NCBI RefSeq assembly: GCF_002208095.1
Contig: NZ_CP017990.1
Location: 2,914,001-2,978,000 of the forward strand
From: Enterobacter cloacae complex sp. ECNIH7
GTDB taxonomy: Bacteria; Pseudomonadota; Gammaproteobacteria; Enterobacterales; Enterobacteriaceae
Length of the DNA stretch: 64,000 bases
Reading direction: 5' to 3'
Made by a program: the position numbers and the translations under genes. This document shows, in pieces, positions 1-64,000 of the stretch. The notes below the pieces were generated by a model, which made no database searches, was not told the DNA's origin, and worked only from the letters and a program-made list of their open reading frames with translations. Each line of letters begins with the position of its first letter. Within the stretch, counting starts at the first letter, position 1.

Positions 1-197
1 AGGGCTTCCACTTCCGCGCGCGCCCACGGGGTGCGGCGCAGAAATTTCAGGCTCGATTTAACGCTGGGATCTTTTCTGAAACAGTTAATTTTGATTCGGT
101 CGCCCAGTTCGCTCCAGCCATATTTTGCCACCAGGGCATTGACCATCATCTCCAGCGTTACGCCATGCAAAGGATCTTTGGAAATATGTGCAGTCAT
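1..197 (-). CDS. VF530 family protein (DUF2132), 3' end cut by window edge
   Basis: The reverse strand from the ATG at 195-197 encodes [18 protein letters not shown] and continues with [17 protein letters not shown] and [15 protein letters not shown]. This is the compact signature of the VF530/DUF2132 family, small proteins of about 70-80 residues reported to bind DNA. About 65 residues are visible and the C-terminus lies outside the window. No function beyond possible DNA binding can be stated. The next 215 bases to the right hold no gene. Confidence 0.8.
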
Positions 198-412
198 AGG
201 TGTCCGGATGTCTCAATGTTAGTGGGGGCAGGGTTTCCGGTGAAAGGGTACAAGAAAGCAGGGGAAGCGGCAATGCAATCCAGATGGGATATGCATCCAG
301 GGTGACTGTGAAGAAGTAAACCCACCTTATTTATGCGTTAAGCGTGTTGTGCATGTACGTATAATAGCGTCCGGAGCTAAACGTTCTAAGATTCTAACCT
401 TTCACGAGAAAA

Positions 413-1840
413 ATGATTATGAGCAACAACGGCAATAAATTTACGTATCTGAAGGTTTCGCCTCAGCTTGTCCAGATCAGGAACGTCAATATAGAAAAAA
501 TTAAGTTGTATAATTCACTCTGTCAGCATAAAGGTTATACAAAAAAGAAAAATAACCCGTCATACAGTGATGTCTGTATTGATTATGTCCCGCCAAAGAA
601 CATGTCGACACCTGTAGATACTCTTGTCGCCAAAACTCATCTGTATGCTATTCCTGGCGCGTTAGAATGTGGATATGCGCAATGTATAAACTGGACTGCA
701 GAAAGTGTATTAAATGCGCAAATCCGAAGAGGTATTGGGCGATATACGATTGCGAGGTTGAAACTGGCCAGTGCTTGTATTGGTATTAGTAATAGTCGTT
801 CGTTTAAAGTTAAGAATTTCTTTCAGTGTGTAGAAAGTTCAGAAAAATCTACTATTTCCTTTATCATTGGCGGATTTTTTTGTTATCAGTCTGCAACTTT
901 CTGGTTAAGCTCCAGACATGAAAAAATAAAACATTTTATTCATGCAGGACTTGCGGAAAAAGCTTCACTGAGCTTTATGCGAAAAAAGGACATAAAGACC
1001 ACCCCTGATTACTTCATCGAGACAACTCAGGGTGAGTGGCATACTTTTGAAAGCAAAGGAGGTGAAAGCTCCAGCAGATGGCAAAGGATAGAAGAGGGCA
1101 TTGCACAGCTAGAAAGCGTGACTGCGGTTGGCTGGAAAGGTAAACAACCCATCCCTGTCAGTACCTTCGTCTGTACGCATGCGTCTATGGATACAGGAAA
1201 AGAAATTTCGGTGAACGTTGTGGATCCTGACCCAGTGCACCCCCGGTCAATTATACTAAATCATGCTGTATGTGTTCTTCTCACTAAAATAGCATTAATC
1301 AATCTTTTTGAAACCCTCGTAGAGGACAATCCTGCGGGGGTATTTAAAGTCGCTGGCATGGAAGAATGGATTTTTATCAGCACCCATCATTTTGATGGTG
1401 TTCAACTCGGTATTCCGGAAAAGTACTTTAACTTAAATAAAAGTTCAGTGAGGAGTGTTGGGGAGTACTTGGCTCTGAAAGAGATAATTGACAGTGCGCT
1501 AATGGAAAATAATGAGCTTCCCGCGGTTGAGAAAATTGAAAAGGAATTATCTTATTTGTTAAAGCGTTCTAACTCATCGCGCAAGATTATTTCGTTTTTA
1601 ACACCTTTGCTGAAGAAGAAACTTCCTTATGAAGAAACCTTACATCTCTTCTCTGAGTATCTCGGGTTGCCGAAAATGGCTAATGATTTTTGTCAGGAAG
1701 ATGAACGGTTAGAAAAAGCATTATCCGAATCAGTAAGAAAGCATCGATCTCCATGGGGCGGCCTGGTGCGTGAAGCGCCAGCACCCGGTCATGATGACCC
1801 TTGGGAGAAAAAACAAAGAAAGAATAAAATGAAGCCCTGA
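413..1840 (+). CDS. Orphan hypothetical protein with PD-(D/E)XK-like residues
   Basis: I do not recognise this 475-residue protein. The gene is clearly richer in A and T than its neighbours, suggesting recent transfer. An acidic residue in a likely helix (Glu182), then Thr-Pro-Asp199 on a short strand, then Glu213-Ser-Lys215 on the next strand, followed by a helix with Gln/Glu, has the order and spacing of a PD-(D/E)XK nuclease active site (E...D-x13-ExK). The C-terminus is charged and ends in a basic Lys/Arg run after a Gly/Pro-rich stretch. No signal peptide or clear membrane segment is seen. ATG at 413 is used; ATG at 419 is equally possible, with a GAG-type ribosome site upstream of both. 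It stands alone, with a terminator 25 bases after its stop. Confidence 0.6.
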   Translation: MIMSNNGNKFTYLKVSPQLVQIRNVNIEKIKLYNSLCQHKGYTKKKNNPSYSDVCIDYVPPKNMSTPVDTLVAKTHLYAIPGALECGYAQCINWTAESVLNAQIRRGIGRYTIARLKLASACIGISNSRSFKVKNFFQCVESSEKSTISFIIGGFFCYQSATFWLSSRHEKIKHFIHAGLAEKASLSFMRKKDIKTTPDYFIETTQGEWHTFESKGGESSSRWQRIEEGIAQLESVTAVGWKGKQPIPVSTFVCTHASMDTGKEISVNVVDPDPVHPRSIILNHAVCVLLTKIALINLFETLVEDNPAGVFKVAGMEEWIFISTHHFDGVQLGIPEKYFNLNKSSVRSVGEYLALKEIIDSALMENNELPAVEKIEKELSYLLKRSNSSRKIISFLTPLLKKKLPYEETLHLFSEYLGLPKMANDFCQEDERLEKALSESVRKHRSPWGGLVREAPAPGHDDPWEKKQRKNKMKP

Positions 1841-1864
1841 CCTGAACAGCAGTAATGGGACAGA

Positions 1865-1888
1865 AAGGCCGCGCTGATGCGCGGCCTT
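1865..1888. terminator. Bidirectional rho-independent terminator
   Basis: A perfect 10-bp stem (AAGGCCGCGC / GCGCGGCCTT) closes on a TGAT loop between two convergent genes. The A/T flanks are short on both sides, so it could serve the orphan ORF on the plus strand and the UbiD gene on the minus strand. Confidence 0.75.
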
Positions 1889-1902
1889 AAGCTATCAAGC
1901 GG

Positions 1903-3390
1903 TTATTTTGTCTGGGTAAAAAGCTCCGGCGCCCACGGACGCGGATCCACTTCCATAAACGGCGCGCGCTCGAAGCGTTCCTTCAGCGCCCACGGCACCG
2001 TGCAGTCAAAGATAGTTTTGCAGGAAATGCCGTTTCCGCGAATCGAAGTGCTGTAATCCGGCGACTGGGACGGATCCAGCTGGTGGCCGCGGATCCCCGG
2101 AATATTGGTGATGCTGACATCGCCCTGCATGCGGGTGGTCATCGCCCACAGGATATCGTCGCTGTCGAAAATATCCACGTCTTCGTCGACAAGAATGATG
2201 TTCTTCAGCTCCGAATAGGTGGCTAAGGCAATCAGCGCCGCCTGGCCCTGACGTCCTTCGTCTGACGGCTGGCGCTTTTTCACCTGCAGGATCCCGAGGA
2301 ATTTACCGCCACCTGCGGTATGCGCATAGACGTTTTGCAGGAAGCCCGGAATCGCCTCTTCAACGGCATTGCGGATGCTGGCTTCCGTCGGTAAACCGGC
2401 CAGGGTGGTATGCTCTTCTCCCGGTCCCACCAGCGTTTGCAGGATCGCGTGGTTTCGCATGGTCACCGCTTTCACTTTGATCACGGGCAGGGACGGGTTC
2501 GCCTCGCCGCAGTAGCCCGGGAACTCCGGCATCGCGTGGCCGGTATTGGTGTGCTGATCTTCTCTTACGCGCACGCCCGGAAGCAGTTCGCCCTCGATGA
2601 TGATTTCCGCCCGCGCGATCGCTTTCTCTTTTACCGCCACGCCCTGCACCAGTTCGACCGGCTGCTGGCGCAGCGCCCCGGCGACGCCCAGCTCGTTGTA
2701 GCCAAACGGCGTGGTCGGCGCCTCAAAGCACGCGCCGATATAGATGGCGGGATCGAGACCCATATTGATCGTCACCGGCAGCGGTTTTCCGGCCTCTTCC
2801 GCCTTTTTGCGGAAGACTTCAATGTGGCGACCGGCGGCAAGGAACATGGAAAGCTCGTCGCGCTCCTGGACGCAGAGGCGGTGAATGGTGACATCCGTCA
2901 GCGAGCTGTCTTCCGGATCGCTTGCCAGCACCAGCCCCAGACAGAAGAACGGGCCGGCATCAATCGGCGTGTTTGTCGGTGCCGGAAGCAGCTTGCGCAG
3001 GTCGAAGTCAGGATCGTTTGCGTAGAAAACCTGTTCCTGGCAGGGCGCCTGCGAGGCTGGAACGACAACCGGCGCAACCGGCTTTTTCACCGCCTGGCCG
3101 ACGTGTTTTGCCAGCTCAGAGGGCTCGCAGCCCAGAAGCAGCGCCGCGCGCTCGCGGCTGGCGTGCATGCCCACCAGGATGCGGGATCCCGGATAGCCCT
3201 TCACGCTGTTAAACATCATGGCCGGGCCCGTACGGGTGGGACGTTTTACCGTGCCGCCCGCGCCGATATGGCGGTAGACTCCCGCCAGCTCCGCGTTGGG
3301 ATCGACCGGACGATCGGTTTCGATATATTGCCCTTCGTGGCGCTGCAGCAGGGCGATGGCGCTGCGGAGATCGTTGATCGGGTTTTTCAT
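1903..3390 (-). CDS. UbiD-family aromatic acid decarboxylase (LpdC/gallate decarboxylase-like)
   Basis: UbiD-family enzymes use prenylated FMN for non-oxidative decarboxylation of aromatic acids. The 495 residues match the family length. Motifs GVYRYIGAGGTV-like (here GVYRHIGAGGTVKRPT), PTNTPIDAGPF, DVTIHRL, PFGYNELGVAGA, GEEHTTLAGLPTEASI and VDEDVDIFD resemble the Lactobacillus plantarum LpdC gallate/protocatechuate decarboxylase and the catalytic C subunits of hydroxyarylic acid decarboxylases. A strong site, GGGAGGAAAAT, precedes the ATG. The small B (UbiX-like) and D subunits that often accompany this subunit are not next to it, so the cofactor would have to come from ubiX elsewhere. The divergent LysR gene is its probable regulator. 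The substrate is inferred, not shown. Confidence 0.85.
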   Translation of the reverse strand: MKNPINDLRSAIALLQRHEGQYIETDRPVDPNAELAGVYRHIGAGGTVKRPTRTGPAMMFNSVKGYPGSRILVGMHASRERAALLLGCEPSELAKHVGQAVKKPVAPVVVPASQAPCQEQVFYANDPDFDLRKLLPAPTNTPIDAGPFFCLGLVLASDPEDSSLTDVTIHRLCVQERDELSMFLAAGRHIEVFRKKAEEAGKPLPVTINMGLDPAIYIGACFEAPTTPFGYNELGVAGALRQQPVELVQGVAVKEKAIARAEIIIEGELLPGVRVREDQHTNTGHAMPEFPGYCGEANPSLPVIKVKAVTMRNHAILQTLVGPGEEHTTLAGLPTEASIRNAVEEAIPGFLQNVYAHTAGGGKFLGILQVKKRQPSDEGRQGQAALIALATYSELKNIILVDEDVDIFDSDDILWAMTTRMQGDVSITNIPGIRGHQLDPSQSPDYSTSIRGNGISCKTIFDCTVPWALKERFERAPFMEVDPRPWAPELFTQTK

Positions 3391-3502
3391 ATTTTCCTCC
3401 CTCGGTTGAATACCTCCATTTTTATGGCAATGACCAATAGCATCAATTGCATCATTACTGCTAAATTGATAAGTAAATTCATATCAAAAAAGGAAGCGTT
3501 CC
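3391..3502. promoter_or_regulatory. Divergent ubiD-type / LysR control region
   Basis: This 112-base AT-rich gap separates two divergent start codons, the usual place for a LysR-type operator. A direct repeat GCATCA at 3440-3445 and 3449-3454 (9-base period) lies near its centre and is a candidate binding element. No promoter boxes are convincing enough to name. Confidence 0.4.
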
Positions 3503-4387
3503 GTGCAGTTTCGTCAGATGCGCCATTTCATCGTGGTGGCCGAAGAGCTCCACATGCACCGGGCCGCTGAGCGTCTGAACATGGCGCAACCGGCCCTGAG
3601 CCAGCAGATAAAGGCGCTGGAAGAACGTTTAGGCGTCACGCTTTTCAGCCGGGCGAACCGCCGCTTAACCCTGACGCCCGCGGGTGAAGCGTTTCTGGTG
3701 AAAGCCAGGCTCGCCATTTCCCTCACCGAGCAGGCGGTTCTGGACGCCAGGCAAACGGCAAGGGGCGAGCAGGGGGTATTAAACCTGGGGTGCGTGTCGA
3801 GCGCGATGTTTGACGGCAGGTTGCCCGCCGCGCTGCGCCAGATGCATACGCGCTGGCCGGCCATTACCATGTCGCTGGTGACGGGAAACGTGCAGACCCT
3901 CTACGCGGCCGTGCTGAGCAACCAGCTCGATGTGGCTATTATCCGGGCGCCGCTGCCGTCGCTGCCTGACGATCTGCAAAGCCGCCCGTTCACGTCAGAG
4001 AAAACGGTGCTGGCGCTCTATCGTCATCATCCGCTGGCGGGATCTTCCGCGCTGACGCTTTCGTCGGTGAAGGACGAAAAATGGATCTCCCTGCGCGACC
4101 CGGAGGGAATGGGGCTGGAACAGTATTTTTATGACGCCTGCAGCGGGGCGGGCTTTCAGCCGGACGTGGTACAAAACGCGACCGACGTGCCCACGGTGAT
4201 AAGCCTGGTCTCGGCGGGGTTTGGGCTGGCGCTGCTGCCCGCGTCGGCAAAGGCGGTGAGCGTAGAGAACGTGGTTTACGTGGACATCCTCGACCGGCTC
4301 CGGGAAAGCGAGCTGACGCTGGTTTGCCACCGGATTATTCGCTCAGAAGTGCTTAAAAAATTCCTGATTACCCTCGATCAGACCTGA
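3503..4387 (+). CDS. LysR-family transcriptional regulator
   Basis: A 294-residue LysR-type regulator. The N-terminal winged helix (about residues 1-60) reads MQFRQMRHFIVVAEELHMHRAAERL-type followed by QPALSQQIKALEERLGV, then a type-2 periplasmic-binding-like effector domain. The start is GTG with AAGGAA eight bases upstream. It is divergent from the UbiD decarboxylase gene across a 112-base gap, the standard layout for a regulator responding to an aromatic acid substrate (inference). Its 3' end overlaps the convergent LysR gene by 10 bases. Confidence 0.88.
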   Translation: MQFRQMRHFIVVAEELHMHRAAERLNMAQPALSQQIKALEERLGVTLFSRANRRLTLTPAGEAFLVKARLAISLTEQAVLDARQTARGEQGVLNLGCVSSAMFDGRLPAALRQMHTRWPAITMSLVTGNVQTLYAAVLSNQLDVAIIRAPLPSLPDDLQSRPFTSEKTVLALYRHHPLAGSSALTLSSVKDEKWISLRDPEGMGLEQYFYDACSGAGFQPDVVQNATDVPTVISLVSAGFGLALLPASAKAVSVENVVYVDILDRLRESELTLVCHRIIRSEVLKKFLITLDQT

Positions 4388-5289
4388 CGCCCGGCGGCCT
4401 GCAGCAGCTGCTCGCGCAGCCAGGCATTCGCCGGATCCTGGCTGTTTTTCGGGTGCCAGTACATGTAGATGGTAATCGGCTGGAGCGGCAGCGGCGGCGC
4501 AAAGAGATCCAGCGTGCTGGCAAACTGTTTCAGCATCCGTTCCGGCAGGGTGCACACCAGGTCGGTACCGGCGACAAGCGCAGGCGCCACGGCGTAGCTC
4601 TGCGTGGACATCGCGACGTGCCGCTGGTAGCCCAGCCCGGCCAGGGTTTGATCGACAAAGCCGGTAAATGGATCTCCCGCCGATGACACCACCAGATGAG
4701 AAAGCGCGCAGTAGCTTTCCAGGTCTAACGCTCCGGTCCCGCGCGGATGGCCTTTGCGCTGGGCGGTGGCAAACGTATCGTCGAGCAGTTTGCGCCTCAC
4801 CCAGCCGTCATGGGCGCCCGCGCTTACGCCGATGTAGATATCCACATCTCCGTTTTCCAGCTGCTGCGCCAGTTCGGACATCTGTGGCAGGGCGAAGCGC
4901 ATACGGATACCGGGAGCTTCGGTACCCACCTGGTTAAGCAGCCCGGTGCCCAGCATTAGCGCCGGGTTTTCGTGCAGGGCGATAACAAAGGTCCGGGTAC
5001 TGGTCTGGGCATCAAACGTGGTGGGGGCAAACAGCGCGCTGATGCCGCGCAGCACGCTCTCCACCTGAGGCTTAAGCGCTTCCGCTCGCGGCGTGGGCAG
5101 CATCCCACGTCCATGTGGGGAAGGAATAAACAGCGGTTCGCCAAACAGCGTTCGCAGACGCGCGAGACGAGCGGACAGCGCGGGCTGGCTGATGCCCAGC
5201 CGCGCGGCCGCATGGGTGATATTCCTGTCCTGAAGCAGGGCGTCCAGGGTCAGGATCAGGTCGATGTCCATGTCAAAGCTGGGCGTCAT
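4378..5289 (-). CDS. LysR-family transcriptional regulator (LeuO/NodD-like subgroup)
   Basis: A 303-residue LysR-type protein. The start MDIDLILTLDALLQDRNITHAAARL followed by QPALSARLARLRTLFG is typical of the LeuO/NodD-like branch, in which the winged helix is preceded by an acidic DLNLL-type stretch. The C-terminal half is a substrate-binding-like domain. It begins one base after the stop codon of the metallo-beta-lactamase-fold gene and in the same direction, so the two are almost certainly co-transcribed, with the regulator second. Its ligand is unknown. Confidence 0.87.
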   Translation of the reverse strand: MTPSFDMDIDLILTLDALLQDRNITHAAARLGISQPALSARLARLRTLFGEPLFIPSPHGRGMLPTPRAEALKPQVESVLRGISALFAPTTFDAQTSTRTFVIALHENPALMLGTGLLNQVGTEAPGIRMRFALPQMSELAQQLENGDVDIYIGVSAGAHDGWVRRKLLDDTFATAQRKGHPRGTGALDLESYCALSHLVVSSAGDPFTGFVDQTLAGLGYQRHVAMSTQSYAVAPALVAGTDLVCTLPERMLKQFASTLDLFAPPLPLQPITIYMYWHPKNSQDPANAWLREQLLQAAGRQV

Positions 5290-5290
5290 C

Positions 5291-6277
5291 TTATTTCGCG
5301 CTGCCGGCGTCCCGGTTGGTATAGGTCACAGGGACCCAGGCATAGCCGCCGTTTTCGCCTTTGGTGACATACCCGATACCCGGGAAAGGCAGATGGGGCG
5401 CGGCGACCAGGTCTTTATTTTTCACAAAGTCGGCAAACGCATGTTCGCGCACGCTTGCGGCTTTGTTCTGATCTTCATCGTAGGTAATGGTCACGTCAGG
5501 CTGCGGGAACTGTACCGCCGCGGCATGAATGATGTAGCCTACAAAGGTGATCTTCTCGCCTTTGCTCGTCAGCGTGTAGAAGGCTGAGCCGGGCGTATGG
5601 CCGGGATGAACCGTGCCGGTCAGCCCCGGGAGAATCTCCGATGTGCCGCTAAAAGGCACCACTTTACCGGCGTCAAGATAGGGTTTTAAGGTCTTCTGCG
5701 CGACGTCAAAGTAGTTCCTGCCGTAGCCGGTTTTTTTCTGATTCTCGTCGTTAAAGAAAAAGTCGACGTCCGGTTTACCAACGAAAACGCGCGCGTTGCT
5801 GAACACCACCTTGCCGTCTTTCACCAGGCCGCCCGCGTGATCGGAGTGGGCGTGGGTCAGCAGGACTTCAGTAATGTCCTCGGGTTTAACCCCCTGGGTG
5901 GCGAGGCTCTCAATCAGACGTCCGCCGTTGCCGGGGCCAAAGAGCTGGCCTGAGCCCGTATCTACCAGAATTTTATGCCCGGGCATCGCAATCAGGAACG
6001 CGTTAATGGACACTTCAGGCGGGTTGGTCTGGAAATTTTTCGCGAGCAGCGCATCGATTTTTTGCGGCGTTGTCCGGCGCAGCAGCTTGTGCAGATCCTG
6101 CGCGACGGTCCCGTCCGTAAACGAGGTGACCAGAACGTCGCCGACCTGAACGCTGTATCCGCCCGCGGGTTGTTTAACGACGTGCTGGGGCGTCTCTGCC
6201 GCCGCCTGCAGCGCAGGGTAGAAAAGCAATGAACTGGAAATCAGCGTAGAAAGAGCAAGTTTTTTCACGGTAAGCAT
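5291..6277 (-). CDS. Periplasmic metallo-beta-lactamase-fold hydrolase with altered metal site
   Basis: A 328-residue protein with a Sec signal peptide (hydrophobic residues 5-24, cut near ALQAAA). It carries the fold's THAHSDHAGG motif (HxHxDH) and the downstream HPGHTPG histidine. It resembles secreted hydrolases of the AHL-lactonase/MPH-like group, about 300-330 residues. At the position where that group usually has a metal-bridging Asp in FxGDIxH, this protein reads FVGYIIH (Tyr248, codon TAC), one base from GAC. If real, this removes a ligand shared by the two metals and could abolish or alter activity. GGAGACTCGT precedes the ATG. The gene heads an operon with a LysR gene. Confidence 0.83.
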   Translation of the reverse strand: MLTVKKLALSTLISSSLLFYPALQAAAETPQHVVKQPAGGYSVQVGDVLVTSFTDGTVAQDLHKLLRRTTPQKIDALLAKNFQTNPPEVSINAFLIAMPGHKILVDTGSGQLFGPGNGGRLIESLATQGVKPEDITEVLLTHAHSDHAGGLVKDGKVVFSNARVFVGKPDVDFFFNDENQKKTGYGRNYFDVAQKTLKPYLDAGKVVPFSGTSEILPGLTGTVHPGHTPGSAFYTLTSKGEKITFVGYIIHAAAVQFPQPDVTITYDEDQNKAASVREHAFADFVKNKDLVAAPHLPFPGIGYVTKGENGGYAWVPVTYTNRDAGSAK

Positions 6278-6418
6278 ACGAGTCTCCTTTGAAAGCGCTC
6301 ATCTTACTTCTTCGTAAAATTATAAGAACCTGCCCAGAAATGATAGGACCTATAAACGCAGTGGATAGCACAGCGCAGAAGCCGGGTGGCGATGCTGCCT
6401 TTCCCGGCTCGTAACACG

Positions 6419-7183
6419 TTATTTTTTCAGAGGTGCGTTCCAGCTGTCCGGCGTGGCTTTGGACCAGGAGCCATAAGCGGCATTTGGCAGCACAATCCAG
6501 TCGTTACCGAAGTGTTCCGCGCTGGCCTCAACCAGCTCACGCTGCTGCTCGCTCGGCTTTTTATTTTTAAACTGCACGGCGAAATCCGGCAGGCTGTCGC
6601 CGAACAGCATGACGATCTGCTGCTTTTTGAGGATGCTCTGGCGACGCTCTTCCTTGCTGACCGTGTCCAGAAGCACGCTTTCATCGGACACCTGCGGAAG
6701 TCCCAGAGCTTCTAACGTCCTGAGCGTATCGGCTTTATTTTCCTGCATGCGGTCCGAGACGTAGTAGATCCGGACCTTGCTTTGATTCACATGGTCAAGA
6801 AACGCCTTCACGCCCGGAATTAAGCCGGGTTTTCCCTGTTTTTCCCAGTCGCTCCAGGTGTCCCATTTTGTATAGTCGTGGCACTGCTCCACGTCGCGCA
6901 CCAATAGAGGGGTGTTATCCAGCACAGTTTCATCGAGATCCATCACCACAGCGTAGTTTTCGGGCGTTTTCAGATCCTTTAACTTTTCGTTGAAACGCTC
7001 GGTGGCAAACCGATAGGTTTGCAGCTGAAGGGCCATAATCTCTGCCGATTTCTGCTGGTAGCGCAGCGCCATTTCGTACGCTTTCGGTTCACACAGGTCG
7101 TGCCCGGCAGCCGTCGCCGCTGCCGTTGCCGTTGCACTCAAAACAGGTAATGCCAGCAGTAATGCCTTAGCCATTGAATTCAC
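6419..7183 (-). CDS. HAD-superfamily class C acid phosphatase, e(P4)/5'-nucleotidase-like
   Basis: The 254-residue product has a signal-peptide-like N-terminus (KALLLALPVLSATATAAA) and the class C acid phosphatase pattern: motif I as VVMDLDETVLDN (nucleophile and acid Asp) and motif IV as FGDSLPDF, with the intervening Lys. Family members dephosphorylate nucleotides or other phosphomonoesters in the periplasm or on the outer membrane. No lipobox cysteine is evident, so it is probably soluble rather than a lipoprotein. The GTG start is chosen because GAGGA lies seven bases upstream; ATG three codons later is the alternative. It stands as a single gene, 77 bases from the GNAT gene. Confidence 0.85.
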   Translation of the reverse strand: MNSMAKALLLALPVLSATATAAATAAGHDLCEPKAYEMALRYQQKSAEIMALQLQTYRFATERFNEKLKDLKTPENYAVVMDLDETVLDNTPLLVRDVEQCHDYTKWDTWSDWEKQGKPGLIPGVKAFLDHVNQSKVRIYYVSDRMQENKADTLRTLEALGLPQVSDESVLLDTVSKEERRQSILKKQQIVMLFGDSLPDFAVQFKNKKPSEQQRELVEASAEHFGNDWIVLPNAAYGSWSKATPDSWNAPLKK

Positions 7184-7260
7184 ACTTCTTTCCTCAACAC
7201 CGTGGTTAAAATCCCGAAAGCGTAATGAAATTCAATGACAGAAATATGAAGGCCGCGCCG

Positions 7261-7788
7261 TTAGACCAGCATGTAATACCAGAACAGGGCGATCTCGTCC
7301 TTTTCCGGTAAGGCGTTGTAGAGATAACGATCGTATCCGCCCAGGGTAAACCCGTAGTTGCGGTAAAACAGACAGGCAGAAACGTTCACATTTTGTGTTT
7401 CAAGCCGTAATCCCGGCGCGTTTACGCTGCGGGCCCACACGTGCGCGGCGGCCATTAATTTTTGCGCGGCGCCGGTTCTGCGTTTCGTGCGCTCTACAGC
7501 AATGTAATCCACCGAGATAAACTTATTCCAGCCGATCGACGCGGTAATAAATCCCGCAATTTCCCCGTCTTCCGTTTCGGCAATAAGAAATATGGCGTCC
7601 GGATTAACGCAGTGGTTTTCAAGGGTTTGGATATCGAGCTCGTAGGTTTTAATCCAGGGCACGGCGACGGCTTCGATATGCAAATCGCAGTGGATAAAGG
7701 GCTCTCGCGCAATGTGGCTAATGGTGAAAGAAAAGTCACAGCATTCAAGGCGCGTGAGGTCGGTACTGAGTCCTTTTCGAATCTGCAT
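7261..7788 (-). CDS. GNAT acetyltransferase, streptothricin-acetyltransferase-like
   Basis: A 175-residue GNAT. The acetyl-CoA-binding region is RTKRRTGAAQKLMAAA (about residues 100-116), slightly degenerate relative to R/Q-x-x-G-x-G/A. The C-terminal part, GLRLETQNVNVSACLFYRN-type with GFTLGGYD and IALFWYYMLV, resembles the streptothricin acetyltransferase family (GIRLETQ...GFTLGGID...AMYWYW). The substrate is unknown; chromosomal members of this group need not confer resistance. GGGA precedes the ATG. It is divergent from treZ with a 132-base gap. Confidence 0.8.
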   Translation of the reverse strand: MQIRKGLSTDLTRLECCDFSFTISHIAREPFIHCDLHIEAVAVPWIKTYELDIQTLENHCVNPDAIFLIAETEDGEIAGFITASIGWNKFISVDYIAVERTKRRTGAAQKLMAAAHVWARSVNAPGLRLETQNVNVSACLFYRNYGFTLGGYDRYLYNALPEKDEIALFWYYMLV

Positions 7789-7920
7789 AGTATTCCCGGT
7801 AGTGAGTTATTTAATAAAGAATAGACGAAGCGGTTAAATCCGCTGGGCTCACGCACTTTTAATCCTGAACTAAGCTTGTACTTCGTTCCGCGTAAAATGT
7901 GGGTCATTCGAGGACAATGA

Positions 7921-9708
7921 ATGGAATTCAGGACATTTCAAAAGCAGTGGGGTGCTGAGTTTATTTCCGATGACGTTGTGCGTTTTCGCGTCTGGGCAGA
8001 AGGACAGAAAGAACTTACGCTACGTCTGGCCGCCGCCGACGTGCCGATGACGGCAGCTGGCGACGGCTGGTTTCAGGCAGACATATCCGGCGTCACGCAC
8101 GGTGCAGAATATCAATTTATTCTGCAGGACGGCATGACGGTGCCCGATCCCGCCTCGCGCGCGCAAAAGGGCGACGTTAACGGCCCCTCCATCGTTATCG
8201 ATCCCCAACGCTATCAGCCGGTCAACCGGGACTGGGCAGGGCGGCCGTGGGAAGACACGGTTATCTACGAGCTGCACATCGGCACGTTTACCCCGGAGGG
8301 CACCTTCCGGGCCGCAATCGACAAGCTGCCGTATCTGGCAGAGCTCGGTATTACCCAGCTTGAAGTGATGCCCGTCTCTCAGTTTGGCGGTACCCGCGGC
8401 TGGGGGTATGACGGCGTGCTGCTGTACGCCCCGCACTCAGCCTACGGTACGCCGGAGGATTTCCACGCGTTTATCGACGCCGCGCACGGGCTGGGGCTTT
8501 CCGTGGTGCTGGATATCGTGCTTAACCACTTCGGCCCCGAGGGGAACTATCTGCCTCTGCTGTCGCCCGCGTTCTTTGATGCAGATCGGATGACGCCGTG
8601 GGGCAACGGCATCGCTTACGAACGCGAGCCGGTGAGGCAGTACATCACCGATGCGCCGCTATACTGGCTGACGGAGTATCGTCTGGACGGCCTGCGCTTT
8701 GACGCCATCGACCAGATTAAAGACAGCGCTGAGACGCACATTCTGGAGGAGATTGCCGCTAAAATCCGCGAGGCGATCCCGCACCGCCACGTTCACCTGA
8801 CCACGGAAGACAGCCGCAACGTGATTTTCCTGCATCCGCGCGATGAACAGGGCAACACGCCGCTGTTCACCGCCGAGTGGAATGATGACTTCCACAACGC
8901 TGCCCACGTGTTTGCTACCGGCGAGACCCACGCGTATTACCAGGATTTTGCCTTTGAGCCGGAGAAAAAGTTCGCCCGGGCGCTGGCGGAAGGCTTTGTC
9001 TACCAGGGCGAGATTTCGCTGCAAACCGGCGAATCCCGCGGAGTGGAGTGTCAGACGCAGCCGCCGCAGTTCTTCGTCGATTTTATTCAGAACCACGATC
9101 AGACCGGGAATCGCGCCCAGGGCGAGCGGCTGATCGCCCTGGCCGGTGCCGACAAGACGCGGGTGCTGCTTGCCGCGCTGCTGCTTTCTCCCCATATCCC
9201 GCTGCTGTTTATGGGCGAGGAGTTTGGGGAAACGCATCCGTTCCTGTTCTTCACCGATTTTCACGGCGATCTGGCAAAGGCGGTGCGGGAAGGGCGCGCG
9301 AAAGAGTTTACGGGCCATGCCGGGCACGATGAAACCGTCCCGGACCCGAACGACCTGAACACGTTTATCCGTTCAAAACTCGACTGGAATAAGATTGCCA
9401 CCGACGAGGGTAAAACGTGGCTGCGCTTCACGCGCCACCTGCTGACGCTGCGCCATCGCCATATCGTTCCGCTTCTGCGTCATGGCGGCGCCGTTGAGGG
9501 CAAGGTAATCAAGACCGCGCCCGGCATGGTGGCAGTGAGCTGGCATTTCCCGTCGGGAACGCTCTCTCTGGCGCTGAATATCGGTAATAAGCCCGCCGCG
9601 CTGCCCGATCTCGCGGGTGAGACGCGCTTTGCCTGGCCTGAAGCCACTGACGTGTTACCCCCGAACGGTATTGTCGTTCGCTTTGCTGATGGAGAAGCAT
9701 CGTTATGA
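7921..9708 (+). CDS. treZ: Malto-oligosyltrehalose trehalohydrolase
   Basis: TreZ releases trehalose from the maltooligosyl trehalose made by TreY. The 595 residues comprise an N-terminal carbohydrate-binding Ig-like domain (about 1-90), a GH13 barrel and a C-terminal beta domain. GH13 motifs are visible: VVLDIVLNHFG, LDGLRFDAIDQI (nucleophile Asp), an acid Glu region in LTTEDSRN and the FIQNHDQTGN motif with the transition-state Asp. The AGGACA site and ATG agree. It is the first gene of treZ-treY-glgX; its TGA overlaps the treY ATG, indicating translational coupling. The upstream gap (7789-7920) must hold the operon promoter. Confidence 0.95.
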   Translation: MEFRTFQKQWGAEFISDDVVRFRVWAEGQKELTLRLAAADVPMTAAGDGWFQADISGVTHGAEYQFILQDGMTVPDPASRAQKGDVNGPSIVIDPQRYQPVNRDWAGRPWEDTVIYELHIGTFTPEGTFRAAIDKLPYLAELGITQLEVMPVSQFGGTRGWGYDGVLLYAPHSAYGTPEDFHAFIDAAHGLGLSVVLDIVLNHFGPEGNYLPLLSPAFFDADRMTPWGNGIAYEREPVRQYITDAPLYWLTEYRLDGLRFDAIDQIKDSAETHILEEIAAKIREAIPHRHVHLTTEDSRNVIFLHPRDEQGNTPLFTAEWNDDFHNAAHVFATGETHAYYQDFAFEPEKKFARALAEGFVYQGEISLQTGESRGVECQTQPPQFFVDFIQNHDQTGNRAQGERLIALAGADKTRVLLAALLLSPHIPLLFMGEEFGETHPFLFFTDFHGDLAKAVREGRAKEFTGHAGHDETVPDPNDLNTFIRSKLDWNKIATDEGKTWLRFTRHLLTLRHRHIVPLLRHGGAVEGKVIKTAPGMVAVSWHFPSGTLSLALNIGNKPAALPDLAGETRFAWPEATDVLPPNGIVVRFADGEASL

Positions 9709-12173
9709 TCCCTTCCGCCACGTACCGCATCCAGTTTCGTAACGGCATGACCTTCGACCGCGCTGCGGCGCTGGTGCCTTACCTGAAAGATCTCGGCATC
9801 AGCCACCTCTACGCGTCGCCCGTGTTTACCGCCACCGCGGGTTCCACCCACGGCTATGACGTGACCAACCCGAATGAAATCGACCCGGCGATCGGCGGAC
9901 GAGACGGTTTCGACCGCATGGCCGCGGCGCTTAAGCAGGCCGGCATGGGGCTGATTCTGGATATTGTCCCGAACCATATGTCCACCTCGCTGGAAAACGC
10001 CTGGTGGCGGGACGTAATTGAATACGGCCAGCAGAGCCGCTATTTCCGCTATTTCGATATCGACCGGTCGCGACCGCTGACGCTGCCGTTTCTCGGCGAC
10101 ACCTTTGAGGCCGAGCTGGAGAAGGGGGCGATCGCCCTAAAACGTGACCCTGTCACGAACAAGGCCGCGCTGGTTTACTATGACGCCGAGTATCCGCTCA
10201 ACCCCGGCACGTACAGCGAGGAGAAAAGTATTGCTGAGCTACATGAAGCGCAAAGCTGGCGGCTGATGTCCTGGCGGGAAGCGCCGAAGCAGCTGTCGTG
10301 GCGGCGCTTCTTCGAGATCACCGGGCTGGTCGGCGTTCGGGTTGAAGATGACGCGGTATTCGACGATACGCACCGGCTGATCCTGGAGCTGGTTCACGCC
10401 GGCGTGGTGGACGGTCTGCGCATTGACCACGTCGACGGCCTGGCCGATCCGCTGGGCTATCTGCAGCGCCTGCGGCAGAAAACCGGGCCCGACTGCTATA
10501 TCACGGTTGAAAAAATTCTCGCGAAGGGAGAACAGCTCCCCGCCGACTGGCCGGTATCCGGCACCACCGGCTACGAGTTTATCGCCTCGCTGGCGGAAGT
10601 GCTGGTCGACGATGATAACCTGTCGCGCCTGGAGACCATCCACGACGAAACGCTGGGGATAACGGTCGATCGCCACGCGGAACTGCGCGATGCCAAGGGT
10701 CTGATGACCGATCGCAATTTTGAGGGTGAGTTCACCACGCTGCTTAACCTTGCTGACGATCTGGCCCGCCGCAATGAGGTTGCGCTGCCGCGCGAGGAGA
10801 TCCGCCACGCGCTGCGCGAGCTGCTTATCGCCTTTCCGGTCTACCGCACCTACGGCACCCGGGAGGGATTAACCCCGCCTGACGTGGTGCTGCTTAACCG
10901 CGTGGTCGCCAACGTGGAGACGTCTGAAGCGGCGCTGAGCCTGCTTGTGCGCATTCTTACCGGCGACCTGCCGGAAGATTGTCGCGAGTCCGCCGCGCTT
11001 TTCAGAACCCGCTTCCAGCAGCTTACCGGGCCGCTGATGGCGAAGTCCGTTGAAGATACGCTGTTCTTCCGCCACAACCTCGAGCTGGCGCTCAATGAAG
11101 TGGGCGCCGACCCGACGCCGCGCGCGTTTTCATTATCCCGCTTCCACCAGGAGATGCGCATTCGTCTGGCCCGACAGCCCGACGCGCTGCTGGGCACCTC
11201 CACGCACGATACCAAACGCGGAGAAGACGCCCGGGCGCGACTCTACACCCTGACGGAAGCGCCGGAACGCTGGGGTGAGAACCTGGCCCGCTGGCGACAG
11301 ATGAACCAGACCCAGGTACGTTTTCTCAATGACGGCACCGCGCCGAACGCCGCCGATACCTGGATGATCTATCAGGCGCTGGCGGGCGTCTGGCCCGCCA
11401 CGCTGTCTCCGGACGACGCTGAAGGGCTTGCATCACTGGAAGCGCGTTTTAACGGCTTCCTCGAGAAAGCGCTGCGCGAGGCAAAACAGCGCACCGACTG
11501 GATCGACAGCAACGAGAGCTATGAGAGCGTGGTGCTGAGCTACGCGCGGCACCTGCTTTCGCCGGACAACGCGCTGTTCCTGCAGGATTTTAGCGAGGCG
11601 ATGCAGCCCTTTATTCGGGCCGGGCTGATGAACAGCCTCAGCCAGACGGTGATCAAGCTAACGGCTCCCGGCGTGCCGGATATCTATCAGGGCAGCGAGG
11701 CGCTTAACTTTAGCCTCGTCGACCCGGATAACCGACGGGAGCCGGATTTCAACGCGCTGGTGCACAACCTCAGCGCGGCGGATGCCTCGGTGTTTGACAA
11801 CCCGGCCTGCTGGCGAGACGGGCGCGTTAAGCAGTTCGTTACCGCCACGCTGCTGCGGCTTCGACCACACTACGACGCGCTATTCCGCTACGGCGACTGG
11901 CTGCCGCTTAAGGTCTCCGGCGAGCGCGAGGAGAATCTGATTGTCTATGCGCGCGTTAAGGACGAGGAGGCGCTGATTGTCGCCGTGCCGCGTCTGGTTT
12001 TTGATGTCACCGATAACCATCAGCTGTGGGTCAATACCGCGGTAGCGATACCCGACGAACTGGTCGGGAAGCGCTATCGGGACCTGTTCAGCGGTGAAAG
12101 CCGCATTCTGCAAGAGACGCTGGATTTAACGTCAGAAAAGGGATGTGTACTGGTTCTGCTTACCTGCGAATAA
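9705..12173 (+). CDS. treY: Malto-oligosyltrehalose synthase
   Basis: TreY converts the reducing-end alpha-1,4 bond of a maltodextrin to alpha-1,1 (intramolecular transglucosylation). The 822-residue protein opens with SATYRIQFRNGMTFDRAAAL and has SPVFTATAGSTHGYDV, LILDIVPNHMS, LRIDHVDGLADP (nucleophile region) and YITVEKIL (acid Glu), all hallmarks of the GH13 TreY group, which is longer than ordinary amylases. The start overlaps the treZ stop by four bases. glgX follows 15 bases downstream. There is no sign of truncation. Confidence 0.95.
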   Translation: MIPSATYRIQFRNGMTFDRAAALVPYLKDLGISHLYASPVFTATAGSTHGYDVTNPNEIDPAIGGRDGFDRMAAALKQAGMGLILDIVPNHMSTSLENAWWRDVIEYGQQSRYFRYFDIDRSRPLTLPFLGDTFEAELEKGAIALKRDPVTNKAALVYYDAEYPLNPGTYSEEKSIAELHEAQSWRLMSWREAPKQLSWRRFFEITGLVGVRVEDDAVFDDTHRLILELVHAGVVDGLRIDHVDGLADPLGYLQRLRQKTGPDCYITVEKILAKGEQLPADWPVSGTTGYEFIASLAEVLVDDDNLSRLETIHDETLGITVDRHAELRDAKGLMTDRNFEGEFTTLLNLADDLARRNEVALPREEIRHALRELLIAFPVYRTYGTREGLTPPDVVLLNRVVANVETSEAALSLLVRILTGDLPEDCRESAALFRTRFQQLTGPLMAKSVEDTLFFRHNLELALNEVGADPTPRAFSLSRFHQEMRIRLARQPDALLGTSTHDTKRGEDARARLYTLTEAPERWGENLARWRQMNQTQVRFLNDGTAPNAADTWMIYQALAGVWPATLSPDDAEGLASLEARFNGFLEKALREAKQRTDWIDSNESYESVVLSYARHLLSPDNALFLQDFSEAMQPFIRAGLMNSLSQTVIKLTAPGVPDIYQGSEALNFSLVDPDNRREPDFNALVHNLSAADASVFDNPACWRDGRVKQFVTATLLRLRPHYDALFRYGDWLPLKVSGEREENLIVYARVKDEEALIVAVPRLVFDVTDNHQLWVNTAVAIPDELVGKRYRDLFSGESRILQETLDLTSEKGCVLVLLTCE

Positions 12174-12188
12174 TCGTGGAGAACGAAA

Positions 12189-14264
12189 ATGGCAAAGGAT
12201 ATAACGTTTGAAATTCGGGCCGGTCATGGTCAGCAGTTGGGAGCGAATTATGACGGAAAAGGGGTTAACTTCGCGCTGTTCTCTGCTCACGCCGAGCGTG
12301 TAGAGCTCTGTCTTTTTGACCCGTCCGGAAAAACGGAAATCGCCCGGCTGGAGCTGCCGGAATATACCCATGAGGTTTGGCACGGCTATGTACCTGACCT
12401 GAAACCGGGGGCGCTGTACGGCTATCGCGTCTATGGGCCCTACGATCCGGAAAACGGTCACCGCTTTAACCCGCACAAGCTGCTTATCGACCCCTACGCC
12501 CGAGAACTGGTGGGCGATATCGACTGGAACGACGCCCATTTCGGCTATGAGCTGGGGCATGACGAGTTAGATTTGAGCTTTGATACGCGCGACAGCGCGC
12601 CGTTCACGCCGAAGTGCAAGGTCATCGACCCGAACGCTTTCGACTGGCAGGACAACAGCCGGCCAAACGTGCCCTGGCCGCATACCGTCGTCTATGAGAG
12701 TCACGTGAAGGGCTTTACCCAGATGAACCCGGCCATCCCGCCCGAGCTGCGCGGGACGTTTGAGGGGATGGGACACAAAGCCTCGGTCGACTACGTCAAG
12801 AGTCTTGGCATCACCTCGGTGGAGCTGCTGCCGGTTCACTGGTTCCCCGACGACCAGCACCTGCTCGACCGCGGCCTGAAGAACTTCTGGGGCTATAACA
12901 CGCTCGGCTTTTTTGCCCCGGCGTCGCGCTATTACGGCCCGGCGGGGATCCAGGGCTTTCGCGACATGGTACGCGCGTATCATGACGCGGGCATTGAGGT
13001 CATTCTGGACGTGGTGTACAACCACACGGCGGAAGGGAACGAGCTTGGCCCCACGCTCTCGTTTAAGGGGATTGATAACTACAGCTATTACCGCACCCTG
13101 CCGGACCAGCATCGGTACTACATCAACGACACCGGGACGGGAAATACGGTCAATACCTCGCACCCGCGCGTGCTGCAGATGGTGATGGATTCGCTGCGCT
13201 ACTGGGCGGAATCGATGCATATTGACGGTTTTCGTTTCGACCTGGGGACGATACTGGGCCGCGAGCCGGAAGGGTTTGACCCGCGCGGCGGTTTCTTCGA
13301 CGCCATATCGCAGGATCCGGTGTTATCGAGACTCAAGCTGATTGGTGAACCCTGGGATATCGGTCCCGGCGGGTATCAGGTCGGCGGTTTCCCGCCGGGC
13401 TGGGGTGAATGGAACGACAAATACCGCGATACCGTACGCGAGTACTGGAAGGGCGATAACGTCTCCACCGACTTTGCCGCACGCCTGCTGGGCTCCGGGG
13501 ATCTGTACGATCTGCGCGGGCGTCGTCCGTGGGCCAGCGTTAACTTCATCACCGCTCACGACGGCTTTACGCTGAATGACCTGGTGTCGTACAACGAGAA
13601 GCACAACGCCGACAACGGTGAGGACAATAACGACGGGCATAATGACAATCGCTCGTACAACTATGGCGAAGAAGGGCCGACGGAGAACCCGGATATTATT
13701 GCTACCCGCGAACGACAGAAGCGTAATTTCCTGACCACGCTGCTGTTTTCCCACGGCACGCCGATGCTGCTGGCGGGGGACGAGTTTGGCCGCACGCAGA
13801 AGGGCAACAACAACGGCTACTGTCAGGACAGCGAAATTTCGTGGATCGACTGGAACGGAATAACCGAAAACGACGCCGCGCTGCGCGAGTTTACCCGGCG
13901 GTTGATTGCCCTGCGCGCTCAGCAGCCGCTGCTGCGCCGTGAGAGCTGGCGCGACGGGCTGGAGATCCGCTGGTTCAATGCCGGAGGCGGTCCGCAGCAG
14001 GCCGAGCAGTGGGACGAAGGCTCGACGCTTGGGGTCTCCATCAGCAGGCCGGATCTGCGGCAGGAGGACGGTATCTGGCACGACGTGCTGATGCTGTTCA
14101 ACCCGTTTGAAGGCACCGTGCCTTTCCAGATCCCGCAGTTTGGCGAAGTGGGATGGGTGCTGGAGTTGTCTACGGCAGATGGCGCTGCCGCCGGGACAGC
14201 GTTCACCGAAACCGTAGAGTACGAACTGGCCGGACGCAGTATTACGCTGTTCAGACGTCCTTAG
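12189..14264 (+). CDS. glgX: Glycogen debranching enzyme (TreX/GlgX)
   Basis: This GH13 isoamylase-type enzyme hydrolyses alpha-1,6 branches of glycogen or limit dextrins, supplying linear chains to TreY. The 691 residues contain the CBM48 domain (about 1-130; GVNFALFSAHAERVELCLFD), then VILDVVYNHTAEG, DGFRFDLGTILGRE (nucleophile Asp), KLIGEPWDIGPGGYQVG (acid Glu) and FITAHDGFTLNDLVSYN. It is the third gene of the trehalose operon (15-base gap, GGAGAA ribosome site). A GlgX of a separate glg operon elsewhere cannot be excluded, so this copy may be the trehalose-dedicated TreX. It ends two bases from the convergent winged-helix gene. Confidence 0.93.
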   Translation: MAKDITFEIRAGHGQQLGANYDGKGVNFALFSAHAERVELCLFDPSGKTEIARLELPEYTHEVWHGYVPDLKPGALYGYRVYGPYDPENGHRFNPHKLLIDPYARELVGDIDWNDAHFGYELGHDELDLSFDTRDSAPFTPKCKVIDPNAFDWQDNSRPNVPWPHTVVYESHVKGFTQMNPAIPPELRGTFEGMGHKASVDYVKSLGITSVELLPVHWFPDDQHLLDRGLKNFWGYNTLGFFAPASRYYGPAGIQGFRDMVRAYHDAGIEVILDVVYNHTAEGNELGPTLSFKGIDNYSYYRTLPDQHRYYINDTGTGNTVNTSHPRVLQMVMDSLRYWAESMHIDGFRFDLGTILGREPEGFDPRGGFFDAISQDPVLSRLKLIGEPWDIGPGGYQVGGFPPGWGEWNDKYRDTVREYWKGDNVSTDFAARLLGSGDLYDLRGRRPWASVNFITAHDGFTLNDLVSYNEKHNADNGEDNNDGHNDNRSYNYGEEGPTENPDIIATRERQKRNFLTTLLFSHGTPMLLAGDEFGRTQKGNNNGYCQDSEISWIDWNGITENDAALREFTRRLIALRAQQPLLRRESWRDGLEIRWFNAGGGPQQAEQWDEGSTLGVSISRPDLRQEDGIWHDVLMLFNPFEGTVPFQIPQFGEVGWVLELSTADGAAAGTAFTETVEYELAGRSITLFRRP

Positions 14265-14266
14265 CC

Positions 14267-14812
14267 CTAGAGTGATGCCGCCGCGCGGGCGGCGGTGTCA
14301 TACAGGGAGGAGATCGTGCGTAACAGCTGCGCGGTTTCGCCAATCGACTTCCCGGCTATGCCGCTCTCCGCGTGGATCGCAATCAGACACGCCTCCCGCA
14401 CGTCCCGGTACTTCATGCACAGCGCTTTTCCTTCCTCGGTAGTCGAGAAAAAGAGCTCTTTGCCCGCTTTCTCGCTCGTCACGTACCCCGCTTTGACCAG
14501 CTTTTTCAGGGCATAGGTCACCACGTGGGTATCTTCCACGTTGAGGACGAAGCAGATATCGGCCAGCTTTTTCTTGCGGTCGCGGTGGTTCACATGATGC
14601 AGCAGCGAGACGTCAAATGCGCCCATATCGGGTTCGCCGGCTGCTGTCATGCAGCGCACCATCCATTTATTGAACGCGTTGCTGGTCATGATCAGCGCGT
14701 ACTCCAGCTCTGACAGCTCCGCGCAGCGCTCGGACACCAGATGGCGGGAAGAGACGATCCGGCCATCGTTGATATCGTCGCGATCGGGTGAAGCACTCTT
14801 TTTCGAGGTCAT
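14267..14812 (-). CDS. MarR-like winged-helix DNA-binding protein
   Basis: A 181-residue predicted regulator. The core contains a helix-turn-helix of MarR type: KKLADICFVLNVEDTHVVTYALKKLVKAG with a wing GYVTSEKAGKELFF. The ATG at 14810-14812 is preferred because AAGGAACGTT precedes it; an upstream in-frame ATG would add ten residues without a better site. It is divergent from DUF969-DUF979-DUF2891 over a 200-base gap and is the obvious candidate to control them (inference). It is convergent with glgX. Confidence 0.83.
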   Translation of the reverse strand: MTSKKSASPDRDDINDGRIVSSRHLVSERCAELSELEYALIMTSNAFNKWMVRCMTAAGEPDMGAFDVSLLHHVNHRDRKKKLADICFVLNVEDTHVVTYALKKLVKAGYVTSEKAGKELFFSTTEEGKALCMKYRDVREACLIAIHAESGIAGKSIGETAQLLRTISSLYDTAARAAASL

Positions 14813-15012
14813 AACGTTCCTTAGCCAGAAATGTAAACTCATCGATAAAATAAGAACATTTTATTGATAATTTGTTTACATGTTTTTGAGGTTCAGATAT
14901 AGCTTTTTAGCGCAGGTTTTGCGAAGCCTGCCAACAAAACACAACATCGCTCGCCGCAAATTAAAAAAATAGCCGTCGGCGCGCAACGCTCACTTTCGAT
15001 AGGGTAAACGTT
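14813..15012. promoter_or_regulatory. Divergent control region, winged-helix gene / DUF969 operon
   Basis: A 200-base gap between divergent starts, AT-rich on the regulator side (TTATTGATAATTTGTTTACATG-like sequence around 14861-14882). It must contain both promoters. No operator palindrome is clear enough to define. Confidence 0.35.
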
Positions 15013-15735
15013 ATGGACGGTACTACGCTGCTGCCGCTGATCGGGATACCGATCGTGGTTATTGGTTTTGCACTGCGCTTCAACCCGCTGCTGGTGGTCG
15101 TGGTGTCGGGGCTGGCAACGGGTCTGCTGGTCGGTATGGATTTCGGGATGCTGCTGGAGACCTTTGGCGAAAAGTTCGTGAATAGCCGATCGCTGGCGAC
15201 CTTCATTCTGATCCTGCCCGTGATTGGTCTGCTGGAATATTACGGTCTCAAGGAGCGCGCCCAGGCCTGGGTGGCGAAGATCGCCAGCGCCACCTCGGCG
15301 CGTATTCTGATGCTCTATTTTGTCGCCCGTGAAGGCACCGCCGCGCTGGGGCTGATGTCGCTGGGCGGTCATGCCCAGACGGTGCGCCCGCTGCTGGCGC
15401 CGATGGCCGAAGGGGCGGCGCTGAACGAATACGGCGAGCTGCCGCAGCACATCCGTGACAAAATCAAAGCCCATGCCGCCGCGTGCGACAACATTGCGGT
15501 CTTCTTTGGGGAAGATATCTTTATTGCCTTTGGCGCGGTGCTGCTGATCGACGCGTTCCTGAAAGAAAACGGTATTGCGGGCATCGAACCGCTGCATATC
15601 GGCCTGTGGGCCATCCCAACCGCCATCGCGGCATTGGTTATTCATATGACGCGCCTGCTGCGCCTGGATGCCAGCATCCGTCGCGACGTCATGGCCTGGC
15701 GTGCAGAGCAGAGCTCGCAGGAGGCCGCGCAATGA
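15013..15735 (+). CDS. DUF969 membrane protein
   Basis: A 240-residue integral membrane protein with at least five hydrophobic segments, starting MDGTTLLPLIGIPIVVIGFALRF-like. Its family (DUF969) is nearly always paired with DUF979, and the two are thought to form a two-part transporter; in Gram-positive genomes the pair sits beside pyrrolidone-carboxylate peptidase. The transported compound is unknown. The stop overlaps the start of the next gene (ATGA), so the two are translationally coupled. Confidence 0.85.
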   Translation: MDGTTLLPLIGIPIVVIGFALRFNPLLVVVVSGLATGLLVGMDFGMLLETFGEKFVNSRSLATFILILPVIGLLEYYGLKERAQAWVAKIASATSARILMLYFVAREGTAALGLMSLGGHAQTVRPLLAPMAEGAALNEYGELPQHIRDKIKAHAAACDNIAVFFGEDIFIAFGAVLLIDAFLKENGIAGIEPLHIGLWAIPTAIAALVIHMTRLLRLDASIRRDVMAWRAEQSSQEAAQ

Positions 15736-16718
15736 TGACGCTTATCACCATTAACCGCGTGTACTACCTGATCGGCTTTGTCGTGATGCTGCTGGTTGTG
15801 ATGACCCTTCGCGATCGCGCCAATCCGAAGCGTTTTACCACGGCGCTGTTCTGGTTTTTATTCGGCGGGATCTTCCTGTTCGGTGACCTGATGGTGCAGG
15901 AGCTGGGCAAATCGCTGGCGTACCGAATAATCGGCGGGGGCGTTATCGCTATCGCGCTGCTGGCGGGTTTTGGTCTTGTCGGGAAAGGGCACTATAAAAT
16001 GTCCACCGAAGACGAACGTCTCGCGTCGTCAAACCGCCTTAAAAACTGGCTATTCCTGCCCGCACTGATGATCCCGGTGGTGACGGTTATCGGGACGCTG
16101 TTCCTGAAGGGCGTGTCGATTGGCGGCGTGTTCCTGCTCGATCAGAAACAGCTCACCCTTGCGGCGCTGTGCGTGGCCTGCGTCGCGGCGATCCTCACCG
16201 GCTGGTGGCTGACCAAAGGCACGCCGCTGCACGCCATTCGCCAGTCTCGTCGTCTTGTCGATACCATCGGCTGGGCGGTGATCCTGCCGCAAATGCTCGC
16301 CATGCTCGGCGGCGTGTTCGTGGCGGCCAACACCGGTGATTCGGTGCAGAAGGTGGTGAGCCTGTTCGTTAACCCGGATAACCGCTTTATGCTGGTGGTG
16401 ATTTACTGCGTGGGGATGGCGCTGTTTACCATGATCATGGGAAATGCGTTTGCGGCCTTCCCGGTGCTGAGCGCGGGGATCGCCTTGCCGTTCCTGATTA
16501 ACGTGCATCACGGCAACCCGGCGCCGCTGCTGGCGATTGGCATGTACGCGGGCTACTGCGGCACGCTGATGACGCCGATGGCCGCTAACTTCAACATCGT
16601 TCCCGCCGCGCTGCTGGAGCTGAAAGACAAATATCAGGTGATCAAGATCCAGATCCCGACCGCGTTAACCCTGCTGGTGGTGAACGTGTTCCTCATGTAT
16701 TTCCTCGTGTTTCGCTAA
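15732..16718 (+). CDS. DUF979 membrane protein
   Basis: A 328-residue protein with eight or nine hydrophobic helices, starting MMTLITINRVYYLIGFVVM. The ATG at 15732 overlaps the DUF969 stop, which fixes the start; the open frame upstream of it is read through DUF969 and is not coding. DUF979 and DUF969 together resemble the halves of a secondary transporter. The C-terminal GNAFAAFPVLSAGIALPF and GYCGTLMTPMAANFN segments are reminiscent of substrate loops in ion-coupled carriers. DUF2891 follows after nine bases. Confidence 0.85.
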   Translation: MMTLITINRVYYLIGFVVMLLVVMTLRDRANPKRFTTALFWFLFGGIFLFGDLMVQELGKSLAYRIIGGGVIAIALLAGFGLVGKGHYKMSTEDERLASSNRLKNWLFLPALMIPVVTVIGTLFLKGVSIGGVFLLDQKQLTLAALCVACVAAILTGWWLTKGTPLHAIRQSRRLVDTIGWAVILPQMLAMLGGVFVAANTGDSVQKVVSLFVNPDNRFMLVVIYCVGMALFTMIMGNAFAAFPVLSAGIALPFLINVHHGNPAPLLAIGMYAGYCGTLMTPMAANFNIVPAALLELKDKYQVIKIQIPTALTLLVVNVFLMYFLVFR

Positions 16719-16727
16719 GGAGCTGTT

Positions 16728-17723
16728 ATGGAATTAACGCAACATCAGGCCGACGCGTTTGCCCGCATGCCTTTAACCTATTTGCGACAGGAATATCCGA
16801 ACCACATCATGCACCTGCTGAATGATGATGGCGACGTACTGCCGCCGCGCGAGCTGCACCCGGTTTTCTATGGCTGTTTCGACTGGCACTCGGCGGTACA
16901 CGGCTACTGGCTGCTGCTGCGCTGCCTGCGCCTCTACCCGGCGCTGCCGTGCCGGGACGCGATCGTCGCGCTTGTCGACGAGCATCTGACCGAAGAGAAC
17001 GTGGCGAAGGAGCTGGCCTATTTTACCGCGCCGTTCCGCGCCTCGTTTGAGCGTCCGTATGGCTACGGCTGGCTGCTGGCGCTGGCCCAGGAGCTAAAGC
17101 AGTCGTCGCTGCCGCAGGCCGCGGTCTGGTATCAAACGCTGGAGCCTTTGACCCAGGATATTCGCGACAGGCTGGTGGATTATCTCGGCAAGCTCACCTA
17201 CCCGATCCGCGTCGGGACGCACTACAACACGGCGTTTGCCCTGGCGCTGGCGCTCGATTACGCGCGAGCCGTGGAAGACAGCGGGCTCGAACAGGCGATT
17301 GTGACGGCGGCGGAGCGGTTTTATCTCGCCGACACGCGTTATCCGGCCCACTACGAGCCCGGCGGAGATGAGTATATTTCCGGGGCGCTGACGGAGGCGC
17401 TGCTGATGAGCAAGGTATCTGAAGACTTCCCGGCCTGGTTTGACGCGTTTCTGCCGGAGGTGGGCGCCGTTACGGCACTGATGAATCCGGCGGAAGTGAG
17501 CGACCGTACCGACCCGAAAATTGCCCATCTGGACGGATTAAACCTCAGCCGCGCCTGGTGCATGAAGCATATTGCCAGAGCGCTTCCCGCCAACCATCCG
17601 GCGCAGCAGGCGCTGCGCGAGGCGGTAGCGAAACACCTGACGGCTAGCGTAGAGCATGTGGTCGGCAGCCACTACAGCGGCGGGCACTGGCTGGCGAGCT
17701 TTGCGCTGCTGGCGCTGGAGTAA
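16728..17723 (+). CDS. DUF2891 protein
   Basis: A 331-residue soluble, mainly helical protein of DUF2891. Conserved-looking stretches are HPVFYGCFDWHSAVHGYW near residues 45-62, RVGTHYNTAFALALALDY, HYEPGGDEYISGALTEALLM and GSHYSGGHWLASFA at the C-terminus. The repeated helices and aromatic/His/Asp-rich motifs are compatible with an alpha/alpha-barrel enzyme, but no activity is known to me. It is the last gene of the DUF969-DUF979-DUF2891 operon (GGAG ribosome site), so it probably acts on the compound taken up by that pair (inference). Confidence 0.82.
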   Translation: MELTQHQADAFARMPLTYLRQEYPNHIMHLLNDDGDVLPPRELHPVFYGCFDWHSAVHGYWLLLRCLRLYPALPCRDAIVALVDEHLTEENVAKELAYFTAPFRASFERPYGYGWLLALAQELKQSSLPQAAVWYQTLEPLTQDIRDRLVDYLGKLTYPIRVGTHYNTAFALALALDYARAVEDSGLEQAIVTAAERFYLADTRYPAHYEPGGDEYISGALTEALLMSKVSEDFPAWFDAFLPEVGAVTALMNPAEVSDRTDPKIAHLDGLNLSRAWCMKHIARALPANHPAQQALREAVAKHLTASVEHVVGSHYSGGHWLASFALLALE

Positions 17724-17753
17724 AAAAACGCGCCGTCTTTCTTTCCGGGTGAA

Positions 17754-19169
17754 TCAGGCGGATGCCCGAACCGCAGGGCGCAGCCTGCTCAGGCTAAATA
17801 TCACCGATCCCGTTGAGGCGATGACGGCTATCCACAGCGCCAGATGCACGGCCCGGTCGTCAAGCGTTTGATGGTCTGCCCCGGCAGTGGCGGCCAGCAG
17901 CACGCCCACCACTGCGGCGCCGAGACACTGCCCAAACGTCCTGACGATAGACAACACGCCGGAAGCATAGCTGGCATGTTCCCGCGCCACGTTAGAGAGC
18001 ATTTCCCGGTTATTGGGGCTCTGGAAGCAGCCGAAGCCAATCCCGCAAACCAGGCTGCGCAGGCAGATGTTCCACGCGGAAGGATTGTCCGGCAGGGTGG
18101 CCAGCAGGACCAGCCCACCGACAAATACCATCAGCCCGAGGGTCGAGATCAGCGGCGCGGAGATCGTATCCGCCCAGCGACCCGCGTGCGGCGCGATCAG
18201 CACGATGCCAATCGGCCACGGGGTAAACAGCAGCGCTGACACCACCGGGCTGTAGCCATACACGCTCTGAAACAGGAAAGGCAGCGCGACAAATGTGATG
18301 CCCTGACTGACAAACGAGGCCAGCGAGGTCAGCGCGGCGAGGGTGAAGCGCCCGTTGCTGAATATCACCGGGGGCAGTAACGGATGTTGCACGCGCCGGA
18401 TACGCCAGGTAAAGGCGAAGGCGCTGACCAGCGCGAGAACGCCCCAGAAGACGGCCTGCCGGTTAATGTGTTGCGTCACGTGCTGAAGGCTGTCGGCCAT
18501 CATGATCGCCGAACCTAACAGGACGGCGGAGAGCACGGCGCCCGGCGCGTCAAAGGGGGTGCGGTCAACGGCCGATTCCCGCGGCAAGGCCCGCCATGCC
18601 AACAGCAGGGCGATGCTGCCCGGAATAAGGTTAATGGCGAACAGCCACTGCCAGCTCAGCGCGTCCAGTATGGTTCCGCCCAGCACGGGGGCAACTGCCG
18701 TGCTGGAGGCGATAAGCAGGGCGTGCAGCCCCAGAATACGGCCCAGCAGTCGCCCCGGAAAAACGGACCGCAGGATCGCCGGAGCGATACTCAGGGTCGC
18801 CGCGCCGCCTATGCCCTGCAGAATTCGCATCCCGGTTAACATTTCCGGCGTTGTTGCCAGCGCGCAGCCCAGCGAGGTGAGCGTAAAGGTGGCAAGCCCG
18901 GCAAGAAATACCCGGCGATAGCCCACGCGCGCCGCCAGCGCGGCGAAAATGGCCAGCGTCATCGCCGCTGACAGCAGATAACCGTTGGCGAACCAGACCG
19001 CCACGTTCGCGGGCACCTGCATCGCCCTTGCCATGGAGGGCAGCGCGATGTTGATCATGGTGCCGTCAAAGACGCCCATCAGCGTGGTGGTCATAACGGC
19101 GGCCAGGACCCGGGCGCGTTCATGCCCGGGTAAGCCTTCATCGCCGGGCAGGTTTGAAAATAGCGTCAT
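17754..19169 (-). CDS. MFS drug/metabolite exporter (DHA2-like)
   Basis: A 471-residue major facilitator transporter with about 14 hydrophobic helices. The motif LMGVFDGTMINIALPSMA in helix 1, the GRILGL-type motif A variant and the helix 5 motif around SSTAVAPVLGGTILDALSW mark a proton-driven multidrug-type exporter. The start is set at the ATG at 19167-19169 (GGAGTAACGACG upstream). The open frame continues much further upstream but runs antisense through the divergent LysR gene, with no transporter-like sequence. The LysR gene is its probable regulator. Confidence 0.88.
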   Translation of the reverse strand: MTLFSNLPGDEGLPGHERARVLAAVMTTTLMGVFDGTMINIALPSMARAMQVPANVAVWFANGYLLSAAMTLAIFAALAARVGYRRVFLAGLATFTLTSLGCALATTPEMLTGMRILQGIGGAATLSIAPAILRSVFPGRLLGRILGLHALLIASSTAVAPVLGGTILDALSWQWLFAINLIPGSIALLLAWRALPRESAVDRTPFDAPGAVLSAVLLGSAIMMADSLQHVTQHINRQAVFWGVLALVSAFAFTWRIRRVQHPLLPPVIFSNGRFTLAALTSLASFVSQGITFVALPFLFQSVYGYSPVVSALLFTPWPIGIVLIAPHAGRWADTISAPLISTLGLMVFVGGLVLLATLPDNPSAWNICLRSLVCGIGFGCFQSPNNREMLSNVAREHASYASGVLSIVRTFGQCLGAAVVGVLLAATAGADHQTLDDRAVHLALWIAVIASTGSVIFSLSRLRPAVRASA

Positions 19170-19286
19170 CGTCGTTACTCCGAATAAGAATCGTGATGAC
19201 GAAACTATAATCATGCGGTATACAGGGCGGAAGACGCAGCATTTGCACTTAATCATTGCATGTAACGCCATATCTGAGGAGCTACC

Positions 19287-20192
19287 GTGTCCGATCCTGA
19301 TTTTAACCTTCTGGTTGCGCTCGACGTTTTGCTTGCCGAAGCCAGCGTGGCGGGCGCGGCGCGACGTTTGAACCTCAGTACCTCCGCCATGAGCCGCACC
19401 CTGAGCAGGCTGCGGGAGGTGACCGGCGATCCGATCCTGGTACGGGCCGGTCGTCATATGGTGCTGACGCCCTGGGCCGAAGCCACGCGGGACCGCGCCA
19501 GAAGCGCCGTGCATGAGGCGAAGGCTGTGCTGCAGCCCTCCACCGACGCGCTGAAGGTGGAAAGTCTCGAGCGGCTGTTCACCATCAGAGCCAACGACGG
19601 TTTTGTGGTGGCGTTTGGGCCACTGCTGATTGCGGCGGTGGCGAGCGTTGCGCCCGGGGTGTGCATCCGCTTCTCGCCGAAACCTGAAAAAACCTCGCGC
19701 TATTTGCGTGAGGGGCTGGTCGACCTGGAGATCGGCGTGCAGAGCAATATGGGGCCGGAAATACGGCTGCAACGGCTCTTTCAGGATCGGTTTGTTGGCG
19801 CGGTGCGCAAGGGACATCCGCTGTCATTACAGCCTGACGTCAGCCTTGACGATTATGTCGCGTGGGGCCACGTGGTGGCCTCACCGGACGGATCGCTGCA
19901 CGGGTTTGTCGATGACGCGCTGGCGGAACGGGGGATAAAGCGCAAGATCGCCAGCGTGGTGCCCGGGTTTCCGACGGCGTTATCCGTGGCGCTGGCCTCC
20001 GATCTGATTGCCATGGTGCCGGCGTTATACCTGCTCAATCAGCCGATGAACGAGCGCGTGCACGTCTTTGAACTGCCGTTTAAAACCCGGAGCATTACGG
20101 TGTCACAAATGTGGCATCCGCGCATGGAAAGGGATCCGGGACATCGATGGCTCAGGGAGAAGGTACTGGAGGTGTGCCGCGCTGTGCGCTGA
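19287..20192 (+). CDS. LysR-family transcriptional regulator
   Basis: A 301-residue LysR-type regulator: MSDPDFNLLVALDVLLAE, then the winged helix AGAARRLNLSTSAMSRTLSRL, then an effector-binding domain. The DFNLLVALDVL opening resembles LeuO/NodD-like proteins. GTG start with GAGGAGCTACC upstream. It is divergent from the MFS exporter over 117 bases, so it most likely activates or represses that exporter (inference). Confidence 0.87.
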   Translation: MSDPDFNLLVALDVLLAEASVAGAARRLNLSTSAMSRTLSRLREVTGDPILVRAGRHMVLTPWAEATRDRARSAVHEAKAVLQPSTDALKVESLERLFTIRANDGFVVAFGPLLIAAVASVAPGVCIRFSPKPEKTSRYLREGLVDLEIGVQSNMGPEIRLQRLFQDRFVGAVRKGHPLSLQPDVSLDDYVAWGHVVASPDGSLHGFVDDALAERGIKRKIASVVPGFPTALSVALASDLIAMVPALYLLNQPMNERVHVFELPFKTRSITVSQMWHPRMERDPGHRWLREKVLEVCRAVR

Positions 20193-20574
20193 CGATGGGG
20201 TTCACGATGGCAAGCCCAATCGTGCTTTCCCCCGCGTGATGGTGGGATTATTCGGCGGTTAGCCAGCACGCCTGCGTATTGCGTCTTATTAAATTAACCA
20301 CTAATATAAATAAGCCATATCAATTCCCCTGTAACTAAAATAACGTCAATTCTTTTTGTTCTTCTGAAATAAGCGGCCCGAGAACAGAGATGGATTGAAA
20401 CCCTCAAGTCTGCATATCTTGCCATTATATAATCTTTTTTGAGTCTCATTTGACACTGTGTTGTTGTTGAAGCGACCCCATCGAAAGGAAAGAATATATA
20501 CACATTGCTCTTGTCAGAAAACTGAGAAAGCAATGAACCCAAATGGGCAATATCTTATTGAAGAGAGTTATTAT
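20193..20574. other. Intergenic region upstream of fimbrial operon
   Basis: These 382 bases must contain the fimbrial promoter and a long leader. A TATAAT hexamer at 20428-20433 is a possible -10, but no matching -35 at standard spacing is seen. TTGACA at 20450-20455 has no clear partner either. There are no inverted repeats or invertase gene to suggest a phase switch. AT content rises towards the pilin gene. Confidence 0.4.
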
Positions 20575-21102
20575 ATGAAGGCAAAGAAAATCGCTCTCGC
20601 GATTGCGATGATAGCTGGTGCTATAATCGCAAATGCGAATGCAAAAGATCAGGGACATGGTACCGTTACGTTTACGGGTTCTATTATTGATGCGCCTTGC
20701 TCCATTACACCAGACAGTGCTGACCAAACCGTTGATTTGGGTCAGATCTCTAACCTGGCGCTGGAAGATGGCGGCACATCTATTCCACAGGTTTTCGCTA
20801 TCAAACTGCAACAGTGTGATACGACAACCAAAAAGACAGTGACCACCACGTTCTCTGGCACCGCATCTGCGGCTAACCCGGATCTGCTCGGTATTCAGGG
20901 CACCGCAAAAGGTGCTTCTGTTGCAATTACGACGGACACCGGTACTCCGATTAAACTGGGCCAGGCTTCTCCGGCGCAATCACTGCTGAATGGTGATAAC
21001 GACCTGACGTTTGCTGCTTTCCTTAAGGGTGATGGCGCGTCTGCGACAATCGTCCCGGGTAAATTCCAGGCTATTGCCAGCTTCGCACTGGATTACCCAT
21101 AA
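20575..21102 (+). CDS. Major fimbrial subunit, type 1-like pilin
   Basis: A 175-residue pilin: signal peptide MKAKKIALAIAMIAGAIIANANA, then a chaperone-usher pilin domain with the Cys pair (TGSIIDAPCSI and LQQCDTT), the typical GTVTFTG donor-strand region and a C-terminal beta-strand ending in FALDYP (penultimate aromatic motif recognised by the chaperone). The ATG at 20575 is chosen for the signal peptide; the frame is open 39 codons further up. It is followed by a strong terminator, consistent with the major subunit being made in excess. Small Ala/Ser/Pro patches (TASAANPD, GQASPAQS) are present. Confidence 0.9.
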   Translation: MKAKKIALAIAMIAGAIIANANAKDQGHGTVTFTGSIIDAPCSITPDSADQTVDLGQISNLALEDGGTSIPQVFAIKLQQCDTTTKKTVTTTFSGTASAANPDLLGIQGTAKGASVAITTDTGTPIKLGQASPAQSLLNGDNDLTFAAFLKGDGASATIVPGKFQAIASFALDYP

Positions 21103-21143
21103 TCCCGGCATGACTTATTACGCAAGTAATTAACCCTGTTATT

Positions 21144-21187
21144 GTGCCGGTGATTAGTTAATTGTCTTAATCACTGGCACTTTTTTT
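21144..21187 (+). terminator. Attenuating terminator after major pilin gene
   Basis: A 13-bp stem with one G-U pair (GTGCCGGTGATTA / TAATCACTGGCAC, 21144-21156 with 21168-21180) is followed by seven T. It lies between the major pilin and the rest of the operon, and would lower downstream expression relative to the major subunit. Confidence 0.85.
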
Positions 21188-21188
21188 C

Positions 21189-21760
21189 ATGAAACCAGAG
21201 TGTATTTTAATGATATTATTATCTGGACTTCGAGTGATTATATTTCCCTGTATATTGATACCGTGCGTGGCGGCGGCACATAACCCTCGCCATGCACAGG
21301 CCGATCAAGGCCACGGCATTGTCAATATGCAGGGAAGTATAATTGATACACCATGCGCTATCGCCACCGTCGATCGTGAGCAAAGCATTGAAATGATGAC
21401 CACGACCGTGGGTGAAATTATTCACAACGGTCGTGGAAATAAAAATCCCTTTTCGTTAACGCTGGTCAATTGCAATCTGCATATAATAAGGATGCGCAAA
21501 CCCTGTCATCCCATTTCCAGACGACGTTTGATGGTCCATCTTCAGATGGACTTTTTTCCGTTGACGGCGCATCAGGCGTAGGGCTTGAAATTACGGATGA
21601 CGCCGGAAATGTGGCGCAACCAGGGAAAGCGCTCCCTCCGGGTACATTGAGCAACGGTTCACAAATTCTTAAATACCAGTTGCGTCTTATGGGTAATCGC
21701 GACCGCCTGAAAGCGGGTGAGTATACGGCCACGATACGTTTCAAAGTTGATTACTTTTGA
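21189..21760 (+). pseudogene. Second pilin gene, broken by a frameshift
   Basis: The first frame (21189 onward) gives a hydrophobic leader, AAAHNPRHAQADQGHG and a pilin start (GSIIDTPCAIATVDRE) up to LTLVNCNL, then runs into non-pilin sequence. The frame two bases over, from about 21479, continues AYNKDAQTLSSHFQTTFDG, GVGLEITDDAGN and ends in TATIRFKVDYF, a normal pilin C-terminus. One missing base near 21476-21480 explains this. Joined, the gene would encode about 190 residues, paralogous to the gene before it (shared ADQGHG and GSIID). No base run is present at the break. The start may be ATG 21210, with AGAG upstream, rather than 21189. Its stop overlaps the usher start region. Confidence 0.8.
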
Positions 21761-21762
21761 AA

Positions 21763-24267
21763 ATGAAAAAAGTCAATAAAACCATCTTTCTGGGCAAGTT
21801 ACACCCTGTAGCGGTTGGTGTAATTCTTGCGTTTCTGGCAGTAAAAGGCGTTCACGCTGAAGGTAATGTCGAATTTAATACTGATGTACTCGACATTAAA
21901 GAGCGGAATAATGTTGATTTAAGCCAGTTTTCCCGGGCGGGTTATTTAATGCCCGGCAAGTATCAGCTTACGCTAAAGGTCAATAAAACCGACATACCGG
22001 ATCAGACGGTAGAGTATTTCCCGCCTGAAGATGATCCGAAAGGGAGCGAAGTTTGCCTCACAGCCGAGCATGTCTTACAAATTGGCCTGAAAGAGTCCAT
22101 CGTTAAAGGTGTTTCATGGTGGCATAACGGACAGTGTCTGAATCTTCATTCTCTGGAAGGAATGGTAGCCAGAGCCGATCTGGGGACAAGTACACTCTAT
22201 CTCAGCATTCCTCAGGCATACCTGGAGTATACGGCCGAAAACTGGGATCCGCCTTCTCGCTGGGATGAGGGAATTCCGGGCGTACTGTTTGATTACACCG
22301 TCAATGCAACGTCGTCGAAACAACAGGAACAACGTTCCAATTCCGTCACGGGTAACGGCACGACTGGCGCGAATCTGGGTGCCTGGCGCCTTCGGGGTGA
22401 CTGGCAAGCGCAATACATACGCAACACAGGAAATGAGAGTCAAAAACAGCAAAGCTGGGACTGGAGCCGGGTTTATACCTATCGGGCCATCACCGCACTG
22501 CGGGCAAAATTGGTGCTGGGAGAAGACTATTTAAATTCCTCACTGTTTGACAGTTTCCGTTTTACCGGCGCCAGCCTGTCTACTGACGATAACCAGCTGC
22601 CGCCCAATCTTCGCGGATATGCACCGGAAGTGGTAGGTGTCGCGAAGACGAACGCCAAAGTGACTATCAGCCAGCAGGGCCGCGTAATTTATGAAACCAC
22701 TGTCGCGCCAGGTCCGTTTCGTATTCAGGATCTCAACTCGGCCGTATCCGGAAAACTGGATGTCAAAGTGGAAGAGCAGGATGGCGCAACCCAAACCTTT
22801 CAGGTCGATACCGCCTCCATTCCTTATCTGACGCGGCCAGGCCTGGTACGTTACCGGGTCGCTATGGGGAAACCCTCTGATTATGACCACCATTCTCAGG
22901 GGCCAAATTTTGCCACTGGCGAAGCATCATGGGGCGTGAATAGCGGCTGGTCATTATATGGCGGAACGCTACTCGCAGGGGACTATAACGCGCTCTCCCT
23001 GGGGGTCGGGCGCGATCTGTTGATGTTTGGGGCAATTTCCTTTGACGTCACTCAGTCCCGGGCCGCGATTCCGAATCAGGACACATTAAGCGGTAAATCA
23101 TTTCGCGTCAGCTATTCGAAACGCTTTGATGAGTTTGATAGTCAGGTGACCTTTGCGGGTTACCGTTTCTCAGAACGTGACTTTATGAGCATGTCTCAGT
23201 ATCTGGACCGCCGCTATCACAACGGCGATAACGGTGGGCGCGACAAAGAACTGTACACCATCACCATGAATAAACAGTTCCGCGAACAGAACATGAGCGC
23301 GTTTCTGAACTATAGCCACCAGACATACTGGGACAGGGAAGCGACGAACACCTGGAACGTTTCGCTATCGAACTTTTTTGACGTCAGTCGGTTTAAGAAC
23401 ATTAGCCTGACACTGTCTGCCTACAGAACAGAATATGACGACTCTAAAGATGATGGCGTCTATCTGAGCTTGTCTGTGCCGTGGTCCAACGGCGCAACAG
23501 TGAGCTACAACGGCCAGTACAGCGGAGACAGCAGTAGCAATACGGTGGGTTATTACCAGCGCATTGACGCCAACAATTATTACCAGGTTAATGCCGGCAG
23601 CACGACTGACGGCCGAGGTACCGGGAGCGGGTACTTTACTCATGATGGCGATAGCGCAAGTGTGACCGCCAATGCCAGCTATACCGGCAGCAAAACCAGC
23701 GCCGCAAGTCTGTCGCTACAAGGAGGCGTTACCGCTACCGCCAGGGGGGCGGCGCTACACAGAACCAATGCAACGGGAGGAACCCGAATGCTCGTCGATA
23801 CGGCAGGAGTGGAAGGCGTTCCCGTGCAGGGCATGGCGGGGATCGTTCGTACCAATGCCTTCGGTAAGGCGGTCGTTGCGGATGTTAGCAGCTACTACCG
23901 GAGCAGCGTGAGCATTGATCTGGACAGCCTGCCGGAAAACGTCGATGCCACACGTTCAGTTGTGCAGGACACGTTAACGGAAGGCGCGATTGGCTACCGT
24001 GCCTTTGGCATTCTCGCCGGGCAGAAGGGCATGGCGGTGATCAAACTGGCTGACGGCAGCGAACCGCCGTTTGGCGCAGAAGTACGCAATGGAGACAACA
24101 TGACAACAGGGATTGTCGCCGAAAACGGCAGCGTCTGGCTTTCAGGTATACGTCCTGGAGAGCGCATGGACGTGTACTGGGGCAACGACGTGCAATGTTA
24201 CATCGAGTTGCCGCCATCGCTGCCGGAAACAATCAAAAATCTGTTGTTGCCTTGCCTCTCACGCTGA
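21763..24267 (+). CDS. Fimbrial outer membrane usher (FimD-like)
   Basis: An 834-residue usher that would thread pilin subunits through the outer membrane. After a signal peptide (to VKGVHA) come an N-terminal chaperone-binding domain (VEFNTDVLDIKERNNVDLSQFSR-like), the 24-strand barrel with the plug, FYYRSS/SYYRSSVSIDLDSLPENVD-type late motif, and a C-terminal domain with a Cys pair. Length is standard for the family. The ATG at 21763 is preferred over the in-frame TTG two codons before. It follows the broken pilin gene by two bases. The chaperone gene follows, the reverse of the chaperone-usher order of the fim operon. Confidence 0.93.
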   Translation: MKKVNKTIFLGKLHPVAVGVILAFLAVKGVHAEGNVEFNTDVLDIKERNNVDLSQFSRAGYLMPGKYQLTLKVNKTDIPDQTVEYFPPEDDPKGSEVCLTAEHVLQIGLKESIVKGVSWWHNGQCLNLHSLEGMVARADLGTSTLYLSIPQAYLEYTAENWDPPSRWDEGIPGVLFDYTVNATSSKQQEQRSNSVTGNGTTGANLGAWRLRGDWQAQYIRNTGNESQKQQSWDWSRVYTYRAITALRAKLVLGEDYLNSSLFDSFRFTGASLSTDDNQLPPNLRGYAPEVVGVAKTNAKVTISQQGRVIYETTVAPGPFRIQDLNSAVSGKLDVKVEEQDGATQTFQVDTASIPYLTRPGLVRYRVAMGKPSDYDHHSQGPNFATGEASWGVNSGWSLYGGTLLAGDYNALSLGVGRDLLMFGAISFDVTQSRAAIPNQDTLSGKSFRVSYSKRFDEFDSQVTFAGYRFSERDFMSMSQYLDRRYHNGDNGGRDKELYTITMNKQFREQNMSAFLNYSHQTYWDREATNTWNVSLSNFFDVSRFKNISLTLSAYRTEYDDSKDDGVYLSLSVPWSNGATVSYNGQYSGDSSSNTVGYYQRIDANNYYQVNAGSTTDGRGTGSGYFTHDGDSASVTANASYTGSKTSAASLSLQGGVTATARGAALHRTNATGGTRMLVDTAGVEGVPVQGMAGIVRTNAFGKAVVADVSSYYRSSVSIDLDSLPENVDATRSVVQDTLTEGAIGYRAFGILAGQKGMAVIKLADGSEPPFGAEVRNGDNMTTGIVAENGSVWLSGIRPGERMDVYWGNDVQCYIELPPSLPETIKNLLLPCLSR

Positions 24268-24326
24268 TCGTGGTGATGGGATCAGGCAAAACCGTCATTA
24301 TCATTTTGTAATAAAGAGAGTGAGTT

Positions 24327-25076
24327 ATGTGTTTTGTGCAGAAAAAGATCGGTCTAACGCTGGGTGTACTCGCACTGGCATTGGTCGCGCAGCAGGTAAA
24401 TGCAGCCATTGCGCTGGATCGCACCCGGGTGATTTATAGCGGCAATCAGAAATCAATGAGTGTGACCGTAACGAATCAAAATAAATCCTTGCCTTATCTG
24501 GCCCAGTCCTGGATTGAGGACAGTAACGGCAATAAAACCGAGACGCCGTTTATGGCATTACCGCCGGTGCAACGCGTTGAGCCAGGCGCTAAAGGTCAGG
24601 TGAAAATTCAGGGTAATAACGCTCAGGCGTTGCCGCAGGACAGAGAATCGTTGTTTTATTTTAACGTACGCGAAATTCCACCGAAGAGTTCTAAACCCAA
24701 TACGCTTCAGCTTGCGCTGCAAACCCGCGTCAAACTCTTTTACCGCCCGGAAGCGTTGCAGTTACAAAACGGGATGGAGAACGAGGCCGCGAAAAAACTC
24801 ACCTTAACTCGTCAGGGTGAAGGATTCCGGTTAAGCAATCCCACGCCTTACTACCTGACGATTGTCGCGGCAGCGACGTCAGAGAAGGGCGGTGATATCG
24901 AGAGTTTTAAACCTGTAATGGTCGCGCCTAAAGAAAGCATTGCGCTGGGCGCAACCGCGGCTTCACTGGGCGCACACCCGGTACTGACTTCCGTAAATGA
25001 TTACGGTGGCCGGCCGAAACTTGTTTTTAACTGTGCGGGGAATACCTGTGCAGTGGACCATGTTAACGCGGGTTAA
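24327..25076 (+). CDS. Periplasmic fimbrial chaperone (FimC/PapD-like)
   Basis: A 249-residue chaperone with signal peptide (cut after QQVNA) and two Ig-like domains. Diagnostic parts are AIALDRTRVIYSGNQKSMSV (subunit-capping strand with the conserved Arg), YLAQSWIED, FYFNVREIPPKS and VKLFYRPEAL with the conserved Lys. It holds pilin subunits in the periplasm and delivers them to the usher. It lies between the usher and the minor pilins; the first minor pilin begins 12 bases later. Confidence 0.93.
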   Translation: MCFVQKKIGLTLGVLALALVAQQVNAAIALDRTRVIYSGNQKSMSVTVTNQNKSLPYLAQSWIEDSNGNKTETPFMALPPVQRVEPGAKGQVKIQGNNAQALPQDRESLFYFNVREIPPKSSKPNTLQLALQTRVKLFYRPEALQLQNGMENEAAKKLTLTRQGEGFRLSNPTPYYLTIVAAATSEKGGDIESFKPVMVAPKESIALGATAASLGAHPVLTSVNDYGGRPKLVFNCAGNTCAVDHVNAG

Positions 25077-25088
25077 GGAGAGCAACCT

Positions 25089-25691
25089 GTGAACGGAAAA
25101 GCAATTTACCGTTACTCGCGCACGTGTGCGTTGAGTCTGCTTCTGAGCGGCAGCTTGGCGAATAATGCTCTGGCTGTCGATGACTGGAATGTCCAGGGTG
25201 AGAATGGTCAATTGCACGTTCATGGCGTTCTGCGTAACGGAAGTTGCCTGATCAGCATGCGTTCAAAGCTGCAGGATGTGGTAATGGATAACTCGGCGCT
25301 GGGGGCGATGAAACGTCCGGGCGATACCGGCAATCCGACACAAATCGTTTTTCGTCTTCTGGGTTGCGAAAGCACCGGTGGCCTGCAACGTCGCGGTCGA
25401 ATAGGGCCATCGACATGGGATGAAACCCAACCGGTGGTCACCGTAAGCTTCATGGGCGCGACGGATCCTGACGATCCCACGTTATTACTGATCGCCGGAA
25501 TGTCTGGCGTCGGCCTTCGCATTCTGGATAACAACGGCAGAATCGTTATTCCCGGGATGCGGGGCAAGCCGCAGTTTGTGACGACGGGCAGTGATGAGCT
25601 GACCTATACCGTTATCCCTGTTCGTACCATCGCCCCGCTGATTGCGGGAGAATTTCGCGCCTCAGTTGATTTCGGAATCAGTTATGACTAG
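25089..25691 (+). CDS. Minor fimbrial subunit
   Basis: A 200-residue pilin-domain protein with signal peptide (cut near NNALAVDD), the Cys pair (LRNGSCLI and LLGCEST) and the C-terminal FRASVDFGISYD strand. GTG start with GGAGAG eight bases upstream. A longer central loop (RGRIGPSTWDETQP) sets it apart from the major pilin. It is probably an adaptor or tip-fibrillum subunit. Its end overlaps the next start by eight bases. Confidence 0.85.
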   Translation: MNGKAIYRYSRTCALSLLLSGSLANNALAVDDWNVQGENGQLHVHGVLRNGSCLISMRSKLQDVVMDNSALGAMKRPGDTGNPTQIVFRLLGCESTGGLQRRGRIGPSTWDETQPVVTVSFMGATDPDDPTLLLIAGMSGVGLRILDNNGRIVIPGMRGKPQFVTTGSDELTYTVIPVRTIAPLIAGEFRASVDFGISYD

Positions 25692-26247
25692 TTCACGCGT
25701 GATGTCGTTTATTCGCCTTGCCCGTACACCGCTCCTCGCACTGGTGCTGCTGGTCCCGACGGTAAGCCAGGCAAATAAAGGCGACACCTACTCATTAAAC
25801 ATCAATATCGATGGCACTCTGGTGGCAAACGGTTCTTGTCAGTTTAATCAGGGCGACAGCCTGACGGTCGACTTTGGTGATGTGAAATTGCTCCCGCAGG
25901 GGACGGACACCATGACGCTGGATGGGAATTACCGTAAATCGATTACCAGCGATTTTACCTGTACCGGTGATACCGCGGGGCTTCTTCAAATGCAATTGGC
26001 CAGTCTATCGGGCAGCTATAAAGCTTACAACGGAACCGACGTGATTGAGATAGACAAAGGGATGCTTGGCGTCGAACTGTTAGTCAATGGCGCCCCGCAA
26101 GCTTCCGGGAAGTGGTTCACCATCGACCAAAGCAAGCCACCCACGCTTGAGGCGCAGCTGGTGCAAGTCAGCACCACAAACAGTAAACAGGTGACAAATG
26201 GCGATACGTTCACGGCTTCTGCCACATTGCAACTTTCGTTTAATTGA
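25684..26247 (+). CDS. Minor fimbrial subunit
   Basis: A 187-residue pilin-domain protein. The ATG at 25684 gives a credible signal peptide (SFIRLARTPLLALVLLVPTVSQA); the frame is open for 14 more codons, but that stretch overlaps the previous pilin. Cys residues lie in VANGSCQFNQ and SDFTCTGD, and the C-terminal strand is TASATLQLSFN. It is translationally coupled to the gene before and ends ten bases before the next. Confidence 0.84.
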   Translation: MTSSRVMSFIRLARTPLLALVLLVPTVSQANKGDTYSLNINIDGTLVANGSCQFNQGDSLTVDFGDVKLLPQGTDTMTLDGNYRKSITSDFTCTGDTAGLLQMQLASLSGSYKAYNGTDVIEIDKGMLGVELLVNGAPQASGKWFTIDQSKPPTLEAQLVQVSTTNSKQVTNGDTFTASATLQLSFN

Positions 26248-26257
26248 ACAGACGGTT

Positions 26258-26758
26258 ATGAAGAGAATACTCCACATTGTCACCTTATCTGGTTTGCTGC
26301 TGACCGGGACGCCGCATGCCGCGCAGGTTGGCGATCAGATGTCTGTCAATTTTAAAGGCACATTTATCATTACCACGCCCTGTACCGTTTCAGGCGATGA
26401 GGTGATCGATGTGTCGTTTGGCAGCATCAGCGTGGGTAAAGTGAACGGCATCGACAATAAACAGGACATCCCCTATACCGTTGACTGCCACGGCGCGCCG
26501 GATGATTCCGCACTCAATATTCAGGTGAGCGGGGTGGCCGAAATTTTCGATGACGCCGCCGTTACGACATCTGCTGACGGGCTGGGTATCCAGATTCAGG
26601 CTAACGGCGTGCCGATGAAGCTCAACCAGCCGCTGAAAACAACGCTTGGCGGCCTGCAATCCCTGGTGCTGAGCGCTGTACCGGTTAAAGATCCGAATAA
26701 AGTGCTGAGCGAACAGACGTTTACGGCCGTTGCGACATTAACCGCGGATTATTTCTGA
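26258..26758 (+). CDS. Minor fimbrial subunit
   Basis: A 166-residue pilin-domain protein: signal peptide KRILHIVTLSGLLLTGTPHA, a Cys pair (ITTPCTVSG and TVDCHGAP) and a C-terminal strand VATLTADYF. The ATG at 26258 is fixed by the signal peptide. It is a short, typical adaptor-sized subunit within a tightly packed run of four minor pilins. Confidence 0.85.
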   Translation: MKRILHIVTLSGLLLTGTPHAAQVGDQMSVNFKGTFIITTPCTVSGDEVIDVSFGSISVGKVNGIDNKQDIPYTVDCHGAPDDSALNIQVSGVAEIFDDAAVTTSADGLGIQIQANGVPMKLNQPLKTTLGGLQSLVLSAVPVKDPNKVLSEQTFTAVATLTADYF

Positions 26759-26767
26759 GGCACAACC

Positions 26768-27313
26768 ATGAACATACGACTCGTGAAGGCGACAAGCCGG
26801 GGAATAGCGGCATTACTTGTCGCATCCGGCCTGACCATCACGCCCGCTCTGGCGATTGAGGATAACCTGCACTTTAGCGGGACATTGACCAGCGCGCCCT
26901 GCGGGCTGGACCCACTGACCACCGATCTGAGCGTCGATTTTGACATGATCATGGAACCGGATTTGTATGCCTATGCCCGTACCAAAGGCGTACCGTTCAC
27001 CATTACCCTGACGGACTGTGATTTATCGATAGCCAGTAAAGCCTCGATCACATTTAAAGGCACAGAGAGCACTGAACTGCCCGGGCTGTTAGCGGTGACA
27101 GGGGAAGCGGCGGGGATCGCAATTGGTGTGGAGACCGAAGACGGCATCGCGGTACCGTTTAATAAACCGACACCGGAACATGTACTGAACAGCGGTGACA
27201 ATACCTTTACCCTCATGGCCTATATTCAGGGGGAACCGACCCATCTGCGGCAGGAAACCATTACACCGGGGAATTTTACCGCGGTGTCTACCTTTATGCT
27301 GGCCTATCCTTAA
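26768..27313 (+). CDS. Minor fimbrial subunit
   Basis: A 181-residue pilin-domain protein: signal peptide ending near TITPALA, LHFSGTLTSAPCGLDP and TLTDCDLS for the Cys pair, and the terminal strand STFMLAYP. Residues around EVLNSG/EHVLNSGDNTFTLMAY resemble the major pilin more than the other minor ones do. The adhesin gene starts 15 bases later. Confidence 0.85.
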   Translation: MNIRLVKATSRGIAALLVASGLTITPALAIEDNLHFSGTLTSAPCGLDPLTTDLSVDFDMIMEPDLYAYARTKGVPFTITLTDCDLSIASKASITFKGTESTELPGLLAVTGEAAGIAIGVETEDGIAVPFNKPTPEHVLNSGDNTFTLMAYIQGEPTHLRQETITPGNFTAVSTFMLAYP

Positions 27314-27328
27314 TTAAGAGATAATAGA

Positions 27329-28234
27329 GTGAATATATATAAACAATTTCATCATTCTATTACGGTGATAATTAATGTTTTTGCTTCTATCATCGTGATG
27401 TTAATGTGTCAGGGTAGTGCGACAGCGACAGTCATGGGGTATTCCGTTGATAACGCCTGCGGATTGCCACGCCATGTTGCATCAAGAGGCAGTATGACCA
27501 ACTATCATACTTATCAACAAGGAAGATGTAGTGTTAGTCTACAGGGTACCTATTACGTCCCGGTTTCTGGATATTACACCGTTGGTGTAAGAGGCGTTAC
27601 CAGTGATGGCAAAACACTTGTAGGTTATGCGTCACAAGCTCGATATATTGACGCCTCTAAACCGTTAAATAATCAGGATGTAAATCCCGGAACATCAGGT
27701 AGTTGGCAATCTGAGGGTACTACCTCTTTTGATGCCTGCGATACCTTAAAAGGCCCGGATGGACAAATCTACTTTCTGAATACTTACGGAAAATGTACCG
27801 GTCAAAAACTCCCGCCAACGCCCGTAGTAAATACCTCCTGTACCATTAACAGCGGTAACGCCTTAAGTGTCTCGTTGGGTTCACTGGATCGCTCCACGCT
27901 ACCAACAATACCCAGTTCCAGCACCGCCAAACATATTAATATCCCGGTGAGTTGCACAGGTGGCGACGTCACCGTCTCAATGAATATCACCTATACGGCG
28001 ATTACCATTGGCAGCACGCAGGCAGTAAAAACCTCAGCAAATGGGGTAGGCACGGCGATTATTTATAACAACGCCGCCGTTTCCCCAACCAGCAAAGCCA
28101 CAATTAACCTGAAAAGCGGATCGAATACGGTCGACCTCGGTTTTCAGGCTATTCGTGATTCAGCGGTGGCGGTGAAAGATATTCCCACCGGCGCGTTCAC
28201 CGCCAGCGCGGTCATGGTCATGACCCAACAGTAA
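27329..28234 (+). CDS. Two-domain fimbrial tip adhesin candidate
   Basis: A 301-residue protein with a signal peptide (cut after CQGSATA). Residues of about 35-165 form a domain unlike the pilins, with Cys in DNACGLPRH, GRCSVSL, DACDTL and GKCTGQ and many aromatic/Gly residues. A Pro-rich linker (KLPPTPVVNT) then leads to a C-terminal pilin domain (CTINSGNALSVSLGSLD to TASAVMVMT). The layout matches MrpH-like tip adhesins: an N-terminal receptor-binding domain on a pilin anchor. The ligand cannot be predicted. GTG start. It is the last gene before a perfect terminator. Confidence 0.82.
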   Translation: MNIYKQFHHSITVIINVFASIIVMLMCQGSATATVMGYSVDNACGLPRHVASRGSMTNYHTYQQGRCSVSLQGTYYVPVSGYYTVGVRGVTSDGKTLVGYASQARYIDASKPLNNQDVNPGTSGSWQSEGTTSFDACDTLKGPDGQIYFLNTYGKCTGQKLPPTPVVNTSCTINSGNALSVSLGSLDRSTLPTIPSSSTAKHINIPVSCTGGDVTVSMNITYTAITIGSTQAVKTSANGVGTAIIYNNAAVSPTSKATINLKSGSNTVDLGFQAIRDSAVAVKDIPTGAFTASAVMVMTQQ

Positions 28235-28262
28235 TGCCCAAATAATCCTGCTTTCCTTTTAC

Positions 28263-28291
28263 GGGGCGGAAATATTTCCGCCCCGATTTTT
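28263..28291 (+). terminator. Rho-independent terminator at end of fimbrial genes
   Basis: A perfect 22-base palindrome, GGGGCGGAAA-TA-TTTCCGCCCC (28263-28284), is followed by GATTTTT. It ends the fimbrial operon immediately before the next start codon. Confidence 0.88.
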
Positions 28292-29971
28292 ATGAAAATA
28301 GTCATGTTAAATATAAACTGTAATTATCATTCACCGCGCCGCGGTCTACTTTTTATCGCTGGCGTCTGGTTATGCGGTGGTCTGCTCTGGCTATTACCGA
28401 ATCAGGGGGGCTCCGGACTGGCGTTACCCCAAAATCTACTGGCCTGGTGCGCGATGGCGCTCATGGTGCTGTGGGGTTCACTCACCGAACGAAGGGTGAA
28501 ATTTATTTATCCTGCTGGCACCCAACTGATTATAACGGGAGCCATTCTCTGGTCACTGCCGCTGCTATGGTCGCCGTCTTCCGCCTGGCAGTGGAACGCC
28601 GCGACGAAAGTGATGGCGCTGTGGGGGCTGCTCATCGTCTGGCTGGAACTGCTTAAAAGCCCCATAACGCCCATTATCAGACGTCACTGGCTGCTGATTA
28701 TGGTGATATCGGCCTTTTTACAGACCATTTTCTGTCTGTATCAATTGACTGATATGGCGACACTGCCCGGCGGACGCCCGTACGGCATCTTCCAGCAGGT
28801 AAACGTTCTGGCTTCTTTTTTAGCCACCGGCACGGTTTGTGCCCTTTGGCTTAATACAACGGCGCGCCAGAAGTGGGTAACGCGTTTCTGTTCCCTGTCA
28901 CTGGTTATGCTACCGGCCATGCTGGTGTTGTTGCAAAGCCGGGCAGGTTATCTTGGCGCTATCCTGGGCTGCCTGCTCGTGCTGGTAGCAGCAAACAAAA
29001 AGCGCCGTCGCCACGGTTATGTTTCTCTGTTGCTGATGTTAGCGGGTATCGTTCTGGGTCTTGTCGCGCTTCACGTTGGTCCACGGTTATTTCCTGGTTT
29101 TGCGCCTGGCGTGGTTGATAAAGGTGATTCCGATAGTCAACGCTGGTATATATTGCAATTGACCTGGCAGCTAATCCAGAACCATCCTGTCATCGGCAAT
29201 GGCTACGGCAGTTTTGAAGCATTACTCGCCCAATTGGCGCAACAGGCGACTCGAGGACTGGAAAGCAAGACGATTCTCTATCCACACAATGAATTTTTCT
29301 ATACATGGATGGAAGGGGGGCTCGTTGCCGTCGCGGGTGTGATTCTGATGATCGGCGGCATGCTGAAAAGGCTGTGGAGTCGGGGAGGGCGTCGATGGAT
29401 TGGTCTGGCGATGTTATTACCCATTGCGCTACACATGAATCTGGAGTATCCGCTCTATCAATCAGTGACGCATGGTCTGGCTCTTGTCATCCTGCTGGGA
29501 ATTAACGGCCCAACAGCGATGCCGGTTAAAAATGTCGGCCAGGGCAACATGATGAGGGCCAACAGAATATTACGCGTTTTGGCCGCGAGTGCCGTTTTGA
29601 TATTTATGGCAACCGGTGTCGTAACCGAAGTGCAAATGACCACTATTGAGCAACATGGGCTTGCACCGCTGGCCAGGGATGAAAGCATGGCTGTTGGAAC
29701 ATTACTCAATCCCTGGAGTCAACATGACAGGCTGGATTTTGACCGCCACGTAGCTCTGCTGCTGCGGTTCAATTTGACCAGAGATCCTGATTTATTAACT
29801 CGCTTCCAGTCCTGGGCCGAGCATTATAGGAAGGTTCACAATAGCCCTGATGTCAACTTCAGCCTGATGATGATCTACAGGGCGCAGAACAGCGAAAACG
29901 CTAAAGAGATATGTATGCAAAGCAACGCACTGTGGCCAGAGGATATCCGCTTTACGTGCGTGAAGTTATAG
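28292..29971 (+). CDS. PglL-like O-oligosaccharyltransferase / Wzy-C family membrane protein
   Basis: A 559-residue protein with about 12 hydrophobic helices. Residues 160-176 (GGRPYGIFQQVNVLASF) match the PglL_A signature, and YPHNEFFYTWMEGG at 330-343 (His332) matches the Wzy_C/O-antigen-ligase loop. The last 130 residues form a soluble region as in PglL-type enzymes. Such enzymes transfer lipid-linked glycans to Ser/Thr of periplasmic proteins, often pilins; Wzy polymerases and WaaL ligases share part of the fold, so ligase class is inferred. The ATG comes straight after the terminator U-run with no ribosome site; ATG 28304 is an alternative, equally weak. No glycan synthesis genes are adjacent. 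Confidence 0.8.
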   Translation: MKIVMLNINCNYHSPRRGLLFIAGVWLCGGLLWLLPNQGGSGLALPQNLLAWCAMALMVLWGSLTERRVKFIYPAGTQLIITGAILWSLPLLWSPSSAWQWNAATKVMALWGLLIVWLELLKSPITPIIRRHWLLIMVISAFLQTIFCLYQLTDMATLPGGRPYGIFQQVNVLASFLATGTVCALWLNTTARQKWVTRFCSLSLVMLPAMLVLLQSRAGYLGAILGCLLVLVAANKKRRRHGYVSLLLMLAGIVLGLVALHVGPRLFPGFAPGVVDKGDSDSQRWYILQLTWQLIQNHPVIGNGYGSFEALLAQLAQQATRGLESKTILYPHNEFFYTWMEGGLVAVAGVILMIGGMLKRLWSRGGRRWIGLAMLLPIALHMNLEYPLYQSVTHGLALVILLGINGPTAMPVKNVGQGNMMRANRILRVLAASAVLIFMATGVVTEVQMTTIEQHGLAPLARDESMAVGTLLNPWSQHDRLDFDRHVALLLRFNLTRDPDLLTRFQSWAEHYRKVHNSPDVNFSLMMIYRAQNSENAKEICMQSNALWPEDIRFTCVKL

Positions 29972-30142
29972 CGTCGCAATGAAAGGGTAAAAGCACGGAT
30001 ACAACAATCGCATTCAGCCTGCACTGAAAATGCGGCGGTGCGCTTCGGCCGATCTTCCTGATAAGTCGCACTGATTTTATCGAATGGCTTCTGTTTGCAG
30101 CATGACAGGCTAATGACATCTCTGTCATTTAAATATTTATTC
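29972..30142. promoter_or_regulatory. Gene-free gap with second CusR/SilR-type box
   Basis: An inverted repeat AATGACA-TCTC-TGTCATT lies at 30112-30129. On the minus strand it is followed by ATTAGCCTGTCA and then CAAACAG, closely like the sequence after the CusR box upstream of cusC (ATTATCCTGTCA, then CAAACAG). It therefore looks like a metal-responsive promoter pointing left, away from cusS. In sil loci silE lies here, but no SilE-like ORF is present before the glycosyltransferase gene. Confidence 0.6.
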
Positions 30143-31618
30143 TCAGTGTTGGGGATCCTGAATTATTTTCTCCAGTCTGGGTAGGGATAAAATAAATCGC
30201 GTCGAGCGTACATCCGATTCCACATGCACTCTTCCGTGATGTGCTTCCACGATTGACTTCACAATGGCAAGACCGATGCCGCTGCCTTCTCCTTTTCGTT
30301 GTCTGGACGGATCCACCCGATAAAAACGGTCAAACAACTTTGATAAATGATCTTCAGGGATTGGTTTCCCCGGATTTTCAATCACAAGGTCAAAAAAGCT
30401 TCCCTGATTTCTTATTGAAACGGTGATTGCCTGTCCCTCAGGGGTATAACGCAGGGCGTTGGATAAAAGATTATTGATCGCTCTTCTGAACATTTGCGGA
30501 TCTCCTTCAACCAGACAGGGCATTCCGTTAAATTTGAGCGCAATATTGCGTTCTTCGGCCCAGGCTTCGAAAAACTCGAAAACTTTTATGACTTCCGCTC
30601 TGAGGTCAAACATGACCCTGTCAGGTATCAGCTGATTATTATCAGCCTGTGCCAGGAACAACATATCGCTGACCATTTTGGTCATCCGGTTATACTCTTC
30701 AAGACTGGAATAGAGGACATCCTCAAGTTCCTTTTGTGTTCGATCCTGACTCAGTGCGATTTCAGTCTGCGTCACCAGATTGGTGATAGGCGTTCTGATC
30801 TCGTGCGCGATATCGGCAGAGAAATTGGCCTGGCGGGTAAAGACATCTTCAATCTTTTCGATCATATGGTTGAAGGAGATGACCAGCTGTTCCAGCTCAA
30901 TCGGAACGCGTGTCGGCTCCAGTCGTGCATCCAGATTTTCGGAGGTGATGTTTTTAATGGCGTTGCTGACGTTACGCAGGGGCAAATGTCCCTGGCGCAC
31001 CGCGATGCGGATAACAAGAATAATCAGCAGGCTGATAACGGCGGCAATCGCCAGAAGGTTTTTTTTCAGCGCCTCAAGGTAGTGGAGATGAAAATTAATG
31101 GAGAGCCCGATCAGCATAACGTAGTTCTGGGGTTTACCCTGAAGCGTCGCCGTGCCTGAGGAGGCGATAATCCGGTACGTTTCCATTTTGATGTTGGACC
31201 CGGCGTGCATGTTTTCGACAGGGTCTTCAACCGTCCAGAGAAACACATCCTGCGCGCGGCGGTGTTCGCTAAAATCCGCCGTGTTCATCGCAGGGCGCAG
31301 TGTCGCCCCTTGCGCCGAGCTGAACAGGGTATTTCCCTGCGGATCCAGGAGCAGGACGGCCACGTTGCGGTAGCTGGCCATCGACTCTTTGATTTTACTG
31401 ATTTTCTTTTGGTCAGGATCGCCCGGAGACTGCAGGATGCGGTGCATCGCGGTGCTGATTTGCTGCAGATCGCTGACATCCTGCTCGGCGAAATGCTTTT
31501 CAACGGAATGCAGCATAAACCAGGTAAAGGCGAAAAAGGCCAGTATCGTGGAGAGGCTGATGAAGAAGGTCAGCCGCAGGGCAAGTGAGAAAGGGCGCCT
31601 GGCAAGCTTAACGCGCAT
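30143..31618 (-). CDS. cusS: Copper/silver sensor histidine kinase (CusS/SilS-like)
   Basis: A 491-residue membrane kinase. One N-terminal helix (about 15-38), a periplasmic sensor domain (about 39-190), a second helix ([20 protein letters not shown]), HAMP, the H-box [16 protein letters not shown], and the ATP-binding N box ([18 protein letters not shown]), plus [18 protein letters not shown]. The domain set matches CusS/SilS, which sense periplasmic Cu(I)/Ag(I) and phosphorylate CusR/SilR. Its start overlaps the regulator gene by 11 bases, so the two are co-transcribed. Confidence 0.92.
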
Positions 31619-32291
31619 CCGGTACCTCCAGCATATAGCCCACGCCGCGCACCGTCTGGATCAGCTTCGGTTCAAAATCGTTATCGATTTTCGCGCGCAG
31701 CCGCTTTACCGCCACATCAATCGCGTTAGTGTCGCTGTCAAAATTCATGTCCCACACCTGGGAGGCAATCAGGGAGCGGGGAAGCACCTCACCCTGATGA
31801 CGCATGAAAAACTCCAGCAGGCTGAACTCTTTGCTGGTTAACAGGATGCGGCTCCCGGCCCGGCTGACTTTTCTCGACACGAGGTCAACCGTCAGGTCAG
31901 CCACCTGAAGCTGGCTTTCCGCAATAACCGTATTTCCGCGCCTCAACAGCGTCCTTACCCGGGCAAGCAGCTCCGCAAAGGCGAAAGGCTTAATCAGATA
32001 ATCATCCGCGCCCAGCTCAAGTCCTTTAACCCGGTGTTCAATCGTCCCGAGGGCCGTGAGTAACAGGATGGGCATCCCTTTACCGGCCGAGCGGAGCATG
32101 CGGACAATATCCCAGCCGTTCACATCGGGCAGCATGATATCCAGAATCAGCAGATCGTATTCCGCGGTCATAGCGAGATGGTAGCCGTTCAGGCCGTTAT
32201 CCGCGTGGTCTACAACAAACCCCGCTTCCGTCAGCCCCTTACTCAGGTACTCACCGGTTTTCATTTCGTCTTCGACGATCAGTATTTTCAT
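31608..32291 (-). CDS. cusR: Copper/silver response regulator (CusR/SilR-like)
   Basis: A 227-residue OmpR-type regulator: receiver domain starting MKILIVEDE, phosphorylation site in [15 protein letters not shown], and a C-terminal winged helix ending [21 protein letters not shown] and [13 protein letters not shown]. It is intermediate between CusR and SilR by eye. The ATG at 32291 has GGGGAGCACG upstream; ten extra in-frame residues further up are not family-like. It is divergent from cusC, with a CusR box in the gap. Confidence 0.93.
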
Positions 32292-32361
32292 CGTGCTCCC
32301 CTGACTGGCTGCTGATGACATTCTAGTGAGCGTACCGCCGTTAACAATGACTTACGTTAAA

Positions 32362-32379
32362 AATGACAACATTGTCATT
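32362..32379. promoter_or_regulatory. CusR box, cusR-cusC intergenic region
   Basis: AATGACAA-CA-TTGTCATT is a perfect 8-bp inverted repeat with a two-base centre, matching the known CusR operator. It sits between the divergent cusRS and cusCFBA units and would activate both under copper or silver. Confidence 0.88.
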
Positions 32380-32453
32380 ATCCTGTCACCCGTCAAACAG
32401 GATGCGTTCCGTAGAGTAGCCCTAAAACTACTCTGGACTTTATTTGAACCGTT

Positions 32454-33839
32454 ATGTTCCTGTTAAAACGACTAAGCATCAGTACGGTATTTATTCTGGC
32501 AGGCTGCGTCTCGCTGGCCCCGGAGTACCAGCGGCCGGAAGCACCTGTCCCCCGGCAGTTTTCGCTCTCCCGTAACGGCCTGACGCCCGCGGCGGCTGGG
32601 TATCAGGACACCGGCTGGCGCAACTTTTTCGTCGATCCTCAGGTTGCGGGGCTGATTACGGAGGCCCTGAAGAACAATCGCGATCTGAAAATGGCCGTCC
32701 TGAAGGTCGAAGAGGCCCGGGCGCAGTTCAACGTGACGGATGCGGATCGCTACCCTCAGCTGAATGCCTCCTCGGGCATCACGTACAGCGGCGGGCTGAA
32801 AAGTGACAAACCCACCGCGCAGCAGTACGACGCGGGCCTCGCGCTTAGCTATGAACTCGATTTCTTCGGCAAGCTGAAGAACATGAGCGATGCCGACCGA
32901 CAAAACTTTTTCGCCAGCGAAGAGGCCCGTCGCGCGGTGCATATCCTGCTCGTCTCTAACGTGTCGCAGAGCTATTTTAACCAGCAGCTGGCGTATAAAC
33001 AGCTGCGCATCGCGCAGGATACGCTGACAAATTACCAGCAGTCTTATGCTTTCGTTGAGCAGCAGCTGGTGACGGGCAGTACGAACGTCCTGGCGCTGGA
33101 ACAGGCCCGGGGACAGATCGAAAGCACGCAGGCAGAGATTGCCAAAAGAGAGGGGGAGCTGGCGCAGGCCAATAATGCCCTGCAGCTGATCCTCGGCACG
33201 TATCGCGCGCTCCCGGGCGACGGCGGCATGAACGCCAGCGATGTCGCCCCGGTAAAACTGCCTCCTCATCTTTCCTCCGCGATACTGCTGCAGCGCCCGG
33301 ATATTATGGAGGCGGAGTATCAGCTTAAAGCGGCCGATGCGAATATCGGCGCGGCGCGCGCCGCCTTTTTCCCGTCCATATCTCTCACCAGCGGGCTATC
33401 AACCGGAAGCACGGAGTTGTCCAGCCTGTTCACGTCAGGGAGCGGGATGTGGAATTTTATTCCTAAAATCGAAATTCCCATTTTTAATGCGGGCAGAAAT
33501 AAGGCCAACCTGAAGCTGGCCGAAATTCGCCAGCAGCAGTCGGTGGTTAATTACGAACAAAAAATTCAGTCCGCCTTCAAACAGGTTGCCGACGCGCTCG
33601 CGCTGCGGGACAGCATTAACCAGCAGCTTGCTGCACAACAGCGGTATCTGGATTCGCTCCGCATCACGCTTCAACGTGCCAGAGGGCTATATTCCAGCGG
33701 CGCGGTCAGCTATATCGAAGTGCTTGACGCGGAGCGTTCTCTTTTCTCTACCCAGCAAAATATTCTCGACCTTATTTATGCCCGGCAGGTTAATGAAATT
33801 AATCTCTTCACCGCGCTCGGCGGCGGTTGGGTCGAATAA
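32454..33839 (+). CDS. cusC: Outer membrane channel of Cu(I)/Ag(I) efflux
   Basis: A 461-residue TolC-family lipoprotein. The lipobox ILAGC gives a lipidated Cys around residue 18, followed by [13 protein letters not shown], typical of RND outer membrane factors. Two repeats of long coiled helices follow ([48 protein letters not shown]-like). It forms the outer membrane duct for CusBA. It is the first gene of cusCFBA, downstream of the CusR box. Confidence 0.93.
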   Translation: [461 protein letters not shown]

Positions 33840-33867
33840 CCTTATTTAATTAAACAGGAAAATAACC

Positions 33868-34209
33868 ATGCGCAATTCACTTAAGGCCGTTGTATTTGGT
33901 GCGATCTCCATTGTGTTTTCTGCCAGCCTCCAGGCTGAGGTTCATCAGCACGAGATGATGAGTGCTGCCAGCGAAGGGACCTCAGAGCAGGTCATCACGG
34001 GAACCGGCATCGTGAAGGACATTGATCTCACGAATAAAAAAGTCACGATTTCCCATGAAGCGATCCCGGAAATTGGCTGGCCCGCGATGACCATGCGTTT
34101 TACCTTTATTCAGGCTGACGAGAGTATCAATGCCTTAAAAGTCGGCAGTCACGTGAATTTCTCGTTTGTTCAGCAGGGCAATCTCTCTTTACTCAAGAGC
34201 ATTAAATAG
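33868..34209 (+). CDS. cusF: Periplasmic Cu(I)/Ag(I) chaperone
   Basis: A 113-residue secreted protein: signal peptide to SLQAE, then a His/Met-rich lead (HQHEMM) and an OB-fold domain. The metal site ISHEAIPEIGWPAMTMRF supplies the His, the capping Trp and two Met ligands known from E. coli CusF. It ferries metal to CusB. It sits between cusC and cusB, as in E. coli. Confidence 0.93.
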   Translation: MRNSLKAVVFGAISIVFSASLQAEVHQHEMMSAASEGTSEQVITGTGIVKDIDLTNKKVTISHEAIPEIGWPAMTMRFTFIQADESINALKVGSHVNFSFVQQGNLSLLKSIK

Positions 34210-34220
34210 CGAGACGCGGC

Positions 34221-35471
34221 ATGGCCTCATTAAAAATAAAATATGCTGCCGTGATAGTCAGCAGCCTTATTGCGGGAGGGCTGATATCGGTGACGGCATG
34301 GCAGGTTTTTCATTCATCTGAAAAAACAGAAAATAGCGTTTCTGAAAGAAAGGTGCTTTTCTGGTATGACCCGATGAAGCCAGACGTAAAATTCGATAAG
34401 CCCGGTAAATCGCCGTTTATGGATATGGATCTGGTACCGAAATATGCGGATGAAAACGACAATAAAAGCAGTGCCGGTATCCGTATTGATCCGACACAGG
34501 TTCAGAACCTGGGATTAAAAACGCAAAAGGTGACGCGCGGAACGCTGAACTATGCCCAGACCATCCCGGCCAACGTCAGCTACAACGACTATCAGTTTGT
34601 CATTGTGCAGGCGCGCGCGGAAGGCTTCGTGGAGAAAGTGTACCCGCTGACGACGGGCGATAAGGTGAAGAAAGGCACGCCGCTCGTTGATATAACCATT
34701 CCTGACTGGGTAGAGGCGCAGAGCGAGTTTCTGCTGTTATCCGGTACCGGCGGAACGCCGACGCAAATCAAAGGGGTTCTCGAACGGCTTCGGCTGGCGG
34801 GTATGCCGGATGAGGATATTCAGAGACTGCGTGCGACCCGCACTATCCAGACCCGGTTTACCATCAGGGCGCCGATCGACGGAGCGATCACGGCCTTTGA
34901 CCTGCGTACCGGCATGAATATTTCCAAAGATAAGGTGGTGGCGCAAATTCAGGGGATGGATCCGGTCTGGATCGGCGCGGCAGTGCCTGAATCCATTGCT
35001 TATCTGCTGAAAGAGACCTCGCAGTTTGCTGTTTCGATACCGGCTTATCCGGATAAATCCTTCCCGGTTGAAAAATGGAGTCTTCTGCCGAGCGTGGATC
35101 CAACCACCCGTACGCTGCAGGTGCGCCTGCAGGTCGATAACAAGGATGAGCTGCTTAAACCGGGCATGAATGCCTACCTGAAGCTGAACACCCAAAGCCA
35201 GGAAATGCTGCTGATCCCCTCCCAGGCCGTTATCGATACCGGCAAAGAACAGCGCGTTATTACGATTGATGCGGACGGGAATTTTGTCCCGAAAAGGATC
35301 CACGTTCTGCATGAATCTCAGCAGCAGTCCGGCATTGGTAGCGGACTGGAAGAGGGGGAGTCGGTAGTGGTCAGCGGTCTGTTCCTGATTGACTCGGAGG
35401 CCAATATTACCGGCGCGCTGGAGCGCATGCGTCACGCTGAAGCCGCTGACGACGCGCACTCTGGCCATTAA
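34221..35471 (+). CDS. cusB: Membrane fusion protein of Cu(I)/Ag(I) efflux
   Basis: A 416-residue periplasmic adaptor with an N-terminal anchor helix. The metal-binding N-terminal region is conserved: [19 protein letters not shown] followed by [10 protein letters not shown], including the three Met ligands. Lipoyl, alpha-hairpin and barrel domains follow. It links CusA to CusC and receives metal from CusF. It ends with a His-rich tail (DDAHSGH). cusA begins ten bases later. Confidence 0.93.
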
Positions 35472-35481
35472 GGAGACGATG

Positions 35482-38400
35482 ATGATTGAATGGATTATCC
35501 GGCGGTCGGTCGCCAACCGTTTCCTGGTCATGATGGGGGCGCTGTTCCTCAGCGTCTGGGGCACCTGGACGATTATTAACACGCCAGTCGATGCCTTGCC
35601 CGATCTCTCTGACGTTCAGGTGATTATCAAAACCAGCTATCCCGGCCAGGCCCCGCAGATTGTTGAAAACCAGGTCACCTATCCACTCACGACCACCATG
35701 CTGTCGGTTCCCGGCGCAAAGACCGTGCGCGGTTTTTCGCAGTTTGGCGATTCGTACGTGTACGTCATTTTTGAAGACGGCACCGATTTGTACTGGGCCC
35801 GTTCGCGCGTGCTGGAGTATCTGAACCAGGTTCAGGGCAAGCTGCCTGCCGGCGTGAGCTCTGAAATTGGTCCAGATGCCACGGGCGTGGGCTGGATATT
35901 TGAGTATGCGCTGGTGGATCGCAGCGGAAAACACGATCTCGCTGAGTTGCGCTCATTGCAGGACTGGTTCCTGAAATTTGAATTGAAAACTATCCCGAAC
36001 GTGGCCGAAGTGGCCTCCGTCGGCGGCGTGGTGAAGCAGTATCAGATCCAGGTTAATCCGTTAAAACTGGCTCAGTACGGCATTAGCCTGCCGGAGGTTA
36101 AGCAGGCCCTTGAGTCGTCTAACCAGGAGGCGGGGGGATCGTCAGTTGAAATGGCGGAAGCGGAGTATATGGTCCGCGCCAGCGGCTATCTGCAGACGAT
36201 GGACGATTTCAATAACATCGTCCTGAAAACCGGCGAGAACGGGGTACCGATTTACCTTCGGGATGTCGCCCGCGTACAAACGGGTCCGGAAATGCGCCGC
36301 GGTATTGCCGAGCTGAACGGGCAGGGGGAAGTTGCGGGTGGCGTGGTGATCCTGCGTTCGGGCAAAAATGCGCGTGAAGTCATCACGGCGGTGAGAGATA
36401 AGCTGGAGACGCTGAAGGCCAGCCTGCCGGAAGGGGTTGAGATTGTGACCACCTACGATCGCAGCCAGCTCATCGATCGGGCAATCGACAACCTGAGTTC
36501 CAAACTGCTTGAAGAGTTTATCGTGGTGGCCATCGTCTGCGCCCTGTTCCTGTGGCACGTTCGATCTGCGCTGGTCGCGATTATCTCTCTGCCGCTTGGC
36601 CTGTGTATTGCCTTTATCGTCATGCATTTCCAGGGGCTGAACGCCAACATTATGTCGCTGGGAGGCATTGCCATTGCCGTCGGCGCGATGGTGGATGCCG
36701 CCATCGTCATGATTGAAAACGCGCACAAACGGCTGGAAGAGTGGGATCACCAGCATCCGGGAGAGCAGATTGATAACGCCACCCGCTGGAAGGTGATCAC
36801 CAATGCCTCTGTCGAGGTTGGCCCGGCGCTGTTTATCAGCCTGCTGATCATCACCTTATCCTTCATTCCCATCTTTACTCTTGAGGGGCAGGAAGGGCGG
36901 CTGTTTGGTCCGCTGGCTTTCACCAAAACGTACTCCATGGCGGGTGCGGCTGCGCTGGCCATCATCGTTATCCCCATCCTGATGGGGTTCTGGATCCGGG
37001 GTAAGATTCCCGCTGAGACCAGTAACCCGTTGAACAGGCTACTGATTAAAGCCTATCACCCGCTACTGATTAAGGTGCTCCGCTGGCCAAAAACAACCCT
37101 GCTGGTTGCGGCCTTGTCCATCTTCACGGTGATCTGGCCTCTCAGCCACGTGGGCGGCGAGTTCCTGCCGAAGATCAACGAAGGCGATCTGCTGTATATG
37201 CCGTCAACGTTGCCGGGCGTTTCTCCGGCAGAAGCGGCCGCGCTGTTACAGACCACGGACAAACTCATCAAAACCGTACCTGAAGTGGCCTCGGTGTTTG
37301 GCAAAACCGGCAAGGCCGAAACGGCAACGGATTCCGCGCCGCTCGAAATGGTGGAAACCACCATTCAGCTCAAGCCTGAGAATGAGTGGCGGTCCGGCAT
37401 GACGATTGACAAGATTATTGACGAGCTCGATAAGACCGTTCGGTTGCCCGGCCTGGCGAACCTCTGGGTTCCGCCCATTCGTAACCGCATCGATATGCTT
37501 TCGACCGGGATCAAAAGCCCGATTGGTATCAAGGTGTCGGGTACCGTTCTGTCGGATATTGACGCCACGGCGCAGAACATCGAGACGGTAGCCAAAACGG
37601 TGCCGGGCGTGGTGTCTGCCCTGGCTGAACGTCTGGAGGGCGGGCGCTACATTGACGTCGATATCAACCGGGAAAAAGCCTCGCGCTATGGGATGACGGT
37701 GGGCGATGTGCAGCTCTTTGTCTCCTCGGCCATCGGCGGCGCGACGGTAGGGGAAACGGTGGAAGGCGTCGCCCGGTACCCGATTAATATCCGCTATCCT
37801 CAGGACTACCGGAACAGCCCGAGCACGTTAAAGCAGATGCCGATCCTGACGCCGATGAAACAGCAGATCACGCTGGGCGATGTGGCGGATATCAACGTGG
37901 TTTCCGGCCCCACGATGCTGAAAACGGAGAATGCCCGGCCTGCAAGCTGGATTTATATCGATGCCCGCGGCAGGGATATGGTGTCGGTGGTGAACGACAT
38001 TAAGACGGCTATTAGTCAGAACGTAAAGCTGAGGCCGGGCACCAGCGTCTCATTCTCCGGGCAGTTTGAGCTGCTCGAACACGCCAACAAGAAACTGAAG
38101 CTGATGGTGCCGATGACGGTGATGATCATCTTCATTCTGCTGTATCTGGCGTTCCGTCGCGTGGATGAAGCGCTGCTGATCCTGATGAGTCTGCCGTTCG
38201 CCCTGGTCGGGGGAATTTGGTTCCTTTACTGGCAGGGCTTCCATATGTCTGTGGCAACCGGCACCGGTTTTATCGCTCTGGCCGGGGTGGCAGCAGAATT
38301 TGGGGTGGTCATGCTGATGTATTTGCGTCATGCCGTTGAGGCTCAGCCGGCGTTGTCCCATCGGGACACGTTCACAGAACAGGCGCTGGATGACGCCCTT

Positions 38401-38622
38401 TACCATGGCGCCGTACTGCGCGTGCGACCAAAGGCAATGACCGTCGCGGTGATCATTGCCGGTCTGCTGCCCATTCTGTGGGGGACGGGCGCAGGGTCAG
38501 AAGTCATGAGTCGGATAGCGGCACCTATGATTGGCGGGATGATCACGGCGCCGCTGCTATCGCTGTTTATTATTCCTGCGGCGTATAAGTTAATTTGGCT
38601 GCGCAGGCATAAAAAGCCATAA
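35482..38622 (+). CDS. cusA: RND pump of Cu(I)/Ag(I) efflux
   Basis: A 1,046-residue heavy-metal RND transporter with 12 membrane helices and two large periplasmic loops. It begins [19 protein letters not shown]. The proton-relay helix 4 motif [23 protein letters not shown] is present, and Met residues in the EMVETT and [11 protein letters not shown] segments fit the metal-path methionines of CusA. The ATG at 35482 is chosen (AAGGAG at six bases); ATG 35479 is equally possible, and the open frame further upstream overlaps cusB. It is the last gene of the operon. Confidence 0.94.
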
Positions 38623-38651
38623 AAAAACCCGCCGGTAGCGGCGGGTTTTTT
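38621..38651. terminator. Bidirectional terminator after cusA
   Basis: A seven-A run, the stem CCCGCCG / CGGCGGG with a GTAG loop, and six T. It can end cusCFBA on the plus strand and the membrane-protein gene on the minus strand. Confidence 0.9.
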
Positions 38652-38664
38652 ACGAGATGAACGC

Positions 38665-39249
38665 TTAGCGCGCTGTTTTAGCACGCGTCTGGCTGAGAAG
38701 CTTGCGCCAGGCACGATTATGTAGAGTAAACAGCAGCATCTTATAGAAGGGGGTGGAAAGGATACAGCTGCCGCTAAGCATTAGCATGACGATACTCACT
38801 AGCGCCGCGGTCAGACTGACGCCAGGAGCAGCGCTACCGCTCAGCGCGACCAGCAGATAGGCTGCCGTTAATACCAGGCTTATCACCGCCAGCGTAAGGT
38901 GTAACCGCACGGCGCGCATGCTGCCTTTGCCAATCATAAACATCGTCACGCCGTTAAGGCCAGCGAACAGAAGGGCGATCAGGACAACCCAGACGAATAC
39001 GTGTTCCGCTGGCTGGTCGAGTCCGGCTAGTACGCCATACCCCAGCCACAGCTGAGGAATAGCGAAACTGACAATTACCCCGAGGGTACTGATCGCCGCT
39101 GGAATACCCATGGCGTGTAGACCTACAGGTTTGCCCATTTCGTCAGCCAACACAGTTTTTAGCTGTTGCAGCTGTGTCGGGGAGGCATTGCTTATGCTGG
39201 TAGCCACCTCGTTACAGTGTTGCAGGCGGCGGGAAAAAACTTTAACCAT
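38665..39249 (-). CDS. Four-helix membrane protein, possible immunity partner
   Basis: A 194-residue protein I do not recognise. A 40-residue soluble start is followed by four hydrophobic segments (about 47-68, 84-106, 115-138, 143-167) and a basic tail (NRAWRKLLSQTRAKTAR). It starts 15 bases after the broken effector-like gene, in the same direction, with a weak GAG ribosome site. A small multi-helix inner membrane protein directly downstream of a gene with a membrane-inserting core is the usual layout of a pore-forming effector and its immunity protein. That role is inferred from context only. Confidence 0.65.
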   Translation of the reverse strand: MVKVFSRRLQHCNEVATSISNASPTQLQQLKTVLADEMGKPVGLHAMGIPAAISTLGVIVSFAIPQLWLGYGVLAGLDQPAEHVFVWVVLIALLFAGLNGVTMFMIGKGSMRAVRLHLTLAVISLVLTAAYLLVALSGSAAPGVSLTAALVSIVMLMLSGSCILSTPFYKMLLFTLHNRAWRKLLSQTRAKTAR

Positions 39250-39264
39250 TTGAATACTCAGCGT

Positions 39265-40229
39265 TTAGTTAGGCGAAAATGACTGCAACAGACCGACTAC
39301 ATAGCGCCCGGACTGGACGGTGTTTTGAGGATTGCGGATCGTCCCCGTGAGTGAACTGCCCACAAAGGCCGATGCGTTGTTCACGGCACTCATCAGCTCA
39401 CGTTGCAGTGATTTTTGTAATGATTCGCTGGGGAAACGTTTCGGGTAGACGCCTGCGCGGATCGCTGCCTTCACGCCGGCGCTGGAAATACCTGGATTTT
39501 GCGCTTTGATGATCTCTTCCGTGATGCGCTTACGCTCAGCACGACTGAGGCTTTGGAACCAGGCGGTAACTTTACTTGAGGATGCCGCTTTCATCAGCTT
39601 GTACGTTTCTAAAGTACTTCGCAGTGCGGTTCCTGCCGCAGCCAGCGAAATGACATCCAGAACTGTCGTGGTAGCTACATACCAGTCCTGCTGTCGAGCC
39701 AGGCAACATCAGAACCATGATCGTTATGGATTGCCAGCAGACGGCCCGCGCCAATCATGCATTGTGCGCCAGTTGCCAGCGTACCGGACAGGCTAATCGC
39801 GGCAATCACACCGGACCCGCCAGCGGTAAAAGGCACTGCCGCACCGGCACCAAACGCCATGACAAGCGTAACAAGCATCGCGCCACAGGCAAAACCGGTT
39901 GAAGTAATTTCCGTAGCAAGTGAGGGAGTCGTTAGCGTCGCCACCACAGCTTTTTCTGCACTGATTTCCTTAGCATCCGGAATTTTACTGATTACCACAT
40001 GGCTGACGGTGCTCTGATTCACATCTGCAATGCGGCGTGAAGGGCGTACCAGCCAGCGTTGTTTTCCATCATCAAAAATGATGCCGACATTGTAAAAATT
40101 ACGCGTGCAGTCGAGTTGGGCGGCCAGCTTTTTAAAATCGATATCAGTACCCGCTTGAAGGCCTAAGCTACGCGAGAGGTCATAAGAGGGAAGGGTGCTG
40201 TCAGGCGACTGCTGACCTGGTAAGTTCAT
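39265..40229 (-). pseudogene. Effector-like membrane-active protein, frameshifted
   Basis: The first frame starts at ATG 40227-40229 (AAGGAG upstream), encodes MNLPGQQSPDSTLPSYDLSR and a soluble domain, then a long Gly/Ala-rich hydrophobic stretch (FACGAMLVTLVMAFGAGAAV, then TLATGAQCMIGAG) and stops at 39675. A second frame continues without pause: DWYVATTTVLDVISLAAAG, then a helical domain AWFQSLSRAERKRITEEII, ending GLLQSFSPN at 39265. One lost base near 39687-39697 explains the break. Restored, it would have about 320 residues. The hydrophobic hairpin between soluble domains suggests a pore-forming toxin or secretion-system effector. This is an inference; no secretion genes are adjacent. 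Confidence 0.68.
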
Positions 40230-40383
40230 CGGGGAAGCTCCTTCATTCCGTGAGGACAATTAATTAGCAGGGTAATTTATTGAAGAAATTTATGATTCGA
40301 ACACTAAGACTTAGATAATAGCAGCGTTAACTCGGTGAGCAAATGATATTGCTTGACTAAAATGTAAACGATACCAGGGGGTA

Positions 40384-40728
40384 TTAAACCTTACCCGCAG
40401 ACTCTCTTAATTCTGTAATATCCCTTTTAGGCGATTGACCGAACATCCGCGTATACTCCCGGCTGAAATGGGACAGGCTTTCGTAACCGACAGCATAGGC
40501 TGCTGTGGTGACATCGTAATGTTCATTCAGCATCAGTCGCCTGGCTTCATTGAGGCGCAGCCATTTCTGATACCGTAGCGGGCTCATTCCCGCAAGCTGC
40601 CTGAAGTGTTGGTGGAAAGAGGGCGTGCTCATTTGCACGCGGCTTGCCAACTCCTCGACACGTAAAGGTGACGCGATATCCCGGGAAAGCTTACCGAGTA
40701 GTTTCTCAACCGACTTGTCTGAAATCAT
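40384..40728 (-). CDS. AraC-family DNA-binding domain, stand-alone
   Basis: A 114-residue protein made only of the double helix-turn-helix AraC domain: PLRVEELASRVQMSTPSFHQHF and then YDVTTAAYAVGYESLSHFSREYTRMFG. Close relatives by motif (YqhC-like, with an AraC_N cupin-type domain) are about 300 residues; the N-terminal half is missing here and the upstream bases do not encode it in any frame. It may be a remnant, or a functional small regulator of SoxS/RamA size. The ATG at 40728 has GAGG nine bases before. It is divergent from the alpha/beta hydrolase. Confidence 0.8.
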   Translation of the reverse strand: MISDKSVEKLLGKLSRDIASPLRVEELASRVQMSTPSFHQHFRQLAGMSPLRYQKWLRLNEARRLMLNEHYDVTTAAYAVGYESLSHFSREYTRMFGQSPKRDITELRESAGKV

Positions 40729-40906
40729 TCTGTAATGCCTCACATTTTACAACGTAATCAACGTAGCAGTTATGAAAACTGAAATATACGCTTTGGCATA
40801 AGGTTTAGAGGATCGGGCAAATAATGCAGAGTATTTTAATAACACCTTTCGTTAAAGACTCCCAAAATAACAACCCTGAATTCACTGAATGAAAGGTTTT
40901 AATAGC

Positions 40907-41989
40907 ATGACGACAAAATCTTCAACGCGATTCTTAAATGGCGCACTCCTTGCCGGAGCGATGGCTCTGATTTCAACAGAAGCTGCGTTCGCCCAGCCTG
41001 CACCAGGCGCAACAGACTCTTCAACGCGTCTGGTTCAGACGTGGGATAAAACCTTCCCAAGGAGCGACAAAGTGGATCATCAAAAAGTGACTTTTAAAAA
41101 CCGTTACGGCATTACGCTGGCTGCTGATGTGTATCTCCCAAAAGATCGCGGAAATAAGAAGCTTGCTGCACTTGTTATTTCCGGGCCTTTTGGCGCGGTA
41201 AAAGAGCAGGCCTCTGGTCTCTATGCGCAAACCTTAGCCGAGCGCGGATTCGTGACGCTGGCATTTGATCCGTCTTATTCCGGTGAAAGTAGTGGGGAAC
41301 CCCGCAATATTGCTTCACCTGATATTAATACCGAAGACTTTATGGCAGCAGTCGATTTTATTGGACTGCAATCTTATGTGGATCGTGAACGTATCGGTGT
41401 CATAGGTATCTGTGGTATGGGGGGGATTGCCCTGAATGCTGTTGCCGTGGATAAACGCGTAAAAGCACTGGTTGCAAGCACCATGTACGATATGAGCCGC
41501 GTGATGTCGAAAGGTTATAATGACAGCGTAACACCGGAGCAACGCGAGCAGGCCCTGGAGAAGATGAGCTTACAGCGCTGGGAAGATGCGGCAAACGGCA
41601 AACCGGCCTACCAGCCAGCCTACAATAAGCTGAAGGGCGGTGAAGTACAGTTCCTCGTGGACTATGCAGACTACTACATGACTAAGCGCGGATATCATCC
41701 ACGAGCCGTCAACTCTGGCAATTCATGGTCCGTGACAACGCCAATGTCCTTCATGAATTTCCCGCTGATGACTTACATTAAGGAAATTTCTCCGCGTCCA
41801 ATCCTGTTCATTCATGGCGAAAAAGCGCATTCGCTTTACTTCTCCAGAACGGCTTATGAAGCGGCAAATCAGCCAAAAGAGCTTCTGATTGTTAAAGATG
41901 CCACGCATGTCGATTTATATGATCGTATGGATAAGATCCCGTTCGATAACATCACGGCATTTTTCAATAAATATCTGAATAAAAGATAA
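40907..41989 (+). CDS. Secreted alpha/beta hydrolase with Cys nucleophile
   Basis: A 360-residue hydrolase with a signal peptide (about residues 1-29, cut near AAFAQ). The nucleophile elbow reads GICGMGG, with Cys169 in place of Ser, as in dienelactone-hydrolase-like enzymes. The late His lies in DATHVDLYD. ATG 40907 is preferred over 40889 because AAAGG precedes it. The substrate is unknown. It is divergent from the small AraC protein, its likely regulator. A perfect 11-bp hairpin follows the stop. Confidence 0.8.
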   Translation: MTTKSSTRFLNGALLAGAMALISTEAAFAQPAPGATDSSTRLVQTWDKTFPRSDKVDHQKVTFKNRYGITLAADVYLPKDRGNKKLAALVISGPFGAVKEQASGLYAQTLAERGFVTLAFDPSYSGESSGEPRNIASPDINTEDFMAAVDFIGLQSYVDRERIGVIGICGMGGIALNAVAVDKRVKALVASTMYDMSRVMSKGYNDSVTPEQREQALEKMSLQRWEDAANGKPAYQPAYNKLKGGEVQFLVDYADYYMTKRGYHPRAVNSGNSWSVTTPMSFMNFPLMTYIKEISPRPILFIHGEKAHSLYFSRTAYEAANQPKELLIVKDATHVDLYDRMDKIPFDNITAFFNKYLNKR

Positions 41990-42004
41990 CTTCCTCAGTA
42001 ACCG

Positions 42005-42030
42005 ATACAGTGGCCAAAAGGCCACTGTAT
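42005..42030 (+). terminator. Hairpin after hydrolase gene
   Basis: ATACAGTGGCC-AAAA-GGCCACTGTAT is a perfect 11-bp stem, 16 bases after the hydrolase stop. It lacks a T run, so it may stabilise the mRNA end or act as a weak terminator. Confidence 0.6.
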
Positions 42031-42142
42031 TGATGTGAGAGGGAAGGCAGCTATGAGGGTTTTGACTGAACTGAACGGTTTATGGCTTATTCTCTGATGC
42101 CCATATTTAATTTAACATAATATACATTATGCGCACCAATAT

Positions 42143-42191
42143 TGTAATGGCTCAATAGTAATGTCCGCCTGTGGCTCAATTCAGATGTCCG
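42143..42191 (+). repeat. Left end of the IS, doublet of terminal motifs
   Basis: Two copies of a GGCTCAAT-n5-ATGTCCG motif lie at 42149-42167 and 42173-42191, 24 bases apart. The outer copy belongs to the terminal inverted repeat. They are probably transposase binding sites. Confidence 0.75.
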
Positions 42192-42239
42192 CGCTATGGT
42201 AAGCTTCACTGGTCCGTTTAAACTACCGGGAGGCATATC

Positions 42240-43643
42240 ATGAGCGCAGAAAGCTCAGGAGTGTTTACTTTGAAAGAGATCAACCGGATCAAGATTATAC
42301 AGGACGTCATTGAACGTCGCATCACAACGCGCCGTGCGGCCGAGCACCTCGGTATCAGCGACAGGCAATGCCGCAGACTTCTTGCCCGTTACCGTGAAGG
42401 CGGACCGCTTGGTATGGCCAGCAGACGATGTGGCATGCGTGGTAACCGCCAGTTGCCACCCGGGCTCGCAGATCAGGCTCTGGAACTGATCAAGACGCGT
42501 TATGCTGATTTCGGTCCGACTCTGGCGCGTGAAAAGCTCGAAGAACTCCACGGACTGTTTCTTGGCAAAGAAACTGTCCGGCGCATCATGGTGCGGGCTG
42601 GCTTATGGGTTCCCCGTAAACAACGTGCCGCAAGGATCCCTCAACCACGGTACCGGCGTCCGTGTACTGGTGAGCTGATACAAATAGATGGCTGTGATCA
42701 CGACTGGTTTGAAGGCCGTGGCCCGGCCTGCACCGCGCTGGTCTATGTTGATGATGCAACCAGCAAACTGATGGAACTGTTGTTTGTTAAATCGGAGTCC
42801 ACGTTTTCTTACTTCGAAGCCACGCGGCGCTATATCGATAAGCATGGTAAACCGCTGGCACTGTACAGCGATAAAGCCGGTGTTTTTCGTGTTAACAATA
42901 AACACGCCACAGGCGGAGACGGGCATACTCAGTTTGGGCGAGCCATGCATGAACTGAACATCCAGACTATCTGTGCAGAAACCAGTCCCGCCAAAGGGCG
43001 TGTAGAACGAGCTCACCTCACTTTACAGGATCGTCTGGTCAAAGAGCTGCGGTTACAGGGCATTTGTTCAATGGAGGCTGCAAATGACTTCGCTGAGGCC
43101 TATATGGCTGACTATAACCGCCGTTTTGGCAAAGTACCGCGACATGATTTTGACGTACACCGTGCTGTAGAACATGATGAGGACCTGGGGCTTATTTTCA
43201 CTGTTCGTGAAAAACGTAAAGTCTCAAAATCGTTGACGATACAATATGATAAAATGTTGTACCTGATTGAAGACAGCGAACTGAGTCGCCGTGCAATAGG
43301 TAAATATATCGATGTGTATCACTATCCTGATGGCAGAAAAGAGCTGCGCCTGAACGGTACGCTACTTCCCTACTCTACCTACGACCGACTGTCAGAAATC
43401 GACCAGGGCGCGATTGTCGATAACAAGCGTCTTGGCCGAACCCTGGAGTTTATCAGTCTGGTGCAGAGCAAGCGGGATAACACGCGCTCTCAGTCAATTC
43501 CCGCTGGAGATGGCCCTTCCCGACGACGGCCAAAGCAGGAAGGGAAGAAATCCCAGCGCTCACTGGATAATGATGACATGCTCGAAGCACTCAAACAGCT
43601 TCAGTCACGTTCAGAGGACATTTTTGGTAAAAGAGCCCGCTGA
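42240..43643 (+). CDS. ISNCY-family transposase
   Basis: A 467-residue transposase. The N-terminal helix-turn-helix (INRIKIIQDVIERRITTRRAAEHLG-type, then ISDRQCRRLLARYREGG) is followed by a DDE integrase-like core: IQIDGCDHDWFEGRG (first Asp), LALYSDKAGVFRVN (second Asp) and SPAKGRVERAHLTLQDRLVKELR (Glu). The C-terminus is basic and hydrophilic. It is intact, so the element may be active. Confidence 0.92.
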   Translation: MSAESSGVFTLKEINRIKIIQDVIERRITTRRAAEHLGISDRQCRRLLARYREGGPLGMASRRCGMRGNRQLPPGLADQALELIKTRYADFGPTLAREKLEELHGLFLGKETVRRIMVRAGLWVPRKQRAARIPQPRYRRPCTGELIQIDGCDHDWFEGRGPACTALVYVDDATSKLMELLFVKSESTFSYFEATRRYIDKHGKPLALYSDKAGVFRVNNKHATGGDGHTQFGRAMHELNIQTICAETSPAKGRVERAHLTLQDRLVKELRLQGICSMEAANDFAEAYMADYNRRFGKVPRHDFDVHRAVEHDEDLGLIFTVREKRKVSKSLTIQYDKMLYLIEDSELSRRAIGKYIDVYHYPDGRKELRLNGTLLPYSTYDRLSEIDQGAIVDNKRLGRTLEFISLVQSKRDNTRSQSIPAGDGPSRRRPKQEGKKSQRSLDNDDMLEALKQLQSRSEDIFGKRAR

Positions 43644-43671
43644 TGGTACTCACTGGCCGGACAGTGGTTGC

Positions 43672-44316
43672 TCACCAGTTGATATTGTCCGGCCAGACCC
43701 ATGATGTATTATTCATTTCGTTCAGCATCTTTATGTCCTGCTTTTCACGGGCATACTTACCCCATAATGAATGAAAAGAACGAACAATACTGATTAACTG
43801 CTTTTTTCTTTGCTCCGGAGATAGGCTGATAAAATAGCAGCACCTGCTGTCAATATTATCCTCAATGAAATTAAAATCAGAGTCTGATGCATATTTTACT
43901 GTTAGCATAATATCATTCGACGTTGTTCTCTCAGACTCTGTTAATGCTGATTCTATCAGGTATTCAAAGGCATACATGACAGACAGCTGGTTTTTGTCTG
44001 TCTGAATATAACCCATTGAGTTTCTGAGTATTGAGGACTGTACCAGGACCAGAGGCCATAAAAGCTCAACACCATAAAGCTTATATGTATCATGTTGATC
44101 ATACTGATGTTGCTCAACACGACGATTACCTTCCCGTGCTTTACGAATATCATAGGCAAGGGATAACATAAATCCGTCTTTAACTTTAATCAGTGGGCTT
44201 TCATCCACGATGTAATGAATGAGTTCATGTAATTCATTCAGGGCTTCTGAATCTCCCCACAGTATAAAACCTGCATTGTTCGGCGTTAACTCGTATCGAA
44301 GCATGGGCTCAATCAT
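43672..44316 (-). CDS. IS passenger protein, unknown function
   Basis: A 214-residue protein carried inside the IS, facing the transposase and ending 28 bases from it. It starts MIEPMLRYELTPNNAGFILWG and contains ELHELIHYIVDESP, GYIQTDKNQLSVMYAFEYL and a charged C-terminal helix. There is no membrane segment or catalytic motif that I recognise. The base composition is AT-richer than the transposase gene. ATG at 44304 is an alternative start. Passenger genes of IS elements are often unrelated to transposition. Confidence 0.72.
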   Translation of the reverse strand: MIEPMLRYELTPNNAGFILWGDSEALNELHELIHYIVDESPLIKVKDGFMLSLAYDIRKAREGNRRVEQHQYDQHDTYKLYGVELLWPLVLVQSSILRNSMGYIQTDKNQLSVMYAFEYLIESALTESERTTSNDIMLTVKYASDSDFNFIEDNIDSRCCYFISLSPEQRKKQLISIVRSFHSLWGKYAREKQDIKMLNEMNNTSWVWPDNINW

Positions 44317-44371
44317 CCTGTTGTTTCAGTCGGAGGAAAGTCTATCAGTAAAGAGAATGAGAGATCAAAGT

Positions 44372-44420
44372 GGTCATTTTAATTGAGCTGGATAACGGAC
44401 ATTTCAATTGAGCCTTGACA
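44372..44420 (-). repeat. Right end of the IS, doublet of terminal motifs
   Basis: Read on the minus strand, GGCTCAATTGAAATGTCCG (44396-44414) and a weaker GCTCAATTAAAATGACC (44372-44388) mirror the doublet of the left end, 25 bases apart. Confidence 0.72.
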
Positions 44421-44710
44421 GTCCAGCAAACGGGAAAAGAAATCTTACGTCCTGATTGAGTTAGAACAATTTGTGAAAACTTATGCTTAAATCATTGTAA
44501 CGCGACCAAATTGTTTCAGAGAAAAAACACTGTTAATAACCCGCGCCGAACTGTATTAAAATGCACCAACCAATAAACAGTGTTATGCACCAAAATAATG
44601 AAATTTTTATGACTCTGCATCAAAAGAAGGCAAGCAAAACGTTTCGATAAAAATAAAACATTCCTGCATGCGTTTACATACAGAATATATGCACTACGTT
44701 GTCGCTTCGC
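44421..44710. other. AT-rich gene-free region right of the IS
   Basis: 290 bases without a supported gene. The only structure seen is a direct repeat ATGCACCAA at 44561-44569 and 44585-44593 (24-base period). A related GCACCAA lies just left of the IS at 42133-42139, so the IS may have landed in a region that carried several such repeats. Confidence 0.5.
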
Positions 44711-45706
44711 TTATAAGGATAAATATTCACCAACTTTCAGTACCCTGAAAGAATGATTAACTGGCGCTAAATTATCTAGCGCGTCAGTTAACTCCCGCAC
44801 AGGTTCATCGAGGGCTTCATCTGCCAGTTCAAACACGCCCCAGTGAATGGGAAACGCCAGAGGACAACCCAGCTGCTGCCACAATGCCACCGCAGATTGC
44901 GGATCCATATGATGGACAGCCATGAACCATCGTGGGGCATAGGCACCTATTGGTAACGCGGCAGCATCAATATGGCCAAGGCGTTCAGGTATCAATAGCA
45001 GTTCAGGCGAATACCCCGTATCTCCGCTGAACCAGAAACGATGATGTCGACCTTCCATAACCCAGCCGCACCATAATGAGCGATTGCGGTTCCATGGCGT
45101 GCGCATACTCCAGTGCTGTGCCGGTACGGCGGTCAGCGTCATCCCCTGCCAGGTGAAGCTCTGCCACCAGTCGAGCTCAACCACGCGTTTTGCCCCCCGG
45201 CGGCGAAACCAGTCGGCCAGGCCCAGCGGAACAAAAAAACTGACCTCGGGGAAGCGCTTGAGAATACGGCGAATGGTCGCATCATCAAGATGATCGTAAT
45301 GATTATGGGAGATGACGACCGCATCAAGCTGATTGAGTTGACAGACTGACAGCGCGGGAGGCGTTTTGCGCTGGGGTCCCAGGAAAGGGAGTGGAGAAGC
45401 GCGCTGTGATAAAACCGGATCGGTAAGGATGATATTGCCGTCCAGCTGCAGCATTACGCTCGCGTGTCCCAGCCACCATACCCCATCTTCATGAGGTTGC
45501 GTAAGCTCAACCGGTTGCCACCACTGTTGGATAAAGTCTTCATAGCCCAGCGCGGGTGGCTTCGGTAAACCGGCCTCTTTACGCGCTTTGCGCCAACGGT
45601 CAAGATCGCCGGGTTGATGTCCGACAGGATCGGTATTACGAAAACCGTTCGGGGTGTGATGTTTCAGGGAGGGGTCATACCAGGGATTTTTCCAGACCAC
45701 AGCCAC
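44711..45706 (-). CDS. Metallo-beta-lactamase-fold hydrolase (NAPE-PLD/UlaG-like)
   Basis: A 331-residue hydrolase of the Lactamase_B_2 group. WWLGHASVMLQLDG opens the fold, SHNHYDHLDD is the HxHxDH motif, FSGDTGYSP carries the bridging Asp, and PIHWGVFELADE provides a late His. No signal peptide. Related enterobacterial proteins include RomA; the substrate is not known. It follows yebO by 17 bases on the same strand, so it may be transcribed with mgrB-yebO. Confidence 0.84.
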   Translation of the reverse strand: MAVVWKNPWYDPSLKHHTPNGFRNTDPVGHQPGDLDRWRKARKEAGLPKPPALGYEDFIQQWWQPVELTQPHEDGVWWLGHASVMLQLDGNIILTDPVLSQRASPLPFLGPQRKTPPALSVCQLNQLDAVVISHNHYDHLDDATIRRILKRFPEVSFFVPLGLADWFRRRGAKRVVELDWWQSFTWQGMTLTAVPAQHWSMRTPWNRNRSLWCGWVMEGRHHRFWFSGDTGYSPELLLIPERLGHIDAAALPIGAYAPRWFMAVHHMDPQSAVALWQQLGCPLAFPIHWGVFELADEALDEPVRELTDALDNLAPVNHSFRVLKVGEYLSL

Positions 45707-45723
45707 CTCCCAGCATAAAAAGA

Positions 45724-46014
45724 TTAACGCTCAGCCACCAGGCGGATAAAGTCGTCTTCGTCTTTGCTTTCTTCAGCGACCGCGTCTTTCGGCGCGTCTT
45801 TCTCTTCCGGTTCGTTAGCCTCACACAGACGGCGTAGCAGCGCATTCTGACGTTTTTGCTGATCGAGCAGCGCTTCCAGCAGTTCAATCTGCTCGTTAGT
45901 ACGGGAGCTGGCGCGGTTCACAAAAAACCAAATGACCAGGCCCACAAGCAGAACAACCAAAGAAATCATCAGGGATGCCATATTCAGCAGCCCTGAATTC
46001 AGTAACTCACCCAT
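45724..46014 (-). CDS. yebO: YebO, small membrane protein
   Basis: A 96-residue protein nearly identical in layout to E. coli YebO: one N-terminal helix (SLMISLVVLLVGLVIWFFV), then RASSRTNEQIELLEALLDQ and QNALLRRLCEANEP, a coiled stretch, and an acidic C-terminus ending RLVAER. Function unknown. It lies downstream of mgrB, as in E. coli. The cspC and yobF genes expected on its other side are replaced by a hydrolase gene. Confidence 0.93.
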   Translation of the reverse strand: MGELLNSGLLNMASLMISLVVLLVGLVIWFFVNRASSRTNEQIELLEALLDQQKRQNALLRRLCEANEPEEKDAPKDAVAEESKDEDDFIRLVAER

Positions 46015-46088
46015 TTCACCACCTCAATAAAAACGTCTATTTTACCACTGGCGCGAAGGAAGGAAATCACCTTGAGAAAAAATGCGTA

Positions 46089-46232
46089 TTACCACGGAAT
46101 AAACTTATTGATTGCGCAAACGCCGCTAAAAAACTGTACATCCTGATCGCACATCACATTGATCGTCTGCGTCCATAACACCACGCACGCTATCAGCACG
46201 ATAATCAGAATTACCCAGCGTATTTTTTTCAC
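46089..46232 (-). CDS. mgrB: PhoQ feedback inhibitor MgrB
   Basis: A 47-residue inner membrane peptide with a GTG start (CGGAG six bases upstream). One helix ([14 protein letters not shown]) leads to a periplasmic segment [19 protein letters not shown] with Cys28 and Cys39, which form the essential disulfide in E. coli, and ends in IPW. It binds PhoQ and represses its kinase activity. The gene is intact, with no insertion. A TGTTTAA element in the upstream region could belong to a PhoP box, but the second half is not convincing. Confidence 0.95.
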
Positions 46233-46340
46233 TCCACACTCCGTCTAAAAACCTGATGTAACGAGGTTAACACGCTTATCTTAAACAAGGACTAACTGTA
46301 CCGCCATCGCACTTTTTTCAGAATCCTGCACTTGTTTCAT

Positions 46341-46357
46341 CGTGTAAACCGTTTACG
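46341..46357. promoter_or_regulatory. Operator-like palindrome between mgrB and yobH
   Basis: GTAAAC-C-GTTTAC (46344-46356) is a perfect six-base inverted repeat with a one-base centre, in the style of LacI-family operators. It lies about 20 bases upstream of TATGAT, a plausible yobH -10 box, so it could cover the -35 region. Confidence 0.4.
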
Positions 46358-46393
46358 CTAGCTTTATGATAACAACGACAAAAGAGGTTAATG

Positions 46394-46633
46394 ATGCGCT
46401 TCATTATTCGAACAATTATTGCACTGGCTTTCGTCTGGATTGGCCTTCTGCTCACGGGTTATGGCGTGCTTGTTGGAAGCACCGAAAACGCAGCCGGGTT
46501 AGGGATTCAATGTAAATATTTAACAGCACAGGGCGTGAGCACTGCGCAATATCTGCATACTGACAGCGGGATCGTTGGCTTGACCAACTGTCCGGTCCTG
46601 CGAAAGACATCCGTCGTGATTGATAATGGCTAA
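46394..46633 (+). CDS. yobH: YobH, small conserved protein
   Basis: A 79-residue protein matching E. coli YobH along its length: MRFIIRTIIALAFVWIGLLL (signal/anchor helix), GYGVLVGSTENAAGLG, CKYLTAQGVSTAQYLH and a C-terminal CPVLRKTSVVIDNG. Two Cys residues suggest a periplasmic disulfide. Function unknown. ATG 46394 matches the family start; ATG 46391 immediately precedes it. It is divergent from mgrB. Confidence 0.93.
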   Translation: MRFIIRTIIALAFVWIGLLLTGYGVLVGSTENAAGLGIQCKYLTAQGVSTAQYLHTDSGIVGLTNCPVLRKTSVVIDNG

Positions 46634-46656
46634 TCAGCCGGTGACATGACTGATAT

Positions 46657-46688
46657 AAAAAACGCCGCAACAGATGCGGCGTTTTTTT
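46657..46688. terminator. Bidirectional terminator, yobH/kdgR
   Basis: AAACGCCGCA and TGCGGCGTTT form a stem around ACAGA, flanked by A and T runs. It serves the convergent yobH and kdgR genes. Confidence 0.88.
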
Positions 46689-46701
46689 ATGCGAGCAGAG
46701 A

Positions 46702-47493
46702 TTAAAACGGGTAGTTGTGATAACCCATTTGTTCAGAAATCTTACGTGCGGCAGTGTGCAGAATAGCCACATACTCATGCAGGCGCTCTTCGGAGAAGCG
46801 TAAGGTTGGGAAGGAGATACTTAAGCCCGCGATTACTACGCCAAAGCGGTCAAAAACCGGAACGCCGATACAGCGCAGCCCTTCTTCCTGCTCTTCGTTA
46901 TCTTCGCCATACCCCTGCTCGCGTACGCGATCGAGCACCGTTAACAGCGCGTCTGTGCTGGTAATGGTTCGCGAGGTACTTTGCTTGTATTCCACGCCTT
47001 CGAGGATCTGTTTCACTTCCTCACGATCGCGCCAGGCCAGCAGAACCTTACCAATCGCGGTGCTGTAGAGCGGGTTGCGACGACCAATGCGCGAGTACAT
47101 GCGCAAATTGTACATGGAGTCGATTTTATGGATGTAAACAATGCTGTCTTCATCCAGCGCACCGAGATGGATGGTCTCTTTGGTCAGGCGAGAGATTTCA
47201 CGCATCTGGATATCAGCGCTGCGGATCAGGTCAACATTTTGTAGCGCACGAGCGCCCAGCTCAAACAGCTTAAGCGTCAGAGAGTATTTTTCAGATTCGC
47301 CCTCCTGGGCAACGTAGCCCAGCGACTTCATGGTTTGTAAAAAGCGATATACGGTGCTTTTAGACATCATCACGCGCTGCGACAACTCTGTAATACCTAT
47401 TTCACGCTCTTCCCCCAGCGCCTGTAAGATGCCAAACACCTTCAGCACGGAAGAAACAGAATCTGGCTGTTTATCCAAATCCGCAATAGCCAT
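46702..47493 (-). CDS. kdgR: IclR-family repressor KdgR
   Basis: 263 residues, the same length as E. coli KdgR. N-terminal winged helix (SVSSVLKVFGILQALGEE, ITELSQRVMMSKSTVYRFLQ) and the IclR effector domain (GARALQNVDLIRSADIQMREI, RIGRRNPLYSTAIGKVLLAW). It represses pectin/KDG catabolism genes and is released by 2-keto-3-deoxygluconate. It is divergent from yebQ. Confidence 0.96.
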   Translation of the reverse strand: MAIADLDKQPDSVSSVLKVFGILQALGEEREIGITELSQRVMMSKSTVYRFLQTMKSLGYVAQEGESEKYSLTLKLFELGARALQNVDLIRSADIQMREISRLTKETIHLGALDEDSIVYIHKIDSMYNLRMYSRIGRRNPLYSTAIGKVLLAWRDREEVKQILEGVEYKQSTSRTITSTDALLTVLDRVREQGYGEDNEEQEEGLRCIGVPVFDRFGVVIAGLSISFPTLRFSEERLHEYVAILHTAARKISEQMGYHNYPF

Positions 47494-47672
47494 TTACCAC
47501 CTCATAGAGAGTGTTTTATAAAAATCAGAACCGGTTTTTATTATAAGTTCCCGTCATGTCACCTGCAATCAATCCGCGTTTACTTCGTTACAAATCTGCG
47601 ACATATCGCGGCTGTAACAATGCTAAAATAGTTATCCTGAGAATAATTTCACGCTGAGCTTTTTTAATCCTA

Positions 47673-49046
47673 ATGGAAAAGACCCTTTCCGATGGCCTGC
47701 CTTTACCCCAGCGGTATGGCGCTATAGCGACCATCATTATCGGTATCTCAATGGCCGTCCTTGACGGCGCAATCGCGAACGTTGCCCTGCCAACCATCGC
47801 CAGCGACCTGCATGCCTCTCCCGCCAGTTCGATATGGATCGTTAACGCATATCAGATTGCGATTGTGGTTTCCCTGCTCTCGTTCTCTTTCCTGGGCGAT
47901 ATGTTCGGTTACCGTCGGGTGTATCAGTGCGGTCTGGTGGTTTTCACCTTCACGTCCTTGCTATGCGCCCTTTCAGATTCGCTGCATACCCTGACGCTTG
48001 CCCGCATCGCGCAGGGTTTTGGCGGCGCGGCGCTCATGAGCGTAAACACGGCGTTGATCCGCTTAATTTATCCCCAACGTCATCTGGGGCGCGGCATGGG
48101 GATAAACTCGTTTATTGTCGCTGTCTCTTCCGCCGCCGGGCCAACTATTGCGGCGGCGATCCTTTCCGTTGCGTCATGGCAATGGCTGTTTGCTATTAAC
48201 GTGCCGCTGGGCATTGTCGCTATATTCTTTGCCCTGCGCTTTCTTCCCGCTAACGGCCCTAAAAGCACCATGCCGCGCTTCGATGTGGCGAGTGCAGTGA
48301 TGAATGCCCTGACCTTTGGCCTGCTGATTACGGCGCTGAGCGGCTTTGCGCAGGGACAGTCTCTGATGCTTACCGGCGCGGAGCTCATTTCCCTGCTGGC
48401 GATCGGCTTCTTCTTTGTTCGCCGCCAGCTCACTCTCCCCGTGCCTTTACTGCCGGTGGATCTGCTGCGTATTCCCCTTTTTTCCCTCTCCATTTGCACG
48501 TCTGTCTGCTCGTTCTGCGCCCAAATGCTGGCTCTGGTTTCTCTGCCCTTCTTTCTGCAGAGCGTGGTCGGCCGTTCAGAAGTGGAGACCGGCCTGCTGT
48601 TAACCCCCTGGCCACTAGCTACCATGGTGATGGCGCCGCTGGCAGGTTACTTAATTGAACGCGTCCATGCCGGTTTACTGGGAGCATTGGGGCTTGCGGT
48701 GATGGCGACAGGCCTATTCGCGCTGGCGCTGCTACCGTCCTCGCCAACCGATCTGGACATCATCTGGCGCATGATCCTGTGCGGCGCTGGGTTTGGCCTG
48801 TTCCAGTCCCCTAACAATCACACCATCATCACCTCCGCGCCGCGCCATCGCAGCGGTGGTGCCAGCGGCATGCTGGGGACCGCGCGCCTTCTGGGACAAA
48901 GCAGCGGCGCAGCCCTGGTCGCCCTGATGTTTAACCTCGCCGGGCAAAACGGCAACCATGTTGCGCTTCTCACCGCGGGAGCCCTTGCCTCGCTCGCGGC
49001 GGTCGTCAGCGGCCTGCGCGTGACCCAGCCCAGGGTTCAGGCATAA
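47673..49046 (+). CDS. yebQ: MFS transporter YebQ
   Basis: A 457-residue DHA2-type exporter with about 14 helices. The motif AVLDGAIANVALPTIASDL in helix 1 and SSAAGPTIAAAILSVASWQWLF in helix 5 are typical. It follows kdgR divergently, as in E. coli. Substrate unknown. It resembles the MFS gene at 17754-19169 in overall pattern (shared FQSPNN motif). Confidence 0.93.
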   Translation: MEKTLSDGLPLPQRYGAIATIIIGISMAVLDGAIANVALPTIASDLHASPASSIWIVNAYQIAIVVSLLSFSFLGDMFGYRRVYQCGLVVFTFTSLLCALSDSLHTLTLARIAQGFGGAALMSVNTALIRLIYPQRHLGRGMGINSFIVAVSSAAGPTIAAAILSVASWQWLFAINVPLGIVAIFFALRFLPANGPKSTMPRFDVASAVMNALTFGLLITALSGFAQGQSLMLTGAELISLLAIGFFFVRRQLTLPVPLLPVDLLRIPLFSLSICTSVCSFCAQMLALVSLPFFLQSVVGRSEVETGLLLTPWPLATMVMAPLAGYLIERVHAGLLGALGLAVMATGLFALALLPSSPTDLDIIWRMILCGAGFGLFQSPNNHTIITSAPRHRSGGASGMLGTARLLGQSSGAALVALMFNLAGQNGNHVALLTAGALASLAAVVSGLRVTQPRVQA

Positions 49047-49080
49047 AAAAAGCCGGGCGGAGTGTTCTCCTGCCCGGCTT
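49046..49080. terminator. Bidirectional terminator, yebQ/htpX
   Basis: AAGCCGGGC (49050-49058) pairs with GCCCGGCTT (49072-49080); an A run precedes it. It serves convergent yebQ and htpX. Confidence 0.85.
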
Positions 49081-49096
49081 ATTAGAGTTCTTAGCG

Positions 49097-49978
49097 TTAC
49101 TTCAGATATTCCCCACTGCGCAACGCTTCGATACGTTTATCCAGCGGCGGGTGAGACATAAACAGCTCGCTCAGCGATTTGGATTTACCGTTAATGCAGA
49201 AGGCCATCATGCTGTTCGCTTCCTGCGGCTCGTAGCTGGTTTTCAGACGCTGCAGCGCGGCAATCATCTTCTCACGACCAACCAGCTTCGCCGAGCCGGC
49301 ATCCGCGTGGAATTCACGGTGGCGGGAGAACCACATGGTGATGATGCTGGCCAGAATACCGAATACCAGTTCCAGTACCATCGAAACGGCGAAGTAGATC
49401 AGCGGGTTGCCGTTGCTCTCTTCACCTTCATCACGGTTTCCGCCCATAAAGCCTGCCGCGATCTGCGCCAGAATACGGGAGATGAAGATCACGAAGGTGT
49501 TCACCACGCCCTGAATCAGGGTCATGGTCACCATGTCACCGTTGGCGATATGGCTGATTTCGTGGGCAATAACCGCTTCGGCTTCGTCACGGCTCATGTT
49601 CTGCAGCAATCCGGTGCTGACGGCAACCAGTGACGCATCGCGACGGGCACCCGTGGCGAAAGCGTTGATGTCCGGGGCATGGTAAATCGCCACCTGCGGC
49701 ATGGCGATCCCGGCCTGACGGGATTGCTGAGCCACCGTGTTCATCAGCCACTGTTCCATATCGTTACGCGGCTGTTCAATAACCTCACCACCCACCGATT
49801 TCAGTGCCATCCACTTCGACATCAGCAGGGAGATGAACGAGCCACCAAAACCAAACAGCAGCGCCATAATCAACAGACCCTGAACGCTGCTCGACTGAAT
49901 TCCTGTCAGGCTTAGCACGAGCCCGAAAACCACCATGACCGCCAGGTTGGTGAGCAGGAAGAGCGCGATTCGCATCAT
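49097..49978 (-). CDS. htpX: Membrane metalloprotease HtpX
   Basis: A 293-residue M48 zinc protease: two N-terminal helices, [14 protein letters not shown] (HExxH active site), two further helices, and [18 protein letters not shown] supplying the third zinc ligand Glu. It degrades misfolded inner membrane proteins together with FtsH. A heat-shock-type promoter lies upstream. Confidence 0.96.
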
Positions 49979-50032
49979 AATTTTCTTTTTACCTCAGTTT
50001 AACAAAACGCACTATGCGATTACCCACATCGT

Positions 50033-50056
50033 ATGGGTATTGCGGCTATTTTCAAG
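50033..50056 (-). promoter_or_regulatory. Sigma-32-type promoter of htpX
   Basis: On the minus strand CTTGAAA, 12 bases, then CCCAT matches the heat-shock sigma-factor pattern (CTTGAAA / CCCCATNT), about 55 bases upstream of the htpX start. Confidence 0.6.
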
Positions 50057-50131
50057 CATCCGGCGGGCGTAAGTCACCAGAAAGACACAACTTTACACAA
50101 TTGGAAATCTGACTGACGGAAGGATGCAGAA

Positions 50132-50165
50132 CAAAAAGAAACAGGCACAATTTCTTGTGCCTGTT
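50132..50165 (-). terminator. Terminator after prc
   Basis: On the minus strand AACAGGCACAA-GAAA-TTGTGCCTGTT is a perfect 11-bp stem followed by TCTTTTTGT, just after the prc stop. Confidence 0.88.
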
Positions 50166-50171
50166 GGGAGG

Positions 50172-52220
50172 TTATTTTGCCGGAGCGGGCTGTACGGCTG
50201 GTTTCTCTTTTTCCTGATTCGCCAGGTCGAGAGCGATATGCACCGTCTCGTCCAGATACGGATCCGGCTCCTGGTAATCTTTTGGCAGATCGTCCAGTTT
50301 CTTGAGCAGAGGCTTGCATTCGCGCTTGAAGCGATCGTTGATACGCGCCAGGCGGGTTGCATCGTCCTCGTTGTTCTCTTTCTCACGCTGTGCGTAGTTC
50401 AGAGAAACGATATTCCGCTTATCTTTCAGGGCATTGAATCGTGCAATGTCCTTCATGATGTACTGGAACTCCGGATCTTTCGCGATGCGGTCGTTATGCG
50501 CTTTCAGCAGTTCTGGGCCAAATTGCGTCATATCACCCGCTTTCACGTAGGTCGCGGCATTGATGCTGTCCCACGGCAAGGCGTTATCTTCAAACTTCTC
50601 GCCGGTTTCCGTCTCTTCCGTGCCTGTCGGCATCATGATGTCCGGCGTTACGCCCTTACGCTGCGTACTGCCGCCGTTCACGCGGTAGAATTTCTGAATG
50701 GTGTACTGAACCGAGCCCAGCGCAGGCCATTCCGGACGCAGCATCTGATCGTAAATACGATTCAGAGAGCGATACTGCTGTACTGTACCTTTCCCGAAGG
50801 TTGGCTCACCGACGATCAGCGCGCGGCCATAGTCCTGCATTGCAGCGGCAAAGATTTCAGACGCGGAAGCACTGAAGCGGTCAACCAGGACCACCAGCGG
50901 GCCTTTGTAGTAGACCACACCGTCGTTGTCGGCATCTTCACGCACTTTACCGTTGTTATCGCGCACCTGAACCACCGGGCCAGATGGAATGAACAGACCG
51001 GAGAGTGAAACCGCTTCTGTCAGCGCCCCGCCGCCGTTACTGCGCAGGTCGATGATAATGCTGCTGACGTTCTGCTTCTCAAGCTTCTGCAGCTGAACTT
51101 TCACATCGTCAGTCAGCCCTACGTAGAAGCCAGGAATATCCAGGACACCGACCTTCTCTTTACCCACGGTTTTCACCGACATTTTCACCGCGCGGTCTTC
51201 CAGACGGATACGCTCGCGGGTCAGGGTAACGATACGGGTTTTAGTGCCTTTACCGGCAGGCAGAATTTCCAGACGAACCTTGCTGCCTTTCGGACCTTTG
51301 ATCAGCGCAACCACGTCATCGAGACGCCAGCCGATCACGTCGACCATGTTCTGGCCTGTTTGTCCTACACCCACAATGCGATCGCCTACGCTAATCGCTT
51401 TGCTTTTGGACGCCGGGCCACCCGCGACCATGGAATTGATCACCGTGTAATCATCGTCCATCTGCAGCACCGCGCCGATACCTTCCAGAGACAGGCTCAT
51501 CTCGGTATTGAACTGTTCGGTGTTGCGTGGAGAGAGATAGTTGGTGTGCGGATCAATTTCGTGCGCAAAGGCGGTCATCGCGAGTGAGAAAACATCCTCA
51601 CTGTTGGTCTGCGCCAGACGACGAATGGCAAATTTGTAACGACGCGTCAGCGTATCACGGATCTCTTTTTCGTCTTTGCCGGTCAGCTTAAGGCTCAGTT
51701 CGTCGTATTTAACTTTACCGTCCCACAGCGCATTCAACTCGGCTTCATCTTTCGGCCAGGGTGCTTTACTGCGATCCAGGTTAAAGGTGTCAGTGCCGGT
51801 GAAGTCCATCGGACGTTCCAGCACTTTCAGCGCGTACTGATAGCGTTCAAAGCGGCGCTTTTGCGACAGGTTGTAGAGATCGTAAAACAGATCCAGCTTG
51901 CCTGAACGCAACTCATCACCCACCTCGGATTTGCGCTTAGCGAACTGCTCGACATCGCTGGCGAGCAAAACGTTATGGCTGTAATCCAGCAAGTTCAGAT
52001 AGCGGTCAAAGATTTTGGCCGAAAAGGCCTGATCGAGATCGAACTGACGATAGTGCGAGCGGGTAAAACGTGAGGTCACGCGCTCGCTCACCGTCGCATG
52101 TTGCGTCTCTTCCTTGAGTACCGGAATTTGATCAACACGCGTGATATCGTCCACTGCAAAAGCGTGACCTGTTATGGCAAACAGGCCCGCCAGCGCGGTG
52201 AGCTTAAAAAAAGTGTTCAT
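50172..52220 (-). CDS. prc: Tail-specific periplasmic protease Prc
   Basis: A 682-residue protease with signal peptide MNTFFKLTALAGLFAITGHAFA-type, a PDZ domain (LEGIGAVLQMDDDYTVINS onward) and the S41 active site: the Ser in RFSASASEIFAAA and the Lys in GEPTFGKGTVQQY. It trims PBP3 and degrades SsrA-tagged and MepS proteins with NlpI. ATG 52220 gives the signal peptide; 16 extra in-frame residues upstream are rejected. It follows proQ by 19 bases. Confidence 0.96.
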   Translation of the reverse strand: MNTFFKLTALAGLFAITGHAFAVDDITRVDQIPVLKEETQHATVSERVTSRFTRSHYRQFDLDQAFSAKIFDRYLNLLDYSHNVLLASDVEQFAKRKSEVGDELRSGKLDLFYDLYNLSQKRRFERYQYALKVLERPMDFTGTDTFNLDRSKAPWPKDEAELNALWDGKVKYDELSLKLTGKDEKEIRDTLTRRYKFAIRRLAQTNSEDVFSLAMTAFAHEIDPHTNYLSPRNTEQFNTEMSLSLEGIGAVLQMDDDYTVINSMVAGGPASKSKAISVGDRIVGVGQTGQNMVDVIGWRLDDVVALIKGPKGSKVRLEILPAGKGTKTRIVTLTRERIRLEDRAVKMSVKTVGKEKVGVLDIPGFYVGLTDDVKVQLQKLEKQNVSSIIIDLRSNGGGALTEAVSLSGLFIPSGPVVQVRDNNGKVREDADNDGVVYYKGPLVVLVDRFSASASEIFAAAMQDYGRALIVGEPTFGKGTVQQYRSLNRIYDQMLRPEWPALGSVQYTIQKFYRVNGGSTQRKGVTPDIMMPTGTEETETGEKFEDNALPWDSINAATYVKAGDMTQFGPELLKAHNDRIAKDPEFQYIMKDIARFNALKDKRNIVSLNYAQREKENNEDDATRLARINDRFKRECKPLLKKLDDLPKDYQEPDPYLDETVHIALDLANQEKEKPAVQPAPAK

Positions 52221-52239
52221 GCCAGGCTTGGCCTCCGTT

Positions 52240-52926
52240 TCAGAACAACAAGTGTTCTGCGCGTACAATCATTGACATACCAGAAGTCAGCTGTACACGA
52301 ACGCCATCTTTGGTGATTTCCAGTACGGTGGCGTCCATAGCATTGTTACCCGCTTTTACCTTCAGTGCCTGACCTACGCTCAGGGCGTTAATGTCAGAAA
52401 CCGGCGTATGGCGCGGCTCTTCACGAGGGGCACGCGGGGCTTTTGCTGCTGGTTTGTCTGCACGCGGTTTGCGATCGTTATTATCGTGACGGCGCGGCGC
52501 AGGGCGTGGTTTACGCTCACGACGAGGCGCTTCTTCCTGGCCGTTTGCAGCTGCGGCTTCGCGTTTTTTCGCCTGCTGTTCTGCACGTTGTGCCTGAACG
52601 CGTGCTTTGGCTTCTTCAAGCTGCTTGCGCGCGTGCTCAACGTGCTGCTCGTCCAGCTCACCGCAAGGGTTGCCGTCGAGGTCCACGCGGGTCGCGCCTG
52701 GTTTGATACCGTACAGGTAACGCCAGCTCGAAGTATAAAGACGTAAGGCGGAACGCAGCTGAGTTTTGCTGAGGTTCATTTCCCCTTCAACACGCGCCAC
52801 CAGATCCTGAAAAATACCGACTTTCAGGGGACGAGCTTCACCTTCCGCGCTGAAGCACTGCGGGAAACGCTCGGCCAGAAATGCGATAACTTCTTTACTG
52901 CTATTCAACTTAGGTTGATTTTCCAT
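52240..52926 (-). CDS. proQ: RNA chaperone ProQ
   Basis: 228 residues: N-terminal FinO domain ([18 protein letters not shown] to about 120), a long basic, Arg/Lys/Ala-rich linker (about 125-180), and a C-terminal Tudor-like domain ending [14 protein letters not shown]. It is a global sRNA/mRNA 3'-end binding protein. proQ-prc forms the same operon as in E. coli. Confidence 0.96.
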
Positions 52927-53022
52927 GAAATTTCCTGATTACAACGGACGTTGCCAACAAGCGCAGGCATGAACAGGCGTCATTATAATGACGCTATCAG
53001 TAAATGCTACGTTATCCGTTGA

Positions 53023-53520
53023 TTATCCTGCGACGCTCGCAAAGAATTTTTGATAATCGGTTGCAGCGAGTACGTTTTCCAGATTCGCCACCAGCTCGCG
53101 TAGCCCCTGTTCGTCCTCGGTTGTAAAGCGACTGAAGACCGTACTGTCGATATCCAGAACGCCAATAATCTGATTTTTTACCACCAGCGGCAGAACGATT
53201 TCAGAATTACTGGCAGCATCACAGGCAATATGCCCGTCAAACGCATGAACATCTTCCACACGCTGGACCTGATTTTCGGCCACCGCAGTGCCGCATACGC
53301 CACGCCCTACCGGAATACGCACGCAGGCCAGTTTGCCCTGGAACGGGCCAAGCACCAGCGTTTCACCTTCCAGGAGGTAAAAGCCGGCCCAGTTCACGTC
53401 AGAGAGACGTTCAAACAGCAATGCGCTAGTATTTGCCAGAGTAGCTAAGAAGCTGGTCTCACCCGCCATCAATGCCTTAAAATCGCGGTTCAGATCCGCG
53501 TAGAATTCTGTTTTGTTCAT
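53023..53520 (-). CDS. msrC: Free methionine-(R)-sulfoxide reductase MsrC
   Basis: A 165-residue GAF-domain enzyme (fRMsr) that reduces free methionine-R-sulfoxide. The three catalytic Cys positions are present in LACVRIPVGRGVCGTAV and HIACDAASNSEIV. The ATG at 53520 matches the family start; the open frame upstream is not conserved. It is divergent from letA. Confidence 0.94.
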   Translation of the reverse strand: MNKTEFYADLNRDFKALMAGETSFLATLANTSALLFERLSDVNWAGFYLLEGETLVLGPFQGKLACVRIPVGRGVCGTAVAENQVQRVEDVHAFDGHIACDAASNSEIVLPLVVKNQIIGVLDIDSTVFSRFTTEDEQGLRELVANLENVLAATDYQKFFASVAG

Positions 53521-53652
53521 TATCCAATCACTTAGTTGTCTTACAAATTTACCGCATAGCCTATTAAAATAAGCATTAAATGCGCTCATGCTCAAGATGA
53601 ATCCGTTCATGAGTTATTATAACTTTCAACAATACTAATTTGTGCGCAACTG

Positions 53653-54936
53653 ATGGCCTTAAAAACAACCAAAATTACGCCGACAAGAAAGATAACTGTC
53701 CATACGGTAAGCGAAGCTTTGCCACGTGCACATTATCAGCGTTGCCCCCAGTGCGATACGCTTTTTATGTTGCCGAAGATGAAATCGCACCAAAGTGCCT
53801 TTTGTCCCCGCTGCGACGCCAAAATTCGCGATGGCCGCGACTGGTCGCTCACCCGCCTCGCCGCCATGGCCGTCACCATGCTGCTGCTGATGCCCTTCGC
53901 CTGGAGCGAACCGCTGCTGAAACTCTACCTGCTTGGCGTGCGCATTGACGCCAACGTACTGCAGGGTATCTGGCAGATGACCCGTCAGGGGGATCCCATC
54001 ACCGCTGCCATGGTGCTGTTCTGCACCGTTGGCGCGCCGCTGGTGCTGGTCGCCGCCATTGCGTATCTGTGGTTTGGCAATATTCTCGGTATGAACCTTC
54101 GCCCGGTTCTGCTGATGCTGGATAAGCTCAAAGAATGGGTGATGCTGGATATTTATCTGGTGGGCGTGGGCGTTGCGTCAATAAAGGTACAGGACTACGC
54201 CTTTTTGCAGCCCGGCATCGGACTCTTTGCTTTCATCAGCCTGGTATTGCTGAGCATACTGACGCTTATCCACCTGAACGTTGAACAGCTCTGGGAGCGA
54301 TTTTACCCTCAGCGCCCCGCCACGCGTCCTGATGAAAATCTGCGCGTCTGTCTGGGATGTCACTATACCGGCTTGCCCGACGCGCGTGGTCGCTGCCCGC
54401 GGTGCCACATTCCGTTGAGGCTGCGGCGCAACAACAGCCTGCAAAAATGCTGGGCCGCGCTGATCGCCTCCCTGGTGTTTCTAATCCCAGCCAATATGTT
54501 GCCGATTTCCATCATTTACGTGAATGGCGGGCGTCAGGAGGATACTATCCTCTCCGGGATAATCTCCCTTGCGCACAGCAACGTCGGGGTGGCGGCGATC
54601 GTCTTCATTGCCAGTATCCTGGTTCCCTTTACCAAAGTGGTGGTGATGTTTACCCTGCTCATCAGCATTCACTTTAAATGTGAACAAGGCTTACGGACCC
54701 GCATTCTGCTGCTGCGGTTCGTCACCTGGATTGGCCGCTGGTCAATGTTAGATCTGTTCGTGATTTCACTGATGATGTCGCTCATCAATCGCGACCAGCT
54801 ACTTGCTTTTACAATGGGACCCGCGGCTTTTTATTTCGGCTCTGCGGTGATATTGACTATTCTTGCTGTGGAATGGCTGGATAGCCGCTTACTTTGGGAT
54901 GCACATGAGTCAGGAAACCCCCGCTTCGCCGACTGA
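53653..54936 (+). CDS. letA: LetA, membrane partner of the LetB lipid bridge
   Basis: 427 residues, PqiA family. Two zinc-ribbon modules ([19 protein letters not shown] and [17 protein letters not shown]) each precede a four-helix membrane domain. It loads phospholipid into LetB for transport between the inner and outer membranes. The 3' end overlaps letB by 32 bases. Confidence 0.95.
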
Positions 54937-57538
54937 AGCGAGAATTAAAACAAAACGCCGCATTTCGCCATTCTGGTTGCTGCCCGTCATCGCCCTGATG
55001 ATTGCAGGCTGGCTTATCTGGACGAGCTATGAAGATCGCGGGAGTACCGTCACCATTGATTTTCAGACCGCCGACGGCATCGTCGCCGGGCGAACGCCCG
55101 TTCGCTTCCAGGGGGTTGAAGTGGGTACGGTTCAGGATATCTCCCTTGGAAAAGGGCTGAACAAGATTCAGGTGCGGGTCAGTATTAAATCTGACATGCA
55201 GGATGCCCTGCGCAGCGAAACGCAGTTCTGGCTGGTGACGCCAAAAGCCTCTCTGGCCGGCGTGTCCGGGCTGGATGCGCTCGTGGGCGGTAACTATATC
55301 GGCATGATGCCGGGTAAAGGTGAGCCGCAGGATCACTTTGTTGCCCTGGATACACAGCCCAAGTACCGCCTCAACAACGGCGATTTAATGATCCATCTGC
55401 AGGCGCCGGACCTCGGTTCTCTGAACAGCGGTTCGCTGGTCTATTTCCGCAAAATCCCGGTTGGTCGCGTGTACGATTACGCGATCAACCCGAATAAACA
55501 GGGCGTCACCATCGACGTGCTGATCGAGCGTCGCTTCACCAATCTGGTGAAAAAAGGCAGCCGCTTCTGGAACGTCTCCGGCGTGGATGCGGACGTCAGC
55601 CTGAGCGGTGCGAAAGTGAAGCTGGAAAGTCTGGCCGCGCTGGTGAATGGTGCCATTGCCTTTGACTCCCCGGAAAACTCAAGCCCCGCCACCGCGGATG
55701 ACTCATTTGGATTGTACGCTGACCTGGCGCACAGCCAGCGCGGCGTGCTCGTTAAACTCGCCCTGCCCGATGCTAAGGGGCTAAAAGCGGGTTCGACGCC
55801 GCTGATGTATCAGGGGTTGCAGGTTGGTCAGCTCACCAAAATGACGCTCAACCCGGGCGGCTCGGTCACCGGCGAAATGACTGTCGACCCGAGCGTGGTC
55901 GATCTCCTGCGCGAGAAAACGCGTATCGAAATGCGCAGTCCAAAGCTCTCTCTGAACGATGCCAGCCTCAGCACGCTGTTGACCGGCAATACGTTTGAGC
56001 TCATCCCCGGCGAAGGTGAACCCAGCAATAGCTTCGTGATTGCCCCGGCGGATAAATCCCTGCTGCAAAAGCCGGGCGTAGTGACCGTCACCCTGAATGC
56101 GCCAGAAAGTTACGGAATCGAAGCCGGTCAGCCGTTAATTTTACACGGCGTGCAGGTCGGTCAGGTGCTGGAGCGTAAGCTCTCCGCGAATGGCGTGACC
56201 TTCTCGGTCGCCATCGATCCGCAGTACAGCGACCTGGTGCACGGTGACAGCAAATTCGTGGTGAACAGTCGCGTCGATGTGAAGGTGGGACTGGACGGCG
56301 TGGAGTTCCTCGGCGCCAGCGCCAGCGAATGGGTTAACGGCGGCATCCGCATTCTGCCCGGCGATAAAGGCCCCGTTCGCGACAGCTATCCGCTGTATGC
56401 CAACCTGGAGAAAGCGGTTGAAAACAGCCTGAGCGATCTCCCTACCACCACGCTGACGCTAAGCGCCGAGACGCTGCCGGACGTACAGGCGGGCTCCGTG
56501 GTGCTCTACCGCAAGTTTGAGGTCGGGGAAGTTATCACCGTTCGCCCGCGTGCGGATGCGTTTGATATCGAACTGCATATCAAGCCGGAGTACCGCAAGC
56601 TGCTGACGCCAAACAGCGTCTTCTGGGCCGAAGGCGGCGCGAAAGTTCAGCTTAACGGTAACGGGCTGACCGTGCAGGCCTCCCCGCTCTCACGCGCGCT
56701 GCGCGGAGCGATTAGCTTCGATAACCTCAGCGGCGCGGGCGCGAATCTGCGTAAAGGCGATAAGCGTATTCTCTTCCCGTCCGAAACCGCCGCACGCGCC
56801 GTGGGTGGACAGATTACCCTGCACGCGTTCGATGCCGGCAAGCTGGCGGAAGGCATGCCAATTCGCTATCTCGGCATTGATATCGGGCAGATCCAGAAGC
56901 TGACGCTGATTACCTCGCGCAACGAGGTGCAGGCCACCGCCGTGCTGTACCCGGAATATGTGCAGACCTTCGCCCGGACGGGTTCGCGCTTCTCGGTGGT
57001 CACGCCGCAGATCTCGGCCGCGGGCGTTGAGCATCTCGACACCATCCTGCAGCCGTACATCAACGTTGAGCCGGGCCAGGGCAATGCCCGTCGTGATTTC
57101 GAGCTGCAGGAAGCCACGATCACCGACTCGCGCTACCTTGGCGGCCTGAGCATCGTGGTGGAAGTGCCGGAAGCGGGCTCGCTGAGCATCGGCACCCCGG
57201 TACTGTTCCGCGGCATTGAGGTGGGTACGGTCACGGGCCTGACGCTCGGTACGCTCTCCGACCGCGTAATGGTGGCGTTACGCATCAGCGAACGCTACCA
57301 GCACCTGGTCCGCAATAACTCGGTATTCTGGCTGGCGTCCGGCTATTCGCTGGACTTTGGCCTGACGGGAGGCGTGGTGAAAACCGGCACCTTCAACCAG
57401 TTCATTCGCGGCGGTATCGCGTTTGCCACGCCGCCGGGCACGCCGCTGGCACCAAAAGCGCAGCCGGGTAAACACTTCCTGCTGCTCGAAAGCGAACCGA
57501 AAGAGTGGCGTGAATGGGGAACCGCCCTGCCGCGTTAA
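54905..57538 (+). CDS. letB: LetB, seven-MCE-domain lipid transport tunnel
   Basis: 877 residues, the same length as E. coli LetB. One N-terminal helix ([21 protein letters not shown]) and seven successive MCE domains, each with a GxxVRFxGVxVG-like core ([62 protein letters not shown]). It spans the periplasm as a tube. The start at 54905 lies inside letA. Confidence 0.95.
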
Positions 57539-57544
57539 TCTGAC

Positions 57545-57575
57545 AGGCTCCGGTGTCAACGCACCGGAGCCTTTA
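57545..57575 (+). terminator. Terminator after letAB
   Basis: AGGCTCCGGTG pairs with CACCGGAGCCT around TCAACG, followed by TTTA. Confidence 0.8.
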
Positions 57576-57615
57576 TGTTACACTGCGCACCTGAACTTTT
57601 CCCTGTGGTGTGCCC

Positions 57616-59058
57616 GTGGCTCAAAACTCCGTATTTCTTCCTGAACAATTCCTGGCGCAGATGCGCGAGGCGCTTCCCTCTCACCTGTCGTTAGCCGATT
57701 TTATCGCCGCCTGCCAGCGTCCGTTACGCCGAAGTATTCGCGTCAACACGCTGAAAATCAGCGTCGATGATTTTCTGGCGCTGGTCTCGCCGTACGGCTG
57801 GCAGCTTACGCCGGTCCCGTGGTGCGCCGAGGGTTTCTGGATCGAACGCGATGACGAAGCCTCGCTGCCGCTGGGCAGTACCGCTGAACATCTGAGCGGT
57901 CTGTTCTATATTCAGGAAGCCAGCTCGATGCTGCCGGTGGCCGCCCTGTTCGCCGATGGCAATGCGCCTGAACGCGTGATGGATGTTGCCGCGGCGCCCG
58001 GCTCAAAAACCACGCAAATTGCCGCCCGGATGGGTAACCACGGGGCGATCCTCGCCAACGAGTTTTCCGCCAGCCGCGTGAAGGTGCTGCATGCCAACAT
58101 CAGCCGCTGCGGTATTCATAATGTTGCCCTGACGCACTTTGACGGACGCGTGTTTGGCGCCGCCTTACCGGAAGCCTTCGATGCCATTCTGCTGGACGCC
58201 CCCTGCTCCGGTGAAGGGGTGGTGCGTAAAGATCCCGATGCGTTAAAGAACTGGTCCGTGGAGAGCAACCTGGAGATCGCCGCCACGCAGCGCGAGCTGA
58301 TTGAGAGCGCATTCCATGCCCTGCGTCCAGGCGGTACGCTGGTCTATTCAACGTGCACCTTAAACCGCGATGAAAACGAAGACGTCTGCCTGTGGCTGAA
58401 AGCGAACTACCCGGATGCCGTGGAGTTTCTGCCGCTTAACGACCTGTTTGCCTCGGCACAGGAGGCGGTCACGCCGGAGGGTTTCCTCCACGTGTTCCCG
58501 CAGATTTACGACTGTGAAGGGTTCTTTGTGGCGCGTCTGCGTAAAACGCAGGCCGTTGAGCCCCTGCCCGCGCCTAAATTTAAGGTCGGCAACTTCCCGT
58601 TTGCTCCCCTTAAAGGTCGCGATGCAGCACAGCTTGAAGCCGCCGCCAAAAAGGTTGGGCTGGTCTGGGATGAGAGTCTGCACCCCTGGATGCGTGATAA
58701 AGAGATATGGCTGTTCCCGGCACAGATCGAGCCGCTCATCGGAAAGGTCCGTTTTTCGCGAATCGGGATCCGCCTGGCTGAAGTGCATAACAAAGGCTAT
58801 CGCTGGCAGCATGAGGCCGTTATCGCCCTTGCCGGATGCGAGAATACCTTTGCCCTGACGCATCAGGAAGCCGAAGAGTGGTACCGTGGTCGCGATGTCT
58901 ATCCGGACAGCACGCCGTCAGGCGATGAAGTGATCGTAACGTATCAGGGATATCCGCTGGGGCTGGCAAAAAAAGTCGGTTCAAGGCTGAAAAACAGCTA
59001 TCCGCGCGAGCTGGTTCGGGATGGCCGTCTGTTTACCGGTAACGATCGCACAGCCTGA
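57616..59058 (+). CDS. rsmF: 16S rRNA m5C1407 methyltransferase RsmF
   Basis: 480 residues. SAM-binding region [19 protein letters not shown], motif [16 protein letters not shown] and motif [10 protein letters not shown] (catalytic and release Cys), then a C-terminal PUA-like domain ending [18 protein letters not shown] 57616 aligns with the E. coli start (MAQ); GTG 57610 is two codons upstream. Confidence 0.95.
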
Positions 59059-59164
59059 AAAAAAGCGCATTTTTTTACTGGCGATTTTGCTCTCCTTGTC
59101 TACGATCAAAAATGGGTGATCGCACTGGTCATACCAGATTTTGACAACCGACCCGGAGAGCACT

Positions 59165-59404
59165 ATGACGAAAACCAGCGTGCGTATTGGCGCTTTTGAG
59201 ATCGACGACGCAGAGCTGCGCGGCGAAGCACAAGGCGATCGAACGTTAAGTATTCCCTGCAAATCCGACCCGGATTTGTGCATGCAGCTCGATGCATGGG
59301 ACGCAGACACCAGCGTCCCGGCAATACTTGATGGCGAACATTCTGTCCTTTACCGTGAGCATTACGATAGTAAAACCGATGCCTGGGTCATGCGTCTTGC
59401 CTGA
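59165..59404 (+). CDS. yebV: YebV, small conserved protein
   Basis: 79 residues matching E. coli YebV: KTSVRIGAFEIDDAEL, GDRTLSIPCKSDPDLCMQ, LDAWDADTSVPAIL and DAWVMRLA at the end. Function unknown; the E. coli gene belongs to stress-induced small proteins. GGAGAG precedes the ATG. A terminator follows at once. yebW, its usual neighbour in E. coli, is absent. Confidence 0.92.
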   Translation: MTKTSVRIGAFEIDDAELRGEAQGDRTLSIPCKSDPDLCMQLDAWDADTSVPAILDGEHSVLYREHYDSKTDAWVMRLA

Positions 59405-59413
59405 CCTAAAGAG

Positions 59414-59435
59414 AACCCGCCCGAAGGCGGGTTAT
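59414..59435. terminator. Terminator, yebV/pphA
   Basis: AACCCGCC-CGAA-GGCGGGTT, followed by ATTTATT, between convergent yebV and pphA. Confidence 0.85.
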
Positions 59436-59438
59436 TTA

Positions 59439-60083
59439 TTACTGCAGCTGCGCCAGCGTGAAGTAACCGTCGAACACAGCCCCCGTATCAATGTAGTGAA
59501 GATTATTAAAATCGTATCTTCTGTCGAGGGGCGTATGCCCAAACCAGAAATGATCCGCGCCGCTGATGCCCTCTCCTTTGCCCACCATAAATCCCATCAG
59601 CCTGTCGCGGTTCCATAAGACGCGCTGGGCGCTAACCGGTTTTTGCCAACAGTATTCCGCGGCCGGATAATCAGCATGGGCAATCACATTCAGACCGTTC
59701 GCACAGGTTATCTCGATGATATGCGGTAAATCGCGACAGGCGTCGAGCAACGACAGGGCAAGCTGTTGCTGGTCGCGTTCAAGATGCGAAAACCATATTC
59801 CACCATTCATCGTCCAGAGAGAAAAATCGTTATTATCCAGACTGTCGAGAGCCATTTGCTCATGGTTTCCACGCACGGCACGAAACCATTTTTCATGAAT
59901 TAACTGCAGGCATTTAACGCTATCAGGGCCACGATCGATCACATCCCCGACTGAAATAAGTAAATCCTCATATGGGTTAAAATGACGGCGTTTAAGCTCA
60001 TCCATAAGCCACTGGTAACAACCGTGTATATCGCTGACAACCCAGACGTGACGCCACATCCCACCTTCAATTCGCTGATACAT
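59439..60083 (-). CDS. pphA: Serine/threonine protein phosphatase PphA
   Basis: A 214-residue metallophosphatase of the PPP/PrpA type: VSDIHGCY (GDxHG-like; here Ser replaces Gly), LISVGDVIDRGPDS, VRGNHEQM, IAHADYP and FWFGHTPL. It dephosphorylates proteins and in E. coli signals misfolding stress. AGGAGG precedes the ATG. Single gene, convergent with yebV. Confidence 0.92.
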   Translation of the reverse strand: MYQRIEGGMWRHVWVVSDIHGCYQWLMDELKRRHFNPYEDLLISVGDVIDRGPDSVKCLQLIHEKWFRAVRGNHEQMALDSLDNNDFSLWTMNGGIWFSHLERDQQQLALSLLDACRDLPHIIEITCANGLNVIAHADYPAAEYCWQKPVSAQRVLWNRDRLMGFMVGKGEGISGADHFWFGHTPLDRRYDFNNLHYIDTGAVFDGYFTLAQLQ

Positions 60084-60248
60084 AGGACCTCCTTTAAACA
60101 GTATAGCCGCCGCAGAAAAGGCAACAGACAGGCGCGGTCATCACGAAGTCAAACAAACGGTAAACCAAACAGAAATAAAGATCCTCGCGCTATTAATCCC
60201 TTTTTATTGGCTCTTTAGAATAAGGGTATAAAAAAAGAGGGTCTTCAC

Positions 60249-61190
60249 GTGTCTAATACGCACCTGCATAACGATGTTTTTTATCCGCATCGCACAAATA
60301 TTATTTCCGAGCTGGTGAACGGCAAACGCGTGCCGGGTCCGATCTGGCGCAAACGCGAATATCGTCTGAAGTTCCTTTTACGCTCGCTTCTGTTCTGGTC
60401 CTCCACCCATCGCATGCTGGAAGCCCTTTCGGGTCGCGACGATTTCGACAGGCTGCTGGCCTCTCAAATTACGTTGCCCAGCAAGACCCACCGACAATAT
60501 CTGATGCGCGGCCTGACGGCTAACGATCGCGCCGACGCTATCGTCAACCATTACTACTGGATTGATAGCCTGAAAGAGAGCGGTCTCGCTCAGGCCCTGA
60601 CGAGCCAGCAGGAGCAAACCGTTGTGCAGTTCCATGCTAAAGACGGCGTAACCTATACGGTCAATGCTTCCTCTGCGGGAAAAGCCGAGCGCGAAGGAGA
60701 AAGCACGCTGTGGCTACACGACAACGAGGATACGCTGCTGGCCAGCCTGACCTTTAGCGTCGCGCGCAGCAATGGTCAGCAAGTCATGGTCATTGGCGGG
60801 CTTCAGGGGCCCCGTCGCTGCGTATCGCGAGACGTCATTAAACAGGCCACCCGCGCCTGTCACGGCCTGTTCCCTAAGCGCGTGTTGATGGAAGTTCTTT
60901 TTCAGCTGGCTGCGCAGTCATCTGTCCGGGCGATTTTTGCCGTCAGCGACGAGGGGCACGTTTTCCGCGCGTTGCGATATCGCCTGAGCAAAGGCCGCCA
61001 TTTCCACGCCAGCTACGATGAATTTTGGGCATCTCTGGACGGTAAAAAGCTTTCGGCCTTCTGCTGGCAGCTGCCGCTGCAAATGGAGCGTAAATCCCTT
61101 GAAGAGATTGCCAGTAAAAAACGTGCCGAATACCGCCGTCGCTTTGAGCTGCTTGATGAAATAGAGACATCCGTGAAGTCCCGCTTTTAA
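60249..61190 (+). CDS. VirK/YbjX family protein (DUF535)
   Basis: A 313-residue protein of the VirK/YbjX family. Typical parts are NHYYWIDSL, LTFSVAR, GGLQGPRRCVSRDVIKQATRACHGLFPKRVLMEVL-like and HFHASYDEFWASL near the C-terminus. Family members are often PhoP-regulated and linked to envelope or antimicrobial-peptide stress; the biochemical role is unknown. GTG start with GAGGG eight bases upstream. It sits between pphA and the RyeA/SdsR pair, a place with no such gene in E. coli. Confidence 0.85.
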   Translation: MSNTHLHNDVFYPHRTNIISELVNGKRVPGPIWRKREYRLKFLLRSLLFWSSTHRMLEALSGRDDFDRLLASQITLPSKTHRQYLMRGLTANDRADAIVNHYYWIDSLKESGLAQALTSQQEQTVVQFHAKDGVTYTVNASSAGKAEREGESTLWLHDNEDTLLASLTFSVARSNGQQVMVIGGLQGPRRCVSRDVIKQATRACHGLFPKRVLMEVLFQLAAQSSVRAIFAVSDEGHVFRALRYRLSKGRHFHASYDEFWASLDGKKLSAFCWQLPLQMERKSLEEIASKKRAEYRRRFELLDEIETSVKSRF

Positions 61191-61355
61191 CGATGACTCT
61201 TGCTTTATCCGACTGCACACGAAAATTTAACAAAACAGGCAAAAAGGGCTGGACTTCGGCATGCTGTGTTGTGTTATGTTTTAGCAGGACGTACAGGATG
61301 TACGCACTGTATGAGAAAGATTGCGTTGGGATTACGCGTTTACTTTCATACAGAT

Positions 61356-61458
61356 AAAAAGAGACCGAATACGATTCCTGTATTCGGTCCAGGGAAATGG
61401 CTCTTGGGAGAGAGCCGTGCGCTAAAAGTTGGCATTAATGCAGGCTAAGTCGCCTTGC
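61356..61458 (-). ncRNA. sdsR: SdsR (RyeB) sRNA
   Basis: About 103 nt, beginning GCAAGGCGACTTAGCCTGCA, containing the conserved AACTTTTAGCGCACGGCTC core and ending in the terminator hairpin ACCGAATACAG...GTATTCGGTCTC with five T. It is nearly identical to the E. coli sRNA as I recall it, which depends on sigma S and Hfq/ProQ and acts on envelope and mismatch-repair mRNAs. Confidence 0.93.
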
Positions 61459-61464
61459 CTTTTA

Positions 61465-61471
61465 AGAATAG
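61465..61471 (-). promoter_or_regulatory. Sigma-S-type -10 box of sdsR
   Basis: On the minus strand CTATTCT lies six bases before the SdsR 5' end, close to the sigma-S consensus CTATACT. Confidence 0.65.
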
Positions 61472-61543
61472 ATGACGACGCCAGGTTTTCCAGTCCACAG
61501 CTAAAGCGGTCGGAAAAAAAGCGCCAGAGCATCATTAAAAGTG

Positions 61544-61581
61544 AAAAACCGCAGTGCTTTCGCAAGCATCTGCGGTTTTTT
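61544..61581. terminator. Terminator downstream of yebY
   Basis: AAAAACCGCAG and CTGCGGTTTTT with the inner stem TGCTT/AAGCA form a long hairpin with A and T flanks, 17 bases past the yebY stop. Confidence 0.88.
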
Positions 61582-61597
61582 ATTGGAAACCCGAACG

Positions 61598-61936
61598 TTA
61601 GCAGAGCTTGTCGGCGCGCTCGATAAACGGTGCCAGACTCATTTTTTGTCCCGGATGCGACGGGTCATCGATTTGAATGATGCTAATCGGCTGGCCGCTG
61701 CTCTTGCCGCTGGCTACCTGCTGCTCTGCGGTATCATTCAGGGGGTATTGCACCAGCGTGCTCGGATTGATGGCATACAGCGCATGGCCTGGACGGCAGG
61801 TCAGCATCACCTCTTCGCGATTGAACGCCCATTTGTCCTTACCCACTTCGAAACGGCTCACGGTGATGACCTGCGGTGCGGCAAACGCGCTCCCCGTACA
61901 GGTCAGCAATAAGAGAGAAAGTACTGTCTTTTTCAT
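61598..61936 (-). CDS. yebY: YebY, secreted protein of the CopCD-like operon
   Basis: 112 residues: signal peptide [18 protein letters not shown], then [40 protein letters not shown] and a C-terminal Cys (RADKLC). Matches E. coli YebY. It is third in yobA-yebZ-yebY (16-base gap). The operon context suggests a role in periplasmic copper. Confidence 0.93.
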
Positions 61937-61952
61937 ATGATATTTAACCTTG

Positions 61953-62822
61953 TCAGAAGGGTTCCCAGGTGGCAAACAGACTGACCGTTGCCAGCACCAG
62001 CGCTCCCAGCACCACTTCTGCCTGTGTCATCCTGATAAAAATCTGCTTTGCTCGCCCGGTCTCCGGACGAAACCGTGGCACCAGAAAATACCGATTTGCC
62101 AGCGCAATTACCACCATCAACGCCACCAGCGCACATTTGAACAACAAATACTGCACGTAGCCAGCCTGCCAGGGAATATCGAGGCCCCGTATCATGAGTG
62201 CATTTATCACCCCGGAGAGCAGCACGCCAGCAACGGCGTAATGCCCCACGCGCGAGAAGCGCATCATGGTAAAGATGGCGGCATTCTGCCAGCGCCCTTT
62301 CGCCAGTCGCATGCAGAACAGCAGGGGCAGTAATCCGCCAAGCCAGGTGGCGGCACAGATCAGGTGAAAAGCATAATTAAGACGCTGCAGCGCCCCCATC
62401 GGACCGTCGTTCATCGCCGCGTGCCCTACCCCAGCCAGCAGGATAAGCTGGCCCATTGCGAGCAGCAGCAGACGCGAACCTTTCAGCGGCGCGAGCCATG
62501 CGGCACTGACCGTTATCGCAGCGAGGATTATTTGCCACAGCCAGACGCCGCCAAACCGGGTTCCCATCACGCTGAACCAGACCTGTGGCGCAAACACATC
62601 TCCCCAGCCGTTGCCCATCAATCCGCCCTGCAGCATAAACATCAGGACCGCAGCCGCCAGGCTCACTAGGGCCGCCACTTTCTGCTGAGACTGAAAACGC
62701 CGGGACAGCAGACGGTGGAGAGAGGAAGGCGCAAACCAGACGCTATAAAGCGCATTGCCAAACACCAGCATCAGCGCCCCGAAATGGATAAAGCGTAACC
62801 CGACATAACACAGCGCCAGCAT
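61953..62822 (-). CDS. yebZ: CopD-family copper import protein YebZ
   Basis: 289 residues with eight hydrophobic helices. His-containing helices ([50 protein letters not shown]) are typical of CopD. It starts one base after the yobA stop, so translation is coupled. With YobA it would handle Cu in the periplasm and inner membrane. Confidence 0.92.
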
Positions 62823-62823
62823 G

Positions 62824-63195
62824 CTATTTCACGCTAAAGTGATAGCTGCCTTTGGTTTTATGGCCGTCTACGGAGACCACGTGCCAGTCCACCTGGTAAG
62901 TTCCTGCTGCCAGCGTTTGTTCCAGCGGCACGGTAAGCTGAGCTTTGTTCTTTTCGTCGCGCGTAACGGTTCCCGTTTTGATGACCTGCTTTTGCGCATC
63001 CGTTACCACCACACCGCTAAAACCAGGTTCGATACCTTCCGAAAAATTCAGCATAAGTGCCTGAGGTGCGGTCACCACGCTGTCTGCTGCCGGGACCTGC
63101 TGGTTAAGATGCGCATGTGCAAGCACGGAGGGCGTCATCATTGTCGAGGCCACAAAAATCAGTGCGCATACTGCGCGGGAAGCGGAGAAACCCAT
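62824..63195 (-). CDS. yobA: CopC-family periplasmic copper-binding protein YobA
   Basis: 123 residues. A signal peptide ends before [13 protein letters not shown], so the mature protein begins with a His that binds Cu(II) in CopC proteins. A beta-barrel follows ([37 protein letters not shown]) with two further conserved His residues. It is the first gene of yobA-yebZ-yebY and divergent from holE. Confidence 0.94.
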
Positions 63196-63331
63196 CCAAT
63201 CATTCCTTTTTGTTATGTCTGTATGCTAAAGAATAACGCTGTATAATAAACGAGTCGAGGATCATCCTGCCTCCGCTTGTCATCATCGTGCAATCGCGGT
63301 AACGTTGCCGCCGCATAAAAAGGAGAAGGTA

Positions 63332-63562
63332 ATGAAGATCAATCTGGCCGCCCTTCCGCAGGACGAGATGGATAAAGTGAATGTCGATCTCGCTGCCGCT
63401 GGGGTCGCGTTCAAAGAGCGTTACAACATGCCCATCGTGGCTGAAGTCGTGGAACGGGAACAGCCCGCCCATCTGCGCGACTGGTTCCGCGAAAGACTCA
63501 TCGCCCACCGTCTTGCCTCGGTCAATCTCTCCCGTTTACCGTACGAGCCTAAAGTTAAATAA
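63332..63562 (+). CDS. holE: DNA polymerase III theta subunit HolE
   Basis: 76 residues matching E. coli theta: [55 protein letters not shown]. It binds and stabilises the epsilon proofreading subunit. AAGGAGAAGGTA precedes the ATG. Confidence 0.95.
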
Positions 63563-63672
63563 GCTTAACGAGTCGTTACACTTCCTTACGCGTAATCTGG
63601 CAGGATAAGAAAACCCTGATAAATTTGGGTCTATTCTTAAATCTCTGCGACTCAGTGTATAAGGAAGTCACG

Positions 63673-64000
63673 ATGTCACATTGGAATATAGCGGCAGCCC
63701 AGTATGGCGGGCTGCATCAGACCGTAGATGACCATGTTACGCACCACCTGCGCTTCATCGCCGAAGCAGCGCGGCAGCGGTGCGAACTGCTGGTTTTCCC
63801 TGAACTCTCATTAACGGGCTCTGGCGCGCCGACGTTACCTCCCCCGCCCGATGACGCGCAGCTGGAGCCGCTGCTCAACGCGGCACATCTACACCAGATT
63901 ACCGTTATTGCCGGGCTCCCCCTGGAACAGAATGGCCAGCGCCAGAAAGGCCTTGTGCTGTTTTCGCCCGCTCGCCATCGCATTTTGCGCTATCCGCAAG
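63673..64000 (+). CDS. yobB: Carbon-nitrogen hydrolase family protein YobB, cut by window edge
   Basis: The first 109 residues are visible: MSHWNIAAAQYGGLHQTVDD, the catalytic-Glu motif LLVFPELSLTG, and a conserved ITVIAGLPLE strand. This is the nitrilase/omega-amidase fold; Lys and Cys of the triad lie beyond the window. It follows holE as in E. coli. AAGGAAG precedes the ATG. Confidence 0.9.
   Translation, partial: MSHWNIAAAQYGGLHQTVDDHVTHHLRFIAEAARQRCELLVFPELSLTGSGAPTLPPPPDDAQLEPLLNAAHLHQITVIAGLPLEQNGQRQKGLVLFSPARHRILRYPQ

Follow-up and report, generated by a model that had tools for sequence, protein, structure and literature searches.

The major subunit of a chaperone-usher (CU) pilus is very likely O-glycosylated by a PglL-class enzyme encoded at the end of its own operon, and the evidence, drawn from sequence comparison, points to one loop serine of that subunit as the candidate acceptor rather than to generic patches or the adhesin linker. 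Enteric bacteria adhere chiefly through CU pili, and O-glycosylation by PglL-class enzymes has been described for type IV pilins as well as for other proteins of the envelope. The enzyme class, the conserved linkage of ligase and operon, and the co-occurrence of the loop serine with the ligase were all computed. The window, a stretch of 64,000 nucleotides from Enterobacter cloacae complex sp. ECNIH7, contains a Stf-like CU operon and a terminal PglL-class ligase that together span positions 20575-29971, with every part on the + strand.

Table 1. Features of the CU operon and its terminal ligase (positions in the window)
Feature	Position	Strand	Details
Major pilin, candidate glycoprotein	20575..21102	+	175 aa; Stf/LpfA/PapA-like; Pfam Fimbrial 70.1 bits (given from 20572); ATG at 20575
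Codon TCT of Ser156, candidate O-glycosylation site	21040..21042	+	loop GDGASATIVPG
Second pilin, piece 1 of frame-split gene	21189..21581	+	ORF list; comparison with locus L040
Second pilin, piece 2, different frame	21470..21760	+	ORF list
Outer-membrane usher, StfC-like	21757..24267	+	Pfam Usher 576, PapC_N 136.8, PapC_C 49.6 bits
Periplasmic pilus chaperone	24327..25076	+	PapD_N 140.6, PapD_C 55.8 bits
Minor pilin 1	25089..25691	+	Fimbrial 43.4 bits
Minor pilin 2, StfF/SteE-like	25642..26247	+	Fimbrial 30.6 bits
Minor pilin 3, StfF-like	26198..26758	+	Fimbrial 49.8 bits; NF011815 89 bits, below cut-off 253
Minor pilin 4, StfG-like	26768..27313	+	Fimbrial 54.8 bits; NF011816 84 bits, below cut-off 253
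Tip adhesin with C-terminal pilin domain (166-299)	27329..28234	+	Fimbrial 34.1 bits
Terminator/attenuator-like hairpin, adhesin-ligase gap	28262..28285	+	10 pairs, then T-run
PglL-class O-oligosaccharyltransferase	28292..29971	+	559 aa; Wzy_C, Wzy_C_2, PglL_A

The CU gene set claimed in the sequence-only reading was recovered by Pfam, with Fimbrial, Usher/PapC and PapD domains in the expected genes, and so was its two-domain adhesin, in which the Fimbrial domain is confined to the C-terminus. The usher passed the NCBIfam subfamily model NF011812 (1097 bits, cut-off 972) and the AF2 model of the major pilin had a pLDDT of 87.6. The real start of minor pilin 2 is probably later than the TTG at 25642. 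The second pilin, described from the start as broken, forms two overlapping frames in the window as compared to a single 190-aa frame in a relative (L040) whose ligase is 87% identical, and this might signal a damaged pilus in this strain. The hairpin sits between the adhesin and the ligase, so simple co-transcription is not assured and ligase expression in the window may be limited. Counterparts of this hairpin with altered stem letters were present at L040, L041 and L047, and a weaker one at L059.

The PglL_A and Wzy_C signatures first read from the ligase both scored above their Pfam cut-offs (Wzy_C 74.4, cut-off 31.7; PglL_A/PF15864 32.8, cut-off 25, residues 163-187), as did Wzy_C_2 (49.8, cut-off 28.5). 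Schulz 2013 listed eleven NmPglL residues of which seven are PglL-specific, conserved in PglL and not in WaaL (PMC3643930). With residues assigned by order and spacing, the window ligase holds all eleven, including all seven PglL-specific ones (NmPglL Q178, N180, G316, G318, H400, E404 and P406, corresponding to window Q169, N171, G302, G304, H381, E385 and P387). Ten of the residues (Q169, N171, R284, P299, G302, G304, H332, H381, E385, P387), among them the His332 singled out earlier, did not vary among 48 aligned sequences; R217, the last of the eleven, was present in at least 90% of them. The placement in the PglL class rather than with O-antigen ligases was therefore upheld, at the residue level only. 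TfpO, TfpM and PglS did not appear in the structure-match list of the ligase, a list that excludes no membership. The type IV pilin neighbour typical of, although not defining for, PglL enzymes is missing in the window and the ligase adjoins CU genes instead; a crude regular expression for type IV prepilin leaders had no hit in nine first-set loci or in 80 named loci.

Another Wzy_C (WaaL-type) protein is encoded elsewhere in the genome (C1:152531, 58.5 bits), in what we take from the look of its neighbours to be a core-LPS cluster, and the ligase itself is located in the CU operon and not in an LPS locus. It is extremely unlikely that the enzyme is an auxiliary ligase for O-antigen or another glycan on the lipid A core, linked to the pilus genes by chance. 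Such a role would agree with its Wzy_C domain and WaaL fold, and complementation of an E. coli waaL deletion is reported for a relative, Yersinia WaaL-XS; however, the same study reports that WaaL-XS has no part in LPS synthesis in Yersinia itself (PMC3643930), and the PglL-specific residues, the second Wzy_C protein and the frequent CU-operon linkage all argue against this role.

An usher was found within ~9 kb of 44 of 50 ligase homologues (genus and family samples, own locus included), in varied arrangements, indicating that the ligase-CU pairing is more than chance. Named genomes were scanned as well; a single-sequence scan returned no relative and a scan with an alignment found relatives. 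CU genes stood beside the ligase at 39 of 44 named loci in Enterobacterales and at the one Pseudomonas locus (1/1), and at none of 35 in Vibrionaceae, Psychromonas and Aeromonas. The conserved linkage on which the sequence-only reading had staked its proposal thus held across genomes, and the coupling it had called unusual recurs across Enterobacterales and is no local oddity. On a deep ligase tree made up of homologues only, the linked/unlinked label changed 7 times over 111 rows as compared to ~34 times in shuffles. At seven loci from Yersinia species other than Y. enterocolitica, Y. intermedia and Y. bercovieri (L197-L202 and L204) the ligase homologue was divergent from a CU operon. A tblastn search of plasmids returned ligase homologues in 13 records, every one below 60% identity; the operon as a whole had no near match on plasmids. 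The Citrobacter MGH106 cluster (L239) was not covered to 80% by any E. coli record, the best 8 of 5376 rows matching only at yejM and a tRNA; one related ligase (P0058, 42%) carries the name Escherichia coli.

The candidate acceptor, Ser156, lies in a major pilin loop (153-159) that falls outside strands in the AF2 model. It aligns at FimA 140-143, and in the homologous FimA rod this loop faces outward. This column held Ser in 35 of 39 linked operons (plus 1 Thr and 3 gaps) as compared to 10 Ser and 6 Thr among 53 unlinked operons, and when 899 columns in total were tested for Ser/Thr only this one stood far out (8.2e-10). A small-Ser-small motif was present in the major pilin of 36/39 ligase-linked operons and of 24/24 further linked ones, although the second-set test was not blind as the wording of the motif was fixed after the set had been viewed. 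Operons from genomes without a ligase match carried it in 2 of 37 cases by the strict rule (L152 and L160) and 5 of 37 by the lenient rule. Overall the strict motif was present in 60 of 61 linked and 8 of all 53 unlinked operons (Fisher 2.9e-22). The exceptions among linked operons were L080, which has another usher class and lacks the motif, and L046, which has only Thr at the column and was counted by the motif rule. Coded as LQG[DE]GASA, a whole-genome scan found the motif in 12 of 295 genomes, all 12 with a ligase (p 5.4e-12).

Where an operon is unlinked but its genome has a ligase at another site, the motif was present in 6 of 16 cases, five of these six in genomes with an orphan ligase. 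The motif was missing from the other 10 of these 16 major pilins, which we read here as pairwise specificity. This pattern bears on whether the ligase is instead a general O-oligosaccharyltransferase like Vibrio cholerae PglL, with many periplasmic targets and merely travelling with fimbrial operons. General PglLs are known (PMC12645811), Vibrionaceae homologues were found away from CU genes (0/31 beside them), and five Enterobacterales homologues (L057, L060, L070, L084 and L085) had no usher in the fetched stretch. We nevertheless consider a general enzyme unlikely, as the linkage, in several arrangements, survives even where the ligases have diverged very deeply, one genome (G208) has four ligases each adjoining CU genes, and the loop serine follows the linked ligase and is missing from those 10 of 16 pilins.

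A further explanation is that loop serine and ligase co-occur solely through descent within one operon lineage. The labels form clusters on the pilin tree and on the ligase tree, and well-supported independent contrasts are few: restricted to well-supported branches, the pilin tree gave only 4 independent pairs, with a mean of 2.9 agreeing, almost none opposing and a median p of 0.25. With unsupported branches included, the best tree gave 19 pairs (p 3e-5), with a mean of 15.7 in the same direction and 0 in the opposite; in one such pairing, three ties were operons whose genomes have a ligase elsewhere. The near-identical sisters L217 (linked, GDGASAA) and L176 (unlinked, ligases elsewhere in the genome, GDGTKDA) differ at the loop, whereas the divergent linked pilins of Pseudomonas (L194) and Pantoea (L228) retain the motif. 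Together with the five motif-bearing unlinked operons in orphan-ligase genomes, these cases make shared descent alone an improbable account.

The other subunits were compared in the same way. The motif was almost absent from minor pilins of linked operons (second pilin 1/33, P3 2/25, last P5 0/21, P6 0/40). Linkage went with a higher overall Ser+Thr content of the second pilin (0.135 vs 0.119, p 0.0019), although no single column passed, and likewise of the last P5-type pilin (0.155 vs 0.139, p 0.048), where two columns stood out weakly. The trend was reversed at one column of P6 (p 9.3e-5) and one of the major pilin (p 2.4e-4). It is very improbable that the glycan goes to a minor pilin or the tip adhesin. 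The CU gene nearest the ligase is often one of these, and the two P5 columns pass the Bonferroni limit within their own class; however, they fail correction over all five classes and are Ser/Thr in just 27-33% of linked operons. Patches rich in Ala/Ser/Thr/Pro/Gly were rejected as an acceptor signal, with best-window means per 20 residues of 12.0 in 294 linked and 12.1 in 379 unlinked proteins, and this also counts against the adhesin and minor pilins, the column tests having covered the pilin classes. Patches of the kind first proposed as acceptors are no more frequent with the ligase than without it, and the Pro/Thr linker of the adhesin, the other site proposed, was singled out by no result; the major-pilin loop serine remains the favored site.

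The reaction itself, its donor, the step order and the role of the glycan are inferred as follows. In the best reading, a lipid-linked glycan of distant genomic origin is attached to a CU pilin in the periplasm. An undecaprenyl-PP-linked glycan (an ECA or O-antigen unit) would be made elsewhere in the genome, which holds as donor prerequisites two Glycos_transf_4 genes, one adjoining a Wzz gene. The ligase would pick up this glycan at the periplasmic face of the inner membrane and move it onto Ser156, prior to or during chaperone-bound storage of the major pilin, and the usher would then assemble a rod whose outer face bears one glycan per subunit. The glycan may serve in shielding from phage or antibody, in surface charge or in adhesion. 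At five CU loci a sugar-synthesis and ABC-export cluster lies 3' of the ligase as compared to none of 57 loci fetched as unlinked, although its value as proof of a dedicated pathway is weakened by L300 and L301, where homologues of several of its genes, without ABC transporter or ligase, adjoin a GDSL-autotransporter-like gene. It is likely that CU pili of this kind are widespread in Enterobacterales, their rods coated by dedicated PglL enzymes at an outward loop serine of the major subunit, with matched ligase-pilin pairs (up to four per genome) and with some operons self-contained through their own glycan-synthesis and ABC-export genes. If so, pilus antigenicity, phage sensitivity and adhesion would hinge on a second layer of variation, the identity of the glycan. 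The named residue and gene pair make the idea checkable by mass spectrometry of one protein, and glycoconjugate production may benefit from ligases whose natural acceptor loop is short.

Among known systems, the window fimbria is akin to the Salmonella Stf/Ste fimbriae, its usher, chaperone and subunits resembling StfC, StfD, StfF and StfG. The StfA and StfD equivalog cut-offs were missed (91 vs 267 and 278 vs 447 bits), suggesting kin of Stf and not Stf itself. The ligase shares its fold with the WaaL O-antigen ligase (structure match 7tpg, found by a profile search; a single-sequence PDB search was empty), and departs from it by carrying the PglL-specific residues and, at its C-terminus (~440-559), an extra helical domain in which weak TPR-like matches occur. 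It is like the general PglLs of Neisseria, Vibrio, Burkholderia and Acinetobacter in Pfam domains and in the residues of Schulz 2013, but its gene lies in a CU operon and its candidate substrate is the loop serine of a CU major pilin. In that study, 21 of 31 enzymes were encoded next to type IV pilin homologues, and its table names no CU operon (PMC3643930). Known pilin-devoted ligases have one pilin substrate, as proposed here, yet act on type IV pilins or the pilin-like ComP, whereas the window enzyme combines PglL motifs with a CU neighbour. The Yersinia WaaL-XS relatives P0103 and P0110 are 33-36% identical to the window ligase, and in Y. enterocolitica, Y. intermedia and Y. bercovieri the neighbour listed for WaaL-XS is a homologue of type IV pilins (PMC3643930).

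Among the matches listed from the open-access literature, subscription papers and preprints lying outside the scope, we found no PglL-modified CU pilus. The results suggest a widespread type of sugar-coated CU pilus that has apparently gone undescribed so far. CFA/I is a chaperone-usher-type fimbria. The nearest literature case is a proteomic report of glycan on its major subunit in enterotoxigenic E. coli, CfaB, with O-glycan sites found by one method, at the subunit interface and not on an outward loop as here, and with no mention of PglL in the text (PMC5000012). What the present comparison adds is a candidate acceptor serine for ligase-linked CU pili.

The window's host genome (5.39 Mb, four contigs, enterobacterial) carries the gene order described by the sequence-only reading, a chaperone-usher (CU) pilus operon followed on one strand by a 12-helix ligase. 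The order was major pilin, second pilin, usher, chaperone, four minor pilins, a tip adhesin whose C-terminal part is a pilin domain, and a membrane protein of the PglL class of O-oligosaccharyltransferases. The usher scored above NCBIfam subfamily model NF011812, and the pilus subunits were Stf/Ste-like, yet below equivalog cut-offs. The second pilin is a single intact frame in the relative L040 and occupies what we take to be the position of FimI-type rod terminators in type 1 operons. Its frame split may be a sequencing error, and could affect the pilus of this strain. A 10-pair terminator-like hairpin lies between adhesin and ligase, just 5' of the ligase start. Comparable hairpins with changed stem letters were found in close relatives (L040, L041 and L047; weaker in L059), and the hairpin may be an attenuator keeping the ligase scarce relative to pilin. 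The genes 3' of the ligase resemble a copper/silver efflux locus.

Coordinates of features in the window and in fetched gene neighbourhoods of relatives (L-numbers)
Feature	Locus	Position	Strand
CU operon with ligase	window	20575-29971	+
Major pilin (Ser156)	window	20575-21102	+
Second pilin, split over two frames	window	21189-21760	+
Terminator-like hairpin	window	28262-28285	
PglL-class ligase, 559 aa	window	28292-29971	+
Sensor kinase, response regulator; then outer-membrane factor, small periplasmic protein	window	30143-34209	-; then +
Sugar/ABC-export set	L239	11656-18876	
Related sugar genes	L300	4622-11372	
Related sugar genes	L301	7606-14348	
Tandem ligases	L213	8207-9838, 9947-11680	
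Reverse transcriptase	L061	13535-14509	-
Reverse transcriptase	L068	16685-17752	-
Distant ligase homologue/FKBP isomerase site	L087	7705-8940	-
Distant ligase homologue/FKBP isomerase site	L088	7905-8945	-

Ligase homologues were detected in 8/40 genus-sample and 39/295 family-sample genomes (own genome counted in both; ligase and usher counts are lower bounds, as the family searches scored few candidates per genome). Neighbourhoods were fetched for 50 of 51 distinct places, leaving out one fragment, mostly with about 9 kb per side and some shortened by contig ends. Co-occurrence of ligase and usher, suggested earlier as a check, was conserved: an usher was present in 44 of the 50 (own included), and in a 45th, L068, it lay 10.4 kb off by coordinates, in the overlapping locus L182. 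Named loci, the best 80 of 350 with several from genomes already in this set, demonstrated an usher in 36/44 Enterobacterales loci and other CU genes in 3 more; the five without CU genes were near contig ends (L196, L208, L233) or not (L214, L258). Among the same best 80, the single Pseudomonas fontis locus was CU-linked, and CU genes were beside the ligase in 0/31 Vibrionaceae, 0/3 Psychromonas and 0/1 Aeromonas loci. On a ligase tree of 113 rows the CU/none label needed 7 changes over 111 rows as compared to about 34 in shuffles.

The nearest CU gene was within 150 bases of the ligase on the same strand in 26/50 neighbourhoods (5 bases in one group). The ligase stood last in some loci, in divergent orientation to the major pilin in others, or separated the chaperone gene from the pilin genes; such variety speaks for selection to keep the genes close and against a single frozen operon. 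Counted in reverse, a ligase lay within 10 kb of 34 out of the 136 ushers recovered from this clade, both being minimum counts; the ligase is therefore an optional accessory of the pilus, not a constant component.

Several loci showed further features. Genome G208 has four ligases (L061, L062, L063, L064), each with CU genes beside it, and in Lelliottia sp. V86_10 (L213) two differing PglL-class ligases follow a single CU operon. Regulator genes named by eye as LuxR- or EAL-like lie 3' of the ligase in L048, L049, L053, L054 and L086. Reverse-transcriptase genes (RVT_1, 64 bits in L061; alike by eye in L068) sit inside CU loci between the last pilin and the adhesin-like gene or genes, of which L061 has two in tandem, possibly for adhesin diversification. 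The distant ligase homologues of L087 and L088 adjoin an FKBP_N+FKBP_C isomerase whose long Ala/Ser/Pro/Thr-rich stretch resembles a classical O-glycosylation acceptor, making substrate switching possible.

Candidate acceptors were sought by comparing pilins of operons with an adjoining ligase (linked) and of 53 operons of the same usher clade without one (unlinked). The Ala/Ser/Pro patches proposed earlier did not hold up, as simple A/S/T/P/G-rich patches did not differ between the groups. Column-wise comparison (five subunit classes, 899 columns) resulted in one outstanding column, in a major-pilin loop (p 8.2e-10), with 35 Ser and 1 Thr in 39 linked operons and 10 Ser and 6 Thr in 53 unlinked. 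In this loop the Ser stands between a small residue and a small or short one, as in GDGASATIVPG of the window (Ser156). Worded as [AST]S[AGSDEN] within this loop, the motif occurred in 36/39 linked operons, one of which, L046, passes solely via a TSD string and has a low usher score (307 bits) indicating another usher class. Three lacked it: for L045 and L086 the sequence used was a truncated pilin or probably a subunit other than the major one, and L080 belongs to a different usher class. Named loci non-identical to the first set had the motif in 24/24 complete major pilins, a confirmation rather than a blind test since these were known when the motif was worded. Unlinked operons had it in 5/37 (lenient) or 2/37 (strict) where the genome lacked a ligase match, and in 6/16 where a ligase lay elsewhere; five of these six were in G291, G117 and G158, genomes having a ligase without a nearby usher. 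At the equivalent place minor subunits of linked operons had the motif in 1/33, 2/25, 0/21 and 0/40, counting only sequences with a recognised loop (36 left out over both groups).

A back-translated LQG[DE]GA(S)A pattern, also admitting Thr and a few other codons, matched 17 sites in 13 of 295 genomes. The G209 codon was Thr; the remaining 12 genomes were all ligase-bearing (p 5.4e-12), their 16 sites adjoining CU genes by coordinates. Most of these pilins were already in the motif-defining set, and what the scan adds is absence elsewhere.

Shared ancestry was examined on a weakly resolved pilin tree built without the loop. Well-supported branches gave only 4 independent contrasts, of which a mean of 2.9 agreed and almost none opposed (not significant). 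The best tree gave 19, of which at least 13 (mean 15.7) went the expected way, with no opposing contrast (p 3e-5). The pairing shown contains three ties, all of them operons from genomes that carry a ligase at another site. In a clear sister pair, linked L217 has GDGASAA as compared to GDGTKDA in unlinked L176, whose genome has ligases elsewhere.

In an AlphaFold2 pilin model (pLDDT 87.6) Ser156 falls in a well-predicted stretch, in the loop that separates strand 140-152 from the final one (168-173). When aligned by profile with pilins of solved structure, this loop matched ATGA---ATPG of the type 1 rod subunit FimA, which counting back from the C-terminus places at residues 139-146 of a mature chain of 159. 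In the portion consulted, Hospenthal et al. 2017 (PMC5719983) list FimA 140-143 with the loops that face outward in the type 1 rod, so by homology a glycan on the Ser156 loop would project from the rod.

Five CU loci (L045, L066, L213, L239, L240) share a gene set 3' of the ligase: cupin-like, nucleotidyl transferase, unknown 569-aa protein, WavE-type, ABC-2 permease, ABC ATPase, GDPD-like and HAD phosphatase (Pfam on L239, homologues in the others; cupin and GDPD are our reading, without a Pfam match). The set was absent from 57/57 loci fetched as unlinked, and L085, a stretch with a shortened ligase and no usher, has part of it. Related sugar genes in L300 and L301 lack the ABC transporter and ligase, and the set is therefore not confined to pili; there these sugar genes adjoin what we take to be a 672-aa GDSL-autotransporter-like gene and acyltransferase-like genes. 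No such cluster adjoins the window ligase, and a search of the host genome for the signature 569-aa protein gave no match; the glycan donor must come from elsewhere.

Most likely, pilin exported by Sec would meet the chaperone, the inner-membrane ligase would move a preassembled lipid-linked glycan onto the major-pilin loop serine, and the usher would build a rod with a sugar-coated exterior. What the computation shows is the enzyme class, the linkage and the one-serine/ligase association, and all of the chemistry is our inference. Among the open-access matches listed (subscription papers and preprints being outside), no report of PglL-modified CU pili was found, and priority is not proved. 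The words fimbria and usher do not occur in the consulted text of PMC12645811, a 2025 review on O-glycosylation in bacteria. For CfaB, a fimbrial subunit, glycan sites are reported in a proteomic survey of E. coli (PMC5000012) that, in the sections consulted, makes no mention of PglL. PglL adjoining pilin genes is itself known for type IV pili, as described in the part consulted of Schulz 2013 (PMC3643930).
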